Origin: Candidatus Gastranaerophilales bacterium
Lineage (GTDB): Bacteria; Cyanobacteriota; Vampirovibrionia; Gastranaerophilales; Gastranaerophilaceae
Direction: 5' to 3'
Assembly: GCA_944323735.1 (NCBI GenBank)
Contig: CALUTO010000007.1
Coordinates: 1 to 64,000 of the forward strand
Length of the DNA stretch: 64,000 bases
In this document: positions 1 to 64,000 of the stretch, piece after piece
Position numbering within the stretch: position 1 is the stretch's first letter
How the letters are laid out: each line of letters opens with the position of its first letter
Position numbers and translations under genes: made by a program
The notes under the pieces: model-generated
The model's database searches: none
Told to the model about the DNA's origin: nothing
What the model saw: only the letters and a program-made list of their open reading frames with translations

Positions 1-330
1 AAAGAATGGGTGGAATAAAAAGCAAAAATCATATTGTTGAAGCTCACCATTTTTATACTTTACCTCCTGCGGGTCATGCCTGCAAGCCGCCTCATTAAGA
101 CAGAAAGATGTCATCCTGCTTTAAGCGTACTGCCGGTTTTGTTAGAAATTTTCCTCCATGCTCTCTTCCAACAAAAAAGTTTTAACAAAAAATATTACGA
201 AAAGTTACAATTTTTTAAATTTTTTAAATACTTTTTATATAAATGTTTTTATTATAATAGATACGTTTTTATGTATAGTTTTTGTATATAAAATCGTTTG
301 TGTAGCAAAAAAGCAGGGCGAGCATTTCAG
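1..330. other. Left-edge intergenic region with a GC-richer island
   Basis: I see no convincing complete gene here. Positions about 61-175 are clearly richer in G and C than the very AT-rich 180-300 stretch and contain short inverted repeats (GCGG/CCGC around 68-92 and GACA/TGTC around 100-113), so a structured leader or small RNA is possible. On the minus strand an AGGAGG (64-69) lies 13 bases ahead of an ATG at 48-50 whose frame is open to the left edge, so the first codons of a gene leaving the window are possible, but only about 17 codons are visible. A TATAAT at 253-258 is a candidate -10 for the + strand gene at 331. Confidence 0.35.
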
Positions 331-1257
331 ATGATTAGATTAGACATAGATTTAAGCTATCTTGCTAAAAATTATCAAATCGGTACGTCACGTATAAATC
401 AATATACGTACAAATCGATTGATGAAATCATGGAAGCTGAAGCCGCTCAAGGAAATACACAGGCAGCAGATTTTGAAACAGATGTTTTAAACAATCCCCG
501 TGAACTGTTGAAACTGTTCCGCTTAGCCAGTGCTGATAACAGATACAGGATTTTGAGAAACTTGAACACAGCAGAGCTTATCAACCTGCTGCAATATCTT
601 GAACCACAGGATTTATTAATGGGACTTATGTTTTTTACAAAAGAAAAATTGCTAAGCCTTATTTACAAACTGCCAAAAGAAAAAATGGCCAAAATTTTGT
701 TTAACAAAATTTCTCCGGAAAGATTTTTGAAAATGATACCTGAAAAAGAAATCGACAAATTTTTTGATTCAGACAAACTTGACAAAGAAAAAATAATGGA
801 TTTTATAAAAACAATAAATCCGGAAAAACTAAACAAAATGATGCAAAAATTCATCAAAAAAATGACCGGTCAAAAAACAGATAATCTGGAAATGGAACCG
901 GAACAGATTTTTGAATTTTTAGACAAGTTAAAACCGGATTATTTTAAAGAAGCATTAAAGTGTTTTGAAAGAGAAGAAAAAATGGGACTTATACTATTTT
1001 TGACAAAAGAAGAGCCAAAGCTTTTCAACGAGTTTTCAAAAGATGCTCTCATCTTCCCGTTCAAACAAATGGACAAACCGGACATTGTAAAAGCAATGAA
1101 CAAACTTGAACCGGAGGATTTGATAAAAATGGTTCAGGAGCTGCCTGACGATTTGCTGGCTGCAGTTGTAACACAGATAGATCCTCTAGAATTTGCCGGA
1201 ATTCTGGTAAGCTCCTACAAAGATATCCTGTCTGAAATTGGTATAGGCAACAGTTAA
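331..1257 (+). CDS. Alpha-helical repeat protein, MgtE-N/FliG-like
   Basis: This 308-residue soluble protein has no signal peptide or membrane segment. After about 60 residues it consists of degenerate helical units of roughly 20-30 residues, each opening with a turn such as LEPQD, LPKEK, ISPER, INPEK, LKPDY, LEPED or IDPLE. That spacing resembles the superhelical N-terminal domain of MgtE magnesium channels and the FliG armadillo-like repeats, but the MgtE CBS and membrane domains are absent, so it is not a transporter. The ATG at 331 is preferred over an in-frame TTG at 298 because the intervening residues do not resemble the rest. It is convergent with the next gene and overlaps it by 4 bases. 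Function is unknown; a scaffold or flagellar-motor role is speculation. Confidence 0.6.
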   Translation: MIRLDIDLSYLAKNYQIGTSRINQYTYKSIDEIMEAEAAQGNTQAADFETDVLNNPRELLKLFRLASADNRYRILRNLNTAELINLLQYLEPQDLLMGLMFFTKEKLLSLIYKLPKEKMAKILFNKISPERFLKMIPEKEIDKFFDSDKLDKEKIMDFIKTINPEKLNKMMQKFIKKMTGQKTDNLEMEPEQIFEFLDKLKPDYFKEALKCFEREEKMGLILFLTKEEPKLFNEFSKDALIFPFKQMDKPDIVKAMNKLEPEDLIKMVQELPDDLLAAVVTQIDPLEFAGILVSSYKDILSEIGIGNS

Positions 1258-1535
1258 TAGCCAATATAACGTCTTTTGTAATAGCTTCCTGCATTAAGAT
1301 CCTGGTGATTGTAGACTGCAGGTTTAATCATACGTGGAATTTTTTTCCAATTTTTTTTGCGTTTCGAATTCTTTGTTTCCTGTGCAGCTGCATCCATTTG
1401 TCCGCTGTATTCTTCCAAAATTACTGTACCGTCAGACGGATATTCTGCAGAGGGCGGCTCGTAATAGCTCTCTTCCGCATTTACAGATGCAATTGTTATA
1501 AAAACAAGAAACAAAATCCCCAACAGCTTCTTCAT
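1254..1535 (-). CDS. Small secreted protein of unknown function
   Basis: This 93-residue product starts with a typical Sec signal peptide: MKK, a hydrophobic run, and a likely cleavage after VNA near residue 20. The mature part of about 70 residues is rich in Glu, Ser, Pro and Tyr in its first half. It then becomes strongly basic (NSKRKKNWKKIP) and ends in a Tyr/Arg-rich tail. I recognise no family. A TGAGGT ribosome binding site precedes the ATG. The gene lies 12 bases behind the solute-binding lipoprotein and is probably the last gene of the spmA-spmB-lipoprotein transcription unit. An exported cationic protein is the most that can be said. Confidence 0.55.
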   Translation of the reverse strand: MKKLLGILFLVFITIASVNAEESYYEPPSAEYPSDGTVILEEYSGQMDAAAQETKNSKRKKNWKKIPRMIKPAVYNHQDLNAGSYYKRRYIGY

Positions 1536-1547
1536 TTTCTATTTACC

Positions 1548-2387
1548 TCATTTTATTTGTCTTTTCATTCTTTTTGACAGAATAAATTTGTCGGACTCAG
1601 ACGGAACCCACTTATGTTTCAATGCAACAAGTGTACCGTCCCTTGTTAATTCCTCCAGTATATTATCAATATCTATTGCAAGAGAATCTGTTGAATGCGA
1701 TTTTTTCATTGCAATAGCATAACCCTCTTTTGTGTATCTCTGCGGTAAAATTACAAATTCAGGATAATCCTGCGCAAATCCGGAAAGAATAGTATCATCA
1801 GTCGTAAATGCCATTGCTCTTTTTTCTCGAAGGGCACGGAAACCTTCTTCGTAAGTTTTATATCCGAGAACACGGGCTTCCGGCGCAAACCTTCTTAAAT
1901 TTTTTTCACCGGTTGTTCCCAGCACAACTATTGTCCTTTTTCCGTTTAAGTTTGCTATTGTTTCAACAGGGCTCCCCTGCGGTACCATTATTGCCTGACC
2001 AACTGTGTAATACGGTTTTGAAAATCTGACAACCTCTTCTCTTTGCGGGGTTATTGTCATAGTTGCAATCAATAAATCTACTTCACCGGAATTTAACTTT
2101 GCAATCCTGTTGTGGGGATAAACCTGTTTGAACACAACTTGTTTTTCATTTCCCAGTATTTTTTTTGCTATTATTCTGGCCAAATCTATATCATAACCCT
2201 TTAATACATTATCCCTGTCCACAAAACCAAAAGGTTTTGTATCATATTTTACACCGACAATCAGATGTCCACGTTCTTTTATAACGGTCAATTTGTCAGG
2301 CAGCTCCTCTTTTTTTCCGCACCCGCAAAGAATAAAAACTGAAAACAGAACAATACCGCATAATATTTTTTTTATCATAAACATCAT
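1548..2387 (-). CDS. Amino-acid-type ABC solute-binding lipoprotein
   Basis: This 279-residue protein starts with a lipoprotein signal peptide ending in an ILCGC lipobox (Cys near residue 22). A family 3 solute-binding domain follows, the type that binds polar amino acids for ABC importers. Typical features are the opening RGHLIVGVKYDTKPFGF, the GYDIDLARIIAKKI segment, VDLLIATMTITPQREE, and the lobe-2 start VVLGTTGEKNL. It should be anchored outside the inner membrane and deliver an amino acid to a permease. No permease or ATPase gene is adjacent, so it is an orphan here. Three ATGs compete (2387, 2384, 2375); AAAGGA sits best for the second. Ligand not assignable. Confidence 0.85.
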   Translation of the reverse strand: MMFMIKKILCGIVLFSVFILCGCGKKEELPDKLTVIKERGHLIVGVKYDTKPFGFVDRDNVLKGYDIDLARIIAKKILGNEKQVVFKQVYPHNRIAKLNSGEVDLLIATMTITPQREEVVRFSKPYYTVGQAIMVPQGSPVETIANLNGKRTIVVLGTTGEKNLRRFAPEARVLGYKTYEEGFRALREKRAMAFTTDDTILSGFAQDYPEFVILPQRYTKEGYAIAMKKSHSTDSLAIDIDNILEELTRDGTLVALKHKWVPSESDKFILSKRMKRQIK

Positions 2388-2421
2388 TATCCTTTACTAT
2401 TTATTTTAATTTTAACAAATA

Positions 2422-2961
2422 TTATAAAAATAGCCACCGTGCAACGATAATTGCTGCAATTATACCCGCACAGTCAGAAAAAACACCTGTCAATATTGCA
2501 TGCCTGAATTTTTTTATACCAACTGCTCCGAAATACACAGAAAGAATATAAAATGTTGTTTCAGAACTGCCTACCATGATTGCAGCAAGTTTTGTTGTAT
2601 AAGATTCCACATCATGCTGACCGGCAATATCTGTAAATAATCCCAAAACAGCACTGCCGGACAGTGAACGAACAATCATAACAGGCAGAACGTCAACAGG
2701 TATGTCGAATCTGTTTAAAATTCCGCCTAAAATCGATTGGAGAAGTTCAATTGCTCCGGAAGCTCTGAGCATTCCGACAGCCACCATTATAGCAAGCAGG
2801 TAAGGAACAATTTCAAATGTGACTTTTAATCCGTCTTTTGCACCGTCAATAAAAGTTTCGTAAACAGGAATTTTTTTTATCAAGCCGAACGTCAAAACTA
2901 AAATTATAATTAACGGAATCAGCCAGACAGAAATAACATCCATAGCTGCTTTCACTGTCAT
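2422..2961 (-). CDS. spmB: SpmB-like nucleoside-recognition (Gate) membrane protein
   Basis: This 179-residue polytopic membrane protein has about five hydrophobic helices. Family marks include VPYLLAIMVAVGMLRASGA, IVRSLSGSAVLG and MVGSSETTFYILSVYFGAVG. SpmB and SpmA carry Gate domains and were first described as spore maturation proteins involved in cortex dehydration. The pair also occurs in bacteria that do not sporulate, where its transport role is not settled. The start overlaps the spmA stop by 4 bases (ATGA), so the two are translationally coupled. Nothing else in the window suggests sporulation. Confidence 0.85.
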   Translation of the reverse strand: MTVKAAMDVISVWLIPLIIILVLTFGLIKKIPVYETFIDGAKDGLKVTFEIVPYLLAIMVAVGMLRASGAIELLQSILGGILNRFDIPVDVLPVMIVRSLSGSAVLGLFTDIAGQHDVESYTTKLAAIMVGSSETTFYILSVYFGAVGIKKFRHAILTGVFSDCAGIIAAIIVARWLFL

Positions 2962-3575
2962 TTTTCACCTCCGGCTTGCTCCGTATTTTTTATATTTTGA
3001 GCAGGCATAATTTTTTCAAGAATTTTTGCAATTATAATTGCTGACAAAAATGAAATTGTTGTGACAATGAGAGTCGGAAAAACTATTTCTGTCGGATTTT
3101 TTGCACCATTTGCAGCAAGAACTGCAATCACAGAAGCAGGCACAAGCTGAAAAGAAGCAGTATTCATTCCAACGAGCATGCACATATCATTCGATGCAGA
3201 ACTTTTATCTTTGTTCAGTTTTTGCAATCCCTTCAATGCCTGAATTCCCATCGGAGTGGCGGCATTTGTAACACCAATTGCATTTGCGGTAAAATTCATT
3301 GCAATATCACCGATAACAGGACTGTCTTTCGGAACTGACGGGAATAGGAATTTTGCGACAGGTGCCAGAAGTTTTGAAATCAAATTGACCAGCTCTGATT
3401 TTTCCGCAATCTTCATTACACCGAGCCAGAATGCCATTATACCGGCTAAATACAGCGCAACTTCAATTGCCTTCTGGGTGCTGCTTAACAGCGCATTTAT
3501 CAAGTGCTCCATTCTGCCGGTTATTGCTGCAGAAATTATTGATATTAAAATTATAAAAAACCAGATGTAATTCAT
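2958..3575 (-). CDS. spmA: SpmA-like nucleoside-recognition (Gate) membrane protein
   Basis: This is a membrane protein of about 205 residues and the partner of SpmB. The N-terminal helix MNYIWFFIILISIISAA is followed by family motifs including IMAFWLGVMKIAEKSELV, LFPSVPKDSP, IAMNFTANAIGVTNAATP and MLVGMNTASFQLVPAS. The last motif is the conserved Asn-containing Gate segment. The first ATG of the frame (3575) is used here; an in-frame TTG at 3596 would add seven residues, and neither has a clear Shine-Dalgarno sequence. It heads a minus-strand unit with spmB, the solute-binding lipoprotein and the small secreted protein, and it diverges from glyQ across a region containing two inverted repeats. 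Confidence 0.83.
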   Translation of the reverse strand: MNYIWFFIILISIISAAITGRMEHLINALLSSTQKAIEVALYLAGIMAFWLGVMKIAEKSELVNLISKLLAPVAKFLFPSVPKDSPVIGDIAMNFTANAIGVTNAATPMGIQALKGLQKLNKDKSSASNDMCMLVGMNTASFQLVPASVIAVLAANGAKNPTEIVFPTLIVTTISFLSAIIIAKILEKIMPAQNIKNTEQAGGEK

Positions 3576-3636
3576 TGTTTTATCATGACAAAACAAAAAT
3601 TAATTGGCAAAAACATGAATTTTGTTACAATTTAAA

Positions 3637-3736
3637 TGCTATGGTACAATCATAGCAAATTAATTGTTATAAAGGCGAAAACCACGTATTGCATGCGTCT
3701 TGAATGTTACATAAATTGCAAACTATTTATAACAAT
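3637..3736. repeat. Two inverted repeats between spmA and glyQ
   Basis: TGCTATG (3637-3643) and CATAGCA (3651-3657) form a 7-bp hairpin with a 7-base loop. ATTGTTATAAA (3663-3673) and TTTATAACAAT (3726-3736) form an 11-bp perfect inverted repeat spanning 52 bases. Both lie upstream of the glyQ promoter, so if transcribed they would belong to the spmA leader or to a separate RNA; an operator role is equally possible. Confidence 0.45.
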
Positions 3737-3739
3737 GGT

Positions 3740-3768
3740 TTGTAAAATAAAATTTATTATTATATAAT
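3740..3768 (+). promoter_or_regulatory. Sigma-70-type promoter for glyQ
   Basis: TTGTAA at 3740-3745 and a perfect TATAAT at 3763-3768 are separated by 17 bases. The predicted start of transcription near 3775 gives a leader of about 27 bases before the TTG start codon of glyQ at 3802. Confidence 0.7.
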
Positions 3769-3801
3769 ATTAGAGCTAAATGTGTAGGAATAGAGAATAA
3801 A

Positions 3802-4677
3802 TTGGCTTTAACATTTCAGGAATTAATTTTAAATTTATCAAAATTTTGGTCAGACTACGGATGTATAATTCAGCAGCCATACGATATTGAAAAAGGCGCA
3901 AGCACAATGAACCCTGCGACATTTTTGCGTTCACTGGGACCTGAACCCTGGAATACGGCTATGGTTGAACCCTGCAGAAGACCGACAGACGCAAGATATG
4001 GAGAAAATCCAAACAGACTCGGCCACTATTTTCAATATCAGGTAATTCTGAAACCTTCTCCTGACAATGCACAGGAACTTTATTTAAAAAGTCTTGAAGC
4101 AATGGGCATTGATTTATCAAAACATGATGTCAGATTTGTGGAAGACAACTGGGAATCTCCTACTCTGGGTGCAGCAGGTGTAGGCTGGGAAGTGTGGCTT
4201 GATGGTATGGAAATCACACAGTTTACATATTTCCAGCAGGTTGGCGGTTTAGAAATCAGGCCTGTTGCTCTGGAATTGACTTACGGACTGGAAAGAATTG
4301 CAATGTATCTGCAAAATGTAAACTCGGTTTATGACGTTATGTGGAATAATGAACTGAAATACGGTGAAATTTATCTGCAAAATGAAATTGAACAGTCTAA
4401 ATATAATTTTGAAGTTTCAGGTGCAGAAAGATTATTCAAACTCTTTGATATTTTTCAGGAAGAAGTTGAAAATTGTGTAGAAAACAGTCTTGTACTACCG
4501 GCATATGATTATGTTTTAAAATGTTCACACACTTTCAATCTGCTGGATGCCAGAGGCGTCATCAGCAAGGATGAAAGAATTAATTTTATAAACAGAGTCA
4601 GAAGAATGGCTGCGATGGTAGCTAAACTATACGTAGAACAGAGAGAAAAACTGGGTTTCCCCTTATTAAAAAAATAG
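3802..4677 (+). CDS. glyQ: Glycyl-tRNA synthetase alpha subunit
   Basis: This 291-residue protein is the usual length for the alpha chain of the alpha2-beta2 bacterial glycyl-tRNA synthetase, a class II enzyme that activates glycine and charges tRNA-Gly. The diagnostic opening [18 protein letters not shown] is followed by [23 protein letters not shown], the motif-2 region [18 protein letters not shown] and [15 protein letters not shown]. These leave little doubt. The start codon is TTG at 3802, fixed by alignment to the family N-terminus and by AGGAA about 11 bases upstream. The beta subunit gene glyS, needed for activity, is not adjacent and not in the window. An amino acid permease follows 16 bases later and may be cotranscribed. 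Confidence 0.97.
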
Positions 4678-4693
4678 TAAAGGACAAATTTAC

Positions 4694-6325
4694 ATGAGCC
4701 AAGACGTAACAGAAGTAGGGCTGGTTGAGCATTTCGTTTCAAAATTGCTGAAAACGAAAAATCCTGACGATATGCTTGCTCAATCCGCACAAACAGGACT
4801 AAAAAAAACACTGAACTGGGTTGATTTAATTGTATTGGGTATTGGTGCAGTAATTGGTGCCGGTATTTTTTCAATGGTCGGCTCAGCTGTTGTTGGTACG
4901 GCAGAGCATCCGGGTGCAGGTCCCGCCTTAATTATTTCAATGATTATAGCGGCAATTGCATGTATATTCTCAGCATTATGTTATGCAGAATTTGCATCGA
5001 TGATTCCTGTTTCCGGCGGTGTATACACATACACTTTCGCAACAATGGGTGAACTTGCCGCATGGATAGTAGGCTGGGTGTTAATGCTGCAATACACCAT
5101 CGGAAATATTGCAGTAGCTTGCAGCTGGACAGGATATCTGCTTCAGTTTTTGAGAGGTTTTGAACCGTATACTGCACATCTTCCGGCGTTTTTGCAGGGT
5201 ATTGCCCATCATATAATGTATCCTCCGCTGTGGCTTGTGAGTGATTACGGAACAGCAAAGGCTGCATATTTAAAAATGGGATTAAATCCGGCAGACCACA
5301 TTCCGCATTTGTTCGGCTTGATACCGGTATCAGTAAATGTTCCCGCTATATTAATGATACTGCTCGTTACGGCAATTCTTGTCAAAGGTATTTCCGAATC
5401 CAAAAACATGGCCGGAATAATGGTTATCATAAAACTTGTAGTAATCGGTTTATTCATCGGTGTCGGAATGTTTTATGTAAAACCCGACAACTGGACTCCG
5501 TTTATGCCTAACGGACTTGGAAGTGTATTGATTAGTGCATTTACTATTTTCTTTGCATACACAGGTTTCGATGCAATTTCAACTGCGGCAGAAGAAACGA
5601 AAAATCCGCAGAGAGATATTCCGATAGGTATTATAGGTACACTTGTTCTTTGTACGGTAGTTTATATTTTTGTAGCACTTGTTTTAACAGGTGTAGTCAG
5701 ATGGGATATGATAAATATCCATGCGCCGATTGCACATGCAATGCAGGTTACAGGTCAGGGATGGGTTGCAGGACTTATTTCTGTAGGCGCACTGACCGGT
5801 TTGACTTCAGTTTTGCTTGTTATGCAGCTTGCCGCAACAAGAATTTTATTCTCAATGGCAAGAGACAATTTCTTTCCGGGTGTTTTGAAAAAGGTTCATC
5901 CCGTGTACAAAACACCTCATGTCATTACATGGGTTGTAGGAATTGCAATGGTCATCGGATGTTTATTCCTTGACTTAAACCTTGCCGCAAGTCTTTGTAT
6001 CTTCAGTGTCTTTACATCATTTATAATTGTTTGTATCGGTGTTTTAATACTGAGAAAAACCGATCCGGACAGACCGAGACCGTTCAGAGTTCCATGCTCA
6101 CCTTTATTTCCGGCACTCGGTATACTTCTGTGCGGAACACTGATGGTTGTAGCAATAATAAGTATGGGCAAAACAGCTTTGTTGTTCCCTCTGTGGCTAT
6201 GTATCGGACTTGCTATATACTTCTCTTACGGATATAAACGCAACCGCCGTATGGAAGCTATTGAGGACAAAAAAAGGGCAAACAGGGAAGCCCGCCAAAA
6301 AGCTGCTGCTGTTTCTAAAAAATAA
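4694..6325 (+). CDS. APC-family amino acid permease
   Basis: This 543-residue inner-membrane transporter belongs to the amino acid-polyamine-organocation superfamily, cationic amino acid transporter branch. A soluble N-terminus of about 35 residues leads into the first helix with the substrate-binding unwound motif GIGAVIGAGIFSMVG. The conserved segments FASMIPVSGGVYTYTFATMG, FFAYTGFDAISTAAEE (helix 6 region) and NPQRDIPIGI follow. The last 30 residues form a basic cytosolic tail. About 12-14 hydrophobic helices are visible. It should take up amino acids by proton or cation coupling; the exact substrate cannot be read from sequence. It follows glyQ closely and is followed by a hairpin terminator. 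Confidence 0.9.
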   Translation: MSQDVTEVGLVEHFVSKLLKTKNPDDMLAQSAQTGLKKTLNWVDLIVLGIGAVIGAGIFSMVGSAVVGTAEHPGAGPALIISMIIAAIACIFSALCYAEFASMIPVSGGVYTYTFATMGELAAWIVGWVLMLQYTIGNIAVACSWTGYLLQFLRGFEPYTAHLPAFLQGIAHHIMYPPLWLVSDYGTAKAAYLKMGLNPADHIPHLFGLIPVSVNVPAILMILLVTAILVKGISESKNMAGIMVIIKLVVIGLFIGVGMFYVKPDNWTPFMPNGLGSVLISAFTIFFAYTGFDAISTAAEETKNPQRDIPIGIIGTLVLCTVVYIFVALVLTGVVRWDMINIHAPIAHAMQVTGQGWVAGLISVGALTGLTSVLLVMQLAATRILFSMARDNFFPGVLKKVHPVYKTPHVITWVVGIAMVIGCLFLDLNLAASLCIFSVFTSFIIVCIGVLILRKTDPDRPRPFRVPCSPLFPALGILLCGTLMVVAIISMGKTALLFPLWLCIGLAIYFSYGYKRNRRMEAIEDKKRANREARQKAAAVSKK

Positions 6326-6371
6326 TCAGTCAAAGTAGTGCGGATTGTGCACAGGTGAAGAAATTGAATGC

Positions 6372-6402
6372 AAAAACCGGTTTTTACTAAATCGGTTTTT
6401 GT
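6372..6402 (+). terminator. Hairpin terminator after the permease
   Basis: AAAAACCG (6372-6379) pairs with CGGTTTTT (6393-6400) around a 13-base loop, so the stem itself supplies the U-rich end. It lies about 50 bases after the permease stop codon. Confidence 0.5.
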
Positions 6403-6566
6403 ATATTCCTTCAAAATAATTTACCTGCAAACCTAAAGAACTCAGACCGATTGGTGCCGAATCATTGTCAAATTTGCATATCCAATTTGTGCAACAAGTT
6501 TTCATTGCATGCATATACCTGATAAAACGGATTAATGTTCTTCTGTAAAAATGTAAGTTTTTCATG

Positions 6567-6572
6567 TATAAT
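6567..6572 (+). promoter_or_regulatory. Candidate -10 box for the DUF1858 gene
   Basis: A perfect TATAAT lies 50 bases ahead of the ATG at 6622. No good -35 hexamer is present at the right distance, so this is only a partial promoter call. Confidence 0.4.
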
Positions 6573-6621
6573 ACTTATTAATGATATAAAAAAGAAAATC
6601 AATGTAGGAAAGGACTAAATT

Positions 6622-6822
6622 ATGTCACAAAAAGTAACCAAAGATATGAGCATAATAGATATTGTGCAGCAACACCCTGAATCTCTGGAAATTTTTGCAA
6701 AATACGGAATGGGCTGCATAGGCTGCGCAGCAGCAAAATTTGAAAATCTTGAAGCCGGTGCTAAAGTTCACGGATTTGATCCTGATGAAATGGTTGCTGA
6801 AATAAATGCATTAATAGGTTAA
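6622..6822 (+). CDS. DUF1858 redox-disulfide domain protein
   Basis: This 66-residue soluble protein consists almost entirely of a DUF1858 domain, the domain described as hybrid-cluster-protein-associated redox disulfide and related to the N-terminus of ScdA/RIC iron-sulfur repair proteins. Visible marks are the opening VTKDMSIIDIVQQHPE, the loop FAKYGMGCIGCAAAKFE with the paired cysteines (Cys32 and Cys35 by count), and the end LEAGAKVHGFDPDEMVAEIN. A role in redox sensing or iron-sulfur/NO stress is suggested by the family, but no hybrid cluster protein gene is nearby. AGGAAAGG precedes the ATG, a TATAAT lies about 50 bases upstream and a strong terminator follows, so it is probably monocistronic. 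Confidence 0.88.
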   Translation: MSQKVTKDMSIIDIVQQHPESLEIFAKYGMGCIGCAAAKFENLEAGAKVHGFDPDEMVAEINALIG

Positions 6823-6852
6823 TTATAAACACAAATTCTTATCAAACCAGAC

Positions 6853-6886
6853 AAAAAAGAAAACACTAATGTGTTTTCTTTTTTTA
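6853..6886. terminator. Bidirectional terminator between convergent small genes
   Basis: AAAAGAAAACAC (6855-6866), a TAAT loop and GTGTTTTCTTTT form a 12-bp perfect stem flanked by A-rich and T-rich tracts. It can end transcription from both the DUF1858 gene and the convergent 47-residue gene. Confidence 0.8.
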
Positions 6887-6912
6887 ATAAATAAATTCTG
6901 TTTTTGTTTTTA

Positions 6913-7056
6913 CTAATCTTTAATTTCAATAGGTACTGTGGCTAATTTTGAATATCTGAAAATTTTATTTTCCTTACTTTTTTCTTCTTTTTCTTCCACT
7001 ACAAAATCATCTGCACCACGACCGATTAAGAATTTCATAAACTCGGGACTAAACAT
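6913..7056 (-). CDS. 47-residue hypothetical protein
   Basis: This short gene reads MFSPEFMKFLIGRGADDFVV, then a Glu/Lys-rich stretch, and ends TVPIEIKD before a TAG. Support comes from an AAGGTG ribosome binding site a few bases before the ATG, a TATAAT on the same strand at 7076-7081, and a terminator just after the stop shared with the convergent DUF1858 gene. Codon use matches neighbours (AAA, GAA, ATT rich). The product is small, acidic in the middle and has no signal peptide. I recognise no family. A longer open frame on the opposite strand over the same bases has no ribosome binding site and low-complexity content, so this strand is preferred. Confidence 0.6.
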   Translation of the reverse strand: MFSPEFMKFLIGRGADDFVVEEKEEKSKENKIFRYSKLATVPIEIKD

Positions 7057-7207
7057 GAACACCTTCACTTTCCTTATTATATATATAAACACAAAATATA
7101 TTCTTCATGTTCATATTAATTGTGTAATTTTTACAATTTTTAAAATTGTATATACCGGAAAATGCAGATTCACAGGTAGAAAGCCTTGAATTTACCAGTC
7201 GTGTAAC

Positions 7208-7245
7208 AAAAATCACGATTTAAGTTTCTAATCGTGATTTTTATA
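7208..7245. terminator. Bidirectional terminator after kdsC
   Basis: AATCACGATT (7211-7220) pairs with AATCGTGATT (7230-7239), flanked by A and T runs on the two sides. On the minus strand it lies about 35 bases beyond the kdsC stop codon. Confidence 0.75.
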
Positions 7246-7279
7246 TACAATCTACATATTTTTATTGTTTTTATATTTT

Positions 7280-7807
7280 TTAGTCTCTGTTAAAAAATTT
7301 TTCCATTATTAAATCATACTTTCCCGTACTTTTTAATATAAAATCACACATCTCTCTGATTGCTCCCCGTCCGCCGTTTTTCGAAGAAATAAATTCTGCA
7401 GTTTCAATGACTTCCTGAACAGCATCAGCCGGTGCACAAGAAAGACCTATTTTCTTCAATACACAAATATCCGGCAGGTCATCTCCCATATACGCAATTT
7501 CTTCCGGTTCCAGAGCAAACTCTTCCATGAATGCTTCCAGTGCAAGCATTTTATTTTTTTGCCCTTCATAGAGCTTCGTCATACCGAGATTTTCAAACCT
7601 GTGTCTTACAGTGCCGTTTTGTCTTGCAGTAATAATAGCAGTTATAAATCCGGCTCTGTTCAACATGACTATACCCTGCCCGTCTTTTGCATTGAATGTT
7701 TTGTACTCGATTCCGTTTTCATCAAACGTAAGCGAACCATCTGTCATAACACCGTCAACATCAAAAACAGCAGCTTTTATTTTTGAAGCTTTGTATTTCA
7801 ATTCCAT
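7280..7807 (-). CDS. kdsC: 3-deoxy-D-manno-octulosonate 8-phosphate phosphatase
   Basis: This 175-residue C0-type HAD phosphatase has no cap domain, as usual for KdsC, which removes phosphate from KDO 8-phosphate to give KDO for the lipopolysaccharide inner core. The nucleophile motif AAVFDVDGVMTDGSL contains Asp16 and Asp18. ITARQNG supplies motif II, and YMGDDLPDICVLKKIGLSCAP supplies the metal-binding motif IV. The gene shares one base with the kdsD stop codon (TAATG), so the two are translationally coupled. Together they point to an LPS-bearing, diderm cell. Confidence 0.95.
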   Translation of the reverse strand: MELKYKASKIKAAVFDVDGVMTDGSLTFDENGIEYKTFNAKDGQGIVMLNRAGFITAIITARQNGTVRHRFENLGMTKLYEGQKNKMLALEAFMEEFALEPEEIAYMGDDLPDICVLKKIGLSCAPADAVQEVIETAEFISSKNGGRGAIREMCDFILKSTGKYDLIMEKFFNRD

Positions 7808-8793
7808 TATGCAACCCCTGCTTTTAGAATATCGTGAATATGTATTAAGCCAATCGGATGATTTAATTCATTACAAACAACAAGCGAGGTGATTGAATAT
7901 TTTTCCATAATATGTAATGCTTTTGCAGCAAGATCGGTTTTATTTATTGTTTTTGGATTTCCGGTCATAACGTCTTTTGCCAGCAGACCGGAGGTGTTTT
8001 CATATTTCAGAACAATTCTTCTTATATCACCATCTGTCAAAACGCCTGTCAACTCACCTTTGTTGTTAATAATAACAGCTGTGCCGAGTTTCTTTTCGGA
8101 AATAAGCGCAATTGTTTTCTGAAAAGTTGTATTTTCCTCCACTACCGGCATAGCATCCCCTGTTATCATCATATCCGAAACTTTATAAAGAACACCTTTA
8201 CCAAGTGCACCTGAAGGATGGAACATAAGAAAATCTTCTTCCGTAAATCCTCTTTTTTTCAACAGACAAATAGCGAGTGCATCACCCATAGCAAGAGTAG
8301 CTGTCGTGCTTGCAGTCGGTGCCTTCCCCAGCGGACAGGCCTCTTTTTCTACAGATATATCAAGCACAACCTCACTTTTTTGCGCAAGAGTAGAGTTTAG
8401 TTTTCCGGTCATTGCAATCAAAGGAACACCAAATCGTTCAATAAGAGGAAGAAGGTTCAAAAGTTCTGCTGTTTCACCACTGTTTGAAATTGCAACCACA
8501 ATATCGTCACGTGTTATCAAACCTGAATCACCGTGGGTACTTTCTGCAGGATGCAAAAAATAAGACGGTGTTCCTGTAGAAGAAAGTGTCGCAGCTATTT
8601 TTCTTCCTATATGGCCTGATTTTCCCATTCCGGTAATAATAACTCTGCCTTTGCAGTTATACAAAATATCTATTGCCCTGTCAAAATCCTTACCTATTCT
8701 TTCTTTCAATTTCAAAATAGATTGAGCCTCTATATCCAGTACTTCTTTTGCCAGTTCATCTATTGAACTGATTTTATTAAGAGTTTCCAGCAT
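7807..8793 (-). CDS. kdsD: D-arabinose 5-phosphate isomerase
   Basis: This 328-residue protein matches the normal length of KdsD/GutQ, which converts ribulose 5-phosphate to arabinose 5-phosphate, the first committed precursor of KDO. An N-terminal SIS domain (about residues 35-180) carries GKSGHIGRKIAATLSSTGTP, FLHPAESTHGDSGLI and AISNSGETAELLNLLP. Two CBS domains follow (about residues 205-325), starting at VSDMMITGDAMPVV and VMTGNPKTI. It is cytosolic. kdsC follows directly with a one-base overlap. A terminator hairpin belonging to the preceding gene lies about 55 bases upstream of its start. Confidence 0.95.
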   Translation of the reverse strand: MLETLNKISSIDELAKEVLDIEAQSILKLKERIGKDFDRAIDILYNCKGRVIITGMGKSGHIGRKIAATLSSTGTPSYFLHPAESTHGDSGLITRDDIVVAISNSGETAELLNLLPLIERFGVPLIAMTGKLNSTLAQKSEVVLDISVEKEACPLGKAPTASTTATLAMGDALAICLLKKRGFTEEDFLMFHPSGALGKGVLYKVSDMMITGDAMPVVEENTTFQKTIALISEKKLGTAVIINNKGELTGVLTDGDIRRIVLKYENTSGLLAKDVMTGNPKTINKTDLAAKALHIMEKYSITSLVVCNELNHPIGLIHIHDILKAGVA

Positions 8794-8845
8794 AATATTT
8801 TCCTTCTTTTCTTAAATTATACGACAACATAAACCCTCTTTACAA

Positions 8846-8872
8846 TAAAAAGCCTCTGAAATTCAGAGGCAA
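8846..8872 (-). terminator. Terminator after the 9.06 kb hypothetical gene
   Basis: GCCTCTGAA (8852-8860) and TTCAGAGGC (8862-8870) form a near loopless perfect inverted repeat; on the minus strand it is followed by TTTTTATT. It lies about 190 bases beyond the stop codon of the gene ending at 9057. Confidence 0.7.
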
Positions 8873-9056
8873 AATCGGTTAGTAGTTTGGTAGTTAGATT
8901 TTATAGAGTTATTATAAAATATTTTGGCTGTATATCCGGTAATTTAAAAAGCAACAAGTGTTTCCGGTTTTACAAGAATTATGAATATTAAAAATTTACT
9001 CTATACACAGTATTAGTTACAAAAATTAACAAAAATTGCCTCTACATAAAACATGT

Positions 9057-9644
9057 TTAGTAGTACCTCGGCGGATTAACTACCCTATCCGGCATTTCAT
9101 CAATCATTTTCAAAATTTTATTGTAAACAGTTTCTTCAAATTGTTTAGTTTCTTCCGGTGTAGTTTTTATTTTTTTATCTCTAACTTTTGTAAAAACTAC
9201 ATGTGAAGTAGACGGTGCCTTCAATCTTTTTATCATAGAAGGCGCATCTTCATTAAATTGTTTTCTTTGATTTCTGTATAAAAACGGATTTTCTGCCTCA
9301 ATATCCATAACCATTTTTTTGATTTTTTCATAAGGCAGCAGGTATTTTAATTCAATAATCATTATCTCTCCGGGCGCAAGATACAAATATTCCAATAATG
9401 AACAAAGTTTGCCCATTTTGCCACGCAATGTAATCTCAAAGTCGTCAGAAACATTTTGTAATCTGTTTTCGAGGTTTCTGGCCACATTCAGCATCTTATA
9501 ACCGTTATATTTACATTTCATAAATGATGAATTATCGATTACAAAACGTACTTTAAATGATGGTTTATTTTGATTTCTATTTTCATAAGATTTATTTATT
9601 CCGGAATAATAAACCGGAGAAGGGGTGATGTTTCTGACTTGCAT
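9057..9644 (-). CDS. Hypothetical protein with N-terminal leader pattern
   Basis: This is a soluble protein of about 195 residues that I cannot assign. From the ATG at 9644 it opens MQVRNITPSPVYYSG, followed by an Asn/Lys-rich linker and then PSFKVRFVI. The last 100 residues are basic, with KKIKTTPEETKQFEETV, and it ends VVNPPRYY. No membrane segment or known catalytic motif is visible. An upstream in-frame ATG at 9710 would add 22 residues; I prefer 9644 because the product then starts with the same style of leader seen in two other hypotheticals of this window (20.4 and 40.9 kb). It lies 50 bases after speE and may share its transcript; a hairpin terminator follows. Confidence 0.6.
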   Translation of the reverse strand: MQVRNITPSPVYYSGINKSYENRNQNKPSFKVRFVIDNSSFMKCKYNGYKMLNVARNLENRLQNVSDDFEITLRGKMGKLCSLLEYLYLAPGEIMIIELKYLLPYEKIKKMVMDIEAENPFLYRNQRKQFNEDAPSMIKRLKAPSTSHVVFTKVRDKKIKTTPEETKQFEETVYNKILKMIDEMPDRVVNPPRYY

Positions 9645-9760
9645 AATAAAAAAGTTATTCCTGTTTTCTTGACCATTCTTTGATTTTGAATTTATCACAA
9701 AATATATCAAATTAATAACAAAATTTGATACTATTTTATAATTTGTTACATTTATAGTTT

Positions 9761-10600
9761 TTATTTAACAAGTTCTTTTACAAAATTCGGCAGCGCAAAA
9801 CGGGCAAGATGATATTCTTTATTATATATTTTACACTGCTTAGATATCTTCTCAGCCCGGTTTTCATCTATAAAGCTCAATGGTTTTACTGTTTCTGAGC
9901 AAAAACACCAGCTCCAGTATCCGCCCGGATAAGAAGGAATAGGGCCTGTAAATGTAGCAACAACAGGAAAAACTTTTCTTAGCAACGGGTACATTTTTTT
10001 CATTTCATTTTGATTTATAAAAGGAGACTCGGACTGCGCAGCCATAATACCGTCTTTTTTCAACGCTTCTTTTACATTCGTGTAAAACTCTTCCGTAAAA
10101 AGCCCTTCCCCGGGTCCCATAGGATCGGTTGAGTCAATTAGAATAATATCATACTGTGCTTTTTTATCTTTTATAAACTCAATGGCATCTTCTATTTTTA
10201 CATCAACTTTAGGATTATCAAGCTCACAGCCTATTGTCGGCAAATATTTTTTGCAAGCTTCAACTACCATACCGTCTATTTCACACAAAACAACCTTTTC
10301 AACTGTATCATGTTTTAAGACTTCTCTTATTGTACCGCCGTCACCGCCGCCAATAACAAGAACAGTTTTTGGATTTTTATGGTTCATCATAGGTATATGA
10401 GAAATCATTTCATGATAGTAAAATTCATCCCTTTCTGTTGTCATCATTAACCCGTCAAGAGTAAGCACTCTGCCCATGGATTCCGTATCAAATATATCAA
10501 CTTTCTGGAATTCGGACTGACCGCTGAATAAAGTTTCTTTAACAGTCATACAGCAGCCAAAACCGTCTTTGCTCAATTCACAATATCTCATATCCAACAT
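9761..10600 (-). CDS. speE: Spermidine synthase (polyamine aminopropyltransferase)
   Basis: This 279-residue cytosolic enzyme transfers the aminopropyl group from decarboxylated S-adenosylmethionine to putrescine. Family marks in order are YHEMISHIPM, the nucleotide-binding loop VLVIGGGDGGTIREVLKHD, the acidic ligand VEKVVLCEIDGMVVE, and the catalytic Asp motif LIDSTDPMGPGEGLFTEEFY. AQSESPF and SYPGGYWSWCF follow. Length is normal. GGGA lies eight bases before the ATG at 10600. It follows the OPA transporter by 58 bases on the same strand and may be cotranscribed. No speD or other polyamine gene is in the window. Confidence 0.93.
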   Translation of the reverse strand: MLDMRYCELSKDGFGCCMTVKETLFSGQSEFQKVDIFDTESMGRVLTLDGLMMTTERDEFYYHEMISHIPMMNHKNPKTVLVIGGGDGGTIREVLKHDTVEKVVLCEIDGMVVEACKKYLPTIGCELDNPKVDVKIEDAIEFIKDKKAQYDIILIDSTDPMGPGEGLFTEEFYTNVKEALKKDGIMAAQSESPFINQNEMKKMYPLLRKVFPVVATFTGPIPSYPGGYWSWCFCSETVKPLSFIDENRAEKISKQCKIYNKEYHLARFALPNFVKELVK

Positions 10601-10658
10601 AATATTTTCCCTTTTTTCAATGTATGTTCAAAAATTATATCACATAAATATTTTCAAA

Positions 10659-12116
10659 TTATGCCTGCTTTTTGTTAAAACACATCGGAATACATATTGC
10701 AGCACAAATTATTGCCGACAATCCCCAGAAGGCCAATGCACCGTTCCACCCGAATTTATCCACTACAAATCCGGTGCCTAAACCGGAAAGCATTGCTCCT
10801 ATATAACCGAATGTTCCGGTAAAGCCTGTAACAGCAGATGCAACTTTTTTTGAACTTGATTCAATCGCACATACACCGCCTATTAACATCTGGGGTCCGT
10901 ATGTAAAAAATCCGGAAAAACCTATCAACAGGATATCTAAAACCCCTGACCCGTTCACTTTAAATACATCAACAAGCTCTTTACCCGTAACGGCAGTAAA
11001 CAAACTATCCAGAAAATTTGTGCCTGTTCCGTTTAAGTACAAACCCAGCATACATAATACTACCCCGAGTAGAAATATAACATTTATCGGTGCTCTTTGC
11101 CCCTTAAAAATCTTATCGGATATAACTCCTGCAGAAATTGTACCGAAAAACCCAAACAACGGCAGACATGCAAGTTTCATAGATGCAAGCTCAAGAGAGT
11201 TTTCTTTAGCTTCTACAAGATATTTTATAATCCAGTCCTCTGTTCCAAATCTGATTACATAGACAAAAACATAAGCAAGTGCCAGAGCCCATACTGTTTT
11301 ATTCGTTAGAACATTTTTTGTAAGAATTTGTATATAAGACATTCCGTCATCTTCTGATACAGAATTTTCTTCTTTTTTTATTTTTTCAGGTTCTCTGTAA
11401 TCTTCAACATCAGGAAGTCCTATAGACTGCGGTTTATCTCTCAATCTGTTAAACAACCAGCAAGCAACAAGCAGCGCCAGTATACCCGGAACAAAAAAAG
11501 CAGCCTGCCAGCCGAATTTTGCTATTAAAAACCCTGAAATAATTACTGCAAGAAAAGTTCCTGTCTGGTGCGAAGTTGACCACATAGCCCACTTTGTTGC
11601 ACGTTCAGAGTTAGAAAACCAGTATGTCAAACTTTTCGCAACAGGAGGAAATCCCATTGATTGAAACCATCCGTTGCACCCCCAGAAAAACGCAAACACC
11701 CAGAGCAATATTGTTGCAGACGGCAAACCAAAAAAAGTAAATTTACCGGGAGTAAAAATAAAAAAGCTCAAAGCAAAACAAATATTAGCAAGACCTGCAA
11801 GAATCAATCCTGTCGGAAGGAATTTCCTGACGTCAGAACGGTCAGCAATCATACCGTTTACAAATTTTCCTATTGCATAAGTAAGGTATAAGGAACTGCC
11901 GATAACTCCGAGTTCAAGGTTTGAATACCCGAGTTCCGTACTCATAGAAGGCAGTGCAGCTGCTATGTTTTTTTTACATAAATAAAACATTGCATACCCG
12001 ATAAAACATGAATAAAAAATTCTCCATCTAAAATGAGAATATTTTTTATCGATTTCTTTTTTATCAGTAATTGCTTCAGCTACAGCCGGCTCCTTAAAAA
12101 AATCTAACAGACTCAT
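10659..12116 (-). CDS. OPA-family organophosphate:phosphate antiporter (GlpT/UhpT-like)
   Basis: This 485-residue major facilitator belongs to the organophosphate:Pi antiporter family. The cytosolic N-terminus of about 30 residues leads to FRWRIFYSCFIGYAMFYLCK, typical of GlpT and UhpT. The family signature region is read as GWFQSMGFPPVAKSLTYWFS and WAMWSTSHQTGTFLAVIISG. Twelve helices are visible, with a charged central loop rich in Glu and Lys (around residues 225-250). The usual His-Asn of the signature is His-Gln here, so substrate (glycerol 3-phosphate, hexose phosphate or other) should not be inferred from similarity alone. GGAG precedes the ATG. Confidence 0.88.
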   Translation of the reverse strand: MSLLDFFKEPAVAEAITDKKEIDKKYSHFRWRIFYSCFIGYAMFYLCKKNIAAALPSMSTELGYSNLELGVIGSSLYLTYAIGKFVNGMIADRSDVRKFLPTGLILAGLANICFALSFFIFTPGKFTFFGLPSATILLWVFAFFWGCNGWFQSMGFPPVAKSLTYWFSNSERATKWAMWSTSHQTGTFLAVIISGFLIAKFGWQAAFFVPGILALLVACWLFNRLRDKPQSIGLPDVEDYREPEKIKKEENSVSEDDGMSYIQILTKNVLTNKTVWALALAYVFVYVIRFGTEDWIIKYLVEAKENSLELASMKLACLPLFGFFGTISAGVISDKIFKGQRAPINVIFLLGVVLCMLGLYLNGTGTNFLDSLFTAVTGKELVDVFKVNGSGVLDILLIGFSGFFTYGPQMLIGGVCAIESSSKKVASAVTGFTGTFGYIGAMLSGLGTGFVVDKFGWNGALAFWGLSAIICAAICIPMCFNKKQA

Positions 12117-12219
12117 AACTTCTCCGCTTTAATGTACCAGCCATACAATTATCACAAAACCGTTTTGTAATTACAATAGAATGTAATGTTTTATGATTTA
12201 AATTCTTTACTTAATCAGT

Positions 12220-12254
12220 AAAAAAACGGCTCTGAATAACATTTCAGAGCCGCA
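12220..12254 (-). terminator. Strong terminator after flagellin 1
   Basis: CGGCTCTGAA (12227-12236) and TTCAGAGCCG (12243-12252) form a 10-bp perfect stem; on the minus strand it is followed by a T run (12221-12226). It begins about 20 bases after the flagellin stop codon. Confidence 0.85.
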
Positions 12255-12273
12255 TTAGCTTGTTTGGAAATAA

Positions 12274-13158
12274 TTAACCTATTAAGTTCAGTGCAAGAGC
12301 GGGCATCTGGTTAGCCTGAACCAGAAGGGTTGCTGATGTTTGCTGAAGGATTTGTGCTTTTGTATAGTTTGCACTTTCTTCTGCAATATCAGCGTCCATA
12401 ATCGTTGATTTTGCTGATGTTGCGTTTTCAATTGTTGTTACAAGCGAATCTGCTGCTGAATTGAGCCTGTTTTGTACAGCACCGATTGTAGCTTTTCTTG
12501 TTGTTACATTCTGCAGTGCAGCATCAACATCAGCAATAAATTTCGCTGCAGTTGAAGCGAACTCAAATGCTTCTTCGATAGAAGTGAAATTATTCACGCT
12601 GTTCGCACCATACAGTCCGAGTGCCTGTGCTGATGCGCTGTCAAATACACTGGCAGAGACATAGATAGCATTTGTAGCTGTATCTGCATTTGCACCAACC
12701 TGCAGTCTCAAACCGCTCGGGTCTGTTTTTGCAATAGAACCGTCCAACAAATTCAAACCGTTGAAGTTTGAAGATTTTGCTATTCTGTTAATTTCATCTA
12801 CACGTGCTTTAACTTCATCTTCCATTGCTGTCAATGATTTTTGATCATAGACACCGTTTGCTGCCTGTGTTGCAAGGTCTCTGATACGAAGCAGGTTATC
12901 TTCGATTACTCCGAAGTCTCCTTCAGCAGTTTGCAATACGTTTATCCCTGTTGCTACGTTAGACTGTGCTATTTTTGAACCCCTGATTTGCGTGTTTAAG
13001 TTTGAAGCAACGAACATACCGGCTGCGTCATCTGCTGCCGAGTTGATTTTCAAACCTGTTGACATTCTGTTTAGTGATGTGTTCAGTGTGTTTGTGGCAC
13101 TGTTCAAATTTGCCTGCGTTTTAAGTGCAGACATGTTGGTGTTAACGATAATTGCCAT
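12274..13158 (-). CDS. fliC: Flagellin
   Basis: This 294-residue flagellin is the secreted filament subunit. It keeps the D0/D1 helices at both ends with a short middle. The N-terminus MAIIVNTNMSALKTQANLNS is followed by RMSTGLKINSAADDAAGMFV and the LLRIRDLATQAANG segment. The C-terminal marks are AVQNRLNSAADSL, DADIAEESANYTKAQILQQ and the end ANQMPALALNLIG, which also acts as the export/assembly end. There is no cysteine, as is normal for flagellins. AAAGGAGT precedes the ATG, and a strong terminator follows, so it is monocistronic. I did not find a sigma-28 promoter upstream, but the word CATACTAAAGT (13278-13288) is shared with the upstream region of the 45 kb flagellin. Confidence 0.97.
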   Translation of the reverse strand: MAIIVNTNMSALKTQANLNSATNTLNTSLNRMSTGLKINSAADDAAGMFVASNLNTQIRGSKIAQSNVATGINVLQTAEGDFGVIEDNLLRIRDLATQAANGVYDQKSLTAMEDEVKARVDEINRIAKSSNFNGLNLLDGSIAKTDPSGLRLQVGANADTATNAIYVSASVFDSASAQALGLYGANSVNNFTSIEEAFEFASTAAKFIADVDAALQNVTTRKATIGAVQNRLNSAADSLVTTIENATSAKSTIMDADIAEESANYTKAQILQQTSATLLVQANQMPALALNLIG

Positions 13159-13272
13159 CGTCGTACTCCTTTCGCATATCCTGTATTATTTACTTCCCTG
13201 TTTTTATGATTGTTTTTGTATTCTCATAATAAAGGATAAAACAGGAAAGGAGAATTCTTATTTAGTCTGGTT

Positions 13273-13296
13273 TTTTCCATACTAAAGTTGGAATTT
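13273..13296. promoter_or_regulatory. Palindromic site upstream of flagellin 1
   Basis: Arms TTCCA and TGGAA flank TACTAAAGT. The 11-base word CATACTAAAGT recurs exactly at 44877-44887 upstream of another flagellin. This is a candidate binding site for a flagellar regulator; no protein is known. Confidence 0.4.
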
Positions 13297-13329
13297 TTAT
13301 AAATTCACACACAAAAGTATAACAATGCT

Positions 13330-13346
13330 ATAACTATTTTAGTTAT
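13330..13346. repeat. Weak hairpin after flagellin 2
   Basis: ATAACTA and TAGTTAT form a 7-bp stem around TTT, just beyond the flagellin 2 stop on the minus strand. No U-run follows, so terminator function is doubtful. Confidence 0.3.
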
Positions 13347-13358
13347 GGTCAGTTACAT

Positions 13359-14231
13359 TTATTGCGGCAATAAGCTCAACGCAATTGCAGAACGTGAATT
13401 TGCCTGTGACATCATTGCAGCTGCTGTTTGCTGAAGTATCACATAGCGTGTATACTTCTGCGTTTCTTCCGCAATGTCTGTTTCCATCACAGTAGAATAT
13501 GCAGCAGTGTAGTTTTGATACTTAACGTTGAGTGTTTCCAAAGCCGCTTCCATTCTGTTTTGGGCAACTCCGGCATTGGAAATCTGTACTTTTACAATAT
13601 CCGATGCCGCTTCAAGTTCACCAATAAACTGCGCCGCAGAGGATGCGGTGGCAAATGCCTCCTCTATCGTAGCAAATGCAGCAGCAGAGCCTGTAATATT
13701 TAGAGCGTCCGTGTCTGTCTTTACAAAAACATCTGTTATATATATTGCATTTGTTGACGAATCAGCATTTGCGCCTATTTGTATTCTGACACCTTTGTCA
13801 CTATCAATAGAGCCGTCTAACAATTTTATATCGCTAAAACTGGATTCTTTTGCAATCCTGTTAATTTCATCAAGACGGGCCTCAACCTCTTTAACTATTT
13901 CAGATTTCTGGTCTGCATTAATTGTTCCGCTGGATGCCTGTGTTGCCAGATCTTTTATACGCTCTATCTGGTCATTTATAATCTGCAAATCGCCTGCCGC
14001 TGTTTCTGCAATATTATACCCCATCTGGATATTTGAAGAAGCAACCTGCATCCCGCTTAACTGTGAATTAATATTAGACGCAAAGTAATATCCGGCGGGG
14101 TCATCAGCTGCCGAATTAACTCTAAGCCCTGACGTAAGTCGTGCCAAACTTGTATTTATGTTATCAGAAGCAGCATAAAACTCATTTGCCGCACGCAAGT
14201 ACGCCAGATTAGTATTTATTACAATAGACAT
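13359..14231 (-). CDS. fliC: Flagellin
   Basis: This is a 290-residue flagellin when started at the ATG at 14231, which gives the canonical N-terminus MSIVINTNLAYLRAANEF and has AAGGAAT at a good distance. An upstream in-frame ATG (14285) would add 18 polar residues that do not fit the family and would run into the leader hairpin. D1 marks are RLTSGLRVNSAADDPAGYYF and IERIKDLATQASSG; the end is QANSRSAIALSLLPQ, slightly unlike the usual LLG terminus. It has no cysteine. It is a paralogue of the 12.3 kb gene, 200 bases away in the same direction, but each has its own leader and they probably form separate units. Confidence 0.96.
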   Translation of the reverse strand: MSIVINTNLAYLRAANEFYAASDNINTSLARLTSGLRVNSAADDPAGYYFASNINSQLSGMQVASSNIQMGYNIAETAAGDLQIINDQIERIKDLATQASSGTINADQKSEIVKEVEARLDEINRIAKESSFSDIKLLDGSIDSDKGVRIQIGANADSSTNAIYITDVFVKTDTDALNITGSAAAFATIEEAFATASSAAQFIGELEAASDIVKVQISNAGVAQNRMEAALETLNVKYQNYTAAYSTVMETDIAEETQKYTRYVILQQTAAAMMSQANSRSAIALSLLPQ

Positions 14232-14253
14232 TTTAAATTCCTTTTTGTTTTTT

Positions 14254-14274
14254 CTGTTCTCATCCTGAGAACAG
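14254..14274 (-). repeat. Leader hairpin ahead of flagellin 2
   Basis: CTGTTCTCA and TGAGAACAG are perfect 9-base complementary arms with a 3-base loop. They end about 12 bases before the ribosome binding site of the flagellin at 14231. It could protect the 5' end of the message or control translation. Confidence 0.55.
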
Positions 14275-14638
14275 CCGATACGCATACAACAAAACCCTGA
14301 TTCTCTGCTTGCAGCAGAAAAAAGTCTATCAGCCCTGTTGTATATAGTTATTAGTAGATAAGTTTATTGGGGAAATTTAATTCCAACATATACAGTATAA
14401 AATTTTTTTCGCTGTACATGAAGAGAAATTTATATAATATTTACAAATCTAAATATAAATTTTATATATATTTTTAATACGATAATAATACAATATACGA
14501 TAATTGTAACATTTTATGTCTTTTGGTAAATTAGCCTGAAATATAATAGCAAAATTTATTTTTTCGATTTTTCTATCTAATAAAGAAAAGAATAATAAAG
14601 TAATTTTGCAATAATAACATGCAAAATAAAAGACTTAT

Positions 14639-14647
14639 TGTTATAAT
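14639..14647 (+). promoter_or_regulatory. Extended -10 promoter for prs
   Basis: TGTTATAAT matches the TGnTATAAT extended -10 consensus exactly; no good -35 is needed for this class. Transcription would start near 14654, giving a 125-base leader before the prs ATG. Confidence 0.5.
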
Positions 14648-14779
14648 TGACATATAAATAAAAGGAAATGGACTAAAAATTTTGAAATCCGGATTTTAAA
14701 CAAAATTTCAGGTACATTTGAAGAAATTGTTGACAGGTGCCGCTGCGACACCGGAATAGATTTAAAGGAAGGAAAAAAC

Positions 14780-15790
14780 ATGGAATTAACAATGGATTTC
14801 CCCCAGCGAGAAAAAGTTATAAATCCAACACATGATATAAAACTTTTCGCAGGGCGTTCGCACATGAAACTGGCAAATGAAATTGCCGAATATCTGGGAA
14901 CTACAGTCGGACCCATGATAATCAAAAATTTTGCTGACGGCGAAATCTATGTTCAGGTACAACAGAGCATCAGAGGAGACGATGTATTTGTAATCCAGCC
15001 TCTGTCAAACCCTGTTAATGAAAATCTCATGGAGCTTTTGATTATTATCGATGCATTTAAACGTGCAAGCGCAAAATCTATAACAGCAGTAATTCCGTAC
15101 TATGGTTACGCAAGACAGGACAGAAAAACTTCCGGAAGAGAAGCAATTACCGCCAAGCTCGTCGCTGACCTTTTAACCACTGCCGGTGCTGACAGAGTTC
15201 TCGCTATGGACTTACACACCGGTCAAATACAGGGATTTTTCAATATTCTGGTAGACCATGTTTATGCAACACCGGTGCTTACCGAATACTTTAAAAATTT
15301 AAACATTGATAAAGAGAAACTTGTTGCCGTAAGCCCCGATACAGGCGGAGTACAAAGAACCAGATTTTTCGCCAAAACTCTCGAATGCCCGCTTGCTATT
15401 GTAGATAAAAGACGTGACAAACACAATGAAGCAATAGCAGACCACGTAATCGGCGATGTAAAAGGCAAAATATGCGTACTTGTTGATGATATGATTGATA
15501 CAGCAGGTACTATTTGCGAAGCTTCAAAATTGCTAAAAAGAGAAGGAGCTGAAAAAGTATATGTCTGTGCGGCTCACGGTGTATTTTCCGGGCCTGCGCT
15601 TCAAAGACTAGAAGAAGCACCTGTTGAAGAAGTCATTGTCACTAACTCCATTCCTCTTGAAAGAAATTATATACCGTCAAAAATTAAACAACTGAGCGTT
15701 GCTCCGATACTCGGTGAAGCTATTTCAAGAATTCATGACAATGAATCTGTCAGCTCACTGTTTGGCTTTGAAAAAGAATATAAATCATAA
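14780..15790 (+). CDS. prs: Ribose-phosphate pyrophosphokinase (PRPP synthetase)
   Basis: This 336-residue class I enzyme makes 5-phosphoribosyl 1-pyrophosphate from ribose 5-phosphate and ATP for nucleotide, histidine and tryptophan synthesis. The core starts at IKLFAGRSHMKLANEIA; the flexible-loop and ATP region PYYGYARQDRKTSGREAI is intact. The metal and substrate segment AMDLHTGQIQGFF is present, as is the PRPP loop CVLVDDMIDTAGTI. It has a short extra N-terminus (about 20 residues before the conserved start) compared with many homologues. AAAGGAAGG sits before the ATG. A very strong terminator follows, so it is monocistronic. Confidence 0.97.
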   Translation: MELTMDFPQREKVINPTHDIKLFAGRSHMKLANEIAEYLGTTVGPMIIKNFADGEIYVQVQQSIRGDDVFVIQPLSNPVNENLMELLIIIDAFKRASAKSITAVIPYYGYARQDRKTSGREAITAKLVADLLTTAGADRVLAMDLHTGQIQGFFNILVDHVYATPVLTEYFKNLNIDKEKLVAVSPDTGGVQRTRFFAKTLECPLAIVDKRRDKHNEAIADHVIGDVKGKICVLVDDMIDTAGTICEASKLLKREGAEKVYVCAAHGVFSGPALQRLEEAPVEEVIVTNSIPLERNYIPSKIKQLSVAPILGEAISRIHDNESVSSLFGFEKEYKS

Positions 15791-15803
15791 ATATTATTAA
15801 ATA

Positions 15804-15843
15804 AGAGAGAGCCGGCTTGTAAATAAGCCGGCTCTCTTTATTT
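15804..15843 (+). terminator. Strong terminator after prs
   Basis: AGAGAGCCGGCTT (15806-15818) and AAGCCGGCTCTCT (15825-15837) form a 13-bp perfect GC-rich stem followed by TTATTT. Confidence 0.92.
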
Positions 15844-15891
15844 GCAAGGCCAAAGCTGCCTGAATTTCAGTTAAATATTTAATATTCATGA

Positions 15892-15921
15892 TTGTTGTAT
15901 TGAATTTGTTTGATGTAAAAT
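15892..15921 (+). promoter_or_regulatory. Candidate promoter for gltX-bioG-bioC
   Basis: TTGTTG (15892-15897) and TAAAAT (15916-15921) are separated by 18 bases, just after the prs terminator and 35 bases before the gltX start. Confidence 0.45.
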
Positions 15922-15956
15922 CAGATTAAAGAAGAAAAATACAGGAGAGCATAAAA

Positions 15957-17411
15957 ATGGATAATAAAGAAGTAAGAGTCAGGATTGCACCGTCACCAAG
16001 CGGTAATTTACACATAGGTACAGCAAGAACGGCTTTATTTAACTATCTTTTTGCAAAAAAAAATAACGGCAAATATGTTTTAAGGATTGAGGATACAGAC
16101 CTCGACCGCTCCAGTCAGGCTTATATACAAAATATCTATGACAGCTTAAAGGCACTGGGCTTAAACTGGGATGAAGGGCCTGATGTCGGAGGCCCGTACG
16201 GACCTTATCAACAGTCAGAAAGATTTGATATTTATCCTAAATATGCACAAAAACTTATCGATGCAGGTTATGCATACGAATGTTTCTGCACGCAGGAAGA
16301 ACTTGACGCAGAAAAACAAGAGTCTATTAAAAACAAAAAACCTCATGTATATTCAGGCAGATGCCGGCACCTTTCGGAAGAAGAAAAAGCCAAACTTCGT
16401 GCTGAAGGAAGAAAACCTTCCATCAGATTTCATGTTCCCGAAAGCGGAGAAACAAAATTCACTGATATGGTAAAAGGAGATTTAAAATTTGATAACAGTC
16501 TCATAGGTGATTTTGTTATCATGAAGTCAAACGGAACACCCACTTATAACTTTGCGGTTGTAATAGATGATATGGAGATGAAAATCTCACATATTATCAG
16601 AGGTGAAGACCATATTTCAAATACAGCAAAACAAATTCTTATATACGAAGCTCTCGGAGCAGAAATTCCTCAGTTCGGACATCTCGGTATGATACTTGCC
16701 CCTGACAGAAGCAAGCTGTCAAAACGCCACGGTGCCACTGCAGTATCAGAGTTTGTCGAAAAAGGCTATCTGACAGAAGCTCTATTGAACTTTGTCGCAC
16801 TGCTGGGATGGTCACCGTCAGACGGACATGAAATAAAATCTCTTGATGAAATCATTGCAGATTTTAGAATAAATGAAGTTTCTTCCTCAAATTCTATCTT
16901 TGAATATGACAAACTTAACTGGATGAACGGTCAATATATCAAAAAAATGGATATTAAAAAACTTGCAAACCTTGCAAGACCCTTCCTCTCAATGTATGAC
17001 CTTTCAGAAATGTCAGAAGAGAACTATGAAAGAATGATAGAAGTAACAAGGGAACCTATCACAATTCTTTCTGATTTAGTAAATGATGTAAAATACTTCT
17101 TCGGGCAGGATGCAGAAATCGAGCCGGATGTTCAGACTAAAATTCTCGACAGCGAGGATGGACAAAAAGTCCTGAGATATGTAGTGGACAACGAACTCGA
17201 CAAATGGGACTTTGAAGATTCTGAAAAACTGCATGAACAGCTTGCAGACCTTAGAGCATACTTTAAAGAACAGGGAATAAAACCCAAAGAAACAATGTGG
17301 GCAATCAGAGCAGCCGTAACCGGCAGAACTCACGGTGCTGATATGGTTGCCATATTGCAAATTCTCGGAAAAGAACGCTCTGTACGAAGAATAAAAGCTG
17401 CAACAAAGTAA
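15957..17411 (+). CDS. gltX: Glutamyl-tRNA synthetase
   Basis: This 484-residue class I synthetase charges tRNA-Glu. The signature APSPSGNLHIGTARTALFNY (HIGH motif as HIGT, residues 19-22) and the second signature SKLSKRHGATAV (KMSKS equivalent) are intact. A cysteine-containing zinc-region segment (YECFCTQEELD through SGRCRHL, about residues 103-130) is present. The C-terminal anticodon-binding helical domain has normal length. AGGAGAG precedes the ATG. bioG begins one base after the stop codon, so gltX, bioG and bioC form one operon; coupling a synthetase to biotin genes looks like chance packing, not pathway logic. Confidence 0.97.
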   Translation: MDNKEVRVRIAPSPSGNLHIGTARTALFNYLFAKKNNGKYVLRIEDTDLDRSSQAYIQNIYDSLKALGLNWDEGPDVGGPYGPYQQSERFDIYPKYAQKLIDAGYAYECFCTQEELDAEKQESIKNKKPHVYSGRCRHLSEEEKAKLRAEGRKPSIRFHVPESGETKFTDMVKGDLKFDNSLIGDFVIMKSNGTPTYNFAVVIDDMEMKISHIIRGEDHISNTAKQILIYEALGAEIPQFGHLGMILAPDRSKLSKRHGATAVSEFVEKGYLTEALLNFVALLGWSPSDGHEIKSLDEIIADFRINEVSSSNSIFEYDKLNWMNGQYIKKMDIKKLANLARPFLSMYDLSEMSEENYERMIEVTREPITILSDLVNDVKYFFGQDAEIEPDVQTKILDSEDGQKVLRYVVDNELDKWDFEDSEKLHEQLADLRAYFKEQGIKPKETMWAIRAAVTGRTHGADMVAILQILGKERSVRRIKAATK

Positions 17412-17412
17412 T

Positions 17413-18060
17413 ATGAAACAATATTTTTTAGACAATAACAGCAATACATTAATTTTGTTTTTTTGCGGCTGGGGAATGGACGAAAAACCCTTCAAGCCGC
17501 TAAAAACAAAATATGATATGCTTTTGCTATACAATTACAGTGATTTATCTTTAAATTTTGATTTTTCAAAATATGCGAACATTCATCTGCTGTCATACTC
17601 ATACGGAGTTTTTGTCGCAGCAATGTTTGATAAACAGCTTCCGCAATTAACAACAAAAACAGCTTTAAACGGAACACTAAAACCAATTGATAACAGCTAC
17701 GGAATACCTGAAAAGATTTTTAATCTTACTATGGAAAATATGACACTTGAAACAGCAGTAAAATTCAGAGAGAGACTCTTCAACAACGACGAACAACTTC
17801 AAATTTTTAACAAAAACCTGCCATTAAGAGAGGTTGACGATTCATTATTCGAACTGGCTCAACTGAAAAAATATTTTCAAAATGAAGTATACTGTAGCTA
17901 TGACAGAGTTTTAATCGGAGAAGAGGACAAAATTATTCCTTACAAAAACCAGAAAAGATACTGGGTGGAATTGATAAAACATGCGGATGTAAAAATTATA
18001 AAAGGCGGACATTTTCCTTTCTACAACTATGAATTTATTGAACAGCTAATAGAGTTATGA
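17413..18060 (+). CDS. bioG: Pimeloyl-ACP methyl ester esterase BioG
   Basis: This 215-residue alpha/beta hydrolase of the DUF452 (BioG) family is one of the interchangeable esterases that remove the methyl group from pimeloyl-ACP methyl ester at the end of pimelate synthesis. It opens with LILFFCGWGMDEKPF, the family's Gly-Trp-Gly-Met mark. The nucleophile Ser is in HLLSYSYGVFVA, the acid in IGEEDKIIP and the His in KGGHFPFYNY. It starts one base after gltX and overlaps bioC by 4 bases (ATGA), so partnership with BioC is clear from both family and context. Confidence 0.9.
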   Translation: MKQYFLDNNSNTLILFFCGWGMDEKPFKPLKTKYDMLLLYNYSDLSLNFDFSKYANIHLLSYSYGVFVAAMFDKQLPQLTTKTALNGTLKPIDNSYGIPEKIFNLTMENMTLETAVKFRERLFNNDEQLQIFNKNLPLREVDDSLFELAQLKKYFQNEVYCSYDRVLIGEEDKIIPYKNQKRYWVELIKHADVKIIKGGHFPFYNYEFIEQLIEL

Positions 18061-18806
18061 TAAACAAAGAACTGGTAAAATCAAGATTTGAAAAAAGCAT
18101 AGAGACTTATGACCAAAATGCTGTAGTCCAAAAGTTTATGGCGCATGAGCTTACAGAAAAAATCAGCAAATTCTGCGGAACGGATTTTGAAAAAATTTTT
18201 GAATTCGGTTCCGGTACAGGATTTTTGACCTCTTATCTCGCAGAAAAAATGAAATTTAATGAATATTATGCTAACGATATTGTTGAAAAATCAGAAAGCT
18301 TTATAAAAAATATAATACCGGATGCTATTTTTTTTAAAGGCGACATAGAAACAATAAATATTGAAAACAAATTTGATTTAATTGTGTCTAATGCTTCCAT
18401 GCAATGGATTTCCAACATTGCACAACTGCTTGAAAAATTAAAATACGCTCTAAAACCTCACGGTGTGCTTGCATTTACAACATTCGGAGAAAAAAACTAC
18501 ACTGAAATAAAAGACACAACAGGGCTTGCATTAAATTACCTAAAAGTAAATACTCTTGAACAACTTCTGGAAAATTATTTTAAAATTGAATATATAGAAG
18601 AAGAAATACAGACTTTGCTTTTTGACACCCCGATGGATGTCCTGAAACACATAAAAGAATCCGGAACAAACGGCGTACAGTCAATTAACTGGACTGTTAA
18701 AAAACTAAAAGATTTTGAACGTTTTTATTCTGCAAAATTCAGCGAGAACAACAAAGTCAAACTTACCTACAACCCGGTTTATGCAATTCTTCGTACAGAA
18801 GAATAA
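18057..18806 (+). CDS. bioC: Malonyl-ACP O-methyltransferase BioC
   Basis: This 249-residue class I SAM methyltransferase methylates malonyl-ACP, disguising it as a fatty-acid primer for pimelate assembly. The opening KSRFEKSIETYDQNAVVQKF is the BioC pattern. The SAM-binding motif FEFGSGTGFLTSYLAEK, the acidic YYANDIVEKS and the post-motif DLIVSNASMQWISN follow. It is translationally coupled to bioG. Its stop codon lies one base from the end of the convergent ruvA, leaving no room for a terminator between the two operons. The biotin ring gene bioB is nearby on the other strand; bioF, bioA and bioD are not in the window. Confidence 0.93.
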   Translation: MINKELVKSRFEKSIETYDQNAVVQKFMAHELTEKISKFCGTDFEKIFEFGSGTGFLTSYLAEKMKFNEYYANDIVEKSESFIKNIIPDAIFFKGDIETINIENKFDLIVSNASMQWISNIAQLLEKLKYALKPHGVLAFTTFGEKNYTEIKDTTGLALNYLKVNTLEQLLENYFKIEYIEEEIQTLLFDTPMDVLKHIKESGTNGVQSINWTVKKLKDFERFYSAKFSENNKVKLTYNPVYAILRTEE

Positions 18807-18807
18807 A

Positions 18808-19443
18808 CTATGCCTGAGCAAGCAATCTCAATGCTTCTTTTAAAATTTCTTCGGATGAATCTGTTTTTTCTATAAAAGCAATCGCTGATTTAATTGCCTT
18901 TTTCGTCTCTTCAGCAGAATAGCCCAGAGAAATAAGTACAGCCTGAACTTCGGAGATACACTCAGAAGAAATATTTTTGTCAGGTGCATTAATTTGCATA
19001 TCAGACACATCAACAGAAGCTGTCTTTTGCCAGTTAATAAGTTTATCTTTTAACTCGAGCACTATTTTCTGTGCCATTTTAGGACCTACACCTTTTGCTC
19101 TGGACAGCTCTTTATAGTCACCTTTGATAACGGCAGATATCAAATCATATCCTGAAAATTCATCCAGCAGCACCAGCGCAACCTTCATCCCTACCCCCGA
19201 AACACGAAGCAGTATATTAAAAATATCTCTGTCCTCTTTGTTCAAAAAACCGCACAATGTCATAGCGTCTTCTCTGTGTATCAAGGTAGTATAAACTTTT
19301 ATACCGCTGTTTTCCTCACCCAGAAGGTTCAGACTTCTATGAGTCGTATTTATTGAATATCCAATATTGTTGCATTCAACAACTATCATTGCCCCCTGTG
19401 CGGTTTGTTTTGATACAAGTGTACCTTTTATATAGTCGTACAT
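18808..19443 (-). CDS. ruvA: Holliday junction branch migration protein RuvA
   Basis: This 211-residue protein, close to the usual 190-205, binds four-way DNA junctions and loads the RuvB motor. Domain I (OB fold, residues 1-65) starts MYDYIKGTLVSKQ and includes VYTTLIHREDAMTLCGF. Domain II has the two helix-hairpin-helix motifs (VSGVGMKVALVLLDEF and AKGVGPKMAQKIVLELKDK). Domain III at the C-terminus (VQAVLISLGYSAEETKKAI) contacts RuvB. It overlaps the end of bioB by 16 bases, so it is translated from the bioB message. ruvB and ruvC are not in the window. Confidence 0.96.
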   Translation of the reverse strand: MYDYIKGTLVSKQTAQGAMIVVECNNIGYSINTTHRSLNLLGEENSGIKVYTTLIHREDAMTLCGFLNKEDRDIFNILLRVSGVGMKVALVLLDEFSGYDLISAVIKGDYKELSRAKGVGPKMAQKIVLELKDKLINWQKTASVDVSDMQINAPDKNISSECISEVQAVLISLGYSAEETKKAIKSAIAFIEKTDSSEEILKEALRLLAQA

Positions 19444-20345
19444 AGTATTGTTTTCCCCAGTTTCTCTGCTTTTTTAATATCCTCTTCAGGTTTTTTGCCG
19501 GTTGTAGTCAAATAGTTGCCGGTCATTATACCTTCAACACAATATTTTAATGCCAGTTCCTGATTTTCATCAGACAATCTCATCCGACCGCCGCATAAAC
19601 GAATAACTGACGTTGGATTTGCTATTTTTAATACAGCAATCGATTTCAAAATATTTTCCTCATCAATTTTTTCAAAATAATCCTGAAACGGTGTGCCTGA
19701 AATCGGCATAAGAATATTAACGGGTATTGAATCCGGTTTTATTTCAGCAAGCTCCAGTGCCATCTCTACCCGCTGTTCCACAGTCTCGCCCATTCCGAGT
19801 ATAATACCGCAGCAAAGCTCCATACCGTATTTTTTCACAAGTCTGCAGGTATTTACTCTGTCCTCAAAACTATGAGTTGTACAAATTTCAGGATAATAAG
19901 ATTTTGCTGTGTTTATATTATGGTGAAATCTGCAAAGACCTGCCTGAGCAAGTGCCTTTGCCTGTTCATCATTCAAAATACCTATTGATGCACAGCTTTT
20001 TATTCCTTCTATTTTGTTAAGCTCTTTTATCATTATCAAAATACGTTCAAAATCGCTTTCATCAGGTGTTTTTCCCGATGTTACAACGGCAAATCTTGAA
20101 ATATGCTGTTTTTTCGCAGCAAGAGCAGCATTTACAACAATATTTGCATCAATTAAAGGAAAATCATCAATTTTTGTACCGTAATAAGAACTCTGGGCGC
20201 AATATTTACAGTTCTGTGAGCATTTTCCATTCCTTGCATTCACAAGCGAACAAAACTCAATATTGTTAGTCATGAATTTTGCTGCTTCAGCGAGTAATTC
20301 TTCTAATTCCAGATTATACAAATAAAGTAAATCTTTTTTGTTCAT
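19428..20345 (-). CDS. bioB: Biotin synthase
   Basis: This 305-residue radical SAM enzyme inserts sulfur into dethiobiotin. The CxxxCxxC cluster motif is in NGKCSQNCKYCAQSSYYGT, close to residues 41-48. The second, [2Fe-2S], cluster ligands are represented by CASIGILN, LVKKYGMELCCGIILGMGET and VIRLCGGRMRLSDE. The product is slightly shorter than E. coli BioB (346), with a compact C-terminus. ruvA overlaps its 3' end. With BioG and BioC on the facing operon this gives three biotin genes within 3 kb. Confidence 0.95.
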   Translation of the reverse strand: MNKKDLLYLYNLELEELLAEAAKFMTNNIEFCSLVNARNGKCSQNCKYCAQSSYYGTKIDDFPLIDANIVVNAALAAKKQHISRFAVVTSGKTPDESDFERILIMIKELNKIEGIKSCASIGILNDEQAKALAQAGLCRFHHNINTAKSYYPEICTTHSFEDRVNTCRLVKKYGMELCCGIILGMGETVEQRVEMALELAEIKPDSIPVNILMPISGTPFQDYFEKIDEENILKSIAVLKIANPTSVIRLCGGRMRLSDENQELALKYCVEGIMTGNYLTTTGKKPEEDIKKAEKLGKTILCTTI

Positions 20346-20372
20346 ACAAATATTATATTACAAAGCTGTTAT

Positions 20373-20996
20373 TTAGTTACCGGGTTTTCTATTCAAAAGA
20401 AGATTTGCAAGCTCTGTATTATTTTTTTTCGGAACATTGTCAAGTCTCCAGATTTTTCTGTAATTTGCAGAACGGGTCAATAAATCCTCTATCACCTCAA
20501 GAGGTTTTTCTTTTTCCAGCGCAATTTTCAAATGGTCTCTTAAGGACATGGCACTTTTGCTCTTTGCCTGCATTAAACTGGAGGTGTCTTTAATGTATTT
20601 TACGCTTTCATCATTCAGTCCGTGTCCCTGAAGAATGGCAAATATTTTGTCCTCACTGTCTCTATGTTTTTTGTATTTTGCAATTATTACCTTTTCATCT
20701 TCAAAAAATTCAGGAAGCTTTGTTGATGTTTTTTTCAGGGAAGCAAAAAATTTATTACTTTTTTTAACCAGAACTTTTGTCACATTCTGTACAATCATTT
20801 CAAAATTTCTATATAATAAAGCACCTCTGCTTTTAACAAGAACAGATGATGCCGCAACCACAGCAGCACCGCTTTTTGCCGCATTCATAACAGGCACCGC
20901 TTCCCGACCGAAACAAATTGCATTTGTAGTTTTGTTTTTGTTTAATTTATAACCGGATATAGTTTCTCTATAACTTATTGCTCTGATTTTGCTCAT
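20373..20996 (-). CDS. Hypothetical protein with N-terminal leader pattern
   Basis: This is a protein of about 207 residues that I do not recognise. The ATG at 20996 is preferred, with AAAGGGA upstream; a more distal ATG at 21026 would add ten residues. The product opens MSKIRAISYRETISGYKLNK, then NKTTNAICFG, the same style of leader seen in the hypotheticals at 9.1 and 40.9 kb. A short Ala/Val-rich stretch (AAKSGAAVVAASSVLV) follows, which could be one weak membrane helix. The rest is helical and strongly basic. No enzyme motifs are visible. It lies between bioB and the DUF4127 gene, all on the minus strand. Confidence 0.6.
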   Translation of the reverse strand: MSKIRAISYRETISGYKLNKNKTTNAICFGREAVPVMNAAKSGAAVVAASSVLVKSRGALLYRNFEMIVQNVTKVLVKKSNKFFASLKKTSTKLPEFFEDEKVIIAKYKKHRDSEDKIFAILQGHGLNDESVKYIKDTSSLMQAKSKSAMSLRDHLKIALEKEKPLEVIEDLLTRSANYRKIWRLDNVPKKNNTELANLLLNRKPGN

Positions 20997-21082
20997 AATA
21001 AATCCCTTTCGACTGTTGATGAACACAAATACAGAAAATATTGAAAATCTGTAATTTTAGGGGGTAAATTAAATTCTGATAC

Positions 21083-22459
21083 TCAATTAATACTAACTTC
21101 TATTTCAAATAGTCTTTGCCAAGGAAAATTATACACTATTTCTTCAAAATTTGCATCAATTTTTTTTTCCAAATATTTTTCATACGGTTTCATTTTTTCA
21201 GAAACAAAATTTATATCAACATTTGAATGCTCTTTTTTTGCGATAGCTCTAACGTTTGCCTGATATGCCCAGTCATCCAGAAAACGAATCATCTGAATTT
21301 TTTTAAATGAATAAATATTAAGTTTAGTTGCGAAATATTTCGTTAATGCACAGCATAATGCACTGCCGAGTGTATTGCCAGTCGTATTCCAGCCTGCATA
21401 TCCCAGAAATTTCTGAAAATCCAGAGATTTTTCAAAAAATTTTTCTATAAAACTGTTATCAGCACCGTTTGCATTTAAAATATCCGCTATCACATACGGT
21501 TTTTCCGGCAGCTTAAGTTCACCGGAAAATCCTTCAACATCAACCCCCATGACAAGCTCTCCCTGCTCGTCTTTGAAATTATTAACAATCATAATAATAT
21601 CAGCACTATTCTCATCGGAAACTATTCCTCCGGCAAGCTCTATCTGACCCTTTACCGAATCATACACTGAAATATCTTCATATTTTGAAATATTATTAAT
21701 ACAATCCTTTCTGGTAAAAACAGGTGCAATTTTAACAGTTTTACCGGAGGTTATTGCTCTGGAAAAAAGACTCAGCGGAATTTCATCAGCTCCGGTTTTT
21801 ACTAACGCATTGAGATTTTTTTCAACGATAATATTTTGCAGCTGCTGTGCCTCAAGCACGTTAAAACCAAATTTCGCACAGTCATCTTTTGAATAAACAA
21901 GAGTGTCTATAAGTCCTTCCTGAGACCAGTTCAGATACTCCTTGTTTATCTCAAAATTTCTTTTTCTTGTTTCAAGATAATCATTCAAAATATTCTGAGG
22001 AATATCTGTTGAAACCAGCCCCTTTTCGTGGCATGCATATGAGTATTGAAATATTTTCTTCCCGTATTCACTCCAGTATTTTTTTTCTTCTTCATTTATA
22101 TTGTTGTTTGATATTCTCATTATGCTCGAAAAAGCATAGACTTTTGCATGTTTTTGCATGAGGATATCTTTTAATTTACTAATGCGGGTCAGAATTTCTT
22201 CTTTTGTATCTTCACAACGTCTGGACGGAATCAACCCTCCATATGCAATCGTGTCAAGAGAAAGGATTATAGCATCAACATAGTCAAGACTTTTCAGCCA
22301 TTCCAATATAGACTCACAATCTGCAATTTTTTTTAAATCCCCGAGAAACTGTCTTTCAGGCAACAGTAATTCCAAATCACTGTCTATATCAGCAATTTGT
22401 CTGGCAAGAGTATAACAGACCGGTCTGTTATCTATTGGAACAAAAGCTATTTTCTTCAT
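21083..22459 (-). CDS. DUF4127 family protein
   Basis: This 458-residue soluble protein matches the DUF4127 family in length and in characteristic segments: the opening MKKIAFVPIDNRPVCYTLAR, LLPERQFLGD, DAIILSLDTIAYGGLIPSRR, FSSIMRISN and LGYAGWNTTGNTLGSALC near the C-terminus. The biochemical role of the family is not established to my knowledge; the conserved Asp/Asn/Arg pattern suggests a hydrolase or sugar-phosphate enzyme fold. It begins one base after the ilvN stop codon and is therefore the third gene of an ilvB-ilvN operon. Confidence 0.85.
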   Translation of the reverse strand: MKKIAFVPIDNRPVCYTLARQIADIDSDLELLLPERQFLGDLKKIADCESILEWLKSLDYVDAIILSLDTIAYGGLIPSRRCEDTKEEILTRISKLKDILMQKHAKVYAFSSIMRISNNNINEEEKKYWSEYGKKIFQYSYACHEKGLVSTDIPQNILNDYLETRKRNFEINKEYLNWSQEGLIDTLVYSKDDCAKFGFNVLEAQQLQNIIVEKNLNALVKTGADEIPLSLFSRAITSGKTVKIAPVFTRKDCINNISKYEDISVYDSVKGQIELAGGIVSDENSADIIMIVNNFKDEQGELVMGVDVEGFSGELKLPEKPYVIADILNANGADNSFIEKFFEKSLDFQKFLGYAGWNTTGNTLGSALCCALTKYFATKLNIYSFKKIQMIRFLDDWAYQANVRAIAKKEHSNVDINFVSEKMKPYEKYLEKKIDANFEEIVYNFPWQRLFEIEVSIN

Positions 22460-22460
22460 A

Positions 22461-22961
22461 CTATAAATTCTTAATATTACTAAACTGATTTTCTCTTGAA
22501 ATTCCTACTTTTCCCGAACGGACAAGCTCTTTTATCCCGATTGGGCGCAGCAGCTCAATCAATGAACGTATCTGCCTTTCATCGCCTATCGCCTGCAAAG
22601 TATAAGTTTTAGGGGAAACATCAATTATTTTTGCATTAAAAATCTCTGCAATTCTCAATATTTCAGAACGGTCCTCATCCTTTGCATTAACTTTGCAAAG
22701 AACAAGTTCCCTCTCAATTGATTCTACAGTAATAAGATCAACTACTTTAATAACAGGAATAAGACGATTCAGCTGTTTTATTATCTGTTCTATAACTTTC
22801 TCGTCTCCGCTTGTAGCTATAGTAAGGCGGGCATAATCTCTGTCCAGTGTAGGTGCAGCGGTAATACTCTCTATACTGTATCCCCGTCCGCTGAACAATC
22901 CGCTGACTCTGGACAGTATACCTGCGTCATCTTTTACTAAAATAGATATTATGTGATTCAT
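22461..22961 (-). CDS. ilvN: Acetolactate synthase small (regulatory) subunit
   Basis: This 166-residue protein has an N-terminal ACT domain (MNHIISILVKDDAGILSRVS, then LFSGRGYSIESITAAPT) that senses valine and a C-terminal dimerising domain ending near LRPIGIKELVRSGKVGI. It activates IlvB and gives feedback inhibition. The ATG at 22961 is used; an in-frame TTG one codon upstream is possible, and AAAGGA fits either. It lies 30 bases after ilvB. Confidence 0.95.
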   Translation of the reverse strand: MNHIISILVKDDAGILSRVSGLFSGRGYSIESITAAPTLDRDYARLTIATSGDEKVIEQIIKQLNRLIPVIKVVDLITVESIERELVLCKVNAKDEDRSEILRIAEIFNAKIIDVSPKTYTLQAIGDERQIRSLIELLRPIGIKELVRSGKVGISRENQFSNIKNL

Positions 22962-22994
22962 CAATAGTTTCCTTTTTATACCTTTTTGTAATTT

Positions 22995-24725
22995 TTAGTT
23001 TATCGGCGAGTCATTTGACAAAAGAATTTTGTTAAGCGGATTGCCAGCAAGCACCCACGGATATACCATCTCAAATTCTTCCACAACAAAATCAATAAAG
23101 ACAGGTTTTTTGCATGCTATTGCCTGCTCAAGAACAGGAATAATTTCTTCCTCTTTTGTTACTCTAAATCCGGCAGCACCGTAAGCTTCCGCAACCTTTA
23201 CAAAGTCAGGCCCGGAAATTTTTGTCTCCGAATAATGCTTATTAAAAAGTTTTTCCTGCCACTGACGAACCATGCCCAGATAGCCGTTGTTAATTATTGC
23301 AACGATAACAGGAAGATTATATTGCACACAGGTCGCAAGCTCCTGAATATTCATCTGTATACTTCCGTCACCTGCTATATCAAAAATTAATTTTTCAGGT
23401 TTTGCAACAGCTGCACCCATGGCTGCCGGAAAACCAAATCCCATTGTACCCAGACCGCCTGAAGTAATAAACCGTCTCGGCTCAGTAAATTTAAAGGTCT
23501 GGGCTGTCCACATCTGGTGCTGACCGACTTCTGTGGCTATTATTGCATCCTTGTCCTTCAAAAATTCATACATTTTTTCAATAACTGTATGGGGATTGAG
23601 TTTTTCCGACTGCACAGAAGGCAGGGTGCGTTTCTTTTTCCATTCATCAATTTGTTCAAACCATGCCTGTTTAACATCCTTATTTATTTCATAATTTTTG
23701 TTGTTAAATTCTTCAATCATTGCAGTCAGAACATTTTTTGCATCACCTACAATAGGAATGTCGACAGAAACATTCTTGCTTATTGAACACGGGTCGATAT
23801 CTATATGTATAACCTGCGCATCTTTTGCAAACCTTTTTAAACACCCTGTTATTCTGTCATTAAACCTTGTACCTATTGCAAACAGTACATCACAGTTGCA
23901 TACGGCATGATTTGCCCAGAAATTGCCATGCATCCCCAGCATACCCAGAGATTTTTCATGCGTTGCCGGATATGCGCCCATACCCATTAAAGTATTGGTA
24001 ACAGGTATGTTCAATCTTTCAGCGAGTTCTGTTAGCTCTTTACAAGCATCAGACGCAACAACACCACCTCCGGCAATGATAACAGGGCGTTCCGCTTCGC
24101 AGAGAAGTTCCAGTGCTTTTGAAATCTGTCTGGGGTGCCCGAAATAATTCGGATTATACCCAGGTAATTTTACTGTTTCCGGATACTCGAATGCTATTCT
24201 AGCAGTCAGAATGTCTTTTGGTAAATCAACAACCACCGGTCCGGGTTTGCCTGTCGTCGCTATATGAAACGCCTCTTTAATTACACGGGGTAAGTCTTTT
24301 ACTGTTTTTACAAGGTAGTTATGTTTACAGCATGAACGTGTAATTCCAACGATATCCGCCTCCTGAAAAGCGTCATTTCCTATCTGATTTAAACCTACCT
24401 GACCTGTAAAAACAACTATCGGATAGCCGTCATAATAGGCGTTTGCTATTCCTGTTATTGCATTAGTTGCTCCGGGCCCTGATGTTACAAGCGCAACTCC
24501 GGGTTTTCCGGTAACACGGGCAAAACCTTCTGCCGCATGTATCGCCGCCTGCTCATGACGTACAAGATAGTGTTTTATTGATTTATCATGATAAAGTGCT
24601 TCATATATCGGGATTATAACCCCTCCCGGATAGCCGAATATTTCTTTTATACCTTCTTTTTTAAGACACTCCAGAAATATTTGTGCTCCATTCATAAGTT
24701 CTATTTTGTCTGTGGTTTTAATCAT
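22995..24725 (-). CDS. ilvB: Acetolactate synthase large (catalytic) subunit
   Basis: This 576-residue thiamine-diphosphate enzyme condenses two pyruvates (or pyruvate with 2-ketobutyrate) in branched-chain amino acid synthesis. The N-terminal domain starts IFGYPGGVIIPIYEALY, with the catalytic-Glu segment HEQAAIHAAEGFARVTG. The central FAD domain has FANHAVCNCDVLFAIGTRF-type sequence. The C-terminal ThDP motif GDGSIQMNIQELATCVQYN is followed by the IINNGYLGMVRQWQE loop. Length is standard. GGAG precedes the ATG. Gene order ilvB-ilvN-DUF4127 forms one unit. Confidence 0.97.
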   Translation of the reverse strand: MIKTTDKIELMNGAQIFLECLKKEGIKEIFGYPGGVIIPIYEALYHDKSIKHYLVRHEQAAIHAAEGFARVTGKPGVALVTSGPGATNAITGIANAYYDGYPIVVFTGQVGLNQIGNDAFQEADIVGITRSCCKHNYLVKTVKDLPRVIKEAFHIATTGKPGPVVVDLPKDILTARIAFEYPETVKLPGYNPNYFGHPRQISKALELLCEAERPVIIAGGGVVASDACKELTELAERLNIPVTNTLMGMGAYPATHEKSLGMLGMHGNFWANHAVCNCDVLFAIGTRFNDRITGCLKRFAKDAQVIHIDIDPCSISKNVSVDIPIVGDAKNVLTAMIEEFNNKNYEINKDVKQAWFEQIDEWKKKRTLPSVQSEKLNPHTVIEKMYEFLKDKDAIIATEVGQHQMWTAQTFKFTEPRRFITSGGLGTMGFGFPAAMGAAVAKPEKLIFDIAGDGSIQMNIQELATCVQYNLPVIVAIINNGYLGMVRQWQEKLFNKHYSETKISGPDFVKVAEAYGAAGFRVTKEEEIIPVLEQAIACKKPVFIDFVVEEFEMVYPWVLAGNPLNKILLSNDSPIN

Positions 24726-24815
24726 TTCTTTCTCCGAAAAAATGTTCTACAAACAATGGTAGCATTTTTTGCTTTTTTTTAAAAGAAAATCATTAAAAAC
24801 AGTTAACAATGAACG

Positions 24816-24850
24816 AAAAAAAAGTCCAATTTTTATCTTGGACTTTTGTG
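24816..24850. terminator. Terminator between the flagellin-like gene and ilvB
   Basis: AAAAGTCCAA and TTGGACTTTT (about 24820-24847) form a 10-bp stem around an 8-base loop with A- and T-rich flanks. On the minus strand it ends transcription of the flagellin-like gene at 24910. Confidence 0.8.
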
Positions 24851-24909
24851 CTAGTCGAACTGCAATCGTAATGAAGATGCCAACTCTCTTTACAAGGACA
24901 AAACCATTG

Positions 24910-25722
24910 TTAAATCAAGTTAAGCAGCAATTTTTCTGACTGCATAGACGACTTAATAACCTGTATAAGGCTCTCCTGAGTAATTCCGGCCTGTTTAAAT
25001 TTCAGAAACGCACTCAGGTAATCTGCGTCTGACAAGGAACTTTTTGAAGCTGTAGAGTTCATCATGTTCGTCATCTGCTGTTCAATTGAGCTCTGAAGTT
25101 TTGCGTTAGTTGCTCCGAGTTCTCCCCTTTTTGTATTTATGTCCGACATAAGACTATCAATGGATTCCAATGCAGCACGGGCACCATCCGTTGTAGTTAT
25201 GTCAAAATTCATTTCACCAAGGGTCATGTTCGGGTCATAAGAAACCATTGACTCCGAACCTGATCCGGTACCAACCTGAAAATTAATCTCAGGCACCGGA
25301 TTTTCCCCTGTTGAAACTACATTTAAAACATCCTTTCCGTTAAATGTTGCATTACCTAATGACTGTCTTATTTGTTCAACATTATGGTTTATTTCCATTT
25401 GAATTGCGTTACGCTGGCTGTCAGAGTAAACACCATTTGCTGCCTGAACAGCCAGTTCACGAATTCTGCCCAGTGCTCCGGAAACATTATTCAGTGTTGC
25501 ATCGGCTACAGCCGTAAAATTAATACCCGTCTGGGCATTCTCCATTGCTTGATTTGCAGCACGAATTTCTGTTTCCAGTTTTTGTGAGATATACTCATCA
25601 GCAGGATTTACATTCGCAAGTAAACCGCTGGCAATTTCCTGAATTGCCTCTGTTTGAGCCTCCTGCGCTCTGGTAATCCCTGTTTGGGCAATATATATAG
25701 GCATTACTGCACTTAATGACAT
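24910..25722 (-). CDS. Divergent flagellin-like protein
   Basis: This 270-residue protein keeps the flagellin coiled architecture: the NNVSGALGRIRELAVQAANG segment (about residues 80-98), the following YSDSQRNAIQMEINHNVEQI, and paired terminal helices. The canonical ends have drifted. It opens MSLSAVMPIYIAQTGITRAQ in place of an INTN start, the RLSSG...DDAAG box is replaced by EIASGLLANVNPADEYISQK, and the end is KSSMQSEKLLLNLI in place of the ALSLLG-type end. There is no cysteine. It could be a minor filament subunit, cap-proximal protein or FlgL-like junction protein. No clear Shine-Dalgarno sequence precedes the ATG. It is monocistronic, with a terminator after it. Confidence 0.85.
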   Translation of the reverse strand: MSLSAVMPIYIAQTGITRAQEAQTEAIQEIASGLLANVNPADEYISQKLETEIRAANQAMENAQTGINFTAVADATLNNVSGALGRIRELAVQAANGVYSDSQRNAIQMEINHNVEQIRQSLGNATFNGKDVLNVVSTGENPVPEINFQVGTGSGSESMVSYDPNMTLGEMNFDITTTDGARAALESIDSLMSDINTKRGELGATNAKLQSSIEQQMTNMMNSTASKSSLSDADYLSAFLKFKQAGITQESLIQVIKSSMQSEKLLLNLI

Positions 25723-25907
25723 AGCAATAAACTCATATAAAATGATACATATCTACTATTCCCCGAAAAAAGATTTTTTATGCAAAAAAAACAAACGCTG
25801 TTTACAATTCTAAATCCTTAATTCTAAACCTGACCTCAAAAAAAAAGCTTTTTTGTAATAAAATAAAAGAATAGAGCAAAAACACAAAACGGAATGAAGA
25901 GTTGATT

Positions 25908-27299
25908 ATGGATATAAAAAATAAGAAATTTCACTTTATTGCCATCGGCGGAATAGGAATGAGCGGTTTAGCAAAATATTTGATTGAACTCGGCTGTTGC
26001 GTAAGCGGCTCTGATATAAAAGAAAGCAAATATATAAAAGAACTTGAAAAACTCGGTGCAAAAATAGCAATCGGTCACAATGCAGAAAATATTCAGCCTG
26101 ACATGATAGTTGTTGCCTCCAGTGCTATAAATGAAACTAACCCTGAAAAAATCAGAGCAAAAGAACTGGGACTGAAAATATATCACCGGTCTGACATTTT
26201 AAAAATGATTTCAGAAGGGCCGGGCAAAAATAAAAAGCCAAAATTTTTAGGATTTTCAGGCACTCACGGAAAAACGACAACAAGCGGTTTATGCACATAT
26301 GTACTTGAAAATGCAGGACTGAAACCTTCATTCTGTGTAGGAGGAATAATTCCCGATTTGAATACAAACGCAAAAGCAGATGACGGTGAATATTTTGTTG
26401 CGGAGCTTGATGAATCCGACGGCACGATTGTTAAATATTCACCGTATATCAGCGTGATTAACAATCTTGAAATTGACCATGTTGATTTTTACAAACACGG
26501 TTTTCAAGACTTGCTTGATACATTCAAAATACACCTTTCACACATTGAAAAAAGCGGAAAGGTTTTGGTTAACAATGACTGTCAGGGTATAAAAAAACTT
26601 ATGGAGCAAAATCCTGAATACAAATTTATAACTTTCGGTTTAAAAGATGCCGACTACATGGCTGTTGATATTGAATACAGTGAACTCGGCTCAGAATTCT
26701 GTCTGCAAAAGAACGGTCAGGTTAAAGGCAAACTAAAACTATCAATCCCGGGCCGGCATAATGTATATAATGCAATTGCGGTTTGTGCGGCCATAATGGA
26801 ATGCGGAGTTGATTTTTCACTTATCCGTCCGTATTTTGAACATTTTTCAGGAATGGGCAGACGGTTTCAGCTGGTTTCAGAATTTAACGGTATAAAAATT
26901 ATTGATGATTATGCACATCATCCCTCGGAAATAACAACAACTCTTGAAAGTGCAAAAAATGCAGCACACGGCAGACTGATTGCAATATTCCAACCCCACA
27001 GATATTCACGTCTTAAGGGGTTATGGGATGACTTTTTAAAATGTTTTGATACTGTAGATGAATTATTTGTTGTTGATGTTTATGCAGCCTCAGAAAAACC
27101 AATCGCAGGAATAAATTCTGAAAAATTTGTACAGTCACTCAATACACCGAAAGCAAAATACATTTCCGGCTCAATTGAAGAAGCGGCAAAAAAAATTGCG
27201 ACTCAAATACAAAACGGAGATTTTGTAATAACGCTGGGTGCAGGAGATATAACAAAAATCGGAAAATTAATAGAAGCTGAAAACAAAGCAGGTGTTTAA
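25908..27299 (+). CDS. murC: UDP-N-acetylmuramate--L-alanine ligase
   Basis: This enzyme of about 463 residues adds L-alanine to UDP-MurNAc in peptidoglycan precursor synthesis. The UDP-binding N-terminus FIAIGGIGMSGLAKYLIELG, the ATP loop GFSGTHGKTTTSGLCTY, the ELDESDGTI segment, and IIDDYAHHPSEITTTL with HRYSRLKGLWDDF are all present. The ATG at 25908 has GAAGAG at good spacing; a TTG two codons upstream is less likely. It heads murC-murB-ddl-ftsQ, the second half of the classical division/cell-wall cluster. The first half lies on the other strand at 54.5-60.5 kb. Confidence 0.97.
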   Translation: MDIKNKKFHFIAIGGIGMSGLAKYLIELGCCVSGSDIKESKYIKELEKLGAKIAIGHNAENIQPDMIVVASSAINETNPEKIRAKELGLKIYHRSDILKMISEGPGKNKKPKFLGFSGTHGKTTTSGLCTYVLENAGLKPSFCVGGIIPDLNTNAKADDGEYFVAELDESDGTIVKYSPYISVINNLEIDHVDFYKHGFQDLLDTFKIHLSHIEKSGKVLVNNDCQGIKKLMEQNPEYKFITFGLKDADYMAVDIEYSELGSEFCLQKNGQVKGKLKLSIPGRHNVYNAIAVCAAIMECGVDFSLIRPYFEHFSGMGRRFQLVSEFNGIKIIDDYAHHPSEITTTLESAKNAAHGRLIAIFQPHRYSRLKGLWDDFLKCFDTVDELFVVDVYAASEKPIAGINSEKFVQSLNTPKAKYISGSIEEAAKKIATQIQNGDFVITLGAGDITKIGKLIEAENKAGV

Positions 27300-28213
27300 T
27301 GGAGCATAAAGACATCAAATATTTTGAGGATTATGAACTTAAAAAACATACCACTTTTAAAATCGGCGGGTGTGCCAGAAAAGTATGGTTCCCAAAAACA
27401 GAAAAAGAATTTGCTTACCTTCTCTCAACTCTGGACAATCCGGTAGTTCTCGGTGGATGTTCAAATGTTTTGATATCATCTGCAGGCATAGACAGGGATG
27501 TCATACTAACAACCGGTTTAAGAAATTTTAGTATAGATGGTTTTACGATAACTGCAGATTGCGGTGTAAAAGCACCCATGCTCTCAATACAGGCTCAAAA
27601 AAACGGTCTTAGCGGATTTGAGTTTATGATTGGATTTCCTGGTACTGTAGGCGGAATTATTCGCATGAATGCTTCTGCACACAGTCAGGCTGTTTCAGAT
27701 ACGTGTATAAACGCAAAAGTTTTTGACATGAAAACAAAATCCGTTCTGGAGTTAAGCAAAAACGAGCTTGAATTTAAATACAGAAGCTCAATTCTGGGCA
27801 AAAAAAATTATATTCTTTTGAGTGCAAAATTTGAATTAACCCCTGATGACAAAGAAAAAATTCAGGCACTTATGGACAGAAATAAAGAATTTCGAAGAAA
27901 CAAACAGCCAAACCTTACACTGCCAAATGCCGGCAGTACCTTCAAAAATCCGCCCGGTGATTCAGCAGGAAGGCTTCTTGAACTGGCAGGCGCAAAAACA
28001 ATTTCACACGGAGCAGCAAAAGTCTGGAGCGGACATGCAAATTTTGTTATAAATACGGGTAATGCAACTTCTAAAGATATTTCACATGTAATTAATAAAA
28101 TGTATAATATGGTTAAAGAAAAATATACTATAGAACTTGAACCGGAAGTAAAATTTATAGGAATTAAAGACAGGGAAGAAGAAGAATTATGGAATACGAT
28201 ATTAAAAAAATAA
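27299..28213 (+). CDS. murB: UDP-N-acetylenolpyruvoylglucosamine reductase (type II)
   Basis: This 304-residue flavoprotein reduces UDP-GlcNAc-enolpyruvate to UDP-MurNAc. FAD-domain marks are TTFKIGG, VVLGGCSNVLISSAG and the GFPGTVGGIIRMNASAH loop. The proton-donor Ser is in NAGSTFKNPPGDSAGRLLE. It shows the compact type II layout and the segment EFKYRSSIL. It starts inside the murC stop (TAATG) and ends 25 bases into ddl, so all three are tightly coupled. Confidence 0.97.
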   Translation: MEHKDIKYFEDYELKKHTTFKIGGCARKVWFPKTEKEFAYLLSTLDNPVVLGGCSNVLISSAGIDRDVILTTGLRNFSIDGFTITADCGVKAPMLSIQAQKNGLSGFEFMIGFPGTVGGIIRMNASAHSQAVSDTCINAKVFDMKTKSVLELSKNELEFKYRSSILGKKNYILLSAKFELTPDDKEKIQALMDRNKEFRRNKQPNLTLPNAGSTFKNPPGDSAGRLLELAGAKTISHGAAKVWSGHANFVINTGNATSKDISHVINKMYNMVKEKYTIELEPEVKFIGIKDREEEELWNTILKK

Positions 28214-29148
28214 AAAAAGCAGTAGATGAAAAGACCAGAATAGCAGTACTTTGCGGAGGTCCTTCAAGCGAAAGAGAAATTTCTTTACGCTCGGGAAAAA
28301 ATGTTTTTGAAGCTTTAAAAAGATTAGGATACCAAAATACGGAATTAATAGATATTGACAAAAACATTGCACAGGTACTGCTGGAAAAAAAGATAGAAAT
28401 TGTCTACAACGCAATGCACGGCAGATTCGGAGAGGACGGATGCATGCAGGGGCTTCTGGAAATTCTGGAAATTCCATACACAGGCTGCGGAGTCACGGCA
28501 AGTTCTGTATGCATGAACAAGGACTATACAAAAAATGTGCTTAGAAATTTTGACATACCTTTAATAAAATCAGTACTGGTAAGAAAAAACGAAGATTACA
28601 GGGAAAAAATTAAAAACCTCAAATATCCGCTAATGCTAAAACCTGTATCCGAAGGGTCAAGTCTTGGCATGTTCAAAGTATCAGACGAAAAAGAAATGAC
28701 AGAATGTTTCAAAAAATCTCTAGAATACAATCAGGATGTACTTGTTGAAGAATATCTGAATGGCAAGAGCCTTACTGTAGGAGTTTTGGAAAACGGAGAT
28801 GAATTGTTTGCAACAGAAATTCTTGAATTCAGAACCAAAACAGAATGGTACGATTATAAGGCGAAATACACTGCAGGTATGACAGAATTTATTCTGCCGG
28901 CAGAACTTTCTTCTGAAATGACACAAAAGGTTAAAAATATTGCGGTAAAAGCTTTTAAAGCCTGCGGCTGCAGAGGAGTCAGCAGGGTAGATTTTCTTAT
29001 CAGCAACAGCACGCCCTATGTCCTTGAAATCAATACAAGCCCCGGAATGACTGATTTAAGCGACCTTCCGGCTCAATCAAAAGCAATGGGTATTAATTAT
29101 GATAATCTTGTACAAATTATCTTGAATGGTGCAAGTTTAAATAAATAA
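28189..29148 (+). CDS. ddl: D-alanine--D-alanine ligase
   Basis: This 319-residue ATP-grasp enzyme makes the D-Ala-D-Ala dipeptide. The opening RIAVLCGGPSSEREISLRSG, YNAMHGRFGEDGCMQGLLE, YTGCGVTASSVCMNK, the ATP-grasp segment YPLMLKPVSEGSSLGMFKV and the metal-binding end VLEINTSPGMTDLSDLPAQS are all intact. The ATG at 28189 lies inside the end of murB and has GGGAAGAAG upstream. The next in-frame codons would remove the family N-terminus, so the overlap of 25 bases looks genuine. Confidence 0.97.
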   Translation: MEYDIKKIKKAVDEKTRIAVLCGGPSSEREISLRSGKNVFEALKRLGYQNTELIDIDKNIAQVLLEKKIEIVYNAMHGRFGEDGCMQGLLEILEIPYTGCGVTASSVCMNKDYTKNVLRNFDIPLIKSVLVRKNEDYREKIKNLKYPLMLKPVSEGSSLGMFKVSDEKEMTECFKKSLEYNQDVLVEEYLNGKSLTVGVLENGDELFATEILEFRTKTEWYDYKAKYTAGMTEFILPAELSSEMTQKVKNIAVKAFKACGCRGVSRVDFLISNSTPYVLEINTSPGMTDLSDLPAQSKAMGINYDNLVQIILNGASLNK

Positions 29149-29151
29149 AAT

Positions 29152-30015
29152 ATGAAAAAACGACTAAAAAAATATGACAATAATATAAATATTGACAGAA
29201 GAGTCAAAATTAACCAGATGCAGCGTCACGTAAGACGCAGCCAGATTACACTGAAAAGAATTCGCATTCTGGTCAGACTTATTATAATTTTATTGCTTAT
29301 ATTTGCAGGATATAAAGTATACAAACTCCCCCAGTGGTATCTTGATAAAGGTGCTTTTAACAGCCCGCACAACAGAGCTCTGGATATTGTCGGAAACAGA
29401 ATAACGCCGACTTACAGGATTATGTCAATACTTCAAAGAACGCCGGTGCCGCAGCGTCCCATTTATTTATTTAATACAAAAAAACTAGAAAAAGAGCTGG
29501 AAACACTTGCCCCGATAAAAGAAGTTTTTATAAGAAGATTCTGGTTTCCGGCCAGACTAAATATTATTGTTATAGAAAGAACACCTGTCATTTCAATATC
29601 TCCGGCAGAAAATGTTGCCCCGATTGCATTTTTTGCAGAAGGAGGGAAGCTGATAGGCAGAGAATATATGCCCCTGGATTCATATTATAAAACTATTCTG
29701 GTTTTATCCTACGGAACAAAAGGAGATGATTACAAAAGCTGGGATGAAGCCAAAATTAAAAAAATAGAAAATCTCGCCAAAGCCTTAGAATTTTACAGCC
29801 ATGAAAAGGTAAAATATCTTGATTTCAGAAATCCTAAAGATATTTATGCCCAGCTTCAATCTGTAAAAGTAAGGGTAGGAGATTTAAACAGCACTACCCT
29901 GCAAAGAATAACAAGAATAACATCCATACTTCCGGAAGTAAAAACGCTTAATAAAAAAGTGAAATATATTGATTTGCGCTGGGAAGATACACCGTATATC
30001 AAGCTTGAAGAATAA
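29152..30015 (+). CDS. ftsQ: Cell division protein FtsQ/DivIB
   Basis: This 287-residue bitopic protein has a basic cytosolic N-terminus (about 40 residues, many Lys and Arg), one hydrophobic helix (ILVRLIIILLLIFAGYKVYK, about residues 40-60), and then an external POTRA-like region with VGNRITPTYRI and the FtsQ beta segment LAPIKEVFIRRFWFPARLNI. VIERTPV follows. It recruits later divisome proteins at the septum. It is three bases after ddl and ends 11 bases from the convergent lytic transglycosylase. ftsA and ftsZ, which usually follow, are absent from the window. Confidence 0.88.
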   Translation: MKKRLKKYDNNINIDRRVKINQMQRHVRRSQITLKRIRILVRLIIILLLIFAGYKVYKLPQWYLDKGAFNSPHNRALDIVGNRITPTYRIMSILQRTPVPQRPIYLFNTKKLEKELETLAPIKEVFIRRFWFPARLNIIVIERTPVISISPAENVAPIAFFAEGGKLIGREYMPLDSYYKTILVLSYGTKGDDYKSWDEAKIKKIENLAKALEFYSHEKVKYLDFRNPKDIYAQLQSVKVRVGDLNSTTLQRITRITSILPEVKTLNKKVKYIDLRWEDTPYIKLEE

Positions 30016-30026
30016 AAAGTAAACAC

Positions 30027-32111
30027 CTAATAAATATTAGAGTACATCCAGTATGTTCTGAATACTTTTTTTACATATTCTCTGGTTTCCGGATACGGTA
30101 TATTTTCAATAAATTCATCATAATTGTCATAATCAAGATTTTCTTTCCAGTTAGTAACAGCATTCGGTCCGCCGTTATATGAAGCAATTGCAAATAAATC
30201 AGCATGATTGTGCGAATTTTTTAAATAATCGATATAAGCACAGCCGAGTTTTATATTGTCTTCAGGCTCATACAAACTGTTGTATCTGATACCGGCTTTG
30301 TGAGCAATATAATTTGCAGTAGAAGGCATTAACTGCATAAGACCTCTGGCACCCGCACTGCTTCCTGCTTTCGGATTAAAATAGCTTTCTTCTCTGATAA
30401 GTGCAGAAACAAGATATGAATCCAGATTATACATGTGAGAATATTTATTAATCAAGTCCTGATAATGCAGCTGGTATGCAAGTTTGTATATATCATCAGA
30501 AAAAACAGGTTTTTCCTGCATTTCATCAATTGCATCCCGCGCAAGAGATGCAGATGTTGAAAATTTGCCCCTTTGATAATTCAGCCAGCTCTGAACCAGC
30601 TTATTATCCTGTTCTATACTATTTAAGAGCTCATAGTCACCCGTTTTTAAAATTGTATTAATCAAAGTAGATTTATCATTTGTTAAATTTGTATACTCTA
30701 TTGGAAAATTTATTTCATAATCATCTTCAGGCAAACGTCTTGCCGATTTTGTAGACCAGTCATGAGATTTATAGAAGCTGAGTTTTTTATTAGCCCTGTA
30801 TGCATAATAGGAATCCGGATATTTTGAGATTATTCTCTGGTAAAAGGTTTTTGCAAGAATTTTCTTATTTGTTTTTTCAGCTATTCTACCCATCCAATAT
30901 GCTACCTTTGGGGCAGATTGAGCTTTTTCATAATTTCCCAGATAGAATTTGCCGATAGATTCCGCTTTTGTATAATCGCCTTTTCGGTATTCATTCCAGA
31001 ACAAATTAGCAACAGCCTCCGGTGCATATTTGCTATTTGGAAATTCAGTATATATTTCTTTGAAAAAAATATTTTTTATTGCATTTTCTTCGAATTTAGA
31101 CAGTCTGTACAGAATATAGTCACATCCTTTTGATTTATTTGATTTTGCAATCTCAAGTGCCCTGTATAAACCCTGTTTTTCTCCTGACGGATACGAAGCT
31201 GCAAAAACATCCAGAATATCTTTTAATTCTTCATCGTCTATATTTATCGAATAGTTTGTATAGCCGTTAAAAAATATTTCATCAGCTTTGTCATTTTGTT
31301 TTAATTTTTTATAGCATAAATATAAATAATGCCAGCTGTTTTTAAAATCAGCATGCAATAAAAACTCCAGAGCATCCTGATACATTCCGTTTTTTATGAA
31401 CGCATGCCCGATAATCCTGTTTTCATTCGACGTAAATACAAGTTTTTCATTCCTTGAAGAGTCATTACATTCATCAGTCTGCAGGGTCAAGTTTTCCAAA
31501 AAACCTGTATTTTCAGGTTTTTTAACAACAATTTTGTCCAGAGTCATCAGTTCTTTCAGACAGTTTAGCGAAAAACGCCCGTCCGGAGCATCTTTTATGT
31601 AAGACATAAAATATATTTTAGCTCTTGAAGGATTTTTTTCTTTACTTATCAATCCCAGATAATAATTTGCAGCGGTTTTATAATCACTGTCAGGAAAATT
31701 TTTTACTATTGCATTAAAAGTTTTTTCTGCTTTTTTATATTCCTGCTGACGAAAATAATTCTGCGCCAGTGCGTAATAAACCTTTTCTATGAACATAGAC
31801 TCCGGAAACCGTTCGATAAAAAAATGATATTTTTTAATTGCTGTTTCGGTATCTTTTAATTCATCAGCACAAAGAGCCTGCCTTAACAGTGCTATTTCAT
31901 ACAAAGCAGACGTCTTTGAAACATTACTGAAATTAAAATATGCATTTTCATAATCCTGTTTTTCTAAATATTCAAGACCCTGATGATAAGTTATAAAATC
32001 CTTATCAGATATTACCGACATATTATATACATTTGAAAATGCAATTAATATAAGTATTGCAAATGCAGCTGTTATAAATATAAATTTTAAAATTTTTTTC
32101 CAATCCTGCAT
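30027..32111 (-). CDS. Soluble-lytic-transglycosylase family protein with TPR repeats
   Basis: This 694-residue protein has an N-terminal membrane anchor (ILKFIFITAAFAILILIAFS, about residues 8-27), a long array of TPR-like helical pairs (for example QNYFRQQEYKKAEKTFNAIV and GNYEKAQSAPKVAYWMGRIA), and a C-terminal SLT domain of about 130 residues. The catalytic Glu is in ALIREESYFNPKAGSSAGA, followed by RGLMQLMPSTANYIA and IASYNGGPNAVTNW. It should cleave glycan strands in the periplasm, producing anhydromuropeptides, like Slt70. It lies back-to-back with ftsQ, fitting a role in wall turnover near division, though this is only positional. Confidence 0.92.
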   Translation of the reverse strand: MQDWKKILKFIFITAAFAILILIAFSNVYNMSVISDKDFITYHQGLEYLEKQDYENAYFNFSNVSKTSALYEIALLRQALCADELKDTETAIKKYHFFIERFPESMFIEKVYYALAQNYFRQQEYKKAEKTFNAIVKNFPDSDYKTAANYYLGLISKEKNPSRAKIYFMSYIKDAPDGRFSLNCLKELMTLDKIVVKKPENTGFLENLTLQTDECNDSSRNEKLVFTSNENRIIGHAFIKNGMYQDALEFLLHADFKNSWHYLYLCYKKLKQNDKADEIFFNGYTNYSINIDDEELKDILDVFAASYPSGEKQGLYRALEIAKSNKSKGCDYILYRLSKFEENAIKNIFFKEIYTEFPNSKYAPEAVANLFWNEYRKGDYTKAESIGKFYLGNYEKAQSAPKVAYWMGRIAEKTNKKILAKTFYQRIISKYPDSYYAYRANKKLSFYKSHDWSTKSARRLPEDDYEINFPIEYTNLTNDKSTLINTILKTGDYELLNSIEQDNKLVQSWLNYQRGKFSTSASLARDAIDEMQEKPVFSDDIYKLAYQLHYQDLINKYSHMYNLDSYLVSALIREESYFNPKAGSSAGARGLMQLMPSTANYIAHKAGIRYNSLYEPEDNIKLGCAYIDYLKNSHNHADLFAIASYNGGPNAVTNWKENLDYDNYDEFIENIPYPETREYVKKVFRTYWMYSNIY

Positions 32112-32245
32112 AATATTTTATTTCTTTTATAACATCTAATTCATATCCTTATATTAAGTATCCTTAAAAATTACTAAAAGGGCAAGGTATTTTACAACAT
32201 TTAAGCAGATATTATAAAAGTAATCAAACGGGATAAATAAAAGTT

Positions 32246-32446
32246 ATGAGTGAGACAAAAACGATTTTTTACACGGAATATGCTTCTGATTTTTTTTACA
32301 AAAATAAATTTAAAAAAAATATCATAAAAAATTACATTTACGAGTTTGATAAAAAAATAATTCAGGAAATTCCTGATGATTACAGTCAAACAGATACACT
32401 GACAGCGGACGGTAAAGAAATAGTAAAAATAGTCCCTTTACCGTAA
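32246..32446 (+). CDS. Possible 66-residue protein overlapping the kinase tail
   Basis: The open frame starts at an ATG with only GGGAT as a distant ribosome binding site and reads MSETKTIFYTEYASDFFYKN followed by a Lys/Ile-rich stretch. Its last 20 codons are antisense to the 3' end of the histidine kinase gene, with a 61-base overlap. TTATAA at 32212-32217 with TTTACA at 32191 is a possible weak promoter. Codon choice is plausible but the evidence is thin. If it is not a gene, the 274 bases between the transglycosylase and the kinase hold nothing else I can identify. Confidence 0.3.
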   Translation: MSETKTIFYTEYASDFFYKNKFKKNIIKNYIYEFDKKIIQEIPDDYSQTDTLTADGKEIVKIVPLP

Positions 32447-33819
32447 GTCGATTCTACACTGATATTCCCGCCATGAGCGTCCACGATTTTTTTTGTAATA
32501 AAAAGTCCCAGGCCGGAACCAACTTTTTTAAATCTTTTTGCAGAAGAATGAAATTCTTCAAATATATGATCTATGTCCTCTTTTGCAATACCGACACCAA
32601 AATCACAGACTTTAATCAAAATATCCTTTTGGGTTTCTGATATTTCTACCGTAATAGTCTGATTTAATGAAGAATATTCAGAAGCGTTTGATATAAGATT
32701 TATCAGGACTCTGCACAATTCTATTTCATCATAATAAAAATTTTCATTTTTTGTCTTGTAATTTATTTTTAAAACCTGATTTTTAGATTCCAGAATATAT
32801 TTTATACTATCTGTACATTTACTTATTGTTTTTTTTAAAGAGTTTGCTTCTTTTTTTATTTTAAAACTGTCGTTTTCTATTTTATATTTAGTAAGCAGAT
32901 TATCAGTCATTCGTGACATAAATTTTGAAGATGCAAGAATTTCTTTTAAAATTTCTTTCTGCTCGGTTTTCATCTCCCCGAAATTTCCATCAATCAACAT
33001 CTGTAAGGCTCTTTCTTCAGCTCTGACAGGTGTCTTTAGATCATGAGTCAGTGTTGCAATAAACTGTTTTCTTTGCCTTTCCAGTTTAACTGTTTCCGTT
33101 ACGTCCCGGATTATTATCAAATAGCCTACCGGTTCTCCTTTTTTATCATAAATTTTTGAAATATTCGCATTTGTATAATGACCGGGTAAATTTATATTAA
33201 TCAGTATGTGCTGTTTATTTGAATTTTTAAAATCAAGCAGTGTATTTTTTGCAGTATTCAAATTTAAATAGTTTAATGCACCCAAAAAATTTTTCATATC
33301 TAAAGGAAAAAGTCTGTTATTTTTAGATACCACATCAAAATTGTTGTCAGTCAAAATAATTTCATCATCAGAAAATTTGAAAATATTATCCAGTTTCTCT
33401 TTTTCACCGAGCAGTTCATCTTTTAGTATTTTAATTTTTAAAATACTTTTTATCTTAGCTTTAATAGTACGGGGGTTTATTGGTTTTTCAATATATCCAT
33501 AAGAACCCATATCATAGCTTTTGACTTTATTTTTCTCTGTATTGCCATATCCGCTTATAAAAACTATCGGTGTTTCCGGATGAATTTTTGTAAAATGTTT
33601 TGCAAACTGAAAACCGTCCATCTCCGGCATTACAATATCAAGTATTAATATATCATAATTTTCATTTTCAGCAGCAATTAATGCTTCCAGCGGATTTGTA
33701 TAGGAATATATTCTGTATTGTTCTTTTTCAAAAATCTCTTGCAGCAATTCGGCATTAGAACTATTATCATCGACGACAAGTATTTTATATTGTTTTTTAG
33801 TCATACAAATTTCTTTCAT
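32386..33819 (-). CDS. Response-regulator/histidine-kinase hybrid with N-terminal receiver
   Basis: This 477-residue cytosolic signalling protein starts with a receiver domain (about residues 8-125): KILVVDDNSSNAELLQEIF, the phospho-acceptor Asp in YDILILDIVMPEMDGFQF, and the Lys in GYIEKPINP. A linker and a PAS-like region with VGYLIIIRDVTETVKLERQ follow. Next come HisKA with the phospho-His in FIATLTHDLKTPVRAEERAL, and an HATPase domain with LINLISNASEY (N box), VCDFGVGIAKEDI and GSGLGLFITKKIV. The receiver-first order and the lack of membrane helices imply control by an upstream phosphodonor. The start could be 33819 or five codons later. It diverges from the ribbon-helix-helix gene at 34103. 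Confidence 0.93.
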   Translation of the reverse strand: MKEICMTKKQYKILVVDDNSSNAELLQEIFEKEQYRIYSYTNPLEALIAAENENYDILILDIVMPEMDGFQFAKHFTKIHPETPIVFISGYGNTEKNKVKSYDMGSYGYIEKPINPRTIKAKIKSILKIKILKDELLGEKEKLDNIFKFSDDEIILTDNNFDVVSKNNRLFPLDMKNFLGALNYLNLNTAKNTLLDFKNSNKQHILININLPGHYTNANISKIYDKKGEPVGYLIIIRDVTETVKLERQRKQFIATLTHDLKTPVRAEERALQMLIDGNFGEMKTEQKEILKEILASSKFMSRMTDNLLTKYKIENDSFKIKKEANSLKKTISKCTDSIKYILESKNQVLKINYKTKNENFYYDEIELCRVLINLISNASEYSSLNQTITVEISETQKDILIKVCDFGVGIAKEDIDHIFEEFHSSAKRFKKVGSGLGLFITKKIVDAHGGNISVESTYGKGTIFTISLPSAVSVSV

Positions 33820-33916
33820 ACTTTATATAGGATAGCAATTTAGACACATAAAAGGAAAATTTTAGAGTTTTTCTACTCTGGACTTTAAATTGTAATTCTA
33901 ATTTCAAAATATTTAT

Positions 33917-33934
33917 ATTACCCGACCGGGCAAT
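33917..33934. promoter_or_regulatory. 18-base palindrome in the kinase/RHH divergent region
   Basis: ATTaCCCG-AC-CGGGcAAT is a palindrome with one mismatched pair, conspicuous for its GC core in an AT-rich intergenic stretch. It is not followed by a T run on either strand, so an operator is more likely than a terminator. Confidence 0.45.
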
Positions 33935-33970
33935 TATTCCTTAATAAATATTTAAACATTCAAGCATACT

Positions 33971-34092
33971 AACCTCGCTTTTCGTCATGAGAATATTAAC
34001 GCATGTTATTCAAAATTGCAATACTATATGTATTTGTTTTTTAAATATATATTAAACACTTTATATCAAATACAATTACAAAAAGCGAGGTT
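33971..34092. repeat. 12-bp inverted repeat flanking the RHH promoter region
   Basis: AACCTCGCTTTT (33971-33982) and its exact reverse complement AAAAGCGAGGTT (34081-34092) lie 98 bases apart. The words CGTCATGA (33983-33990) and TGTCATGA immediately follow each copy. The second copy directly precedes the RHH gene and contains its GAGG ribosome binding site. This may be paired operators for autoregulation, or a long-range RNA stem hiding the binding site. Confidence 0.55.
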
Positions 34093-34102
34093 GTCATGAA
34101 CG

Positions 34103-34267
34103 ATGGAAGATTTCAAACCAATTAAACAAGAAAAAACTGTAATAAGTATAAGAATAGACGTAGACGTCTTGAAAAAAATTGATAAACTGTCAAACGATAC
34201 AGACATAAGTAGAAACGAATTTATAGTCCAGTGTATTGATTTTGCCCTTAAAAATCTTCGCAAATGA
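34103..34267 (+). CDS. Ribbon-helix-helix (Arc/CopG-like) DNA-binding protein
   Basis: This 54-residue protein is almost entirely a ribbon-helix-helix domain. The beta strand is KTVISIRIDVDVL, helix A follows as KKIDKLSNDTD, and ISRNEFIVQCIDFALKNLRK forms the turn and helix B with the conserved Ser-Arg-Asn-Glu pattern. Such proteins dimerise and bind palindromic operators, often their own. The ATG at 34103 is fixed by the domain start; GAGG lies 12 bases upstream. There is no toxin gene next to it, since a convergent ABC permease ends 12 bases after it, so an antitoxin role is not supported. Inverted repeats upstream are candidate operators. Confidence 0.85.
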   Translation: MEDFKPIKQEKTVISIRIDVDVLKKIDKLSNDTDISRNEFIVQCIDFALKNLRK

Positions 34268-34278
34268 ATTTTAAGGAC

Positions 34279-35103
34279 TCATTCCTTTATACCTCCGGTA
34301 AGTATATCGTTAATAAAATATTTTTTTCCAAAAATAAATATTAACAGTACCGGCAATGACAGAACTACAGAACAGGCCATCAAATCTCCCCACTGTATCA
34401 CTTCTCTGAAACTGCTTTTAAATTGCGCAAGTGCAACAGGAAGAGTCATTATACTTTCTGAATTCGTTACAATTAACGGCCACATAAAACTATTCCATGA
34501 TGTAATAAAAGTAAAAATGCCCAGCGTAACTACAGCCGGAACTGCTGTCGGCAATGCAATACTAAAAAATAATTTCACACTTCCGCATCCGTCAATTTTT
34601 GCAGCATCCTCCATCTCAGGATTTACACTCATAAACCACTGACGCATCAAAAAAACTCCAAACCCGCCGAACAGCCCCGGAACTATCAAGGCCTGATAAG
34701 TATCAATCCAGTTTAATGACCTCATGATAAAAAACAGGGGAATAATATTCACCTGAGGGGGAACCATCATAGTAACAAGAAACAGAAAAAACAAAAAATT
34801 CTTATACCTGAATTTTGCACGTGCAAATGCATATCCCGCCATTGCAGAAAACAAAACCTGAAAAATTGTAGTTATTGATGCAACAAAAAAACTGTTAAAA
34901 AAGTATATAGTGAACGGAATATTCTTAAATATGCCGGTATAATTTCCCAATACCGGAGGAAACGGAGCAATTTTTGGCGGAACAGAAAATATATCAGCCT
35001 CTGGCATAAACGATACTGAAACCATCCACAAAAACGGTGCAATCATCGATATAGCACCAGTAATCAAAATAAAATATCCTGCTATTTTTAAAAGCCTGCT
35101 CAT
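34279..35103 (-). CDS. Carbohydrate ABC transporter permease (MalG/UgpE-like), lone
   Basis: This 274-residue inner-membrane permease of the binding-protein-dependent type has six helices. The N-terminal helix LLKIAGYFILITGAISMIAP is followed by the conserved FNSFFVASITTIFQVLFSAM. The EAA loop that contacts the ATPase reads EDAAKIDGCGSVKLFFSIAL with PTAVPAV after it. This subunit normally works with a MalF-type permease, a binding protein and an ATPase. None of these is adjacent: upstream is a divergent HNH gene and downstream the convergent RHH gene. No Shine-Dalgarno sequence is obvious. It appears intact, so the partners are presumably elsewhere in the genome. Confidence 0.9.
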   Translation of the reverse strand: MSRLLKIAGYFILITGAISMIAPFLWMVSVSFMPEADIFSVPPKIAPFPPVLGNYTGIFKNIPFTIYFFNSFFVASITTIFQVLFSAMAGYAFARAKFRYKNFLFFLFLVTMMVPPQVNIIPLFFIMRSLNWIDTYQALIVPGLFGGFGVFLMRQWFMSVNPEMEDAAKIDGCGSVKLFFSIALPTAVPAVVTLGIFTFITSWNSFMWPLIVTNSESIMTLPVALAQFKSSFREVIQWGDLMACSVVLSLPVLLIFIFGKKYFINDILTGGIKE

Positions 35104-35191
35104 TAAGGACTATTCTAGCATAAATTCGCTTATTAACAGTAAAGAAACTTTAAATTATCCTACAAAAAGGCTTAATTTTTTTATAAAAATA

Positions 35192-35200
35192 TGTTATACT
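35192..35200 (+). promoter_or_regulatory. Extended -10 promoter for the HNH gene
   Basis: TGTTATACT matches the extended -10 form (TGn plus TATACT), 27 bases before the ATG at 35227; the upstream TTAATT is a poor -35. Confidence 0.5.
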
Positions 35201-35226
35201 ACAAATGTAACAAAGGATAATAAAAC

Positions 35227-35730
35227 ATGAGCAAGGTGCTTTTACTGGATTCGGAAAACAAACCTCTCCGGCTCTGCAGCTGGAAGCGGGCACTTGTATT
35301 ATTGATAAAAGGAAAAGCAAAGTGGGATGAGAGTATAAAAAATATAGAAGATATGATTAATATTGACAATACTCTTATACCCAGAGTCATAAAATTAAAC
35401 TATAAAGTAGCAGTTCCAAACCTGGAACTGCCTTTTAGTAAAGAAAATATTTTCACAAGAGACGACTACACCTGCCAGTATTGCGGAAGAAAATTCAGCG
35501 CAAAAGAACTGACGCTCGACCATGTTTATCCAAAATCCAGACTGGGGCCTGATATCTGGGAGAATATTGTCACGTGCTGCAAGGACTGCAATCAGTATAA
35601 AGCAGACAAAACCCCTAAAGAAGCGGGTATGAAGCTCATGAAAAGACCTTGCAGACCAAAAGACTACATAAAATTTGAAATGCAAAAATATTCAGTCAAC
35701 TCCCGCTACTGGGAACAATGGGCATCATAG
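35227..35730 (+). CDS. HNH endonuclease
   Basis: This 167-residue protein has an N-terminal part opening SKVLLLDSENKPLRLCSWKR and ALVLLIKGKAKW, a start shared by the short HNH proteins common in cyanobacteria. The HNH domain follows (about residues 75-130): FTRDDYTCQYCGRKFS, LTLDHVYPKSRLGPDIWENI and CCKDCNQYKADKTP. Both CxxC zinc pairs and the Asp-His metal site are intact. It is likely a metal-dependent DNA nuclease; biological role unknown. AAAGGA precedes the ATG. It overlaps the convergent endonuclease IV-like gene by 6 bases. Confidence 0.93.
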   Translation: MSKVLLLDSENKPLRLCSWKRALVLLIKGKAKWDESIKNIEDMINIDNTLIPRVIKLNYKVAVPNLELPFSKENIFTRDDYTCQYCGRKFSAKELTLDHVYPKSRLGPDIWENIVTCCKDCNQYKADKTPKEAGMKLMKRPCRPKDYIKFEMQKYSVNSRYWEQWAS

Positions 35731-36555
35731 GCTTTCATAATATGCTTTTAAAATCACCGCATCTTTTTCCATAACAGGACTTTCACACACCACAACACCT
35801 TTTACATCAAAATCTTTAAAAGCTTTTATCAAATCCTTATAATTCATATCACTTTCTTCAAGAAGCAAATGTTTTTTTTCGCCTTTTTCGCCATATTCAA
35901 TACCTGCAATATGCGCATGAAAATTTTTAAGCGCATAATCACCGATTTCATTTCCGATTGTTTCAAAAACCTTTGCAAACTCATCGTATGTATTATATTC
36001 TCCGTTTGTTCTGGCATGCAGATGTGAAAAATCAACGCATGGCAGCACCTGTTCAAAAGTTTTTGAAAGTCTTACTATTTCCTCAACATCCCCCCACTGT
36101 GTAGCTTTACCTGTTGTTTCAGGTCTGACCCATATTTTAATATTCTGGCTTTTAAGAGTTTCCGTTATTTCTGCCATTGATTTTTCAACTTTGTTATACA
36201 CGGTTTCTTTGTCCATACCCATGTAAAATGCCGCATGATAAGTTATACTGTAAGCACCGAGAGTCTCTGCCATTTTCGCTGTATCTATTATTCTTTTTTT
36301 ACTTGCTTCAATTTTTTCTTCTTCCTTTGAATTTAAATTTATATAATAAGGACCATGTGCAGTTAAAACCATATTTTTTGATTTCGACTGTTCTTTTACA
36401 AGCTTTTGGTTTTGCGGAGACATTCTTACACCGTGAACAAATTCAATCTCCATCCCGTCAAGCCCTAACTGTTCCAATACCTCAAAAGCCTTTTCATAAC
36501 CGGCTCCTTCGGTACAAATCGGCTGTCCTGCTGTTGTAAATCTCAATGTGTCCAT
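35725..36555 (-). CDS. Endonuclease IV-like TIM-barrel protein
   Basis: This 276-residue protein belongs to the AP endonuclease 2 / xylose isomerase-like barrel superfamily and resembles Nfo. The likely metal ligands can be placed on MVLTAHGPYYINLNS (His), YSITYHAAFYMG (His), WVRPETTG (Glu), PCVDFSHLHAR (Asp/His), NFHAHIAGI (His) and VVCESP (Glu), matching the three-zinc pattern of endonuclease IV. It may therefore nick DNA at abasic sites, but sugar-phosphate isomerases share the fold. It starts within the stop codon of the formyltransferase gene (TAATG). Confidence 0.82.
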   Translation of the reverse strand: MDTLRFTTAGQPICTEGAGYEKAFEVLEQLGLDGMEIEFVHGVRMSPQNQKLVKEQSKSKNMVLTAHGPYYINLNSKEEEKIEASKKRIIDTAKMAETLGAYSITYHAAFYMGMDKETVYNKVEKSMAEITETLKSQNIKIWVRPETTGKATQWGDVEEIVRLSKTFEQVLPCVDFSHLHARTNGEYNTYDEFAKVFETIGNEIGDYALKNFHAHIAGIEYGEKGEKKHLLLEESDMNYKDLIKAFKDFDVKGVVVCESPVMEKDAVILKAYYESL

Positions 36556-37484
36556 TATCCGAATGTTTCTCCTGTCTGAGGTTTAAAAGTCTCGATAAAT
36601 CCTTTTGCGTCTGAAATCATGTATGAACCAAACTGAAGTACTTTTATTTCTAATATGCCGTCTCCTGTTGCAATACCAAGTGCATCTTTTGCATAACATA
36701 CAGTACCCGGCGGAAATTTTGTTTTTTTATGAACAACTTCAGCCTGATGTATCTTAACAAATATTCCTCTGAAAACTGCCATGGCTGATATAAAAGGATT
36801 CAGACCACGCACGAACCGTTCTATCTGTTGAGCACTCTGCTCCCATTTTATATAATTCCTGTAATTCTTACTGTCTATTACAGGGGCTTTTTTAAAATTT
36901 CCTTCAGGCTGCGGAGTCGAAACAGGATTAGGGTTTGTTTCATATTTTTTGAAAAATTCCGATATCATATCAGCAGCAATATAATTCTGCTTATTGAACA
37001 AAGTACCCATTGTTTCTTTTGGAGAAACACTGACTTTTCGCTGCCAGATTATGTTGCCTGTATCAAAATTTTCATCCATATAATGCAAAGTAATTCCTGT
37101 TTCTGTTTCTCCGTTAATAATAACGTTTGAATACGGATTTCCGCCTCTGTAATCAGGAAGCAGAGAAGGATGACAGTTTATAATTCCGCCTTTTATACTC
37201 TGCAATAGAGCTGAAGGAAATTTTCTGTTATATGAACACACTATTCCGACATCAGCATTCAAAATTTTTATCTTGCCCAAAAAATCCGGCTCATCAAGAG
37301 ATTTTTCATAATTGACGATATTAAGCCCGCAACTTTTAACATAACTGCACATAAGATTATATGTCGGGTCAGAATAATGCGGGGGCACAACTCCAACAAT
37401 ATTTAACTCATCTCTGACAAGTCTGCTTAAACAAACAAGTGCCATATCAGGCATGCCAAAAAACAAAATTTTTGTTTTATACAT
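36555..37484 (-). CDS. Methionyl-tRNA formyltransferase-family protein
   Basis: This protein of about 309 residues opens KTKILFFGMPDMALVCLSRL and has the formyltransferase core with the catalytic Asn/His/Asp set: GGIINCHPSLLPDYRGGNPY and GITLHYMDENFDTGNIIWQ. A C-terminal OB-fold region like Fmt follows (FVRGLNPFISAMAVF to GIATGDGILEIKVLQ). It uses 10-formyltetrahydrofolate. It could be the cell's Fmt, but the sequence is rather divergent, so a paralogue acting on another amine is possible. The ATG at 37484, overlapping fluC by 8 bases, is chosen; a further upstream ATG (37547) would sit deep inside fluC. Confidence 0.8.
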   Translation of the reverse strand: MYKTKILFFGMPDMALVCLSRLVRDELNIVGVVPPHYSDPTYNLMCSYVKSCGLNIVNYEKSLDEPDFLGKIKILNADVGIVCSYNRKFPSALLQSIKGGIINCHPSLLPDYRGGNPYSNVIINGETETGITLHYMDENFDTGNIIWQRKVSVSPKETMGTLFNKQNYIAADMISEFFKKYETNPNPVSTPQPEGNFKKAPVIDSKNYRNYIKWEQSAQQIERFVRGLNPFISAMAVFRGIFVKIHQAEVVHKKTKFPPGTVCYAKDALGIATGDGILEIKVLQFGSYMISDAKGFIETFKPQTGETFG

Positions 37485-37863
37485 ACTTTCCAATACAGCC
37501 TCCAATACAATATCCTGCCGCAGCCGCAAGAATACAAACAGAAACACTGGCTAATATATAAATACAGGCAATTAAAAACTGACTATTTTTCAATAATTCA
37601 AAGGCTTCAACAGAAAATGTAGAAAACGTAGTCAACCCGCCGCAAAAACCGACAGAAAGAGCAAGCCGCCATGCCGGATGTAAATTCGTTTTTTGCATAA
37701 AAAACACAAACAAAATTCCAAGTATAAAACTGCCTGTTATATTTACAAACAACGTAGCAAAAGGTAAATTAGCACCATCATATTTTGTAAATAAAATATT
37801 TACAAAATACCTGAACAACGAACCTATGCCGCCGCCTAAAAAAACTGCAATAATGTTTAACAT
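37477..37863 (-). CDS. fluC: Fluoride channel FluC (CrcB)
   Basis: This 128-residue protein has four hydrophobic helices, the single-subunit size of the dual-topology fluoride exporter. Family marks are FLGGGIGSLFRYFVN, LPFATLFVNITGSFILG and SVGFCGGLTTFSTFSVE, including the fluoride-lining Phe and Thr residues. It exports cytosolic fluoride passively as a homodimer. I saw no fluoride riboswitch in the short 40-base upstream gap. Its 3' end overlaps the formyltransferase gene. Confidence 0.95.
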   Translation of the reverse strand: MLNIIAVFLGGGIGSLFRYFVNILFTKYDGANLPFATLFVNITGSFILGILFVFFMQKTNLHPAWRLALSVGFCGGLTTFSTFSVEAFELLKNSQFLIACIYILASVSVCILAAAAGYCIGGCIGKYV

Positions 37864-37903
37864 AAAATTAATATTACTATATAATGCGATTTTTGTACAA
37901 TTC

Positions 37904-38344
37904 TTAACCCTTTATCTGAAAAGGACATTTTTCGCATCTTGCTTTTGGAACGAGAATCAAATTGTCCTCAAGGTCATACATTTTAGCAATCCTTGTCACA
38001 AGTTTTGAATCACAAACAGGACATCTCAAATCTTCGACATCATGGTTTAAAATACGCTGCTTTATTATGGAAATTTCTTCTGTATCCGGTAAAAGCGACA
38101 AATCCGGATGTTTTTCATGCACTTTTATATCTGAAGGATTGAGTTTTAATCCTCTTGCAAGTTTTTGCCTTATTGTAGAGGCGAGGAAAAGCTCCTCGCC
38201 GCTTTCTATTTCTTCAATCAATTTCAACGGAAGGCTGCTTTTTTTCGCCAGACCTGTTTGCGAAAGCCCGATTTTTTCTCTGGTTTCAGAAACAAATTGT
38301 GCAAGAGACATATCCGATTTTTTAAACTTTTTTTCCGTTGACAT
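37904..38344 (-). CDS. XRE-type helix-turn-helix protein with C-terminal zinc ribbon
   Basis: This 146-residue protein has a Cro/CI-like helix-turn-helix (about residues 14-70: VSETREKIGLSQTGLAKKSS, then SLPLKLIEEIESG) and a C-terminal four-cysteine ribbon (RCPVCDSKLVTRI and ARCEKCPFQIKG). The combination suggests a metal- or redox-responsive transcription factor. It starts three bases after the secF stop, so it is expressed with secD-secF, and precedes fluC by 40 bases. The regulated genes are unknown. Confidence 0.82.
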   Translation of the reverse strand: MSTEKKFKKSDMSLAQFVSETREKIGLSQTGLAKKSSLPLKLIEEIESGEELFLASTIRQKLARGLKLNPSDIKVHEKHPDLSLLPDTEEISIIKQRILNHDVEDLRCPVCDSKLVTRIAKMYDLEDNLILVPKARCEKCPFQIKG

Positions 38345-38347
38345 GCT

Positions 38348-39376
38348 CTAGGCAACAGCTCCTTCTCTGGGCTTTGAAACTCCGCCGGATTTTGACGCTT
38401 TGTCCTGTTTTTCTCTCCACCAGTCAAGAAGAGTGCTGGCAAAGAAAATGCTGGAATAAGTACCTATTGCAATACCGACAATCATAGCAAATACAAATTC
38501 TTTTGTAGTTTCTCCGCCGAAAAGATATAATGCGATAAGTGTAATCAATGTTGTCAAAGAAGTATTAATACTTCTTGCAAGAGTCTGGTTTACACTGGCA
38601 TTAACGATTTCCGGAAAACTCGCTTTTTTCGCAAGAAATCTGCAGTTTTCTCTTATTCTGTCAAATACAACAATCGTGTCGTGGTTTGAAAAACCGATAA
38701 CAGTCAAAACAGCAGTAATAAACAATGCATCTATATGTACATCAAATAATATGCCGAGTATCGAAAATACGCCGAGCACAAACAATGCATCATGCGCAAG
38801 CGACAACATCGCAATTACAGCATAATCAAGCTGAAAACGTATGGTCAAATATGCAACAATTCCAACAAAAGCCAGAATCAGAGCAAACATAGAATTTTTA
38901 AATAATTCACTGCCCAGAGTCGGCCCGATTGAACTAACCTGAACCAGCTCAGCTTCAGGATAATCCTGTTTTATCACAGTTGCTATTTTTTGTTCAGACT
39001 GTTTATCATTGCTCTGAAAAGCTGTTTTTATAGAAATAATAGCTCCTATATTATTTTTTTTGTCATTTGCTTTTGAAATAGCATTGTTTGATTTCAAAAC
39101 CTGGATAACAGGATTTTCTATCCCTGCTTTTTCAAGATTTGTTCTTATTTTTCCCATTTCATTATTGCTGACATTATCCGGAACAGTATACTGCGTAATA
39201 GTACCGCCAGTGAAATCAATACCAACTTTTACAGGAAAATGCGTAGGATACTTTATAACAGAGTATGCCATTGCAACCAGTCCCGGCACTATCAGCAAAA
39301 GTGACAATCCGAACCAGACCCATCTGTATTTCACAACATCAATTATTTTTTTATCATGCAGGATTGTTTCATTCAT
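38348..39376 (-). CDS. secF: Protein translocase subunit SecF
   Basis: This 342-residue inner-membrane protein is a partner of SecD in the proton-driven accessory complex that pulls exported proteins out of the SecYEG channel. Marks are the first helix, VGIDFTGGTITQYTV (SecF first-loop motif), SSIGPTLGSELFKNSMFALI, IGFSNHDTIVVFDRIREN and LARSINTSLTTLITL. It has about six helices. It follows secD by 34 bases and is followed by the XRE gene. The C-terminus is a short Lys-rich tail. Confidence 0.97.
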   Translation of the reverse strand: MNETILHDKKIIDVVKYRWVWFGLSLLLIVPGLVAMAYSVIKYPTHFPVKVGIDFTGGTITQYTVPDNVSNNEMGKIRTNLEKAGIENPVIQVLKSNNAISKANDKKNNIGAIISIKTAFQSNDKQSEQKIATVIKQDYPEAELVQVSSIGPTLGSELFKNSMFALILAFVGIVAYLTIRFQLDYAVIAMLSLAHDALFVLGVFSILGILFDVHIDALFITAVLTVIGFSNHDTIVVFDRIRENCRFLAKKASFPEIVNASVNQTLARSINTSLTTLITLIALYLFGGETTKEFVFAMIVGIAIGTYSSIFFASTLLDWWREKQDKASKSGGVSKPREGAVA

Positions 39377-39410
39377 TGTTTATTTTCTCCTTAATAAATT
39401 TCATTCTTGA

Positions 39411-40724
39411 TTAGTCTAATACACCGAACTTAGCTTTTTCTCTTTTAGTTTCCTGAACTTCATAAGCTTTTCCGATATCACTCTGTCTAAGTCCGAACCA
39501 GCCGGGGTGTTTCAACTGTCCTGCACCGAACATTAAATGCATGAAGTTTTTCGTAACCGTAATCGCTGTAAACATACTAACAAGAACACCTATAACAAGG
39601 GTCAACGCAAAACCTTTGATAATACTTGTTCCAAGGAAATACAAAATAACACAGGTAATAATCGTGGTCATATTAGAGTCAAATATACTTGTAAACGCAC
39701 GGTCAAAACCGGCATTTATAGCAGTGAACAATGTTCTTCCGGATCTTAATTCCTCTTTTGTTCTTTCAAAAATAAGAATATTTGCATCAACTGCCATACC
39801 TATACTGAGTATAAAACCTGCAATACCGGCAAGCGTTAATGTAACAGGAACAATCTTGAATATTGCAAATACAACAAGACTATATATTATCAAAGCCATA
39901 TCAGCAATCAAACCGGGTAATCTGTAATATAAAAGCATAAATAACATAACAAGGCTGATACCGATAATACCTGCAGTTTTACTTTTTTCTATACTGTCTG
40001 CACCGAGAGTCGGCCCCACAAGACTTTCTTCGATAATTTTTGCAGGAACAGGAAGTGCACCGGCGTTAATCAAATCGACCATTTTCTTAGCTTCTTCATA
40101 AGCAAAACCGCTGTCTCCTCCTGAAATCTGAGCATGCCCGCCAAGGATAGGCTCTTGAATAACAGGTGCAGACTGCATTTCGCCGTTAAAGAAAATTGCC
40201 ATCTGCTTACCGACAAGCTCCTGTGTCAGTTTGCCGAACTTTTTAGCACCTTCAGGTTTAAATTCAAGCGACACAACCCATTGACCGTTATTACTTGTAG
40301 ATACTAAAGCTTTAGAAACATCTTTACCGGTCAAACCTGTTGACACCCAGCTTGTTACACCGTTAAAGCCCTGTGATTCTTTTTTGAATTCAAGCTCCGC
40401 AGTCTCGCCCAGAAATTCTTTAGCTTTAGCAGGATCTTTTATACTCGGAATTTCTATCATCAAACGCTTTTCACCTATCTGCTGAACGTTTGTTTCCGCA
40501 ACACCAAGAGCGTTAACTCTGTTTTCAATAGCATATTGCAAACTGTCCATCATTTCCGGAGTAATTTTCGCTATTGTTTCAGTTGTTTGTGCTTCAAGTA
40601 TGAGTCTTGAACCTCCGACAAGATCCAGTCCGAGTTTCGTAGGTTTGTGCAGTATGACAATAACTGCCGCAATAACAAGCAGCATTATAGCCCAAAACAT
40701 AATCTTCTTATTTTTCATAGTCAT
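39411..40724 (-). CDS. secD: Protein translocase subunit SecD
   Basis: This 437-residue protein is short for SecD (E. coli 615) but similar to compact forms in Gram-positives and cyanobacterial relatives. Marks are KLGLDLVGGSRLILEAQTTE after the first helix, ALGVAETNVQQIGEKRLMIE in the periplasmic P1 base, GGHAQISGG, VGPTLGADSIEKSKTAGIIG and SIGMAVDANILIFERTKEEL, which carries the helix-4 Asp involved in proton coupling. The TVTLAGIAGFILSIGMAVDA region is intact. It heads secD-secF-XRE. Confidence 0.97.
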   Translation of the reverse strand: MTMKNKKIMFWAIMLLVIAAVIVILHKPTKLGLDLVGGSRLILEAQTTETIAKITPEMMDSLQYAIENRVNALGVAETNVQQIGEKRLMIEIPSIKDPAKAKEFLGETAELEFKKESQGFNGVTSWVSTGLTGKDVSKALVSTSNNGQWVVSLEFKPEGAKKFGKLTQELVGKQMAIFFNGEMQSAPVIQEPILGGHAQISGGDSGFAYEEAKKMVDLINAGALPVPAKIIEESLVGPTLGADSIEKSKTAGIIGISLVMLFMLLYYRLPGLIADMALIIYSLVVFAIFKIVPVTLTLAGIAGFILSIGMAVDANILIFERTKEELRSGRTLFTAINAGFDRAFTSIFDSNMTTIITCVILYFLGTSIIKGFALTLVIGVLVSMFTAITVTKNFMHLMFGAGQLKHPGWFGLRQSDIGKAYEVQETKREKAKFGVLD

Positions 40725-40881
40725 GCCCCTAAATCTAGTAAATTGACTTCACTATTTTAACAAAAAAAAGAAATTAAAGCCAATTAATAAGAAAAAATTG
40801 CCTGATTGGTTATAAAATTTTCAGTTCAGTCAAAGACAGACAAAATGCTAACATACCGTAACACAACAGCACCTGTGTAAA

Positions 40882-41673
40882 TTATGCTTTTGTATGGAGC
40901 ATTTTATTTATATGATAAACAACAGAGTTTCCCCAGTTTTTGTCTTCTGCATATTTTTTATTTATATTTTCAATTGTGACAATATTCTGTCCTATATAAT
41001 TTTTACTTATGTTTCTGGCTAAACTTTCAATACATTCATCAACATTATTAAATTTTTTAATTACATATTTATTGCCCTGCCGTGTCATGATACCGGCAAC
41101 ATTATATTTTGTTTTTGCCGCATTACTTTTTCCACCGCCTGATTCCACAAGTGTCACAGCAACAAGAAACATTGCATTAACGCCGTATCTCTTTTGCAGC
41201 TCAATAAACTTTGCACCTTTACCTTCAAGAACTCCGCCCTCAAAATATTTATTGAAGACCTCTCCGTTTCCATAATATCTCGTTTTTGCAATATTTAGTT
41301 TTGTATTAACAAAACCATCTGTTCCCATCAGAGTTTCTGCAGGTTTAAAGTTTTCTTTTTTAAACCGCTCCAGTTTTTCATAAGCTTTCTTTACTCTTGC
41401 ATCATTAAATTCCTGCAGCGGATAAGGTCTAACATAAAAAGCATCTTTTTTTACATAATAATCCTGAGTATTATTTTTATTAAAAACATCTGCATTATCC
41501 TTTGATATTTTAGGATTCGGCTGTGCAACAGACAGAGCAACAGCCACCGGAAGAATTTTTATCATCTGCACTCTTCTGCGGGGTGTATTTTTTTCACTGC
41601 TTTTAAAACTCAAATCATTATTAACAGCGGAATAATTCTTTGAACCAGCATTATAAATTCTCATTTCAGCCAT
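40882..41673 (-). CDS. Glucosaminidase-domain protein, copy 1
   Basis: This 263-residue protein has a C-terminal glucosaminidase-like domain (about residues 135-260; FlgJ/LytG type): FEGGVLEGKGAKFIELQKRY, FLVAVTLVESGGGKSN with the likely catalytic Glu, and YNVAGIMTRQGNKYV. FNNVDECIESLARNISKNYI and WGNSVVYHINKML follow. The N-terminus opens MAEMRIYNAGSKNYSAVNND and LSFKSSEKN, the leader pattern also seen at 9.1 and 20.4 kb, then has a short hydrophobic stretch (KILPVAVALSVAQ). It should cut or bind peptidoglycan. It is a tandem paralogue of the next gene. GGAG is unusually close to the first ATG, so the ATG three codons later (MRIYN) is a possible true start. Confidence 0.83.
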   Translation of the reverse strand: MAEMRIYNAGSKNYSAVNNDLSFKSSEKNTPRRRVQMIKILPVAVALSVAQPNPKISKDNADVFNKNNTQDYYVKKDAFYVRPYPLQEFNDARVKKAYEKLERFKKENFKPAETLMGTDGFVNTKLNIAKTRYYGNGEVFNKYFEGGVLEGKGAKFIELQKRYGVNAMFLVAVTLVESGGGKSNAAKTKYNVAGIMTRQGNKYVIKKFNNVDECIESLARNISKNYIGQNIVTIENINKKYAEDKNWGNSVVYHINKMLHTKA

Positions 41674-41764
41674 TTCTCCATGTCATTATTATTAATTTTC
41701 AAACATATAAAAACGCTGAAAAAAAATTTTTGTTAGTTTTATTGCAAGCGGATAAATTACTGTG

Positions 41765-42562
41765 CTAAACAGCCATATCTGTCATTTTAGTGCCTACATT
41801 ATATCCCCAGTTTACATTCAGATTTCCGGGATCATTATCAGCTCCTATCGGACAATATTTTGAATGTATCTGGGCAATTGTCGTCAAGCCTCTTCCTATA
41901 TATTTTTCCTTAAGTAATTTTGCAGTGTACTCAAGACATTCTTCCACACTATTAAAGTTTCTAAAGCCTTTTCCGCCTGGCATTGTTATACCTGTAACGT
42001 TATTTTTATATCTTGCCGACTTTGTTATTCCGTTAGATTCTGAAATTGCAATTGCGGCAAGGAAAGACGCACTTATGCCGTATTTATTTTGAAGTTCGAT
42101 AAGTTTTTCGCCCTTGCCCTCAAGAACGCCTCTGCCCTTTAAATATTCATCCAAATCGGCAGCAGTACCGTTGTATTGTTCAGTAACTGACATAGAAGCA
42201 TATTTATGATTATTATATTTTGAATTTTTTTCTGAAGGTGTAAATGTATCAACAGGAGAATTAGTTTCGTGTGTAAGTGCCGGATTTTTTTGCATAGCCT
42301 CCACCAGCTTTTTAATATCTAAGGGTTTTATGTCAGGCATTGGCGGCATTTGGAACAATCCTGCAACGTTTTGCAAATTCAACATAAAAGCCATAAGATT
42401 TAAATTTGTATAATCAATACCGGGCATAAATACCTGATTGGACATAAACGGCGGATTAAAAAAATTAAACTGGGTATTTGTCTGAGTTTGACTTTCTTGC
42501 TCTTTAAAATATTTGCGTGTGTTAAAAATTTTCTCTGCAATAGGCGACAAATCAAAACTCAT
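41765..42562 (-). CDS. Glucosaminidase-domain protein, copy 2
   Basis: This 265-residue protein shares the C-terminal domain of its neighbour: LKGRGVLEGKGEKLIELQNK, FLAAIAISESNGITKSARYK (likely catalytic Glu) and NNVTGITMPGGKGFRNFNSV. ECLEYTAKLLKEKYIGRG and WGYNVGTK follow. Its N-terminal half is different: Asn/Gln/Phe/Met-rich, with PPFMSNQVFMPGIDYTN and FQMPPMPDIKP, and no clear signal peptide. It may be exported with the flagellar apparatus or act as a wall-remodelling enzyme; FlgJ-like domains act in rod assembly, but that link is inference. GAGGAGAAG precedes the ATG. A gap of 91 bases separates it from copy 1. Confidence 0.83.
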   Translation of the reverse strand: MSFDLSPIAEKIFNTRKYFKEQESQTQTNTQFNFFNPPFMSNQVFMPGIDYTNLNLMAFMLNLQNVAGLFQMPPMPDIKPLDIKKLVEAMQKNPALTHETNSPVDTFTPSEKNSKYNNHKYASMSVTEQYNGTAADLDEYLKGRGVLEGKGEKLIELQNKYGISASFLAAIAISESNGITKSARYKNNVTGITMPGGKGFRNFNSVEECLEYTAKLLKEKYIGRGLTTIAQIHSKYCPIGADNDPGNLNVNWGYNVGTKMTDMAV

Positions 42563-42675
42563 CTCTTATTCTTCTCCTCTGGTTCTTGTAAATAAACATT
42601 TTATATCGTATATATATAAAAACAAAAACCATAAAAAAATTGCGCATTTTATGTCTATTTTATTATTTTCTTATT

Positions 42676-44103
42676 TTATTTATTTTTCATATTTTTAAAC
42701 TTTTTCACAAACTCAACAGCTTCCTCTTTTGTAACAACCTCAGAAGCCATCTGCGCCTCTTTTAACGCATCAACAATCTCTCCGAGCTTTGCAGATGGTT
42801 TTATTTCAAGAATTTTCATAATTTCATATCCGTCAAGCAATTTTTCTAACGGCGATAAATTATTTTTTGTATCCATATACTTTTTCATCAGATGCTTAAG
42901 ACCGTTTATATTATGCTCGACCATTTCATCCGTAATCGCCTCTCCTCTTGCAGCAAGTCTGTCTCCGTATGCTATCGCAATAAGGTCTGTTACTTCATCT
43001 CCGATTTTCCGGAAAAACCGCATGACCGCTTTTTCGTTATTTTCTTCAATCATCGCAACATTCGCAGGATAAAGATGATATTTTATAATCTTTTGAATAT
43101 AAGAAATCTGTTTGTTTGAAAATTTTAAATCCCTCAATGGTTTTTCAACTATCTTTGCTCCCACATCATCATGCTTGATAAATCTGTGGCGTCCGGTACC
43201 TTCTTCTATCTCCCATGTTGCCGGTTTCCCTATGTCGTGTAAAAATGCGGCCAATTTTAAATAAGCAATACGTGGATTTGCACCGAAAATAATCTCATTA
43301 AAATGCGCTTTAACCTCATTATTTCCATTTTCATAAAAATCCTGAACATAATTTACTACAGCATAACAGTGCTCCAAAAGACACAAATGATGATGAGAAT
43401 TCGGCGGAATTTTTTTTATCTCTTTCACTTCGGGAAATATCAATTCCAGCATACCGCATCTGTCCATATCTTTTAATGTATCAACACAAAATTTTCCTGA
43501 AAAAAGCTTCACAAGTTCATTGTTTATTCTTTCAGCTGCAGTTTGTTTCAACAATCCGGCATGCTTTTCTGTTATTTGCTTTAAATTTTTCTCCATAGTA
43601 AACCCGAGAGTACTCTGAAACCTGAATGCTCTTAATAATCTAACCGGATCATCCAATATATTCTTTTCAGATATTGCTTTAATTATTTTATTTTCAATAC
43701 TTTCGACACCTCCGTACGGGTCTGTAAGCTGCATGCTTTTGATATTCAGCGCAAGTGCATTCATGGAAAAATCCCTGCGGGCTAAATCTTCATAGATATT
43801 TTCGCCCTCAATACCGGCTATATCTACATAATCTTTTTTATTCTCAAAAACCACTCTGTATATATGATTTATCTTATCGAGTGTTACAAAATATCCCGGG
43901 ATTCTGTCTGCAATATACTTTGCCAGCTTTTCAGCCGTGCAGGATTTCACGGCCAAATCAATATCCGAGCTGTCTTTGTTAAGCAAAATGTCTCTTAAAA
44001 ACCCTCCCACTATATATGTCTCATCATCAACATAAGGGCTGATTTTTTGAATTACAGGATGATTTTTTATTTTTTCCGCTATACTATTTTTTGTATTACT
44101 CAT
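42676..44103 (-). CDS. cca: CCA tRNA nucleotidyltransferase with HD domain
   Basis: This 475-residue class II nucleotidyltransferase matures or repairs tRNA 3' ends. The head domain has ETYIVGGFLRDILLN, the catalytic acid pair SSDIDLAVKS, and the RRDFSMNALALNI and DDPVRLLRAFRF segments. A neck/body region follows, then an HD domain (AAFLHDIGKPATWEI with HRFIKHDDVGAKIV) that may give phosphohydrolase activity. It could alternatively be an A-adding or poly(A) polymerase paralogue, which sequence alone does not separate. It overlaps rsmE by 8 bases. Confidence 0.92.
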   Translation of the reverse strand: MSNTKNSIAEKIKNHPVIQKISPYVDDETYIVGGFLRDILLNKDSSDIDLAVKSCTAEKLAKYIADRIPGYFVTLDKINHIYRVVFENKKDYVDIAGIEGENIYEDLARRDFSMNALALNIKSMQLTDPYGGVESIENKIIKAISEKNILDDPVRLLRAFRFQSTLGFTMEKNLKQITEKHAGLLKQTAAERINNELVKLFSGKFCVDTLKDMDRCGMLELIFPEVKEIKKIPPNSHHHLCLLEHCYAVVNYVQDFYENGNNEVKAHFNEIIFGANPRIAYLKLAAFLHDIGKPATWEIEEGTGRHRFIKHDDVGAKIVEKPLRDLKFSNKQISYIQKIIKYHLYPANVAMIEENNEKAVMRFFRKIGDEVTDLIAIAYGDRLAARGEAITDEMVEHNINGLKHLMKKYMDTKNNLSPLEKLLDGYEIMKILEIKPSAKLGEIVDALKEAQMASEVVTKEEAVEFVKKFKNMKNK

Positions 44104-44833
44104 CTTCCCACTCGTAAATTACATTAGAAAGTGAACTTATAACAGCTGTCTCTGCCCGTAAAATGAGTTTGCCTATACTGAGTTTAGGCAGTTTATAAGC
44201 TTCGAACATATTTATCTCTCCTGCACTAAACCCGCCCTCGGGTCCTACTATTACAAGAATTTTCTCATTTTTTAACTGACTGTTTTTTTTCAAAAAATCT
44301 TTTAGTGTCATGTCTTGAGAACGTTCCACACAGGCTATTTTTACCTTATATTCATCATTCTCCAGTATTTCTTTCAGACTCTGCCTTTTAAAAATGACCG
44401 GCTTGTCCGCTCTTTCACACTGTTTTGAGGCCTCATCCGCTATTTTCTGCCACTTTTCAATCTTTGCGTCAGCAACTTCATCTTTTACAACAGAATTTTC
44501 GCTTACAAACGGTATAACCCCCTTAATTCCAAGCTCTGTCGCCTTTTGGATTAACAAATTCTGAGCATCTGTCTTTATAACACTTTGAGCAAGATAAAGC
44601 TGTAAACCCAAACTATGATTTGATTTACTCCTTTCTACAACTTTAGTTGTAATAGTATGAGAAGAAATTTCTATAACCTCTGTTTTGTACTTAATTCCGT
44701 TTTCATCAATCAAATAAAGCATTTCGCCAATTTTTATCCTCAAAACACGTGCAATGTGGTGAAAATTTGCAGCGTCTGAAATAGTTATTATATCGTTGTT
44801 TACGTCATTTGTACTGATAAAAAAGTGCGGCAT
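44096..44833 (-). CDS. rsmE: 16S rRNA m3U1498 methyltransferase
   Basis: This 245-residue SPOUT-fold methyltransferase has an N-terminal PUA-like part (HHIARVLRIKIGEMLYLID) and the C-terminal knot motifs QKATELGIKGVIPF, EKWQKIADEASKQCERADK, VIVGPEGGFSAGEI and LSIGKLILRAETAVI, all diagnostic of RsmE. It methylates U1498 near the ribosomal P site. Upstream lies a 207-base region shared with the divergent flagellin, containing an imperfect inverted duplication of the flagellin promoter. Confidence 0.96.
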   Translation of the reverse strand: MPHFFISTNDVNNDIITISDAANFHHIARVLRIKIGEMLYLIDENGIKYKTEVIEISSHTITTKVVERSKSNHSLGLQLYLAQSVIKTDAQNLLIQKATELGIKGVIPFVSENSVVKDEVADAKIEKWQKIADEASKQCERADKPVIFKRQSLKEILENDEYKVKIACVERSQDMTLKDFLKKNSQLKNEKILVIVGPEGGFSAGEINMFEAYKLPKLSIGKLILRAETAVISSLSNVIYEWEDE

Positions 44834-44870
44834 AAGCAGTTTTTACCTTTTTTTATACACCATATAGAGG

Positions 44871-44998
44871 ATTTCTCATACTAAAGTATAATACACCTAA
44901 AATCTTTTTGTATCAATATTTTTCAGGGATTTTACAGAATTTTTTTGCAAAAAACTATACTAAAGTATGAGAAATAAATTTCGATATATAAGGTGTAA
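44871..44998. repeat. Imperfect inverted duplication between rsmE and flagellin 4
   Basis: Two copies of the palindrome ATACTAAAGTAT (44878-44889 and 44957-44968) lie in opposite context. Read outward, each is followed by a GAGAAAT-like word and then, after an insertion in one copy, by a TATAT...GGTGTA word. Similarity extends about 40 bases per arm. The rightward arm carries the flagellin sigma-28 promoter; the leftward arm has TTTAG in place of TAAAG and no CGAT. Confidence 0.55.
44961..44987 (+). promoter_or_regulatory. Sigma-28 promoter of flagellin 4
   Basis: TAAAGTAT (44961-44968), an 11-base spacer and TTCGATAT (44980-44987) fit the FliA/SigD consensus (TAAAGTTT, N11, GCCGATAA) with exact TAAA-N15 geometry. 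Transcription from about 44994 would give a 47-base leader. Confidence 0.8.
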
Positions 44999-45040
44999 GT
45001 TAATTTAGTTATTACAGAAAGAGAGAAAGAGAGAGAACAA

Positions 45041-45973
45041 ATGGGAATTTATGTAAACACTAACATCAACTCCCTGATCGCACAGAGAAGCTTGACAAAT
45101 GCAACAAGCAACATGCAAAATGCAATAACCAGGCTTTCTACCGGTCTCAGAGTAAACCACGCAGGTGATGACGCAGCAGGTCTTTGCGTAGCTCAAGGTT
45201 TGGAAACACTCATCAGAGGTAACAGCAGAGCTAAATTAAATATTCAAGACGGCTTGAATATGATGTATATCGCAGAAGGCGGTATGGAAGGTGTAACAGA
45301 GGACTTGCAGAGAATTCGTGAGTTGTGCGTACAGGTAGCGAGTGATATTTACTCACCTGAACAAAAACAAACACTGATGAACGAAATTCAGCAAAGACTC
45401 GAAGACATCGACGTTATTGCAAACACCACCTCCTTCAACGGCGTTGTTCTGACAAACGGAACAAACCCCGAAAAAATGACAATTCAGTCAGGAAGCGGAT
45501 GGGATGAAGTTAACAACTCTATCGATATTGCACCGGCATTGACTAACATGTTGACCTCCGTACTCGGTGTTAAGTTGAATATCGTCTCTATTGATGAAGC
45601 GGTTGATACAACTGTCTCTGTCGGAAATATGACATACACTGAAGGCGGTGTTGCAGGTACTAAAATTAACGGCAGCAACTGGGACAGTGACATGGTTCGT
45701 GATTACATCAGAAAACTTGATGATGCCATTAACCTGATTGCAGAAAACAGATCATCTTTAGGTGCTTACCAGAACCGTTTGACTTCTGCAAGCAACAACC
45801 TGACTATCATGAACGAAAACTATGAACAAAGTAAATCCCAGATTATGGATGCTGACATGGCTGAAGAAAGTGCAAACATGGTTAAATATCAGGTTCTCCA
45901 GCAAACATCAGCAACAATGTTAGCACAGGCTAACCAGATACCTTCAATCGCTCTTACCCTTCTGGGAGGCTAA
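45041..45973 (+). CDS. fliC: Flagellin with conserved-core cysteines
   Basis: This 310-residue flagellin starts MGIYVNTNINSLIAQRSLTN. It carries ITRLSTGLRVNHAGDDAAG and QRIRELCVQVA in D1, and ends DADMAEESANMVKYQVLQQ and ANQIPSIALTLLGG. Unusually it has two cysteines in the conserved core, Cys49 (GLCVAQGL, normally GLAI) and Cys96 (RELCVQVA, normally RELAVQAA); flagellins normally lack cysteine. It is the only one of the four flagellins here with a clear sigma-28 promoter. A purine-rich GAGAGAGAA element precedes the ATG. A hairpin follows, so it is monocistronic. Confidence 0.97.
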   Translation: MGIYVNTNINSLIAQRSLTNATSNMQNAITRLSTGLRVNHAGDDAAGLCVAQGLETLIRGNSRAKLNIQDGLNMMYIAEGGMEGVTEDLQRIRELCVQVASDIYSPEQKQTLMNEIQQRLEDIDVIANTTSFNGVVLTNGTNPEKMTIQSGSGWDEVNNSIDIAPALTNMLTSVLGVKLNIVSIDEAVDTTVSVGNMTYTEGGVAGTKINGSNWDSDMVRDYIRKLDDAINLIAENRSSLGAYQNRLTSASNNLTIMNENYEQSKSQIMDADMAEESANMVKYQVLQQTSATMLAQANQIPSIALTLLGG

Positions 45974-46032
45974 TTACCCCTTTTCTAACAAGGTCTAAAT
46001 AATTTTACAAAGTTCCTAAAAAGGATCTCTCT

Positions 46033-46060
46033 GCGCCGGTAGGTCATCTATCGGCGCCTC
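46033..46060 (+). terminator. Hairpin after flagellin 4
   Basis: GCGCCGGTAG (46033-46042) pairs with CTATCGGCGC (46048-46057), with one G-U, around a 5-base loop. The U-rich tract comes only about 20 bases later, so it may act as a stabilising 3' hairpin as well as a terminator. Confidence 0.6.
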
Positions 46061-46102
46061 TCTTGCATCTGTAGGTCTTTTATTTTATTTTTCTTCGTTG
46101 TT

Positions 46103-46111
46103 TGCTATAAT
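46103..46111 (+). promoter_or_regulatory. Extended -10 promoter for aroC-aroK-aroB
   Basis: TGCTATAAT matches TGnTATAAT exactly, 32 bases before the aroC ATG at 46144. No good -35 is seen. Confidence 0.5.
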
Positions 46112-46143
46112 TTTATTGATTTTATTAGCAAAAGAAAGAAAAT

Positions 46144-47331
46144 ATGACAAAATTCAGATTTTTAACCTCGGGCGAATCACACGGAAAATGCCTGAATGCA
46201 ATTATTGAAGGTGTTCCTGCAGGATTTGCCATCAATAAAGATTTTATAAACACAGAACTTGCCCGTCGTCAGGTCGGATACGGCAGGGGCGGCAGAATGG
46301 CAATTGAAAAAGATACAGTAGAAATACTTTCAGGTGTAAGATTCGGTATATCAACAGGTGCTCCGGTGTCTATGGAAATCCAGAATAAAGACTGGGAAAA
46401 CTGGGAAATTTCTATGTCCACAGACCCAGTAGACCTGAATGACGGTTATGTACAAAACATTATCAAAAGCCGTGAAATTACCCGTATACGCCCCGGACAT
46501 GCTGACTTTGCCGGTGCAATAAAATACGGGCACCTCGATATAAGAAACGTTCTTGAACGCTCCAGTGCCAGAGAAACAGCAACAAGAGTAGCTGTCGGTG
46601 CAATTGCAAAGTGCATACTCTCTGCTTTCAGCATAAACGGATTTTCACATGTTACAAGAATAGGCAAAATTACAGCTGACAACAAAGACCTGATGTTTCA
46701 AACACTTAAAATAAAAGCAGAAAACTCAGACCTCAGATGTGCTGACGATGTGGCTTATGAAAAGATGAAAGCTGAAATTGATACAGCAAAAGAAAACGGC
46801 GACACGCTCGGCGGAGATTTTGAGATAGTGTTTGAAAACATTCCGGTCGGACTCGGTTCATTTGTTCACTGGGACAAAAAACTGGACGGACTTATAGCAC
46901 AGGCGGTTATGAGCATCCCTGCCGTAAAATCCGTAGAAATAGGCAGAGGCAAAGAAGCCGGAGAACTTTTCGGTTCAGAAATGCATGATGAAGTCTTTTA
47001 CGAAAACTGGAAATACGTACGCCGTACAAACAACGCAGGCGGGCTCGAAGGCGGCATGACAAACGGCGAAAATATTATAGTCAAAGGCACAATGAAAGCC
47101 ATACCTACAATGAAAAAACCGCTTGACTCTATAGATATTATCTCAAACGAAAGCTACAAAGCGCATTTTGAACGTTCGGATGTGTGTGCGGTACCGGCAT
47201 GTGCAGTTGTGGCAGAGGCAATGGTTGCAATTGTGCTTGCAGATGCTTTCCTTGAAAAATTCGGCGGAGACAGTTACGGCGAAATCCGCTGCAATTTCGA
47301 CAACTACCGGAATTATATGAAAAAAAGATAA
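46144..47331 (+). CDS. aroC: Chorismate synthase
   Basis: This 395-residue FMN-dependent enzyme converts EPSP to chorismate, the last shikimate pathway step. The opening FRFLTSGESHGKCLNAIIEG, the ELARRQVGYGRGGRM loop, GHADFAGAIKYGHLDIRN with the SSARETATRVAVGAIAK motif, and NNAGGLEGGMTNGENIIV are all intact. It is first of three coupled shikimate genes (aroC, aroK 3 bases later, aroB overlapping), an order placing the last pathway step first. Confidence 0.97.
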   Translation: MTKFRFLTSGESHGKCLNAIIEGVPAGFAINKDFINTELARRQVGYGRGGRMAIEKDTVEILSGVRFGISTGAPVSMEIQNKDWENWEISMSTDPVDLNDGYVQNIIKSREITRIRPGHADFAGAIKYGHLDIRNVLERSSARETATRVAVGAIAKCILSAFSINGFSHVTRIGKITADNKDLMFQTLKIKAENSDLRCADDVAYEKMKAEIDTAKENGDTLGGDFEIVFENIPVGLGSFVHWDKKLDGLIAQAVMSIPAVKSVEIGRGKEAGELFGSEMHDEVFYENWKYVRRTNNAGGLEGGMTNGENIIVKGTMKAIPTMKKPLDSIDIISNESYKAHFERSDVCAVPACAVVAEAMVAIVLADAFLEKFGGDSYGEIRCNFDNYRNYMKKR

Positions 47332-47334
47332 ATT

Positions 47335-47850
47335 ATGAAAAATATTGTATTAACAGGAATGATGGGTGCCGGAAAAACCACTGCCGGCAATGTGATATCC
47401 GGTATTCTCACTGATTTTTCATTTATTGATATGGACGGTGAGATTGAAAAAGAACTCGGTATCAGCATTTCAGAAATATTTAAAGAATGCGGTGAAGCAT
47501 ACTTCCGTGATATAGAAACGAATTTTCTCAAGAAATACTCTAATCAGAACAACCTTATCATATCAACAGGCGGAGGAATAGTTGAGAGAAGCGGAAATAT
47601 TGATTTAATAAAGAAAAGCGGAGTGATGTTTTATTTAAGTGCACCGGCCGAAGAACTTTTTGAGCGCATAAAACATACAACCAACAGACCGCTTCTTGCC
47701 AATCCAAACCCGTGTGATAAAATTAAAGAACTCCTGAGCAGGCGGGCGAAAAACTATAAGAAAGCAGATTTTGAAATTATAACCACGAATAAAACCATAC
47801 AGGAAATTGCACAGGAAATAGTTAAAAAGTATAAAAATTATGGAAAATAA
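47335..47850 (+). CDS. aroK: Shikimate kinase
   Basis: This 171-residue P-loop kinase phosphorylates shikimate at the 3-hydroxyl. Marks are VLTGMMGAGKTTAGNVIS (Walker A), FIDMDGEIEKELG (shikimate-binding Asp), FRDIETNFLKKYS (Arg), ISTGGGIVE (Gly-rich) and HTTNRPLLANPNP (lid Arg). It lies between aroC and aroB and overlaps aroB by 11 bases, so translation is coupled. Confidence 0.96.
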   Translation: MKNIVLTGMMGAGKTTAGNVISGILTDFSFIDMDGEIEKELGISISEIFKECGEAYFRDIETNFLKKYSNQNNLIISTGGGIVERSGNIDLIKKSGVMFYLSAPAEELFERIKHTTNRPLLANPNPCDKIKELLSRRAKNYKKADFEIITTNKTIQEIAQEIVKKYKNYGK

Positions 47851-48931
47851 CACTCTTAATATAGAAATTCAAGAAAAACCGGCATACTCCTATCCTATAA
47901 TAATAGGAGAGGAGATTGATTTTTTTGAATACATTAAAGAATTTACAAAAGCAAAAAAAATTCTTATTGTCACAAACAAGACAATTTTTTCACTTTATGA
48001 AAACAGGATAAAATCAGACAATGCATATTATGTAATCCTTGAAGACGGCGAAGAATACAAAAACATCGACACTTTTAAAAAAATCATTGATTCTGCAATT
48101 GAGAACAGGTTTGAAAGACGGGACTGTTTTGCAGCCTTCGGAGGCGGGGTCATTGGAGATGTCACAGGATTTGCTGCTGCATCATATCTAAGAGGTATAG
48201 ATTTTATACAAATTCCGACTACGCTGCTTGCTCAGGTAGACTCATCAGTCGGAGGCAAAGTAGCAATAAACCATGAAAAAGGCAAAAATCTCATCGGTGC
48301 ATTTTATCAACCAAAAGCCGTGCTTTCAGATACTAATCTGCTCAAAACTCTGGACAAACGCCAGCTAAAAACCGGACTTGCAGAGGTTTTGAAATATGCA
48401 TTTATTGAAAAATCCTGCTGTGCCGAGCTTAATTACAGATTTTACGACTTTTTAGACGCTTATTCAGAAAAAATACTTAAGTTAGACAGCGTAATTTTAA
48501 AAAAACTAATCTCCATTTGCTGCACTCTCAAAGCATCAGTGGTTGAAAAAGATGAGACAGAAAAAGGCATGAGGGCTGTTTTAAACTTCGGACACACCTT
48601 TGCACACGCAATAGAAAATCTGACCGGCTACACAAAATACACTCACGGTGAAGCGGTTGCAGCCGGTATGATAATGGCTGCAAAATTAGCATTGAAGCTG
48701 GAGATGATTGAACGCAGCTATTTTGTAAAAATCAATGAACTCATTAACAAATATGAGCTTCTTCCGGATGACCTGCCGGACTTTAATAAAGATGAATTCA
48801 TAGAAGCAATGCACCTTGATAAAAAGGCTGACGCTGACAAAATACGTTTCATCCTGCCGGATTCTGAATTTTCTGTCAAGATGGTCACAGACATAGATGA
48901 AACACTGATTAAAGAATGTATAGAAATCTAA
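47840..48931 (+). CDS. aroB: 3-Dehydroquinate synthase
   Basis: This 363-residue NAD- and metal-dependent enzyme cyclises DAHP, the second shikimate pathway step. Marks are EDGEEYKNIDTFKKIID, RRDCFAAFGGGVIGDVTGFA, IPTTLLAQVDSSVGGKVAIN, GLAEVLKYAFIEK and LNFGHTFAHAIENLTGY with HGEAVAAGM, giving the Glu/His/His zinc site. It ends with a 4-base overlap to the convergent deoC, with no room for a terminator. Confidence 0.97.
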   Translation: MENNTLNIEIQEKPAYSYPIIIGEEIDFFEYIKEFTKAKKILIVTNKTIFSLYENRIKSDNAYYVILEDGEEYKNIDTFKKIIDSAIENRFERRDCFAAFGGGVIGDVTGFAAASYLRGIDFIQIPTTLLAQVDSSVGGKVAINHEKGKNLIGAFYQPKAVLSDTNLLKTLDKRQLKTGLAEVLKYAFIEKSCCAELNYRFYDFLDAYSEKILKLDSVILKKLISICCTLKASVVEKDETEKGMRAVLNFGHTFAHAIENLTGYTKYTHGEAVAAGMIMAAKLALKLEMIERSYFVKINELINKYELLPDDLPDFNKDEFIEAMHLDKKADADKIRFILPDSEFSVKMVTDIDETLIKECIEI

Positions 48932-49578
48932 GAAACTATAGCAACTCCGGAGCTTGTTCCGAGCCGTTCGGCACCGGCATTGAGCATCTGCAATGCTTTT
49001 TCCCTGTCTCTGATACCTCCTGAAGCTTTAACTTTAAGACCATACGGCGAGACTGTTTTATACATAAGCTCAACATCCTCAACCTTTGCACCGACTCCGT
49101 TTTTCACAAAACCGGTTGAAGTTTTTACAAAATCAGCTTTTGCCTCAACGCACAGTTCACACGCCTTTTTTATTTCATCTTTTTCAAGAAGGTCTGTTTC
49201 CAGAATAACCTTCAAAGGATGTGTTCCGCAGGCAGCTTTAACCTTTTTAATATCCTCTTTTACTAAATCATAGTCTCTATTTTTTAAGGCAGAAACATTT
49301 ATAACCATGTCAATTTCATCAGCACCGTCTTGTATTGCAAGTTTTGTCTCGAAGGCTTTTACCTCAGATACATTTGCGCCTAAAGGAAAGCCTATAACTG
49401 TAACAATATTTACTTCTGTATCCTTCAACACTTCTTTTGCAAATTTTACATTGCACGGGTTTACACAAACACCTTTAAAACGGTATTTTTTAGCTTCTTC
49501 AAAGAGTTTTTCCAGTTCCTGCTTTGTTGCATTCTGTTTTAAGAGTGTATGTTCTATATGTTTTTCAATATTTTGCAT
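48928..49578 (-). CDS. deoC: Deoxyribose-phosphate aldolase
   Basis: This 216-residue class I aldolase splits 2-deoxyribose 5-phosphate into glyceraldehyde 3-phosphate and acetaldehyde in nucleoside catabolism. Marks are HTLLKQNATKQELEKLFEEA, GVCVNPCNVKFAKEVL, VIGFPLGANVSEVKAFE, the DEIDMVINV strand and the Schiff-base Lys in FVKTSTGFVKNGVG, with VKASGGIRDREKAL following. It is 12 bases after recO and is cotranscribed with it. Confidence 0.96.
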   Translation of the reverse strand: MQNIEKHIEHTLLKQNATKQELEKLFEEAKKYRFKGVCVNPCNVKFAKEVLKDTEVNIVTVIGFPLGANVSEVKAFETKLAIQDGADEIDMVINVSALKNRDYDLVKEDIKKVKAACGTHPLKVILETDLLEKDEIKKACELCVEAKADFVKTSTGFVKNGVGAKVEDVELMYKTVSPYGLKVKASGGIRDREKALQMLNAGAERLGTSSGVAIVS

Positions 49579-49590
49579 AATTTTGTCCTT

Positions 49591-50352
49591 TTATTCAATA
49601 ATACCCAGTATTTCAGTTGATTTAAACTTTTTTGGCGAAAAATGCTCAACGTAAGACTTCATAAGATTGAAACAAAACTCGCAAACCTTTTCATTCGCAA
49701 GCTCTTCATACCTGCTTTTTGCGTTGTAGTCAAGCTGCAGCAAGGTAATCATAAAATCACGCAGCTTGTAATGCAGCTTTGCAGCATGCAACGACTTTAT
49801 TTTACACTTAGGACAGACTATACCGCCTTTTTCTGCCGAGAAATATATATTTTCTTTGTCTATCGGACATCCGCACTCTACACAATTTTCAAGCTCCAGT
49901 GAATAACCTGTTATATGCATAAGTTTAAGCTGAAACTTTAATACGGAAATCAAAAGTTCTACTTTGTTTTTTGACTGTGAAATGCTCTGCAGGGTTGTAT
50001 AGAAAAGGTCGTAAATTTCAAAGCTGTTCGGATCATTTTCTATGCCGAAATTATGGACTATCTCCGCACAGTAAATAGAATAGAACAGCTTGTTCATATC
50101 GTTTCTGGTATTTTTAAAAGTATTTATTGCCTCTGCCTGACAGATTGTATCGAGGTTTTTGCCTTTGTGCAGCATAAGTTTGTTGGCAATCAGCATATCC
50201 ATCCTGCCCCCAAGCTTGCTTGTCGTTTTTTTTACGCCTTTAGCCACGCCTCTTATTATTCCTTTGTCTTTAGAATACATGACTATAATTTTGTCTGATT
50301 CGCTGAGATTGTAGGATTTAAGATTAATGGCATTTGTGACAAAATTTTGCAT
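49591..50352 (-). CDS. recO: DNA repair protein RecO
   Basis: This 253-residue protein has an N-terminal OB fold (AINLKSYNLSESDKIIVMYS and GIIRGVAKGVKK), a helical middle, and a zinc-binding insertion with CVECGCPIDKENIYFSAEKG and IVCPKCK (four cysteines). It anneals complementary strands and, with RecR, loads RecA onto gapped DNA. Normal length. deoC follows by 12 bases. Confidence 0.93.
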   Translation of the reverse strand: MQNFVTNAINLKSYNLSESDKIIVMYSKDKGIIRGVAKGVKKTTSKLGGRMDMLIANKLMLHKGKNLDTICQAEAINTFKNTRNDMNKLFYSIYCAEIVHNFGIENDPNSFEIYDLFYTTLQSISQSKNKVELLISVLKFQLKLMHITGYSLELENCVECGCPIDKENIYFSAEKGGIVCPKCKIKSLHAAKLHYKLRDFMITLLQLDYNAKSRYEELANEKVCEFCFNLMKSYVEHFSPKKFKSTEILGIIE

Positions 50353-50411
50353 CTAAACCTCTGAAAACTCCGTTTTCCTCTGCAATGCTGTCTGAGTGCG
50401 GTACTTAAGCC

Positions 50412-51518
50412 TTAATATTGTATATTAATTTTCTCTATTGTTCCGTGGTAAGCACCTCTAAGCATCTGCTCAATCTCTACTTTATTGTCACTGACTTCAA
50501 TGGCAGTTTCCTGACTGATAAATCCGGCTTTTAAAAGTTTAATCAATGACATATTCATTGTAATCATATCATTGTATGAACCTTTCTTAACAAGGTCATA
50601 TACCTGTTCAAGCTCGTCTTTAATGATAAAGTCTTTAATAGTCGGAGTAACAACCATAATTTCACAAGCAGGAACTCTGCCGGATTTATCTTTTTTAGGC
50701 AATAGTTTCTGTGAGATACTGCCTCGCAAAGTATTGGCAAGCTGTTTTCTGATATGGTCTCTGTCCTGCGGCTGAAACATATTAACAATACGATTAACAG
50801 TCTGAACAGCATCATTTGTGTGCAAAGAAGCAATGACAAGATGTCCCGTTTCAGCAGCTTTCAGCGCACTGGTCAATGTTTCAACATCTCTGATTTCACC
50901 GATTAGTATAACATCGGGGTCTTGTCTTAGAGCATATTTCACACCGTCAGGAAACGACATGGTATCAATTTCGACCTGTCTCTGGGTTATAATTGATTTT
51001 TTATTGGTATAAATAAACTCAATAGGATCTTCTATTGTTATAATGTGTTTTTGCTCATTCTGGTTAATCAAATCTATTAAAGAAGCTATTGTAGTTGTTT
51101 TACCGCAGCCTGTCGGGCCGGTAACAAGGATTATACCGTTATGAAAATTAGCAAAACCCTTTATGGTAGGCGGCAAAAGTAAATCTTCAATAGAGGGTAT
51201 TTCATACGGGATTATACGAAAAACAAGTGCAGTATGCCCGAGCTGTCTTGCGAGATTAATTCTGAACCTCGATACACCTTTAAGTTCATAAGAGAAATCC
51301 AGATCAAATGCAGACTGAACTTTTGTTTTCAGATATTTCGGCAAAACAGTATTAAGTACATGCGAAATATCTTTTTCTGTGACAGGCGGAAGCGTTGTTC
51401 TGATAATCTTTCCGTTTTTTCTTATTGCAGGGGCTTCATCAATACGTAAATGCACGTCAGAAGCACCTTCTTTAACTGATTTTGTTAAAAATTCGTTTAT
51501 ATTAAGTGTATTTTCCAT
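50412..51518 (-). CDS. pilT: Type IV pilus retraction ATPase PilT
   Basis: This 368-residue hexameric secretion-superfamily ATPase powers pilus retraction. It has an N-terminal PAS-like domain with GASDVHLRIDEAPAIRKNGK, Walker A GIILVTGPTGCGKTTTIASL, the Asp box HIITIEDPIEFIY, Walker B RQDPDVILIGEIRDVETLTS, the His box ETGHLVIASLHTNDAVQTVN, and a C-terminal AIR-like end. GGAGAG lies upstream of the ATG. No other pilus gene is in the window, so this indicates twitching-type pili encoded elsewhere. It diverges from a sigma-28-driven small gene. Confidence 0.94.
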   Translation of the reverse strand: MENTLNINEFLTKSVKEGASDVHLRIDEAPAIRKNGKIIRTTLPPVTEKDISHVLNTVLPKYLKTKVQSAFDLDFSYELKGVSRFRINLARQLGHTALVFRIIPYEIPSIEDLLLPPTIKGFANFHNGIILVTGPTGCGKTTTIASLIDLINQNEQKHIITIEDPIEFIYTNKKSIITQRQVEIDTMSFPDGVKYALRQDPDVILIGEIRDVETLTSALKAAETGHLVIASLHTNDAVQTVNRIVNMFQPQDRDHIRKQLANTLRGSISQKLLPKKDKSGRVPACEIMVVTPTIKDFIIKDELEQVYDLVKKGSYNDMITMNMSLIKLLKAGFISQETAIEVSDNKVEIEQMLRGAYHGTIEKINIQY

Positions 51519-51603
51519 ATAACTAATTACTCTCCTCCAAACAGTATTCTAAAGTTTTTTTTGTCCAATTAAAAGTATTTTATATTTTTTAACAAAACTT
51601 TAC

Positions 51604-51630
51604 TCAAGTTTTAAAAAAAGATGCCGATAT
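51604..51630 (+). promoter_or_regulatory. Sigma-28 promoter of the 51.7 kb small gene
   Basis: TCAAGTTT (51604-51611), an 11-base spacer and GCCGATAT (51623-51630) match the FliA/SigD consensus with one change in each box. Transcription from about 51637 gives a leader of about 55 bases carrying AGGAGG. Confidence 0.8.
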
Positions 51631-51691
51631 ATAAAATATCAAACCAAGGATATGCGGTTTGTGTGTAGTTACATTATAGGAGGCGTATTTC

Positions 51692-51847
51692 GTGATTTCA
51701 AAAAACAAGTACTATGGGATGGACACTTCAATCGAAGAATTGGAGGAAGACCTCCGGGATCTCAAATGTATGTTCAACGAGAAGAGTTTTTTAAAGACAA
51801 GAAAAAAGGAGAAAAAATTCAAAAATAAAATAGCCTGGGAACAATAA
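51692..51847 (+). CDS. 51-residue protein under a sigma-28 promoter
   Basis: The GTG start has a perfect AGGAGG eight bases upstream. The product opens MISKNKYYGMDTSIEELEED and continues LRDLKCMFNEKSFLKTRKKE, ending basic (KKFKNKIAWEQ). The layout is an acidic helix followed by a Lys-rich tail, with one cysteine and no signal peptide or membrane helix. A sigma-28 promoter lies upstream and a bidirectional terminator downstream, so it is a stand-alone late flagellar gene by regulation. I recognise no family; FlgM, CsrA and FliT do not fit. A small chaperone, anti-sigma or motility modulator is possible but unsupported by homology. Confidence 0.75.
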   Translation: MISKNKYYGMDTSIEELEEDLRDLKCMFNEKSFLKTRKKEKKFKNKIAWEQ

Positions 51848-51875
51848 ACCAAACAAAAACTGAATAAATAATTGT

Positions 51876-51904
51876 AAAAAGGACAGCAAATGCTGTCCTT
51901 TTAG
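51876..51904. terminator. Bidirectional terminator between the small gene and leuS
   Basis: GGACAGCA (51881-51888) and TGCTGTCC (51891-51898) with flanking A and T runs form a compact hairpin that serves the + strand small gene and the minus-strand leuS, whose stop is 60 bases away. Confidence 0.85.
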
Positions 51905-51962
51905 TTTTCTGTTCTTATTTTTACCTGAAATTTTAATGCCGAATACCGCACAGAAGCGGGCT

Positions 51963-54452
51963 TTACTTAACAACTATATTAACAAGCCGTCCCGGAACGA
52001 CTATCGTCTTAACAACTGTTTTTCCGTCCATGGCCTGTTTAACTTTTTCGCTTTCAAGAGCGTGTTTTTCAAGCTCTTCTTTTGTCGATTCGGCGTCAAC
52101 TTCAATTTTGTCTTTAACTTTGCCGTTTACCTGAACGACAAGAGTTATTGCAGAAGTTTTTGCCAGCTTATCTTCATAAACCGGCCAGTCTGTTTCGTGA
52201 ATAGAACCATTGCCGCCGAGCTGATGATATATTTCTTCTGTTAAATGCACTGTTGTCGGTGCCATGAGTTTCAGCAGCGTAATAAGTGCAAAGCTCAAGA
52301 CATTTTTGTCTTCATCACTATACACATTCTTCTTGCCGGTATAATCATAAATTGCATTTACAAATTCACGGTATTTTGAAATAACAGTGTTGAACTGAAA
52401 TTCGTTTGATATATCCTGCGTAATTCCCTTGATTGCGATGTGGGTTGTGCGGACAAGGTCATTGTTTTCTTTTGTGAGCACAGAAACATCATCCGGCAGT
52501 TTATAATCAAGTATTAAATTATTCTGATTAGCAGCATACAATCTCCAGACTCTGTTCAGGAACTTATAGCATCCTTCAACACCTGCATCTGACCAGTCAA
52601 AGTCTCTTGCCGGCGGTGAATCTGAAAGAATAAACAATCTTGCTGTATCAGCACCGTAGTTTTCAAAGATTTCATCAGGGTCAACTGTGTTGCCTTTTGA
52701 CTTAGACATTTTAGAGCCGTCTTTTAACACCATACCCTGTGTCAGAAGATTTTTAAACGGTTCGTCAAAGTCCACAAGTCCGAGGTCTTTTAACGCTTTT
52801 GTGAAAAATCTTGAATATAACAGGTGCAAAATAGCATGCTCAATACCCCCTACATACTGATCAACGGGCAGCCATTTGTTAACAAGCTCTTTACTAAACG
52901 GTGCATTTGCATTTTTTGCATCTGCGTAACGGAGGTAGTACCAGCTTGAACATATAAATGTATCCATTGTATCCGTTTCTCTGGTCGCTTTTCCGCCGCA
53001 GCACGGGCATGTTGTTTCAAGGAATGTCTTTGATGTCAATATAGGGGACATACCTTTTACACTAAAGTCAACATCCTCCGGTAATTTTACAGGCAGCTGT
53101 TCTTCCGGAACCGGCTGAGGGCCGCATTTTTCACAATATACAACAGGTATAGGAGCACCCCAGTATCTCTGTCTTGAAATGAGCCAGTCACGCAGTCTGT
53201 ACTGTGTTTTAAATTCACCGAAGCCTCCGTCAACAGCTTTTTGGGTAATAGCTTTTTTGGCTTCTTCATTTTTCATGCCGGTAAATTCGTTAGAGTTTAC
53301 CAGAACACCCGGTTCTGTGTAAGCTGCTTCTTTGCAGTCAGAAGGATTTTCAGGATTCCGGATAACAACCTTTACAGGCAGATTGTATTTTTTAGCAAAA
53401 TCAAAGTCTCTTTCATCGTGCGCCGGTACAGCCATAACAGCTCCTGTTCCGTATTCAACAAGCGCATAATCCGCAGTCCAAAGCGGGAATTCCTCGCCGG
53501 TGAAGGGGTTTATGCAGTGAGTTCCAAGCGGCACACCTGTTTTTACACGTTCTGTAGAGAGTCTTTCAATTTCTGTCATTTTACGTGCATTTGCCCTGTA
53601 TGCCTCTACTGCTTCTTTATTTTCCGGTGTTGTTAATTTTTCAATATCTTTATATTCAGGTGCAACAACAAGATATGTAATTCCGTGTACGGTGTCAGGT
53701 CTTGTTGTGTAAACAGGAACTTCCAGACCTTCAATTTCTTTTACTTTAAACCTGAAAATAGCACCTTCTGATTTGCCAATCCAGTTTTTTTGCATTATTT
53801 TCACACTGTCAGGCCAGCCCTCAAGTTTATCAATATCCTGCAAAAGCTGTTCTGCATAATCCGTAATTTTTAAGAACCATTGAGACAGGTATTTCTTTTC
53901 AACAACGCTGTCGCATCTCCAGCATTTTCCGTCTATTACCTGTTCATTGGCGAGAACTGTCGCACAGTGGTCGCACCAGTTAACTGCAGCTTCTTTTTTG
54001 TATGCAAGACCTTTTTTGTACAGCTGCAAAAATAGCCACTGTGTCCATTTATAATAATCAGGTTTGCAGGTCGCAACTTCTCTGTCCCAGTCGTACATAA
54101 GACCGAGTTTTTTCAGCTGCATTTTCATATAAGAAATATTTTCATCAGTCCATTTTTCAGGGCTTTCCCCGTGTTGTATTGCCGCATTTTCAGCCGGCAG
54201 ACCAAAACTATCCCAGCCTATCGGATGAAGAACGTTAAAACCGTGCATTTTCTTGAAACGGGCGATAACATCTGTTATTGTATAGTTTCTGACATGCCCC
54301 ATGTGCAGTTTCCCTGACGGATATGGAAACATAGATAGTGCATAATATTCAGGTTTTTCAGAGTCATCGTATGTTTTGCCGAATTTGTTCTCTTCCCAAA
54401 TTTTTTGCCATTCTTTTTCTATTTCTTGCGGAAAATATTGTTCTTTTATCAC
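51963..54452 (-). CDS. leuS: Leucyl-tRNA synthetase
   Basis: This 829-residue class I synthetase charges tRNA-Leu and edits mischarged norvaline and isoleucine. The HIGH motif is in FPYPSGKLHMGHVRNYTITD. A zinc-like segment has WCDHCATVLANEQVIDGKCW. The CP1 editing domain carries VYTTRPDTVHGITYLVVAPE, and KMSKS is in LKDGSKMSKSKGNTVDPDEI. The tryptophan-rich ARDFDWSDAGVEGCYKFLNR starts the anticodon domain, and a C-terminal domain ends VPGRLVNIVVK. Full length. Its terminator is shared with the convergent small gene. Confidence 0.98.
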   Translation of the reverse strand: MIKEQYFPQEIEKEWQKIWEENKFGKTYDDSEKPEYYALSMFPYPSGKLHMGHVRNYTITDVIARFKKMHGFNVLHPIGWDSFGLPAENAAIQHGESPEKWTDENISYMKMQLKKLGLMYDWDREVATCKPDYYKWTQWLFLQLYKKGLAYKKEAAVNWCDHCATVLANEQVIDGKCWRCDSVVEKKYLSQWFLKITDYAEQLLQDIDKLEGWPDSVKIMQKNWIGKSEGAIFRFKVKEIEGLEVPVYTTRPDTVHGITYLVVAPEYKDIEKLTTPENKEAVEAYRANARKMTEIERLSTERVKTGVPLGTHCINPFTGEEFPLWTADYALVEYGTGAVMAVPAHDERDFDFAKKYNLPVKVVIRNPENPSDCKEAAYTEPGVLVNSNEFTGMKNEEAKKAITQKAVDGGFGEFKTQYRLRDWLISRQRYWGAPIPVVYCEKCGPQPVPEEQLPVKLPEDVDFSVKGMSPILTSKTFLETTCPCCGGKATRETDTMDTFICSSWYYLRYADAKNANAPFSKELVNKWLPVDQYVGGIEHAILHLLYSRFFTKALKDLGLVDFDEPFKNLLTQGMVLKDGSKMSKSKGNTVDPDEIFENYGADTARLFILSDSPPARDFDWSDAGVEGCYKFLNRVWRLYAANQNNLILDYKLPDDVSVLTKENNDLVRTTHIAIKGITQDISNEFQFNTVISKYREFVNAIYDYTGKKNVYSDEDKNVLSFALITLLKLMAPTTVHLTEEIYHQLGGNGSIHETDWPVYEDKLAKTSAITLVVQVNGKVKDKIEVDAESTKEELEKHALESEKVKQAMDGKTVVKTIVVPGRLVNIVVK

Positions 54453-54522
54453 GGTTAATCCCTTCTTAATTCCCTTTGAACTAACAAAATTATAGCTAAA
54501 AAACAGATTTATGACATTAATT

Positions 54523-55653
54523 TTATTTAGTCAAAGCTGTTTTTATCTCTTTTATTATATTTTCGGTTGCATGCGGCTTTGCAAGTTTTTTTGCATTATT
54601 TTGTAACAAAATCAGTTTTTCAGTATTTGTAATAAGTTCTCCCAGCAGCCGGACAACATTTTCTTCATTACAATCACTATCCTCAAGATACACAGACGCA
54701 CCGAGTTTTTCCATTTCTTTTGCATTTTTGCGCTGATGATCTGCAGCAGCATAAGGATAAGGCACAAGAATCGATGCTAACCCTGACACACAGATCTCAG
54801 AAAGGCTCAGTGAACCCGAACGGCAAATTGCTGCATCAGAAGCAAGAAGCGGTATATACATATCATCAAAATACGGTCTGACAATATAATTTTTATTATC
54901 CTTATATTCAGGATATTCCGTCTCCAGTTCCTTTATTACATCTTCAAAATTCTTTTTACCTGTCTGATGTAAAATTTGAATATCGTATTTATCAAATAAA
55001 GTTTTTAAAGATTTTACAACAGCCGAATTAATCTGCTTTGCGCCCTGTGAACCCCCTGTCACAACTACTGTAAACTTATTATCAATATTAAGCTGCCTTC
55101 TGGCTTCCTGTTTGTTTATTTGAAGAAATTCCCTTCGAACAGGATTTCCGTTGCAGAATATGTTTTTTGATTTTACTAATTTTGATGCACCTTCAAACGC
55201 AAGCGAAACCGATTTCGCATACGGTGCAAATATTCTTGAAACAATCCCGGGGCACACGTCACAATCATGAATAACAAAAGGAGTATGCGTAAATACAGCA
55301 GCGAATAGTGCCGGTGCACTAACATAACCGCCGGTTCCAAAAACCAGCTGCGGTTTGTATTTCAATATATAATATACTGATTTTAATGAAGAAAAAAACA
55401 AATTAAATGTCCATTTTATTAATTTAATACTGATTTTTCTGGGCATCCCCGACACATTAACATCGAGAAAAGTGTAACCTGCATTTTCGGCAATAGATTT
55501 TTCCAAATTTTCCGGATTTCCGACATAATATATCTGTTCAGTGTCATTTTGTTCTCTAAGTGCAGCAGCAACAGCCATTGCCGGATATATATGTCCGCCG
55601 GTACCTCCTCCTGTAACAAAATAAATACATTTATCTTTGCTGCGGGTACTCAT
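54523..55653 (-). CDS. murG: Lipid II-forming GlcNAc transferase MurG
   Basis: This 376-residue peripheral membrane glycosyltransferase (GT28) adds GlcNAc to lipid I. The opening YFVTGGGTGGHIYPAMAVAA is the donor/acceptor G-loop. VFGTGGYVSAPALFAAVF, VVTGGSQGAKQINSAVVK and CRSGSLSLSEICVSGLASIL with VPYPYAAADHQRKNAKEME complete the family set. It overlaps ftsW by 23 bases at its start and is the last gene of murF-mraY-murD-ftsW-murG. Confidence 0.97.
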   Translation of the reverse strand: MSTRSKDKCIYFVTGGGTGGHIYPAMAVAAALREQNDTEQIYYVGNPENLEKSIAENAGYTFLDVNVSGMPRKISIKLIKWTFNLFFSSLKSVYYILKYKPQLVFGTGGYVSAPALFAAVFTHTPFVIHDCDVCPGIVSRIFAPYAKSVSLAFEGASKLVKSKNIFCNGNPVRREFLQINKQEARRQLNIDNKFTVVVTGGSQGAKQINSAVVKSLKTLFDKYDIQILHQTGKKNFEDVIKELETEYPEYKDNKNYIVRPYFDDMYIPLLASDAAICRSGSLSLSEICVSGLASILVPYPYAAADHQRKNAKEMEKLGASVYLEDSDCNEENVVRLLGELITNTEKLILLQNNAKKLAKPHATENIIKEIKTALTK

Positions 55654-56821
55654 TTGTTCTTATCCTTTTAATTCTTTTTCTTGAAATATTTAATAATATA
55701 CCGACCATACACATGGACACAATCAAAGACGTTCCGCCATAGCTGATAAATGGAAGCGGCACACCTGTCGCAGGTATAAGAGAGCTTGACACACTCATAT
55801 TGATAAATGCCTGAAGCCCTATAGAAAGCGTAATGCCTATTGCCATAAGCTTTCCTAACATATCAGTGCATCTTGAGGAAATAATAATACCACGATGAAT
55901 AAAAGTTAAAAATAATCCGATTACAAGAAAACACCCCAAAAATCCGAGTTCTTCCGCAATCACTGCAAATATAAAATCCGTATGACCCTCCGGCAGCCAG
56001 TATAATTTCTGTTTTGAATTTCCATATCCAACGCCCCAGAAACCGCCTGCTGCAAAAGCAAGCAAAGACTGAATAATATTATAGCCTGCTCCGTACGGAT
56101 CAGATTCGGGATTCAGCCATATTTTTATTCGTGACATTTGATAGCCGTGAAGCAATTTCTGACCGAAAAGCATAAATGAGGTTATAAACACACTCACAGC
56201 AGCAATACCGGAAGCTATCATGTATTTAACAGACCCGCTTACGCTAAGATACATAACAGTAGAAATGAGCATAAGCAAAATAACCATACTAAGGTTTGGC
56301 TGTTTATATACAAGAAACATCATTATTAATATCGGCATAAAATATTTTGTAAATTTCTGGCTGTCAAAAATATCTTTGGTCTTGTAAAAAGCAGACGAAA
56401 GAAGCAATATAACGGCAAGTTTTGTCATCTCTGACGGTTGAAACTGAATAGGACCTATATTTATCCACCTTGTCGCACCGTTTACATTCGCCCCCAGAGG
56501 GGTAAAATCAACCAGACCCAGCATTATTATAACAAACCATGAAAAAGGAACTGCCCAGTCTTTTAATTTTTTGTAATCCAATCTGCCAAAATACCTCAGA
56601 CCGACCAGTCCGACTAACATATATATAAACTGTTTTATTGCAAAAGATGCAGGATTTTCGCCTGCTTCCATACATTTCGGTGCACCTGCGCTGAAAATTG
56701 CCATCAAGCCTATTACAACAAGAAAAGCAACCACAACCATCAGAGTAGTGTCAGGCGGTGAAAGCACAACATCGCCATGAAGCCTCTTATTTATTGTCCG
56801 GTTATTTCTTTGATAACGCAT
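55631..56821 (-). CDS. ftsW: FtsW peptidoglycan glycosyltransferase (SEDS)
   Basis: This SEDS membrane protein of about 396 residues polymerises lipid II at the septum. It has about ten helices. Marks are FSAGAPKCMEAGENPASFAI, GATRWINIGPIQFQPSEMTK (the catalytic-cavity region), PYGAGYNIIQSLLAFAAGGF, YGNSKQKLYWLPEGHTDFIF and TGVPLPFISYGGTSLIVSMC. I use the ATG at 56821, which overlaps murD by 20 bases; an ATG ten codons upstream is possible, and a longer frame to 56938 would sit inside murD. Confidence 0.94.
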   Translation of the reverse strand: MRYQRNNRTINKRLHGDVVLSPPDTTLMVVVAFLVVIGLMAIFSAGAPKCMEAGENPASFAIKQFIYMLVGLVGLRYFGRLDYKKLKDWAVPFSWFVIIMLGLVDFTPLGANVNGATRWINIGPIQFQPSEMTKLAVILLLSSAFYKTKDIFDSQKFTKYFMPILIMMFLVYKQPNLSMVILLMLISTVMYLSVSGSVKYMIASGIAAVSVFITSFMLFGQKLLHGYQMSRIKIWLNPESDPYGAGYNIIQSLLAFAAGGFWGVGYGNSKQKLYWLPEGHTDFIFAVIAEELGFLGCFLVIGLFLTFIHRGIIISSRCTDMLGKLMAIGITLSIGLQAFINMSVSSSLIPATGVPLPFISYGGTSLIVSMCMVGILLNISRKRIKRIRTNEYPQQR

Positions 56822-58148
56822 ATTCCTTAAACACTCTTCCCCGTTCTTCATATCCGCTGAACATATCAAAACTTGCACAGGCAGGCGACAGCAATATAAC
56901 TTCATTTTCCAGTTCAAATGCTTTATCAATTGATTCATTGAAAGTATTTACACAAATAATATTGTTGTATCCGTTCTTTCTAAGCTCTGACCCAAAACGC
57001 TCTTTTGCCTCTCCAAGAAGTATAACAGTATTTATTCGCTGTTTCACCGTATTGCAAAAATCTGTTAAATCCGTATTTTTGTCACGCCCGCCCGCAATCA
57101 GTGTAACAGTTTTCCCTTCAAATGAATTAAGAGCAAATATTGCAGCTTCAGGGTTTGTGGCTTTTGAGTCATTGTAAACAAGCTTACCCTGAACTTCTCC
57201 AACATATTCACATCTGTGCTCGGGTGCTTTAAACTCTTTTATTGCCTCAACTATGTGTTCCTGTGATATTCCGACTATTTTTGCAGTAATTATAGATGCC
57301 ATAACATTCTGATAGTTATGGAAGCCGACAAGAGGCACATCTTTTAAATCTATAATTTTTTCCTCCTGACTGCGTTTAAACCATATAGCATTATCCTTTA
57401 TATAGCAGCAATTCTTTTCATATTCTTTACCAAAGAAAAATTTTTCACCGCTGTATTTTTCTCCAAACTCTCTGACTTTATCATCGATTGCAGAAAAAAT
57501 CGCAAACGCAGGTTTTTTTTCTTTTGCAAAAAGTCTGGCTTTCGCCGCAAAATAATTATCTAATCCGCCATGCCAGTCAATATGATCCGGTGTAAAGTTC
57601 ATCCAAACTGCAATCTGGGGGTGGAAGCAATGACTGAATTCAATTTGAAAAGAACTTACCTCACATACATAATAGTCATTTTCTTCATTCAGTAAAGTAC
57701 ACGGCGGTATTCCTATATTTCCGCAGGCCGGTGCTTTTAATTCTTTTTCAAGAATAAAAGAAGTCAGCATTGTAGTTGTAGTTTTTCCGTTAGTACCGGT
57801 AATAGCAATAAAAGGAGTACCGGTTTCAAGATAAGCAAGCTCTATTTCACTTATAACAGGTATCTTTTTCTCTTTAAGCCTTTGAAAAATTTCATTCTGC
57901 GGGGGAATTCCCGGACTTGTTATTGCCGTATAGGCATCTTCCATAAATTCTTCGCTGTGATTACCAAATTCAATTTTTATACCTTCTTTTTCAAGCAGTT
58001 CTATTGTCCGGGCATCTTTTTCGTTTCTTTCATTTCTTTCTGTAATAAAACATTCTGCACCTTTTCCTGCAAGATATTCAGCCGCAGCAATACCGCTTTT
58101 TGAAAGTCCCAAAATTAAAACTTTTTTGTCAAACCAGTTTCTTTTCAT
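56802..58148 (-). CDS. murD: UDP-MurNAc-L-Ala--D-glutamate ligase
   Basis: This 448-residue Mur ligase adds D-glutamate. The UDP-binding start is VLILGLSKSGIAAAEYLAGK, the ATP loop is FIAITGTNGKTTTTMLTSFI, MNFTPDHIDWHGGLDNYFAA supplies the metal-binding His, and KLVYNDSKATNPEAAIFALN and LIAGGRDKNTDL supply later motifs. It sits between mraY (12 bases upstream) and ftsW (overlapping). Confidence 0.97.
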   Translation of the reverse strand: MKRNWFDKKVLILGLSKSGIAAAEYLAGKGAECFITERNERNEKDARTIELLEKEGIKIEFGNHSEEFMEDAYTAITSPGIPPQNEIFQRLKEKKIPVISEIELAYLETGTPFIAITGTNGKTTTTMLTSFILEKELKAPACGNIGIPPCTLLNEENDYYVCEVSSFQIEFSHCFHPQIAVWMNFTPDHIDWHGGLDNYFAAKARLFAKEKKPAFAIFSAIDDKVREFGEKYSGEKFFFGKEYEKNCCYIKDNAIWFKRSQEEKIIDLKDVPLVGFHNYQNVMASIITAKIVGISQEHIVEAIKEFKAPEHRCEYVGEVQGKLVYNDSKATNPEAAIFALNSFEGKTVTLIAGGRDKNTDLTDFCNTVKQRINTVILLGEAKERFGSELRKNGYNNIICVNTFNESIDKAFELENEVILLSPACASFDMFSGYEERGRVFKEYALSKK

Positions 58149-58159
58149 TTTCTACCCGC

Positions 58160-59125
58160 CTATGCGTTTAATCTCCAGAACAGATATACGGCAAAAGCCG
58201 AAAATATCAATGTTACAAAAGAAAATACCGCAACAATTTTATTCTCGCTCCATCCGCACAACTCAAAATGATGATGTATCGGACTCATTTTAAAAATTCT
58301 TTTTCCAGTGAGTTTATAACTTGTAACCTGCAGAATAACCGACAGTGTTTCACACATAAATACCAGCCCGACAGGTATCAGCCAGAGTTCAAATTTCCCC
58401 ATAACAGCTATTGTTCCAAGAATTCCGCCCAGTGCAAGCGACCCTGTATCCCCCATAAATACTTTCGCAGGATATTTATTAAAATACAAAAAGCCAAGAC
58501 ATGCACCTGCTACTGCAGCTGATATTATAGCAATATCAATGTTATTCATAATCAAATTTATAAAAACCATTGCACCGAGGGCGATAACCATATTTGTTGC
58601 AGCAAGTCCGTCAAGACCGTCTGTCAGATTTACCGCATTAGACACACCTGTTATCAAAAATATACCAAAAAACGGATATAACCAGCCGAGATTTATGGAA
58701 TATTCTCCGAAAGTCAAAAAAGTTCTTCCGCTTATTGTAACAAAAAGTACAGGCAAAACAGCTATCGCAATCTGCAAAAATAGTTTTCCTCTTGCGCTCA
58801 GGCCTTTATTTTGATGATTATGAATTTTTTGAATATCATCCTGAAAACCGGCAAACATATAAAAAACAAATGTAATTAACAGCAAAAAAGCACCTGTTGA
58901 AGTTTTTTCCGCCATAAAAAGGGAAATAACAGCCGCAAGAACTGAAGCAAGAACAATAAAAACACCTCCCGTAGTCGGTGTGCCTCCTTTTTTTGCATGG
59001 GATTCAGGAGCTTCTTCAAGTATATACTGACTGTACATTTTTTTCTTCAAAAACTCTATATACGGAACCCCGAGCAGCAGTGACAATACAAAAGCTATCA
59101 ATCCCGCAACCGCAGCTAATATCAT
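58160..59125 (-). CDS. mraY: Phospho-MurNAc-pentapeptide transferase MraY
   Basis: This 321-residue polytopic enzyme (about ten helices) makes lipid I on undecaprenyl phosphate. Marks are ESHAKKGGTPTTGGVFIVLA, FQDDIQKIHNHQNKGLSARG with the catalytic Asp pair, NAVNLTDGLDGLAATNMVIA, FMGDTGSLALGGILGTIAVM and the His motif MSPIHHHFELCGWSENKIVA. It overlaps murF by 4 bases (ATGA). Confidence 0.97.
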   Translation of the reverse strand: MILAAVAGLIAFVLSLLLGVPYIEFLKKKMYSQYILEEAPESHAKKGGTPTTGGVFIVLASVLAAVISLFMAEKTSTGAFLLLITFVFYMFAGFQDDIQKIHNHQNKGLSARGKLFLQIAIAVLPVLFVTISGRTFLTFGEYSINLGWLYPFFGIFLITGVSNAVNLTDGLDGLAATNMVIALGAMVFINLIMNNIDIAIISAAVAGACLGFLYFNKYPAKVFMGDTGSLALGGILGTIAVMGKFELWLIPVGLVFMCETLSVILQVTSYKLTGKRIFKMSPIHHHFELCGWSENKIVAVFSFVTLIFSAFAVYLFWRLNA

Positions 59126-60456
59126 TGTTTTTCTAACTCCTCTATTTCAGAAATAATTTCTTCAAACTTCATCGCTCTTGAAGCTTTAAAAAGTATGGTA
59201 GTATCTTTTGGTATGTGTTCTACTATATATTTTGCAGCCTCTTTATTTTCATTAAAACAAACCGTCGGATGTTCGCAGGTTTCAGCAATATATTTTGCCA
59301 GTTGACCTATTGTAACAACCTGAACATTATCAAATCTGTTTAGCAATTTGCCGGCATTTTTGTGATATTTTTCCGCATTTTCGCCGAGTTCTCCCATATC
59401 ACCGAGAACAACAACCTTTTTGCCTTCATATAAACTTAAAAAGGTATTAAGAGCTGCTTTCATGGACTCAGGATTTGCATTGTAGCTGTCATTTATAATT
59501 TTATAACCGCCAATTTCTTTAATTTCCCAGCGTTTTTCTATAGGTTTGTATGCAGCAATACCCTCTGCTATTTTTTCCGGATTCATTCCCATTTTCAGTC
59601 CTATACAGATTGCATACAAAGCATCCATTATATTATGGTCGCCTCCTACATTCAGTCTGTAGTTCTGACAGCTAAACACAAACTCGCTGTATTCAGGTGT
59701 TCTTTTAAGTATTTGAAGTTCAGGCATGTCGAGACTCAAATACACAGTTTCACCTTTATATTTATTCGCATTTTTTATAAGCACGGAATTTTGTGCAAAC
59801 AACACACCTTCAGGATGTAGTCTGGCTGTAATTTCACATTTTGCTTTTGCAATATTTTCTACAGTTTTCAGTCTGCCTATATGAGAAGAGCCTGTGTTTA
59901 CAATAACAGCAATATCAGGATATGAATACTTTGACAAAAGTTTAATTTCATTCATTCCACGCATGCCCATCTCTAGTATCAAAACTTCAGTATCAGGCGT
60001 CTGGGAGAGTATCGTCTCGCACATTCCGATTTCATTATTGTGATTAAGCGGGGACTTATGAACTTTATAACAGCGTTCGAGAACTGCAGCTATCATCTCT
60101 TTCGTAGTCGTTTTTCCCGAGCTTCCTGTCACACCTATTACAACAGGGTTAACTTTTTCACGACAGTACCTTGCAAGTTTCAAATAAGCCACAAGCGTAT
60201 CTTTCACAAACAATATTACCTTTGCCGCAGGACATTTTACCCGTTTTTTTGAAGTAAAATAGCCTCTTGCTCCTTTTTCGACTGCCTGATTTATAAAATC
60301 ATGCCCGTCAAAATTTTCACCCTTTAACGGCAGGTATATATCATCAAAATTAATTGTGCGTGTGTCTGTTGATACGGCAAAACACCCTGCTTTGCTTGTA
60401 CATTTTAAAACTGTTGCTTCTGTTGCTTTTACAATTTCATCTAAAGTAAATTTCAT
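59122..60456 (-). CDS. murF: UDP-MurNAc-tripeptide--D-Ala-D-Ala ligase
   Basis: This 444-residue Mur ligase adds the D-Ala-D-Ala made by Ddl. The N-terminal domain has AVSTDTRTINFDDIYLPLKG and NFDGHDFINQAVEKGARGYF. The ATP loop is VIGVTGSSGKTTTKEMIAAV, followed by KSPLNHNNEIGMCETIL, LEMGMRGMNEIKLLSKYSYP and YKIINDSYNANPESMKAALN. It heads the minus-strand half of the dcw cluster and diverges from the ftsL/divIC-type gene over a 168-base region. murE is not in the window. Confidence 0.97.
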   Translation of the reverse strand: MKFTLDEIVKATEATVLKCTSKAGCFAVSTDTRTINFDDIYLPLKGENFDGHDFINQAVEKGARGYFTSKKRVKCPAAKVILFVKDTLVAYLKLARYCREKVNPVVIGVTGSSGKTTTKEMIAAVLERCYKVHKSPLNHNNEIGMCETILSQTPDTEVLILEMGMRGMNEIKLLSKYSYPDIAVIVNTGSSHIGRLKTVENIAKAKCEITARLHPEGVLFAQNSVLIKNANKYKGETVYLSLDMPELQILKRTPEYSEFVFSCQNYRLNVGGDHNIMDALYAICIGLKMGMNPEKIAEGIAAYKPIEKRWEIKEIGGYKIINDSYNANPESMKAALNTFLSLYEGKKVVVLGDMGELGENAEKYHKNAGKLLNRFDNVQVVTIGQLAKYIAETCEHPTVCFNENKEAAKYIVEHIPKDTTILFKASRAMKFEEIISEIEELEKQ

Positions 60457-60556
60457 ACTTCCTCTGATAAATATTACTAAAAATCAATTATAAATACAAT
60501 CTCCTTATCACGAATTTCTCGGACATTCTAATTATACACCATAAAAATTCATTTGC

Positions 60557-60584
60557 TTGTCAGTTGAGCTTTACTGATTATAAT
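60557..60584 (+). promoter_or_regulatory. Promoter for the ftsL/divIC-type gene
   Basis: TTGTCA (60557-60562) and a perfect TATAAT (60579-60584) are separated by 16 bases. Transcription from about 60591 argues against a translation start at the TTG at 60586 and for the GTG at 60625. Confidence 0.6.
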
Positions 60585-60624
60585 ATTGTTATGTGTTTTA
60601 GTTTTAGGAGGCTTCAAAGAGCAC

Positions 60625-60996
60625 GTGGAAAAACCCGATTTAATCCAAAAAACAAAAACAAAAAACAAAAAACGTAAAAATGAAATCCGTTTTTACTATT
60701 CATTTTTGACTATTGTTCTGCTTATATGTCTCGCGCAAATAGGTATAAGTGCTTGTAAAAATATAACTAAAAGCATAAGTTACCATGGAAAAATTAAAAA
60801 AATGAAAGAGTTAAACGAACAGGCATATGCTGAAAACCAGCGTCTCAAAGAAGAGCTTGAAGATTTTAACTCTATGAAAAGCCTTGAGGCTATTGCCCGC
60901 AACAATTTAAAAATGGCAGGTGAAAATGAAGTTCTTGTAATAATTAACAAGCCCAAACAGGAACCGCCTGAAGATACAAAAAAGAAGAAAAAATAA
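60625..60996 (+). CDS. FtsL/DivIC-type septum formation initiator
   Basis: This bitopic protein of about 123 residues has a basic cytosolic start (KTKTKNKKRKNEIRF), one hydrophobic helix (YYSFLTIVLLICLAQIGISA), then an external coiled coil (KIKKMKELNEQAYAENQRLK) and a C-terminal KSLEAIARNNLKMAGENEVL segment typical of the DivIC/FtsB/FtsL family, ending in a Lys-rich tail. It bridges FtsQ and the septal synthase. The GTG at 60625 follows AGGAGG by 13 bases, rather long; upstream in-frame TTG codons exist but overlap the promoter. A hairpin terminator follows. Confidence 0.82.
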   Translation: MEKPDLIQKTKTKNKKRKNEIRFYYSFLTIVLLICLAQIGISACKNITKSISYHGKIKKMKELNEQAYAENQRLKEELEDFNSMKSLEAIARNNLKMAGENEVLVIINKPKQEPPEDTKKKKK

Positions 60997-61038
60997 AAGC
61001 CCTCAGTGTCTAAATTCAATTGAGAGCTGTGATATAAC

Positions 61039-61070
61039 GGAACACGTTGGAAATGTTCCTTATTTTTATA
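61039..61070 (+). terminator. Terminator after the divIC-type gene
   Basis: GGAACA (61039-61044) and TGTTCC (61054-61059) form a 6-bp stem around a 9-base loop, followed by TTATTTTTAT. Confidence 0.65.
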
Positions 61071-61085
61071 CAAAAACCCTGCTTC

Positions 61086-61241
61086 TTATTTGAGTGCCAC
61101 GAGTTTATTCTTAATTCCCAGATCAGAATTAATCATTCTGGCACTGGCTATTGCCATAGATCTTCTTTTCTTCGCACCACGGAGGAGGAATGCCACACCG
61201 TCTGAAATATTGCTCGATGGTTTTTGCGATTTTTTTATCAT
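61086..61241 (-). CDS. 51-residue basic protein under a sigma-28 promoter
   Basis: The ATG at 61241 has AAAAGGGC five bases upstream. The product opens MIKKSQKPSSNISDGVAFLL, then RGAKKRRSMAIASARMINSD, and ends in KNKLVALK. It is strongly basic, has no cysteine and no signal peptide. A longer frame starting at 61283 is ruled out because that ATG lies inside the -10 box of a near-consensus sigma-28 promoter (61274-61300). It is therefore probably expressed with late flagellar genes. No family is recognised and it does not resemble the other 51-residue sigma-28 gene at 51.7 kb. It is convergent with the divIC-type gene. Confidence 0.75.
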   Translation of the reverse strand: MIKKSQKPSSNISDGVAFLLRGAKKRRSMAIASARMINSDLGIKNKLVALK

Positions 61242-61273
61242 TTTATGCCCTTTTAGTAAACTGTATATTACTT

Positions 61274-61300
61274 TTATCGGCATTCTTTTTTTTATCTTTA
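61274..61300 (-). promoter_or_regulatory. Sigma-28 promoter of the 61.1 kb small gene
   Basis: On the minus strand TAAAGATA, an 11-base spacer and a perfect GCCGATAA match the FliA/SigD consensus. Transcription from about 61267 gives a leader of about 25 bases that holds the ribosome binding site. Confidence 0.85.
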
Positions 61301-61432
61301 GAAATTAATCCAAAATTTTTACATAAATTAACATTTCAATAAAAATCATACATATATTGTAACCTTTTTGACTAATTGTTAAGTTTATAAGAAAATTAAT
61401 GTATATGCTTAGACTTGGGATTAGAGTAGTTA

Positions 61433-64000
61433 ATGTTTATTAAAGAAGTAGAGATTGATAACTTCAAATCTTTTGCCAACAAAGTTAATATACCGTTTTT
61501 AGAAGGTTTTACGACGATATCCGGACCGAACGGCTCAGGAAAGAGTAATATCATAGACAGTGTGCTTTTTGCGCTCGGTCTGTCGTCGTCACGTACATTA
61601 AGAGCCGAAAAAATATCCCAGCTTATCTCTACTCACACCAGAAGAAACGAAGCATTTGTAAAAGTGACTTTCCAGACAGACGACCCCGGCAACAAAGACC
61701 TGACAGTCGGAAGAAGAATAAAAAAAACCTCTCAGGGCTATAACAGCATATATTACTTAAACGACAAAATCGTCACCCTCTCCGATATACATGCTCTGCT
61801 TGAAAAATATAACATTACACCAAACAGCTACAATGTTATTATGCAGGGCGATGTTACCAGTATTACCGGCTGCTCTGACGGAGAAAGAAGAAAGATTATT
61901 GATGAAATTGCGGGAGTCGCTGATTTTGACAGACGAATAGAACAGGCTTCCAGAGAACTGGAGACAGTTGAAAACAGAGTTCAAAAATCCACGCTCATAC
62001 TGACAGAAGTAGATGCAAGGCTTGAGCAGCTCTCATCAGAACGGGAAGTTGCATTAAAATACAAAAAATTAAAAGAAGAAAAAACAGGACTGGAAAGCCA
62101 GATATCAACTGTAAAATACTTTGATATCAAAAAAAATCTTGAAAGAACACATGAAAGCATACTTGATGCGGATAAGAAGAAAAAAGAAGAATCTTCTAAG
62201 CTCAAAAAACTCGAAACCCAATCTCTGCAAGTCAAAGCAAAACTGGATGAACTCTCAGATCTCGTTAAAGAAAAGGGAGAAGCTGAACAAATTGAGGTCA
62301 AAAAGCAGGTTGAAGAAATTAAAGGGCAGATAGACAGAAAAGAATCTGCCATTACATTTGCGGACAAAAATATTCAGGATAACCTGAAAACTGTTGAAAA
62401 CGCAAAAAACGGTATCCAGAAACTTACGGAAAAAAACGAAAAAATCAAAGAACAGATTGAGCAAAAAAATAATGAATTAGCCTCTCTTGAAGAACAAAAA
62501 CAGGCAGAAAAAAACAAGCTCATGGAAATTTTACAGGAAGTATCGGGCTTGAGCCAGACAGCAGACCAGTATCTTGAACAGAGAAATGCTCTCCGTAAAG
62601 AATATGAACAGACAAAAGATGAAGAAACAAAACTTATCCAGAGTCAGGCACCTTTAGAGTCCGAGCTGAGTAACCTTTTAAAAGAACTGTCGGAAGCCAA
62701 AACAAAAGTTGAAGAACTTGAAGATTTCAAGAAAAATTTTGCGGGCAACAAAGATATATTAGAAACACAGGTTGAAGAACTCGGGAAAGAACTCGAGGAT
62801 TTCAAAACCATTCAGCAGAACACCCTGTACGAATTGGACAAAACAAAAAATGAAATAAATGATTTGAACTACAATATTCAAACAGCCTATCGTAAAATCA
62901 CTTCCATGGAGGCGCAAAAGCAGGCATACAACGATGTAAACTTCGGACGTGCTGTTGATACTGTTTTGAATGCAAAAATTTCAGGCGTTCATGCTACGCT
63001 TGCCCAGCTCGGACAGGTGGATAAGGAATACTCAACTGCTCTTGAAGTTGCTATGGGCGGCAGAATGGCTAACGTAGTTGTTGATGATGATGAAGTCGCG
63101 AGAGTTGCAATTGAAATTCTCAAGAGTGCAAATGCAGGTCGTGCTACATTCTTGCCGATGAACAAGATTAATAAAGCACCCCGCTCATTAAAACTGCCCA
63201 AAGAAAAAGGTGTGATTGATTTTGCAATAAATCTGATTGATTTCGATGATGAGTATTTGAATGTCTTTTTCCATGCACTGGGTGAAACGCTTGTGGTTGA
63301 AGACTATAATACGGCGCGTAAACTCATCGGTCAGTACAGAATGGTTACGCTCTCGGGTGAACTTTTTGAAAAATCCGGCTCAATCACAGGCGGTTCTGCA
63401 AAACGTACAGGTCTTAAGTTCAGCCAGACACAGGATGATGAGCTTGAAAAATATAAGGCAAGATTAAAAGAGTTTGAGAATAATTATGCTGCACTCGAGC
63501 GAAAAAAATCCGAACTGGAAGAAAAGCTCGATAAAGTCAGAATAAATTACTCAAATACAATGACCGAGCACAACAAAGCAAAAATGGAGCTTCAAAATCT
63601 GCTGAAAAATTCAGAAGAAAATGAAAATAATATTGCGCAAAGAAAACAGTTTATTGCAGAAACCGAACCCAAAATCCAAAAACTGGAAAAAGAACTTGAA
63701 AAGCTTGAAGAAAAACATATAGAGCTTAACGACAAAACTCTTGAGCTTGATGACAAAATTAAAGAAATTGAAGCAAAAATGAGCCCCGAAGAGCTCACTA
63801 ACCTGAAAAAACTTACGGAAGAATCAGAAAATATTATCAAACAGATTGAAGCAAAAATTGCGACAGGAAACAATGATATTGACGGATTTAACCGTGAAAT
63901 CGTATTTAATGACAGTATTATAGAAACACGTCATAAAGATATCGAAGGTTTGCACAAAGACAACGAAAATCTTGCACAGGATAAAATCAGATATAAAGGT
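61433..64000 (+). CDS. smc: Chromosome segregation protein SMC (partial, runs off right edge)
   Basis: There are 856 codons open to the window edge. The N-terminal ABC half has MFIKEVEIDNFKSFANKV and the Walker A GPNGSGKSNIIDSVLFALGL, then NVIMQGDVTSI and ERRKIIDEIAGVADFD. Long coiled coils follow (about residues 170-500), a hinge domain around residues 505-660 with GVHATLAQLGQV, ALEVAMGGRMANVVVDDDE and FLPMNKIN, and then the returning coil that begins after SGSITGGSAKR. The C-terminal ATPase half is outside the window. The hinge has the usual glycine-rich SMC features. SMC compacts and segregates the chromosome with ScpA and ScpB. Confidence 0.97.
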   Translation, partial: MFIKEVEIDNFKSFANKVNIPFLEGFTTISGPNGSGKSNIIDSVLFALGLSSSRTLRAEKISQLISTHTRRNEAFVKVTFQTDDPGNKDLTVGRRIKKTSQGYNSIYYLNDKIVTLSDIHALLEKYNITPNSYNVIMQGDVTSITGCSDGERRKIIDEIAGVADFDRRIEQASRELETVENRVQKSTLILTEVDARLEQLSSEREVALKYKKLKEEKTGLESQISTVKYFDIKKNLERTHESILDADKKKKEESSKLKKLETQSLQVKAKLDELSDLVKEKGEAEQIEVKKQVEEIKGQIDRKESAITFADKNIQDNLKTVENAKNGIQKLTEKNEKIKEQIEQKNNELASLEEQKQAEKNKLMEILQEVSGLSQTADQYLEQRNALRKEYEQTKDEETKLIQSQAPLESELSNLLKELSEAKTKVEELEDFKKNFAGNKDILETQVEELGKELEDFKTIQQNTLYELDKTKNEINDLNYNIQTAYRKITSMEAQKQAYNDVNFGRAVDTVLNAKISGVHATLAQLGQVDKEYSTALEVAMGGRMANVVVDDDEVARVAIEILKSANAGRATFLPMNKINKAPRSLKLPKEKGVIDFAINLIDFDDEYLNVFFHALGETLVVEDYNTARKLIGQYRMVTLSGELFEKSGSITGGSAKRTGLKFSQTQDDELEKYKARLKEFENNYAALERKKSELEEKLDKVRINYSNTMTEHNKAKMELQNLLKNSEENENNIAQRKQFIAETEPKIQKLEKELEKLEEKHIELNDKTLELDDKIKEIEAKMSPEELTNLKKLTEESENIIKQIEAKIATGNNDIDGFNREIVFNDSIIETRHKDIEGLHKDNENLAQDKIRYKG

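Follow-up and report, generated by a model that had tools for sequence, protein, structure and literature searches.

Does a 51-codon reading frame that stands behind a sigma-28-type promoter, beside and divergent from pilT, encode a protein, and if so, how is it controlled and what is it for? The question arises in a 64,000-nucleotide stretch of DNA, referred to here as the window, from Candidatus Gastranaerophilales, a group of relatives of Cyanobacteria that do not photosynthesize. These bacteria live in the gut and are uncultured, and flagella occur in only some of their lineages (PMC4040986, PMC5877343). In the literature that we examined on the order, we found no discussion of sigma-28 or CsrA control. 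An earlier note on this DNA had described a near-consensus sigma-28 promoter, an AGGAGG ribosome site, a GTG start codon and a terminator, which together would make a stand-alone gene, and had suggested a connection between swimming and twitching. Every one of the named elements is present in the sequence (Table 1).

Table 1. Features of the small-gene locus and its surroundings, in window coordinates.
Feature	Positions	Strand	Remarks
Sigma-28-type promoter, TCAAGTTT (51604-51611)-N11-GCCGATAT (51623-51630); TCAA-N15-GCCG	51604..51630	+	Kept in ~25 related loci; strict TAAA form in relatives
Leader hairpin, CAAACC-AAGGATATGC-GGTTTG, loop GGA at 51648-51650; putative CsrA site 1	51640..51661	+	Apparent covariation, 27 distinct leaders
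Shine-Dalgarno AGGAGG; putative CsrA site 2	51678..51683	+	GGAGG invariant in 27 leaders
51-codon ORF, MISKNKYYGMDTSIEELEEDLRDLKCMFNEKSFLKTRKKEKKFKNKIAWEQ; GTG at 51692, stop ending at 51847	51692..51847	+	GTG start, homologues, pN/pS ~0.26
Intrinsic terminator, hairpin then T-rich sequence	51877..51902	+	Compensatory stem changes in same-genus species
pilT, divergent neighbour	50412..51518	-	
Putative sigma-70 promoter of pilT, TTGAGT (51607-51602), 17 bp, TATAAA (51584-51579)	51579..51607	-	Overlaps sigma-28 -35 box
Flagellin (context)	45041..45973	+	TAAA-N15-TTCGATAT at 44961-44987, looser motif form

Results

A conserved small protein

The 51-codon ORF is a real coding gene, because its frame is conserved and its protein is under purifying selection. 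Homologues were recovered from 8 of 99 relatives by a single-sequence search and from 28 of the 383 genomes of the order by a profile search; they belong to three genera of one family of Candidatus Gastranaerophilales and have the same promoter and Shine-Dalgarno sequence in front. All are 51-53 codons long, start with GTG and keep the motifs MFNEK and KEKKF. Across about 25 related loci the frame contains no stop and no frameshift, and the GTG, the GGAGG and the promoter are kept with it, which agrees with the stand-alone gene proposed earlier. Silent differences outnumber replacement differences about fourfold (pN/pS ~0.26, uncorrected). Weaker profile matches in other genera (E 0.002-0.05) fall in frames that are long or broken, and look like chance.

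The protein family is new. Searches against Pfam, NCBIfam and PDB sequences gave no family match and PHROGs gave only weak, scattered ones (the best, at E 0.0067, of unknown function), in line with the earlier expectation that the product would resemble no known small late flagellar protein. A phage or mobile origin was rejected on these PHROG results and on the absence of any match in phage records or IMG/VR. AlphaFold predicts two helices, an acidic one at residues 14-28 and a basic, Lys-rich one at 30-45, with a low confidence (pLDDT 70, pTM 0.35) that is too weak for a fold search. Most likely, the protein is a helical, lineage-specific cytoplasmic regulator or adaptor of the filament-building stage.

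The promoter and its flagellar context

The promoter is of the TAAA-N15-GCCGATAA type expected of a sigma-28-dependent gene and lies at a proper distance from the start of the gene; its -35 element, TCAA, is one base off TAAA. The pattern TMAAGTTTT-N7-(N)CCGNWA stands upstream of the small gene in essentially all loci, and the roughly 25 related ones retain the -35 element and the CCG core of the -10. The promoter also stays with the gene at L008/L098 and L108, loci at which the gene is not next to pilT. At the other end of the transcription unit, the terminator stem changes within the genus from GGACAGC/GCTGTCC to GGGCAGC/GCTGCC, with compensation. Because the genome encodes FliA (233 bits against a curated cut-off of 189.6), FlhA (above its cut-off) and flagellins (nine matches, three of them apparent in the window), the reading of this element as a predicted sigma-28 (FliA) promoter is sound.

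A genome-wide search for further sites of this type, which the earlier note had recommended, returned seven matches to the strict pattern TMAAGTTTN{10,12}TGCCGNTAW in the 2.06-Mb genome and none to a reversed control pattern. Other strict sites in it precede orphan ORFs of 49 and 43 codons, a GAF/HD-GYP protein, a pilin-like protein and a 175-residue orphan; in a different family of the order (f6), two loci (L124, L126) have the motif directly before flagellin. Flagellin is present in 18 of the 36 sampled genomes of the small gene's own family. The small gene occurs in 6 of these 18 and in none of the 18 flagellin-negative genomes, by statistics that ignore kinship, and many flagellated relatives are without it. 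Sigma-28-like sites are also found in flagellin-negative genomes; the regulon is therefore wider than the flagellum, and the motif alone is no proof of a flagellar role. The premise that sigma-28 sites normally serve motility genes calls for caution: non-flagellated relatives retain the motif and the strict sites here mostly front orphan genes.

Sigma-28-type sites come in two spacings, TAAA-N15 and TAAA-N16 (L009-L054), and some genes keep one of them across species; either tolerance or the presence of two sigma factors might explain this. Many strict sites in the family front orphan ORFs that are very small, at about 43-60 codons (L009 1557-1706, L013 1329-1460, L036, L039, L048, L050, L054), which suggests a set of undescribed small proteins in the sigma-28 regulon. 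In three genomes the GAF/HD-GYP protein (L012 97-1470; homologues in L029 and L043), likely a c-di-GMP phosphodiesterase, lies behind a sigma-28-type site whose spacing is 16 bases. There are two FHIPEP export-gate genes, one on contig C8 at 58000-77000 (L056) and one on contig C22 (L055). The lower-scoring copy, which shares an operon with FliF-like, FliH-like and FliI-like genes, occurs even in flagellin-less relatives, and may belong to a type III-like apparatus, distinct from the flagellum, that the family has retained.

A leader hairpin and candidate CsrA sites

The leader measures 61 nt from the -10 element to the start codon, against about 30 nt for most of the sigma-28 leaders examined. 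It holds an inverted repeat, absent from the earlier note, that reads CAAACC...GGTTTG here and GAACCG...CGGTTC, GAATC...GATTC or GAAGCG...CGTTTC elsewhere. Across the 27 distinct leaders, 92% of the stem cells are paired, and 5 cells have changed on both sides, compared with 0.5 in shuffles. The values for paired cells, changed cells and covariation were reached by none of 500 shuffles, a control that ignores kinship, and sliding the arms by 1 to 3 columns abolishes the pairing signal. One pair holds most of the compensation, RNAalifold alone yields a weak leader consensus, and in the window species the predicted lowest-energy fold of the isolated leader differs from the hairpin. We hold with moderate confidence that the hairpin is conserved and that its arms co-vary. 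The arms are conserved although the loops differ in length, a pattern more easily explained by an RNA hairpin than by a DNA operator. A helix pairing the leader with the region between the Shine-Dalgarno sequence and the start codon was rejected, since its pair counts (68% paired) were no better than those of shuffles. A search of Rfam for a known RNA family gave weak sub-threshold matches only.

CsrA binds the consensus RUACARGGAUGU, preferably where a hairpin loop exposes the GGA, and in many cases spans from there to the Shine-Dalgarno sequence (PMC7652899). The loop of the small-gene leader reads ARGGAU in 20 of 27 cases, and GGA is present in the segment in 24 of 27; the loop GGA lies about 30 nt upstream of GGAGG. 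Five of the 27 leaders (L003, L005, L063, L077, L079) have neither ARGGAU nor a clear unpaired loop GGA, and the hairpin loops reach about 20 nt, above the CsrA optimum. FliW and CsrA are encoded in overlapping frames at one locus of the genome. Within the family, CsrA is found in 16 of 18 flagellin-positive genomes as against 0 of 18 flagellin-negative ones, and it accompanies the small gene in 23 of 25 genomes. Flagellin leaders contain ACA(R/C)GGA in 7 of 15 cases, compared with 0.6 in shuffles, and one of them, TTTACAGGATGTAAA, is almost the SELEX hairpin. Based on the putative layout of loop GGA and Shine-Dalgarno GGAGG, the presence of FliW and CsrA, the tracking of flagellin by CsrA and the sites in flagellin leaders, we consider it likely that CsrA controls the small gene, a possibility that the earlier note had not raised. 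In the flagellin leaders of the window (13081-13230, minus strand) and of L151, L157, L162 and L166, CsrA sites of the ACAGGAAGT or ACAGGATGT type lie just upstream of the ribosome site.

The pilT side

In most loci pilT is divergent from the small gene. The element TTGAGT/TTTAGA-N17-TATAA(A/T), directed toward pilT, overlaps the sigma-28 -35 element at the same offset and with the same 17-bp spacing in nearly all distinct loci with pilT. It scores at least 9 of 12 in 16 of 27 loci, compared with about 5% in shuffles, and is degraded in L008, a locus without pilT. Because the -35 boxes overlap, the sigma-28 polymerase at the small gene and the sigma-70 polymerase at pilT may exclude each other. 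Among flagellated relatives without the small gene, no divergent sigma-28 site was found at pilT where the start of pilT could be placed. Likewise, no diverged positional homologue was seen beside pilT in other relatives, at loci where the pilT start was found. The putative functional link between swimming and twitching gains a physical footing from the overlap of the divergent promoters, a feature that the earlier note did not name; the gene persists at two loci without pilT.

A second sigma-70-like element, TTGAAA-N17-TATAAT (51701-51673, minus strand; 11 of 12 to the consensus), falls inside the region where the small gene starts; an antisense or second pilT transcript could arise from it. 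Since it occurs only in the window's genus, we preferred the conserved element as the promoter of pilT.

Discussion

We propose, with a probability of roughly 0.6, that the small gene is a late flagellar gene, specific to three genera of one Gastranaerophilales family, that is transcribed under FliA and controlled at translation by CsrA and FliW. RNA polymerase carrying FliA would produce a monocistronic mRNA of about 265 nt, running from near 51637 to the terminator. A CsrA dimer would find two sites on it, the GGA presented by the leader hairpin and the GGAGG of the ribosome site. Bound there, CsrA would keep translation low until FliW lifts the block, as is the case for flagellin in Bacillus and Campylobacter, and the product, with its acidic helix followed by a Lys-rich helix, would act at the filament-building stage. 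That FliA and CsrA act on this gene, and what the protein does, we infer.

The proposed layered regulation of the gene consists of known parts. Like the late flagellar genes of sigma-28 (FliA/SigD), it has a promoter of the form TAAA-N15-GCCGATAW, FliA in the genome and flagellated hosts, but its product is an orphan protein of 51-53 residues confined to three genera. It shares with the hag/flaA mRNAs controlled by CsrA and FliW an upstream GGA, a GGA in the Shine-Dalgarno sequence and a genome that encodes both regulators; it differs from them in that the putative target is a small orphan gene, the loop is larger and the GGA is missing in a few species. The E. coli glgC leader, which the predicted layout here resembles, places a loop GGA just upstream of a second site that overlaps the Shine-Dalgarno sequence (PMC7652899); that gene is unrelated, and only two candidate sites occur here.

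It is also conceivable that promoter exclusion is the main point of the locus, which would then be a switch between swimming and twitching whose protein acts on type IV pili. The -35 overlap, at fixed offset and spacing in nearly all loci, and the divergent position of pilT in most of them favour such a switch, but gene, promoter and hairpin persist without an adjacent pilT (L098, L108), other flagellated relatives have pilT without a divergent sigma-28 site, and the overlap may be mere compactness; we regard it as unlikely. Alternatively, the transcript could work mainly as RNA, an abundant sigma-28-dependent mRNA or sRNA with two GGA sites that titrate CsrA and a peptide of secondary importance. 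The conserved structured leader is consistent with this, the C. jejuni flagellin mRNA is reported to have such a dual role (PMC4894983), and sigma-28-dependent regulatory RNAs exist (PMC10578931; PMC11187230). Purifying selection on the protein and the invariance of start codon and Shine-Dalgarno sequence argue against it and make it quite improbable.

FlgM genes are commonly transcribed by sigma-28, and the product resembles FlgM in being a small protein of the kind expected from a sigma-28 promoter. It might stand in for FlgM as an anti-sigma-28 factor peculiar to this lineage, expressed from a promoter that is itself its target, and the FlgM profile (PF04316) found no match in any of 59 genomes of the order and class, 39 of them flagellin-positive. 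This is very doubtful: the small protein is shorter than FlgM and matches neither its sequence nor its profile, and it occurs in only three genera, yet FlgM is undetectable in every flagellated relative, and elsewhere one that has escaped detection would still be required. Scarcely any probability attaches to a chance ORF behind a fortuitous promoter-like site. The frame is short and Lys-rich and lies in an AT-rich region, but frame, start, Shine-Dalgarno sequence and promoter are conserved in 28 genomes, and this conservation, with the low pN/pS, rules chance out.

The proposal of a late flagellar gene under FliA and CsrA/FliW could be extended. The product would then represent a new class of checkpoint protein, small and flagellar, in the sister clade of Cyanobacteria, wired to both sigma-28 and CsrA/FliW, and its promoter would silence pilT whenever sigma-28 is active, so that a change from twitching to swimming would be built into the locus. 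In that full form we consider the proposal a long shot. The locus points to sigma-28 and CsrA circuits together and offers a compact, readable target for each, and promoters for swimming and for twitching may compete there. Because FlgM was undetected in the genomes surveyed, the small orphan proteins of the sigma-28 regulon are natural candidates for the timing of sigma-28 activity.

Follow-up and report, generated by a model that had tools for sequence, protein, structure and literature searches.

The window, that is the whole stretch of 64,000 nucleotides analysed here, carries on its minus strand a 51-codon gene lying between a convergent DivIC/FtsB-type gene and a divergent smc gene (Table 1). 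It is preceded by a sigma-28-type promoter and, further upstream, by a direct repeat resembling the HLR1 sites of cyanobacteria. The frame starts 32 bases past the -10 element GCCGATAA on the same strand. A 65-codon reading from an in-frame ATG at position 61283 was rejected: this ATG falls inside the -10 element, and transcription is expected to begin downstream of it (around 61267), so that a sigma-28 transcript could use the 51-codon start only. Two other candidates were discarded: a sigma70-type promoter, for which the scan was barely above shuffled sequences, and a structured RNA, an Rfam scan of the window having returned no match.

Table 1. Features of the 51-codon locus and of the sibling locus near 51.7 kb (positions in the window)
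Feature	Position	Strand	Basis or remark
51-codon gene	61241-61086	minus	ATG at 61241, stop included; basic protein with a single predicted helix, new family
Ribosome-binding-site-like AAAAGGGC	61247..61254	minus	sequence; precedes ATG 61241
Sigma-28 -10 element GCCGATAA	61274..61281	minus	promoter scan, ortholog comparison
Sigma-28 -35 element TAAAGATA	61293..61300	minus	11-nt spacer to the -10 element
HLR1/RpaB-like direct repeat TTTACATA-AA-TTAACATT	61318..61335	plus	precedes the -35 core by 18 bp when read along the gene
Convergent DivIC/FtsB-type gene	60586..60996	plus	start uncertain; commonest downstream neighbour of orthologs
Divergent smc	61433..64000	plus	runs off the window; neighbour in own genus and L047 only
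Sibling locus, whole extent	51604..51844	plus	
Sibling sigma-28-like promoter	51604-51630	plus	promoter scan; weaker
Sibling 51-codon gene, GTG start	51692-51844	plus	relatives in own genus, G008 and G022 only

The small gene proposed in the initial annotation is real. Substitutions between close ortholog pairs are distributed 914/418/2330 over codon positions 1/2/3, and the nearest relative shows 16 nucleotide differences and one amino-acid difference: the frame is under protein selection. Matches at E <= 10 were recovered in 51 of 59 relatives (most of them strong), a scan of species genomes gave 32 loci, most labelled Gastranaerophilales or Melainabacteria, and a profile search retrieved the gene from 148 of the 240 class genomes covered; the family belongs to Gastranaerophilales and related Vampirovibrionia. 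When the phylum was sampled, 62 matches were obtained, every one within the window's own family and none in another class. Extra copies occur in G028 (three places) and in G021 (a tandem pair, at two places some 400 bp from each other). One sequence titled uncultured Clostridia (L050, CAMEWS010000023.1) also has the gene next to a divIC-type gene, as in the window, and probably comes from a mislabelled draft genome.

The product is very basic, as had been noted (pI 11.6, charge +9.5), and all 20 family members compared share this property (+5.5 to +9.5). Residues M1, N11, V16, F18, G22, A23, K25, R26, R27, A30 and A49 are invariant among 20 diverse members. AlphaFold predicts a single helix (residues 14-40, mean pLDDT 78.6, confident over approximately 11-30) with loose ends. 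Searches of Pfam and NCBIfam gave no match and a profile search against PDB gave none. The protein may consist of one short, basic alpha-helix between flexible arms and work inside the cell as an accessory of the sigma-28 programme proposed below, by binding to nucleic acid or to an acidic partner, a role which we propose only tentatively. It is possible, if somewhat unlikely, that it binds the nucleoid or RNA and has a function similar to that of the chlamydial HctB. The basic character of every member and the invariant K-R-R patch would fit such a factor, as would the observation that knock-down of sigma-28 in Chlamydia significantly lowered only hctB and tsp (PMC10597470). However, the Pfam and NCBIfam searches relate the protein to no family, only one helix is predicted, and the conserved hydrophobic residues V16, F18, L20 and L47 suggest a protein partner.

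The promoter TAAAGATA-N11-GCCGATAA (61300-61274, minus strand) is the only zero-mismatch sigma-28 match of the window. The E. coli consensus is TAAAGTTT-n11-GCCGATAA, with TAAAGATA as the -35 element of the native aer promoter (PMC2859248). In the whole genome, the pattern TAAAG-N14-16-CCGATA occurs in 20 places against 2 for the reversed control. All 60 distinct orthologs examined carry the promoter: 39, 16 and 5 of them show 0, 1 and 2 mismatches over the 11 core bases, where shuffled sequences would give 0, 0.5 and 10.5, although these related sequences are not independent. Spacing is constant (15-16), whereas the start codon follows at distances between 22 and 89 bases, and the promoter remains recognisable across different families and orders as its flanks change. 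The genome encodes a FliA/WhiG-type sigma factor (TIGR02479, 233 bits for a cutoff of 189.6), and RNA polymerase carrying this FliA-type sigma-28 would transcribe the 51-codon gene. The comparative alignment of frame and promoter, which the initial annotation had put forward as a check, finds both conserved, and its textbook sigma-28 promoter is confirmed by sequence comparison as real and conserved.

The direct repeat of the window departs by one mismatch from the 16 specified bases of HLR1. On the strand of the gene it takes the form TGTAA-N5-TGTAA, which ends 17-19 bp before the -35 core in 40 of the 60 orthologs. Perfect copies are present in 28 of the 60 (0.1 expected) and none was observed in a control region further upstream. 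In a few others the repeat lies one turn further from the -35 element, and in some flagellin-less orthologs it is weak or absent. Read on the opposite strand, this pattern is the HLR1 element, two KTTACAWW repeats 2 nt apart: HLR1 is described as (G/T)TTACA(T/A)(T/A)-N2-(G/T)TTACA(T/A)(T/A) and is the binding site of RpaB, a regulator that acts as an activator when its site precedes the start (PMC11633204, PMC9241938). The association extends well beyond this gene. The composite TGTAA-N5-TGTAA-N17-19-TAAAG, a search pattern made of the repeat and TAAAG with the -10 element left unspecified, occurs in 63 places in 20 genomes and nowhere when reversed. Of 30 such sites read out, nearly all are followed by a gene preceded by a ribosome-binding site, and 26 have CCGATA (two mismatches at most) at the right spacing against 4.5 expected. 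The repeats are phase-locked to the sigma-28 promoters, which suggests that they mark a set of RpaB targets.

An RpaB equivalog (NF045944, cutoff 330) scores 369 bits in the window's own genome and 361.8 bits in one flagellin-less genome. The equivalogs lie at L163:1486-2238 and L160:991-1749, in non-photosynthetic gut bacteria. RpaB, an OmpR-type response regulator, would bind at a distance of slightly less than two helical turns ahead of the -35 element and activate transcription, and it is the most likely activator at the repeat. Activation of a sigma-28 promoter by an upstream regulator has precedents: in E. coli, direct activation by CRP at sigma-28 promoters was found only at aer and trg (PMC2859248). 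Like the promoter described here, these FliA promoters follow the consensus, aer has the same -35 element, and the activator may sit just upstream; unlike them, the upstream site here is an HLR1-type repeat common to dozens of promoters. The cyanobacterial RpaB/HLR1 system (PMC11633204, PMC9241938) offers the same repeat and spacing, an RpaB equivalog and a position that fits activation. It differs in that the present host is non-photosynthetic and that the repeats are paired with sigma-28 promoters. Alternatively, the repeat could belong to another regulator, RpaA-type or another OmpR paralog. The genome encodes three OmpR-type regulators, and homologs of both RpaA and RpaB were reported by Di Rienzi et al. 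(PMC3787301). This attribution appears rather unlikely to us, since sequence and spacing of the repeat are those of HLR1, the RpaB site.

Several unrelated small proteins (approximately 43-77 codons) are found behind sigma-28 promoters, with or without the repeat, as the initial annotation had anticipated in proposing a wider set of small undescribed proteins. The product encoded near 51.7 kb is, as stated there, unlike the 51-aa protein: it is a separate protein, also real, with its own, narrower conservation that covers its own genus and two further genera. Large proteins of 200-550 codons also occur behind such promoters and include recurring families starting with MGM/MGLxAxQAR. In flagellin-less genomes, sigma-28 promoters (L113-L151, L189-L218) lead into undescribed families of 43-44 aa (..WPGxYSF..), 48-49 aa (..FDMTLPIQILFDDVMNFVSKTD..) and 69-77 aa (..MEDLMxDYGEMTSF..). 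The same genomes have large MGMxAxQAR proteins behind sigma-28 promoters, one of them near the export cluster described below. The product encoded at positions 298-1257 of the window has an MgtE_N-type domain, and the flagellin-less genome G077 (L119) has a similar-looking protein behind a sigma-28 promoter.

The gene had been described as late-flagellar. Flagellin was detected in 68 of the 240 class genomes. When both match lists are tallied by hand, gene and flagellin occur together in 46 genomes, the gene alone in 102 (G170 being doubtful), flagellin alone in 22 and neither in 70; non-detection of flagellin concerns draft genomes, most of which are more than 95% complete. A FliA-type sigma above the curated cutoff is present in 186 of the 240 genomes, including flagellin-less members of the family, and a FliA_WhiG match at E<1e-57 accompanies the 51-aa gene in every genome that carries it, except for the doubtful match in G170. 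About two thirds of the carriers thus lack flagellin yet have FliA, and the promoter persists, with 0-2 mismatches, at the flagellin-less loci that were inspected (L010, L012, L017, L020, L025 and L026 among them). The 51-aa gene is not flagellum-specific, and the late-flagellar description is too narrow and not supported in that form. Conversely, genus g22 and families f10 and f14 possess FliA and export genes but lack the gene.

An ordinary late-flagellar gene, expressed alongside the filament genes for assembly or motility, could still linger after a recent loss of the flagellum. The canonical sigma-28 promoter would agree with such a history, as would the 9 flagellin matches of the window's own genome and the one-mismatch sigma-28 promoter of one flagellin in the window. 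Yet a relic would decay, and roughly 101 flagellin-less genomes of the window's family, belonging to many genera, keep the gene. Moreover, the flagellin-bearing g22, f10 and f14 do without it. We regard this explanation as improbable. Flagellin-type genes lie at 12274-14285, 24910-25722 and 45041-45973 of the window; a near-consensus promoter (one mismatch) is found only at the gene starting at 45041, the others having none or a weak one. No flagellar genes were seen among the ORFs scanned around fliA in the window's own genome.

A search of 15 genomes for the anti-sigma factor FlgM (PF04316) was positive in just one, although FliA is present. The flgM gene belongs to the sigma-28 regulon in model bacteria, and so does the 51-aa gene here, which raises the question of an unrecognised feedback anti-sigma or sigma-28 regulator replacing FlgM. 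We consider this very improbable: the 51-aa protein has no similarity to FlgM and gave no Pfam match to PF04316, it is absent from several FliA-bearing families, and in G092 the gene coexists with FlgM.

FlhA-family proteins, components of flagellar-type export machines, are present in 186 of the 240 genomes. Flagellated members of the family typically have one FlhA copy at E ~1e-260 and a second at ~1e-219, whereas nearly all flagellin-less members have only the ~1e-219 type (in G137 and G236 it was found only in pieces). The second FlhA of the window's own genome (G000:C8:66710-68827) is flanked by FliI/SctN-type ATPase, FliH-type and FliF-type proteins, and at the matching place a FliE-type gene is found in a flagellin-less relative. 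It scores below both NCBIfam equivalog cutoffs, that of FlhA (701.7 for 772.1) and that of SctV (600.5 for 692.25). The divergent cluster spans G000:C8:65364-72513 (L153/L154) in the window's own genome and G009:C11:295080-301066 (L155) in a flagellin-less genome, with FliF-, FliH- and FlhA-type genes in both, a FliI-type gene in the former and a FliE-type gene in the latter. Flagellin-less genomes contain one to three rod-type genes, which in G009 lie a few kilobases from fliA. The 51-aa gene shows no physical linkage to the export cluster. Flagellin-less lineages therefore retain both FliA/sigma-28 and a second, divergent flagellar-type export apparatus, and RpaB co-occurs with them. This second apparatus presumably secretes proteins.

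The explanation we favour, and consider likely on these genomic patterns, is a sigma-28-dependent regulon, probably activated by RpaB, that serves the second export machine and would have the 51-aa helix as one conserved member. Its genes would act with this flagellar-derived type III apparatus and its partners and not with the flagellar filament, and would for this reason survive in lineages without flagellin. The data thus suggest a programme that is independent of the flagellum and linked to a second secretion machine. A broader proposition, to which we give somewhat less than an even chance, is that gut Melainabacteria possess a type III secretion programme that is dedicated, non-flagellar and controlled jointly by sigma-28 and RpaB, with the 51-aa helix as a core class-specific part, and that turning on a secretion regulon is, or once was, an older function of RpaB.

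The nearest functional parallel to the 51-aa gene, offered as an analogy and not as homology, is Chlamydia, where sigma-28 is kept without flagella beside a type III apparatus and controls a small basic protein (PMC10597470). Compared with the chlamydial hctB/tsp pair, the regulon here is larger, the protein has one predicted helix, and Pfam and NCBIfam reveal no sequence relation. Buchnera basal bodies (PMC8109811) likewise illustrate the retention of flagellar-type export and basal-body genes without a working flagellum, but in the present case flagellated relatives carry both systems, and sigma-28 and its regulon are kept.

Partial flagellar gene sets in most Gastranaerophilales were read by Soo et al. 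as remains of a lost flagellum (PMC4040986). In the genomes compared here, flagellated relatives have two distinct export systems, and flagellin-less lineages keep the second together with sigma-28 and the promoter regulon. A textbook flagellar promoter alone is not evidence of motility. RpaB is reported to act in light control in cyanobacteria, and Di Rienzi et al. remarked that the RpaA, RpaB and NblS homologs of non-photosynthetic Melainabacteria "may have another function" (PMC3787301). The composite HLR1-sigma-28 promoter would provide a concrete target set for the RpaB homologs of these bacteria, and the 51-aa gene a handle on the regulon in common gut bacteria.

A link between motility and the cell cycle had been put forward as possible from the position between the divIC-type gene and smc; it was rejected as the neighbour is not conserved, other genes taking the place of smc beside orthologs outside the own genus and L047. 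The divIC-type gene is an old neighbour, although it has no promoter in common with the 51-codon gene and is missing beside many orthologs. A terminator-like site is present inside it on the minus strand (60972-60952).
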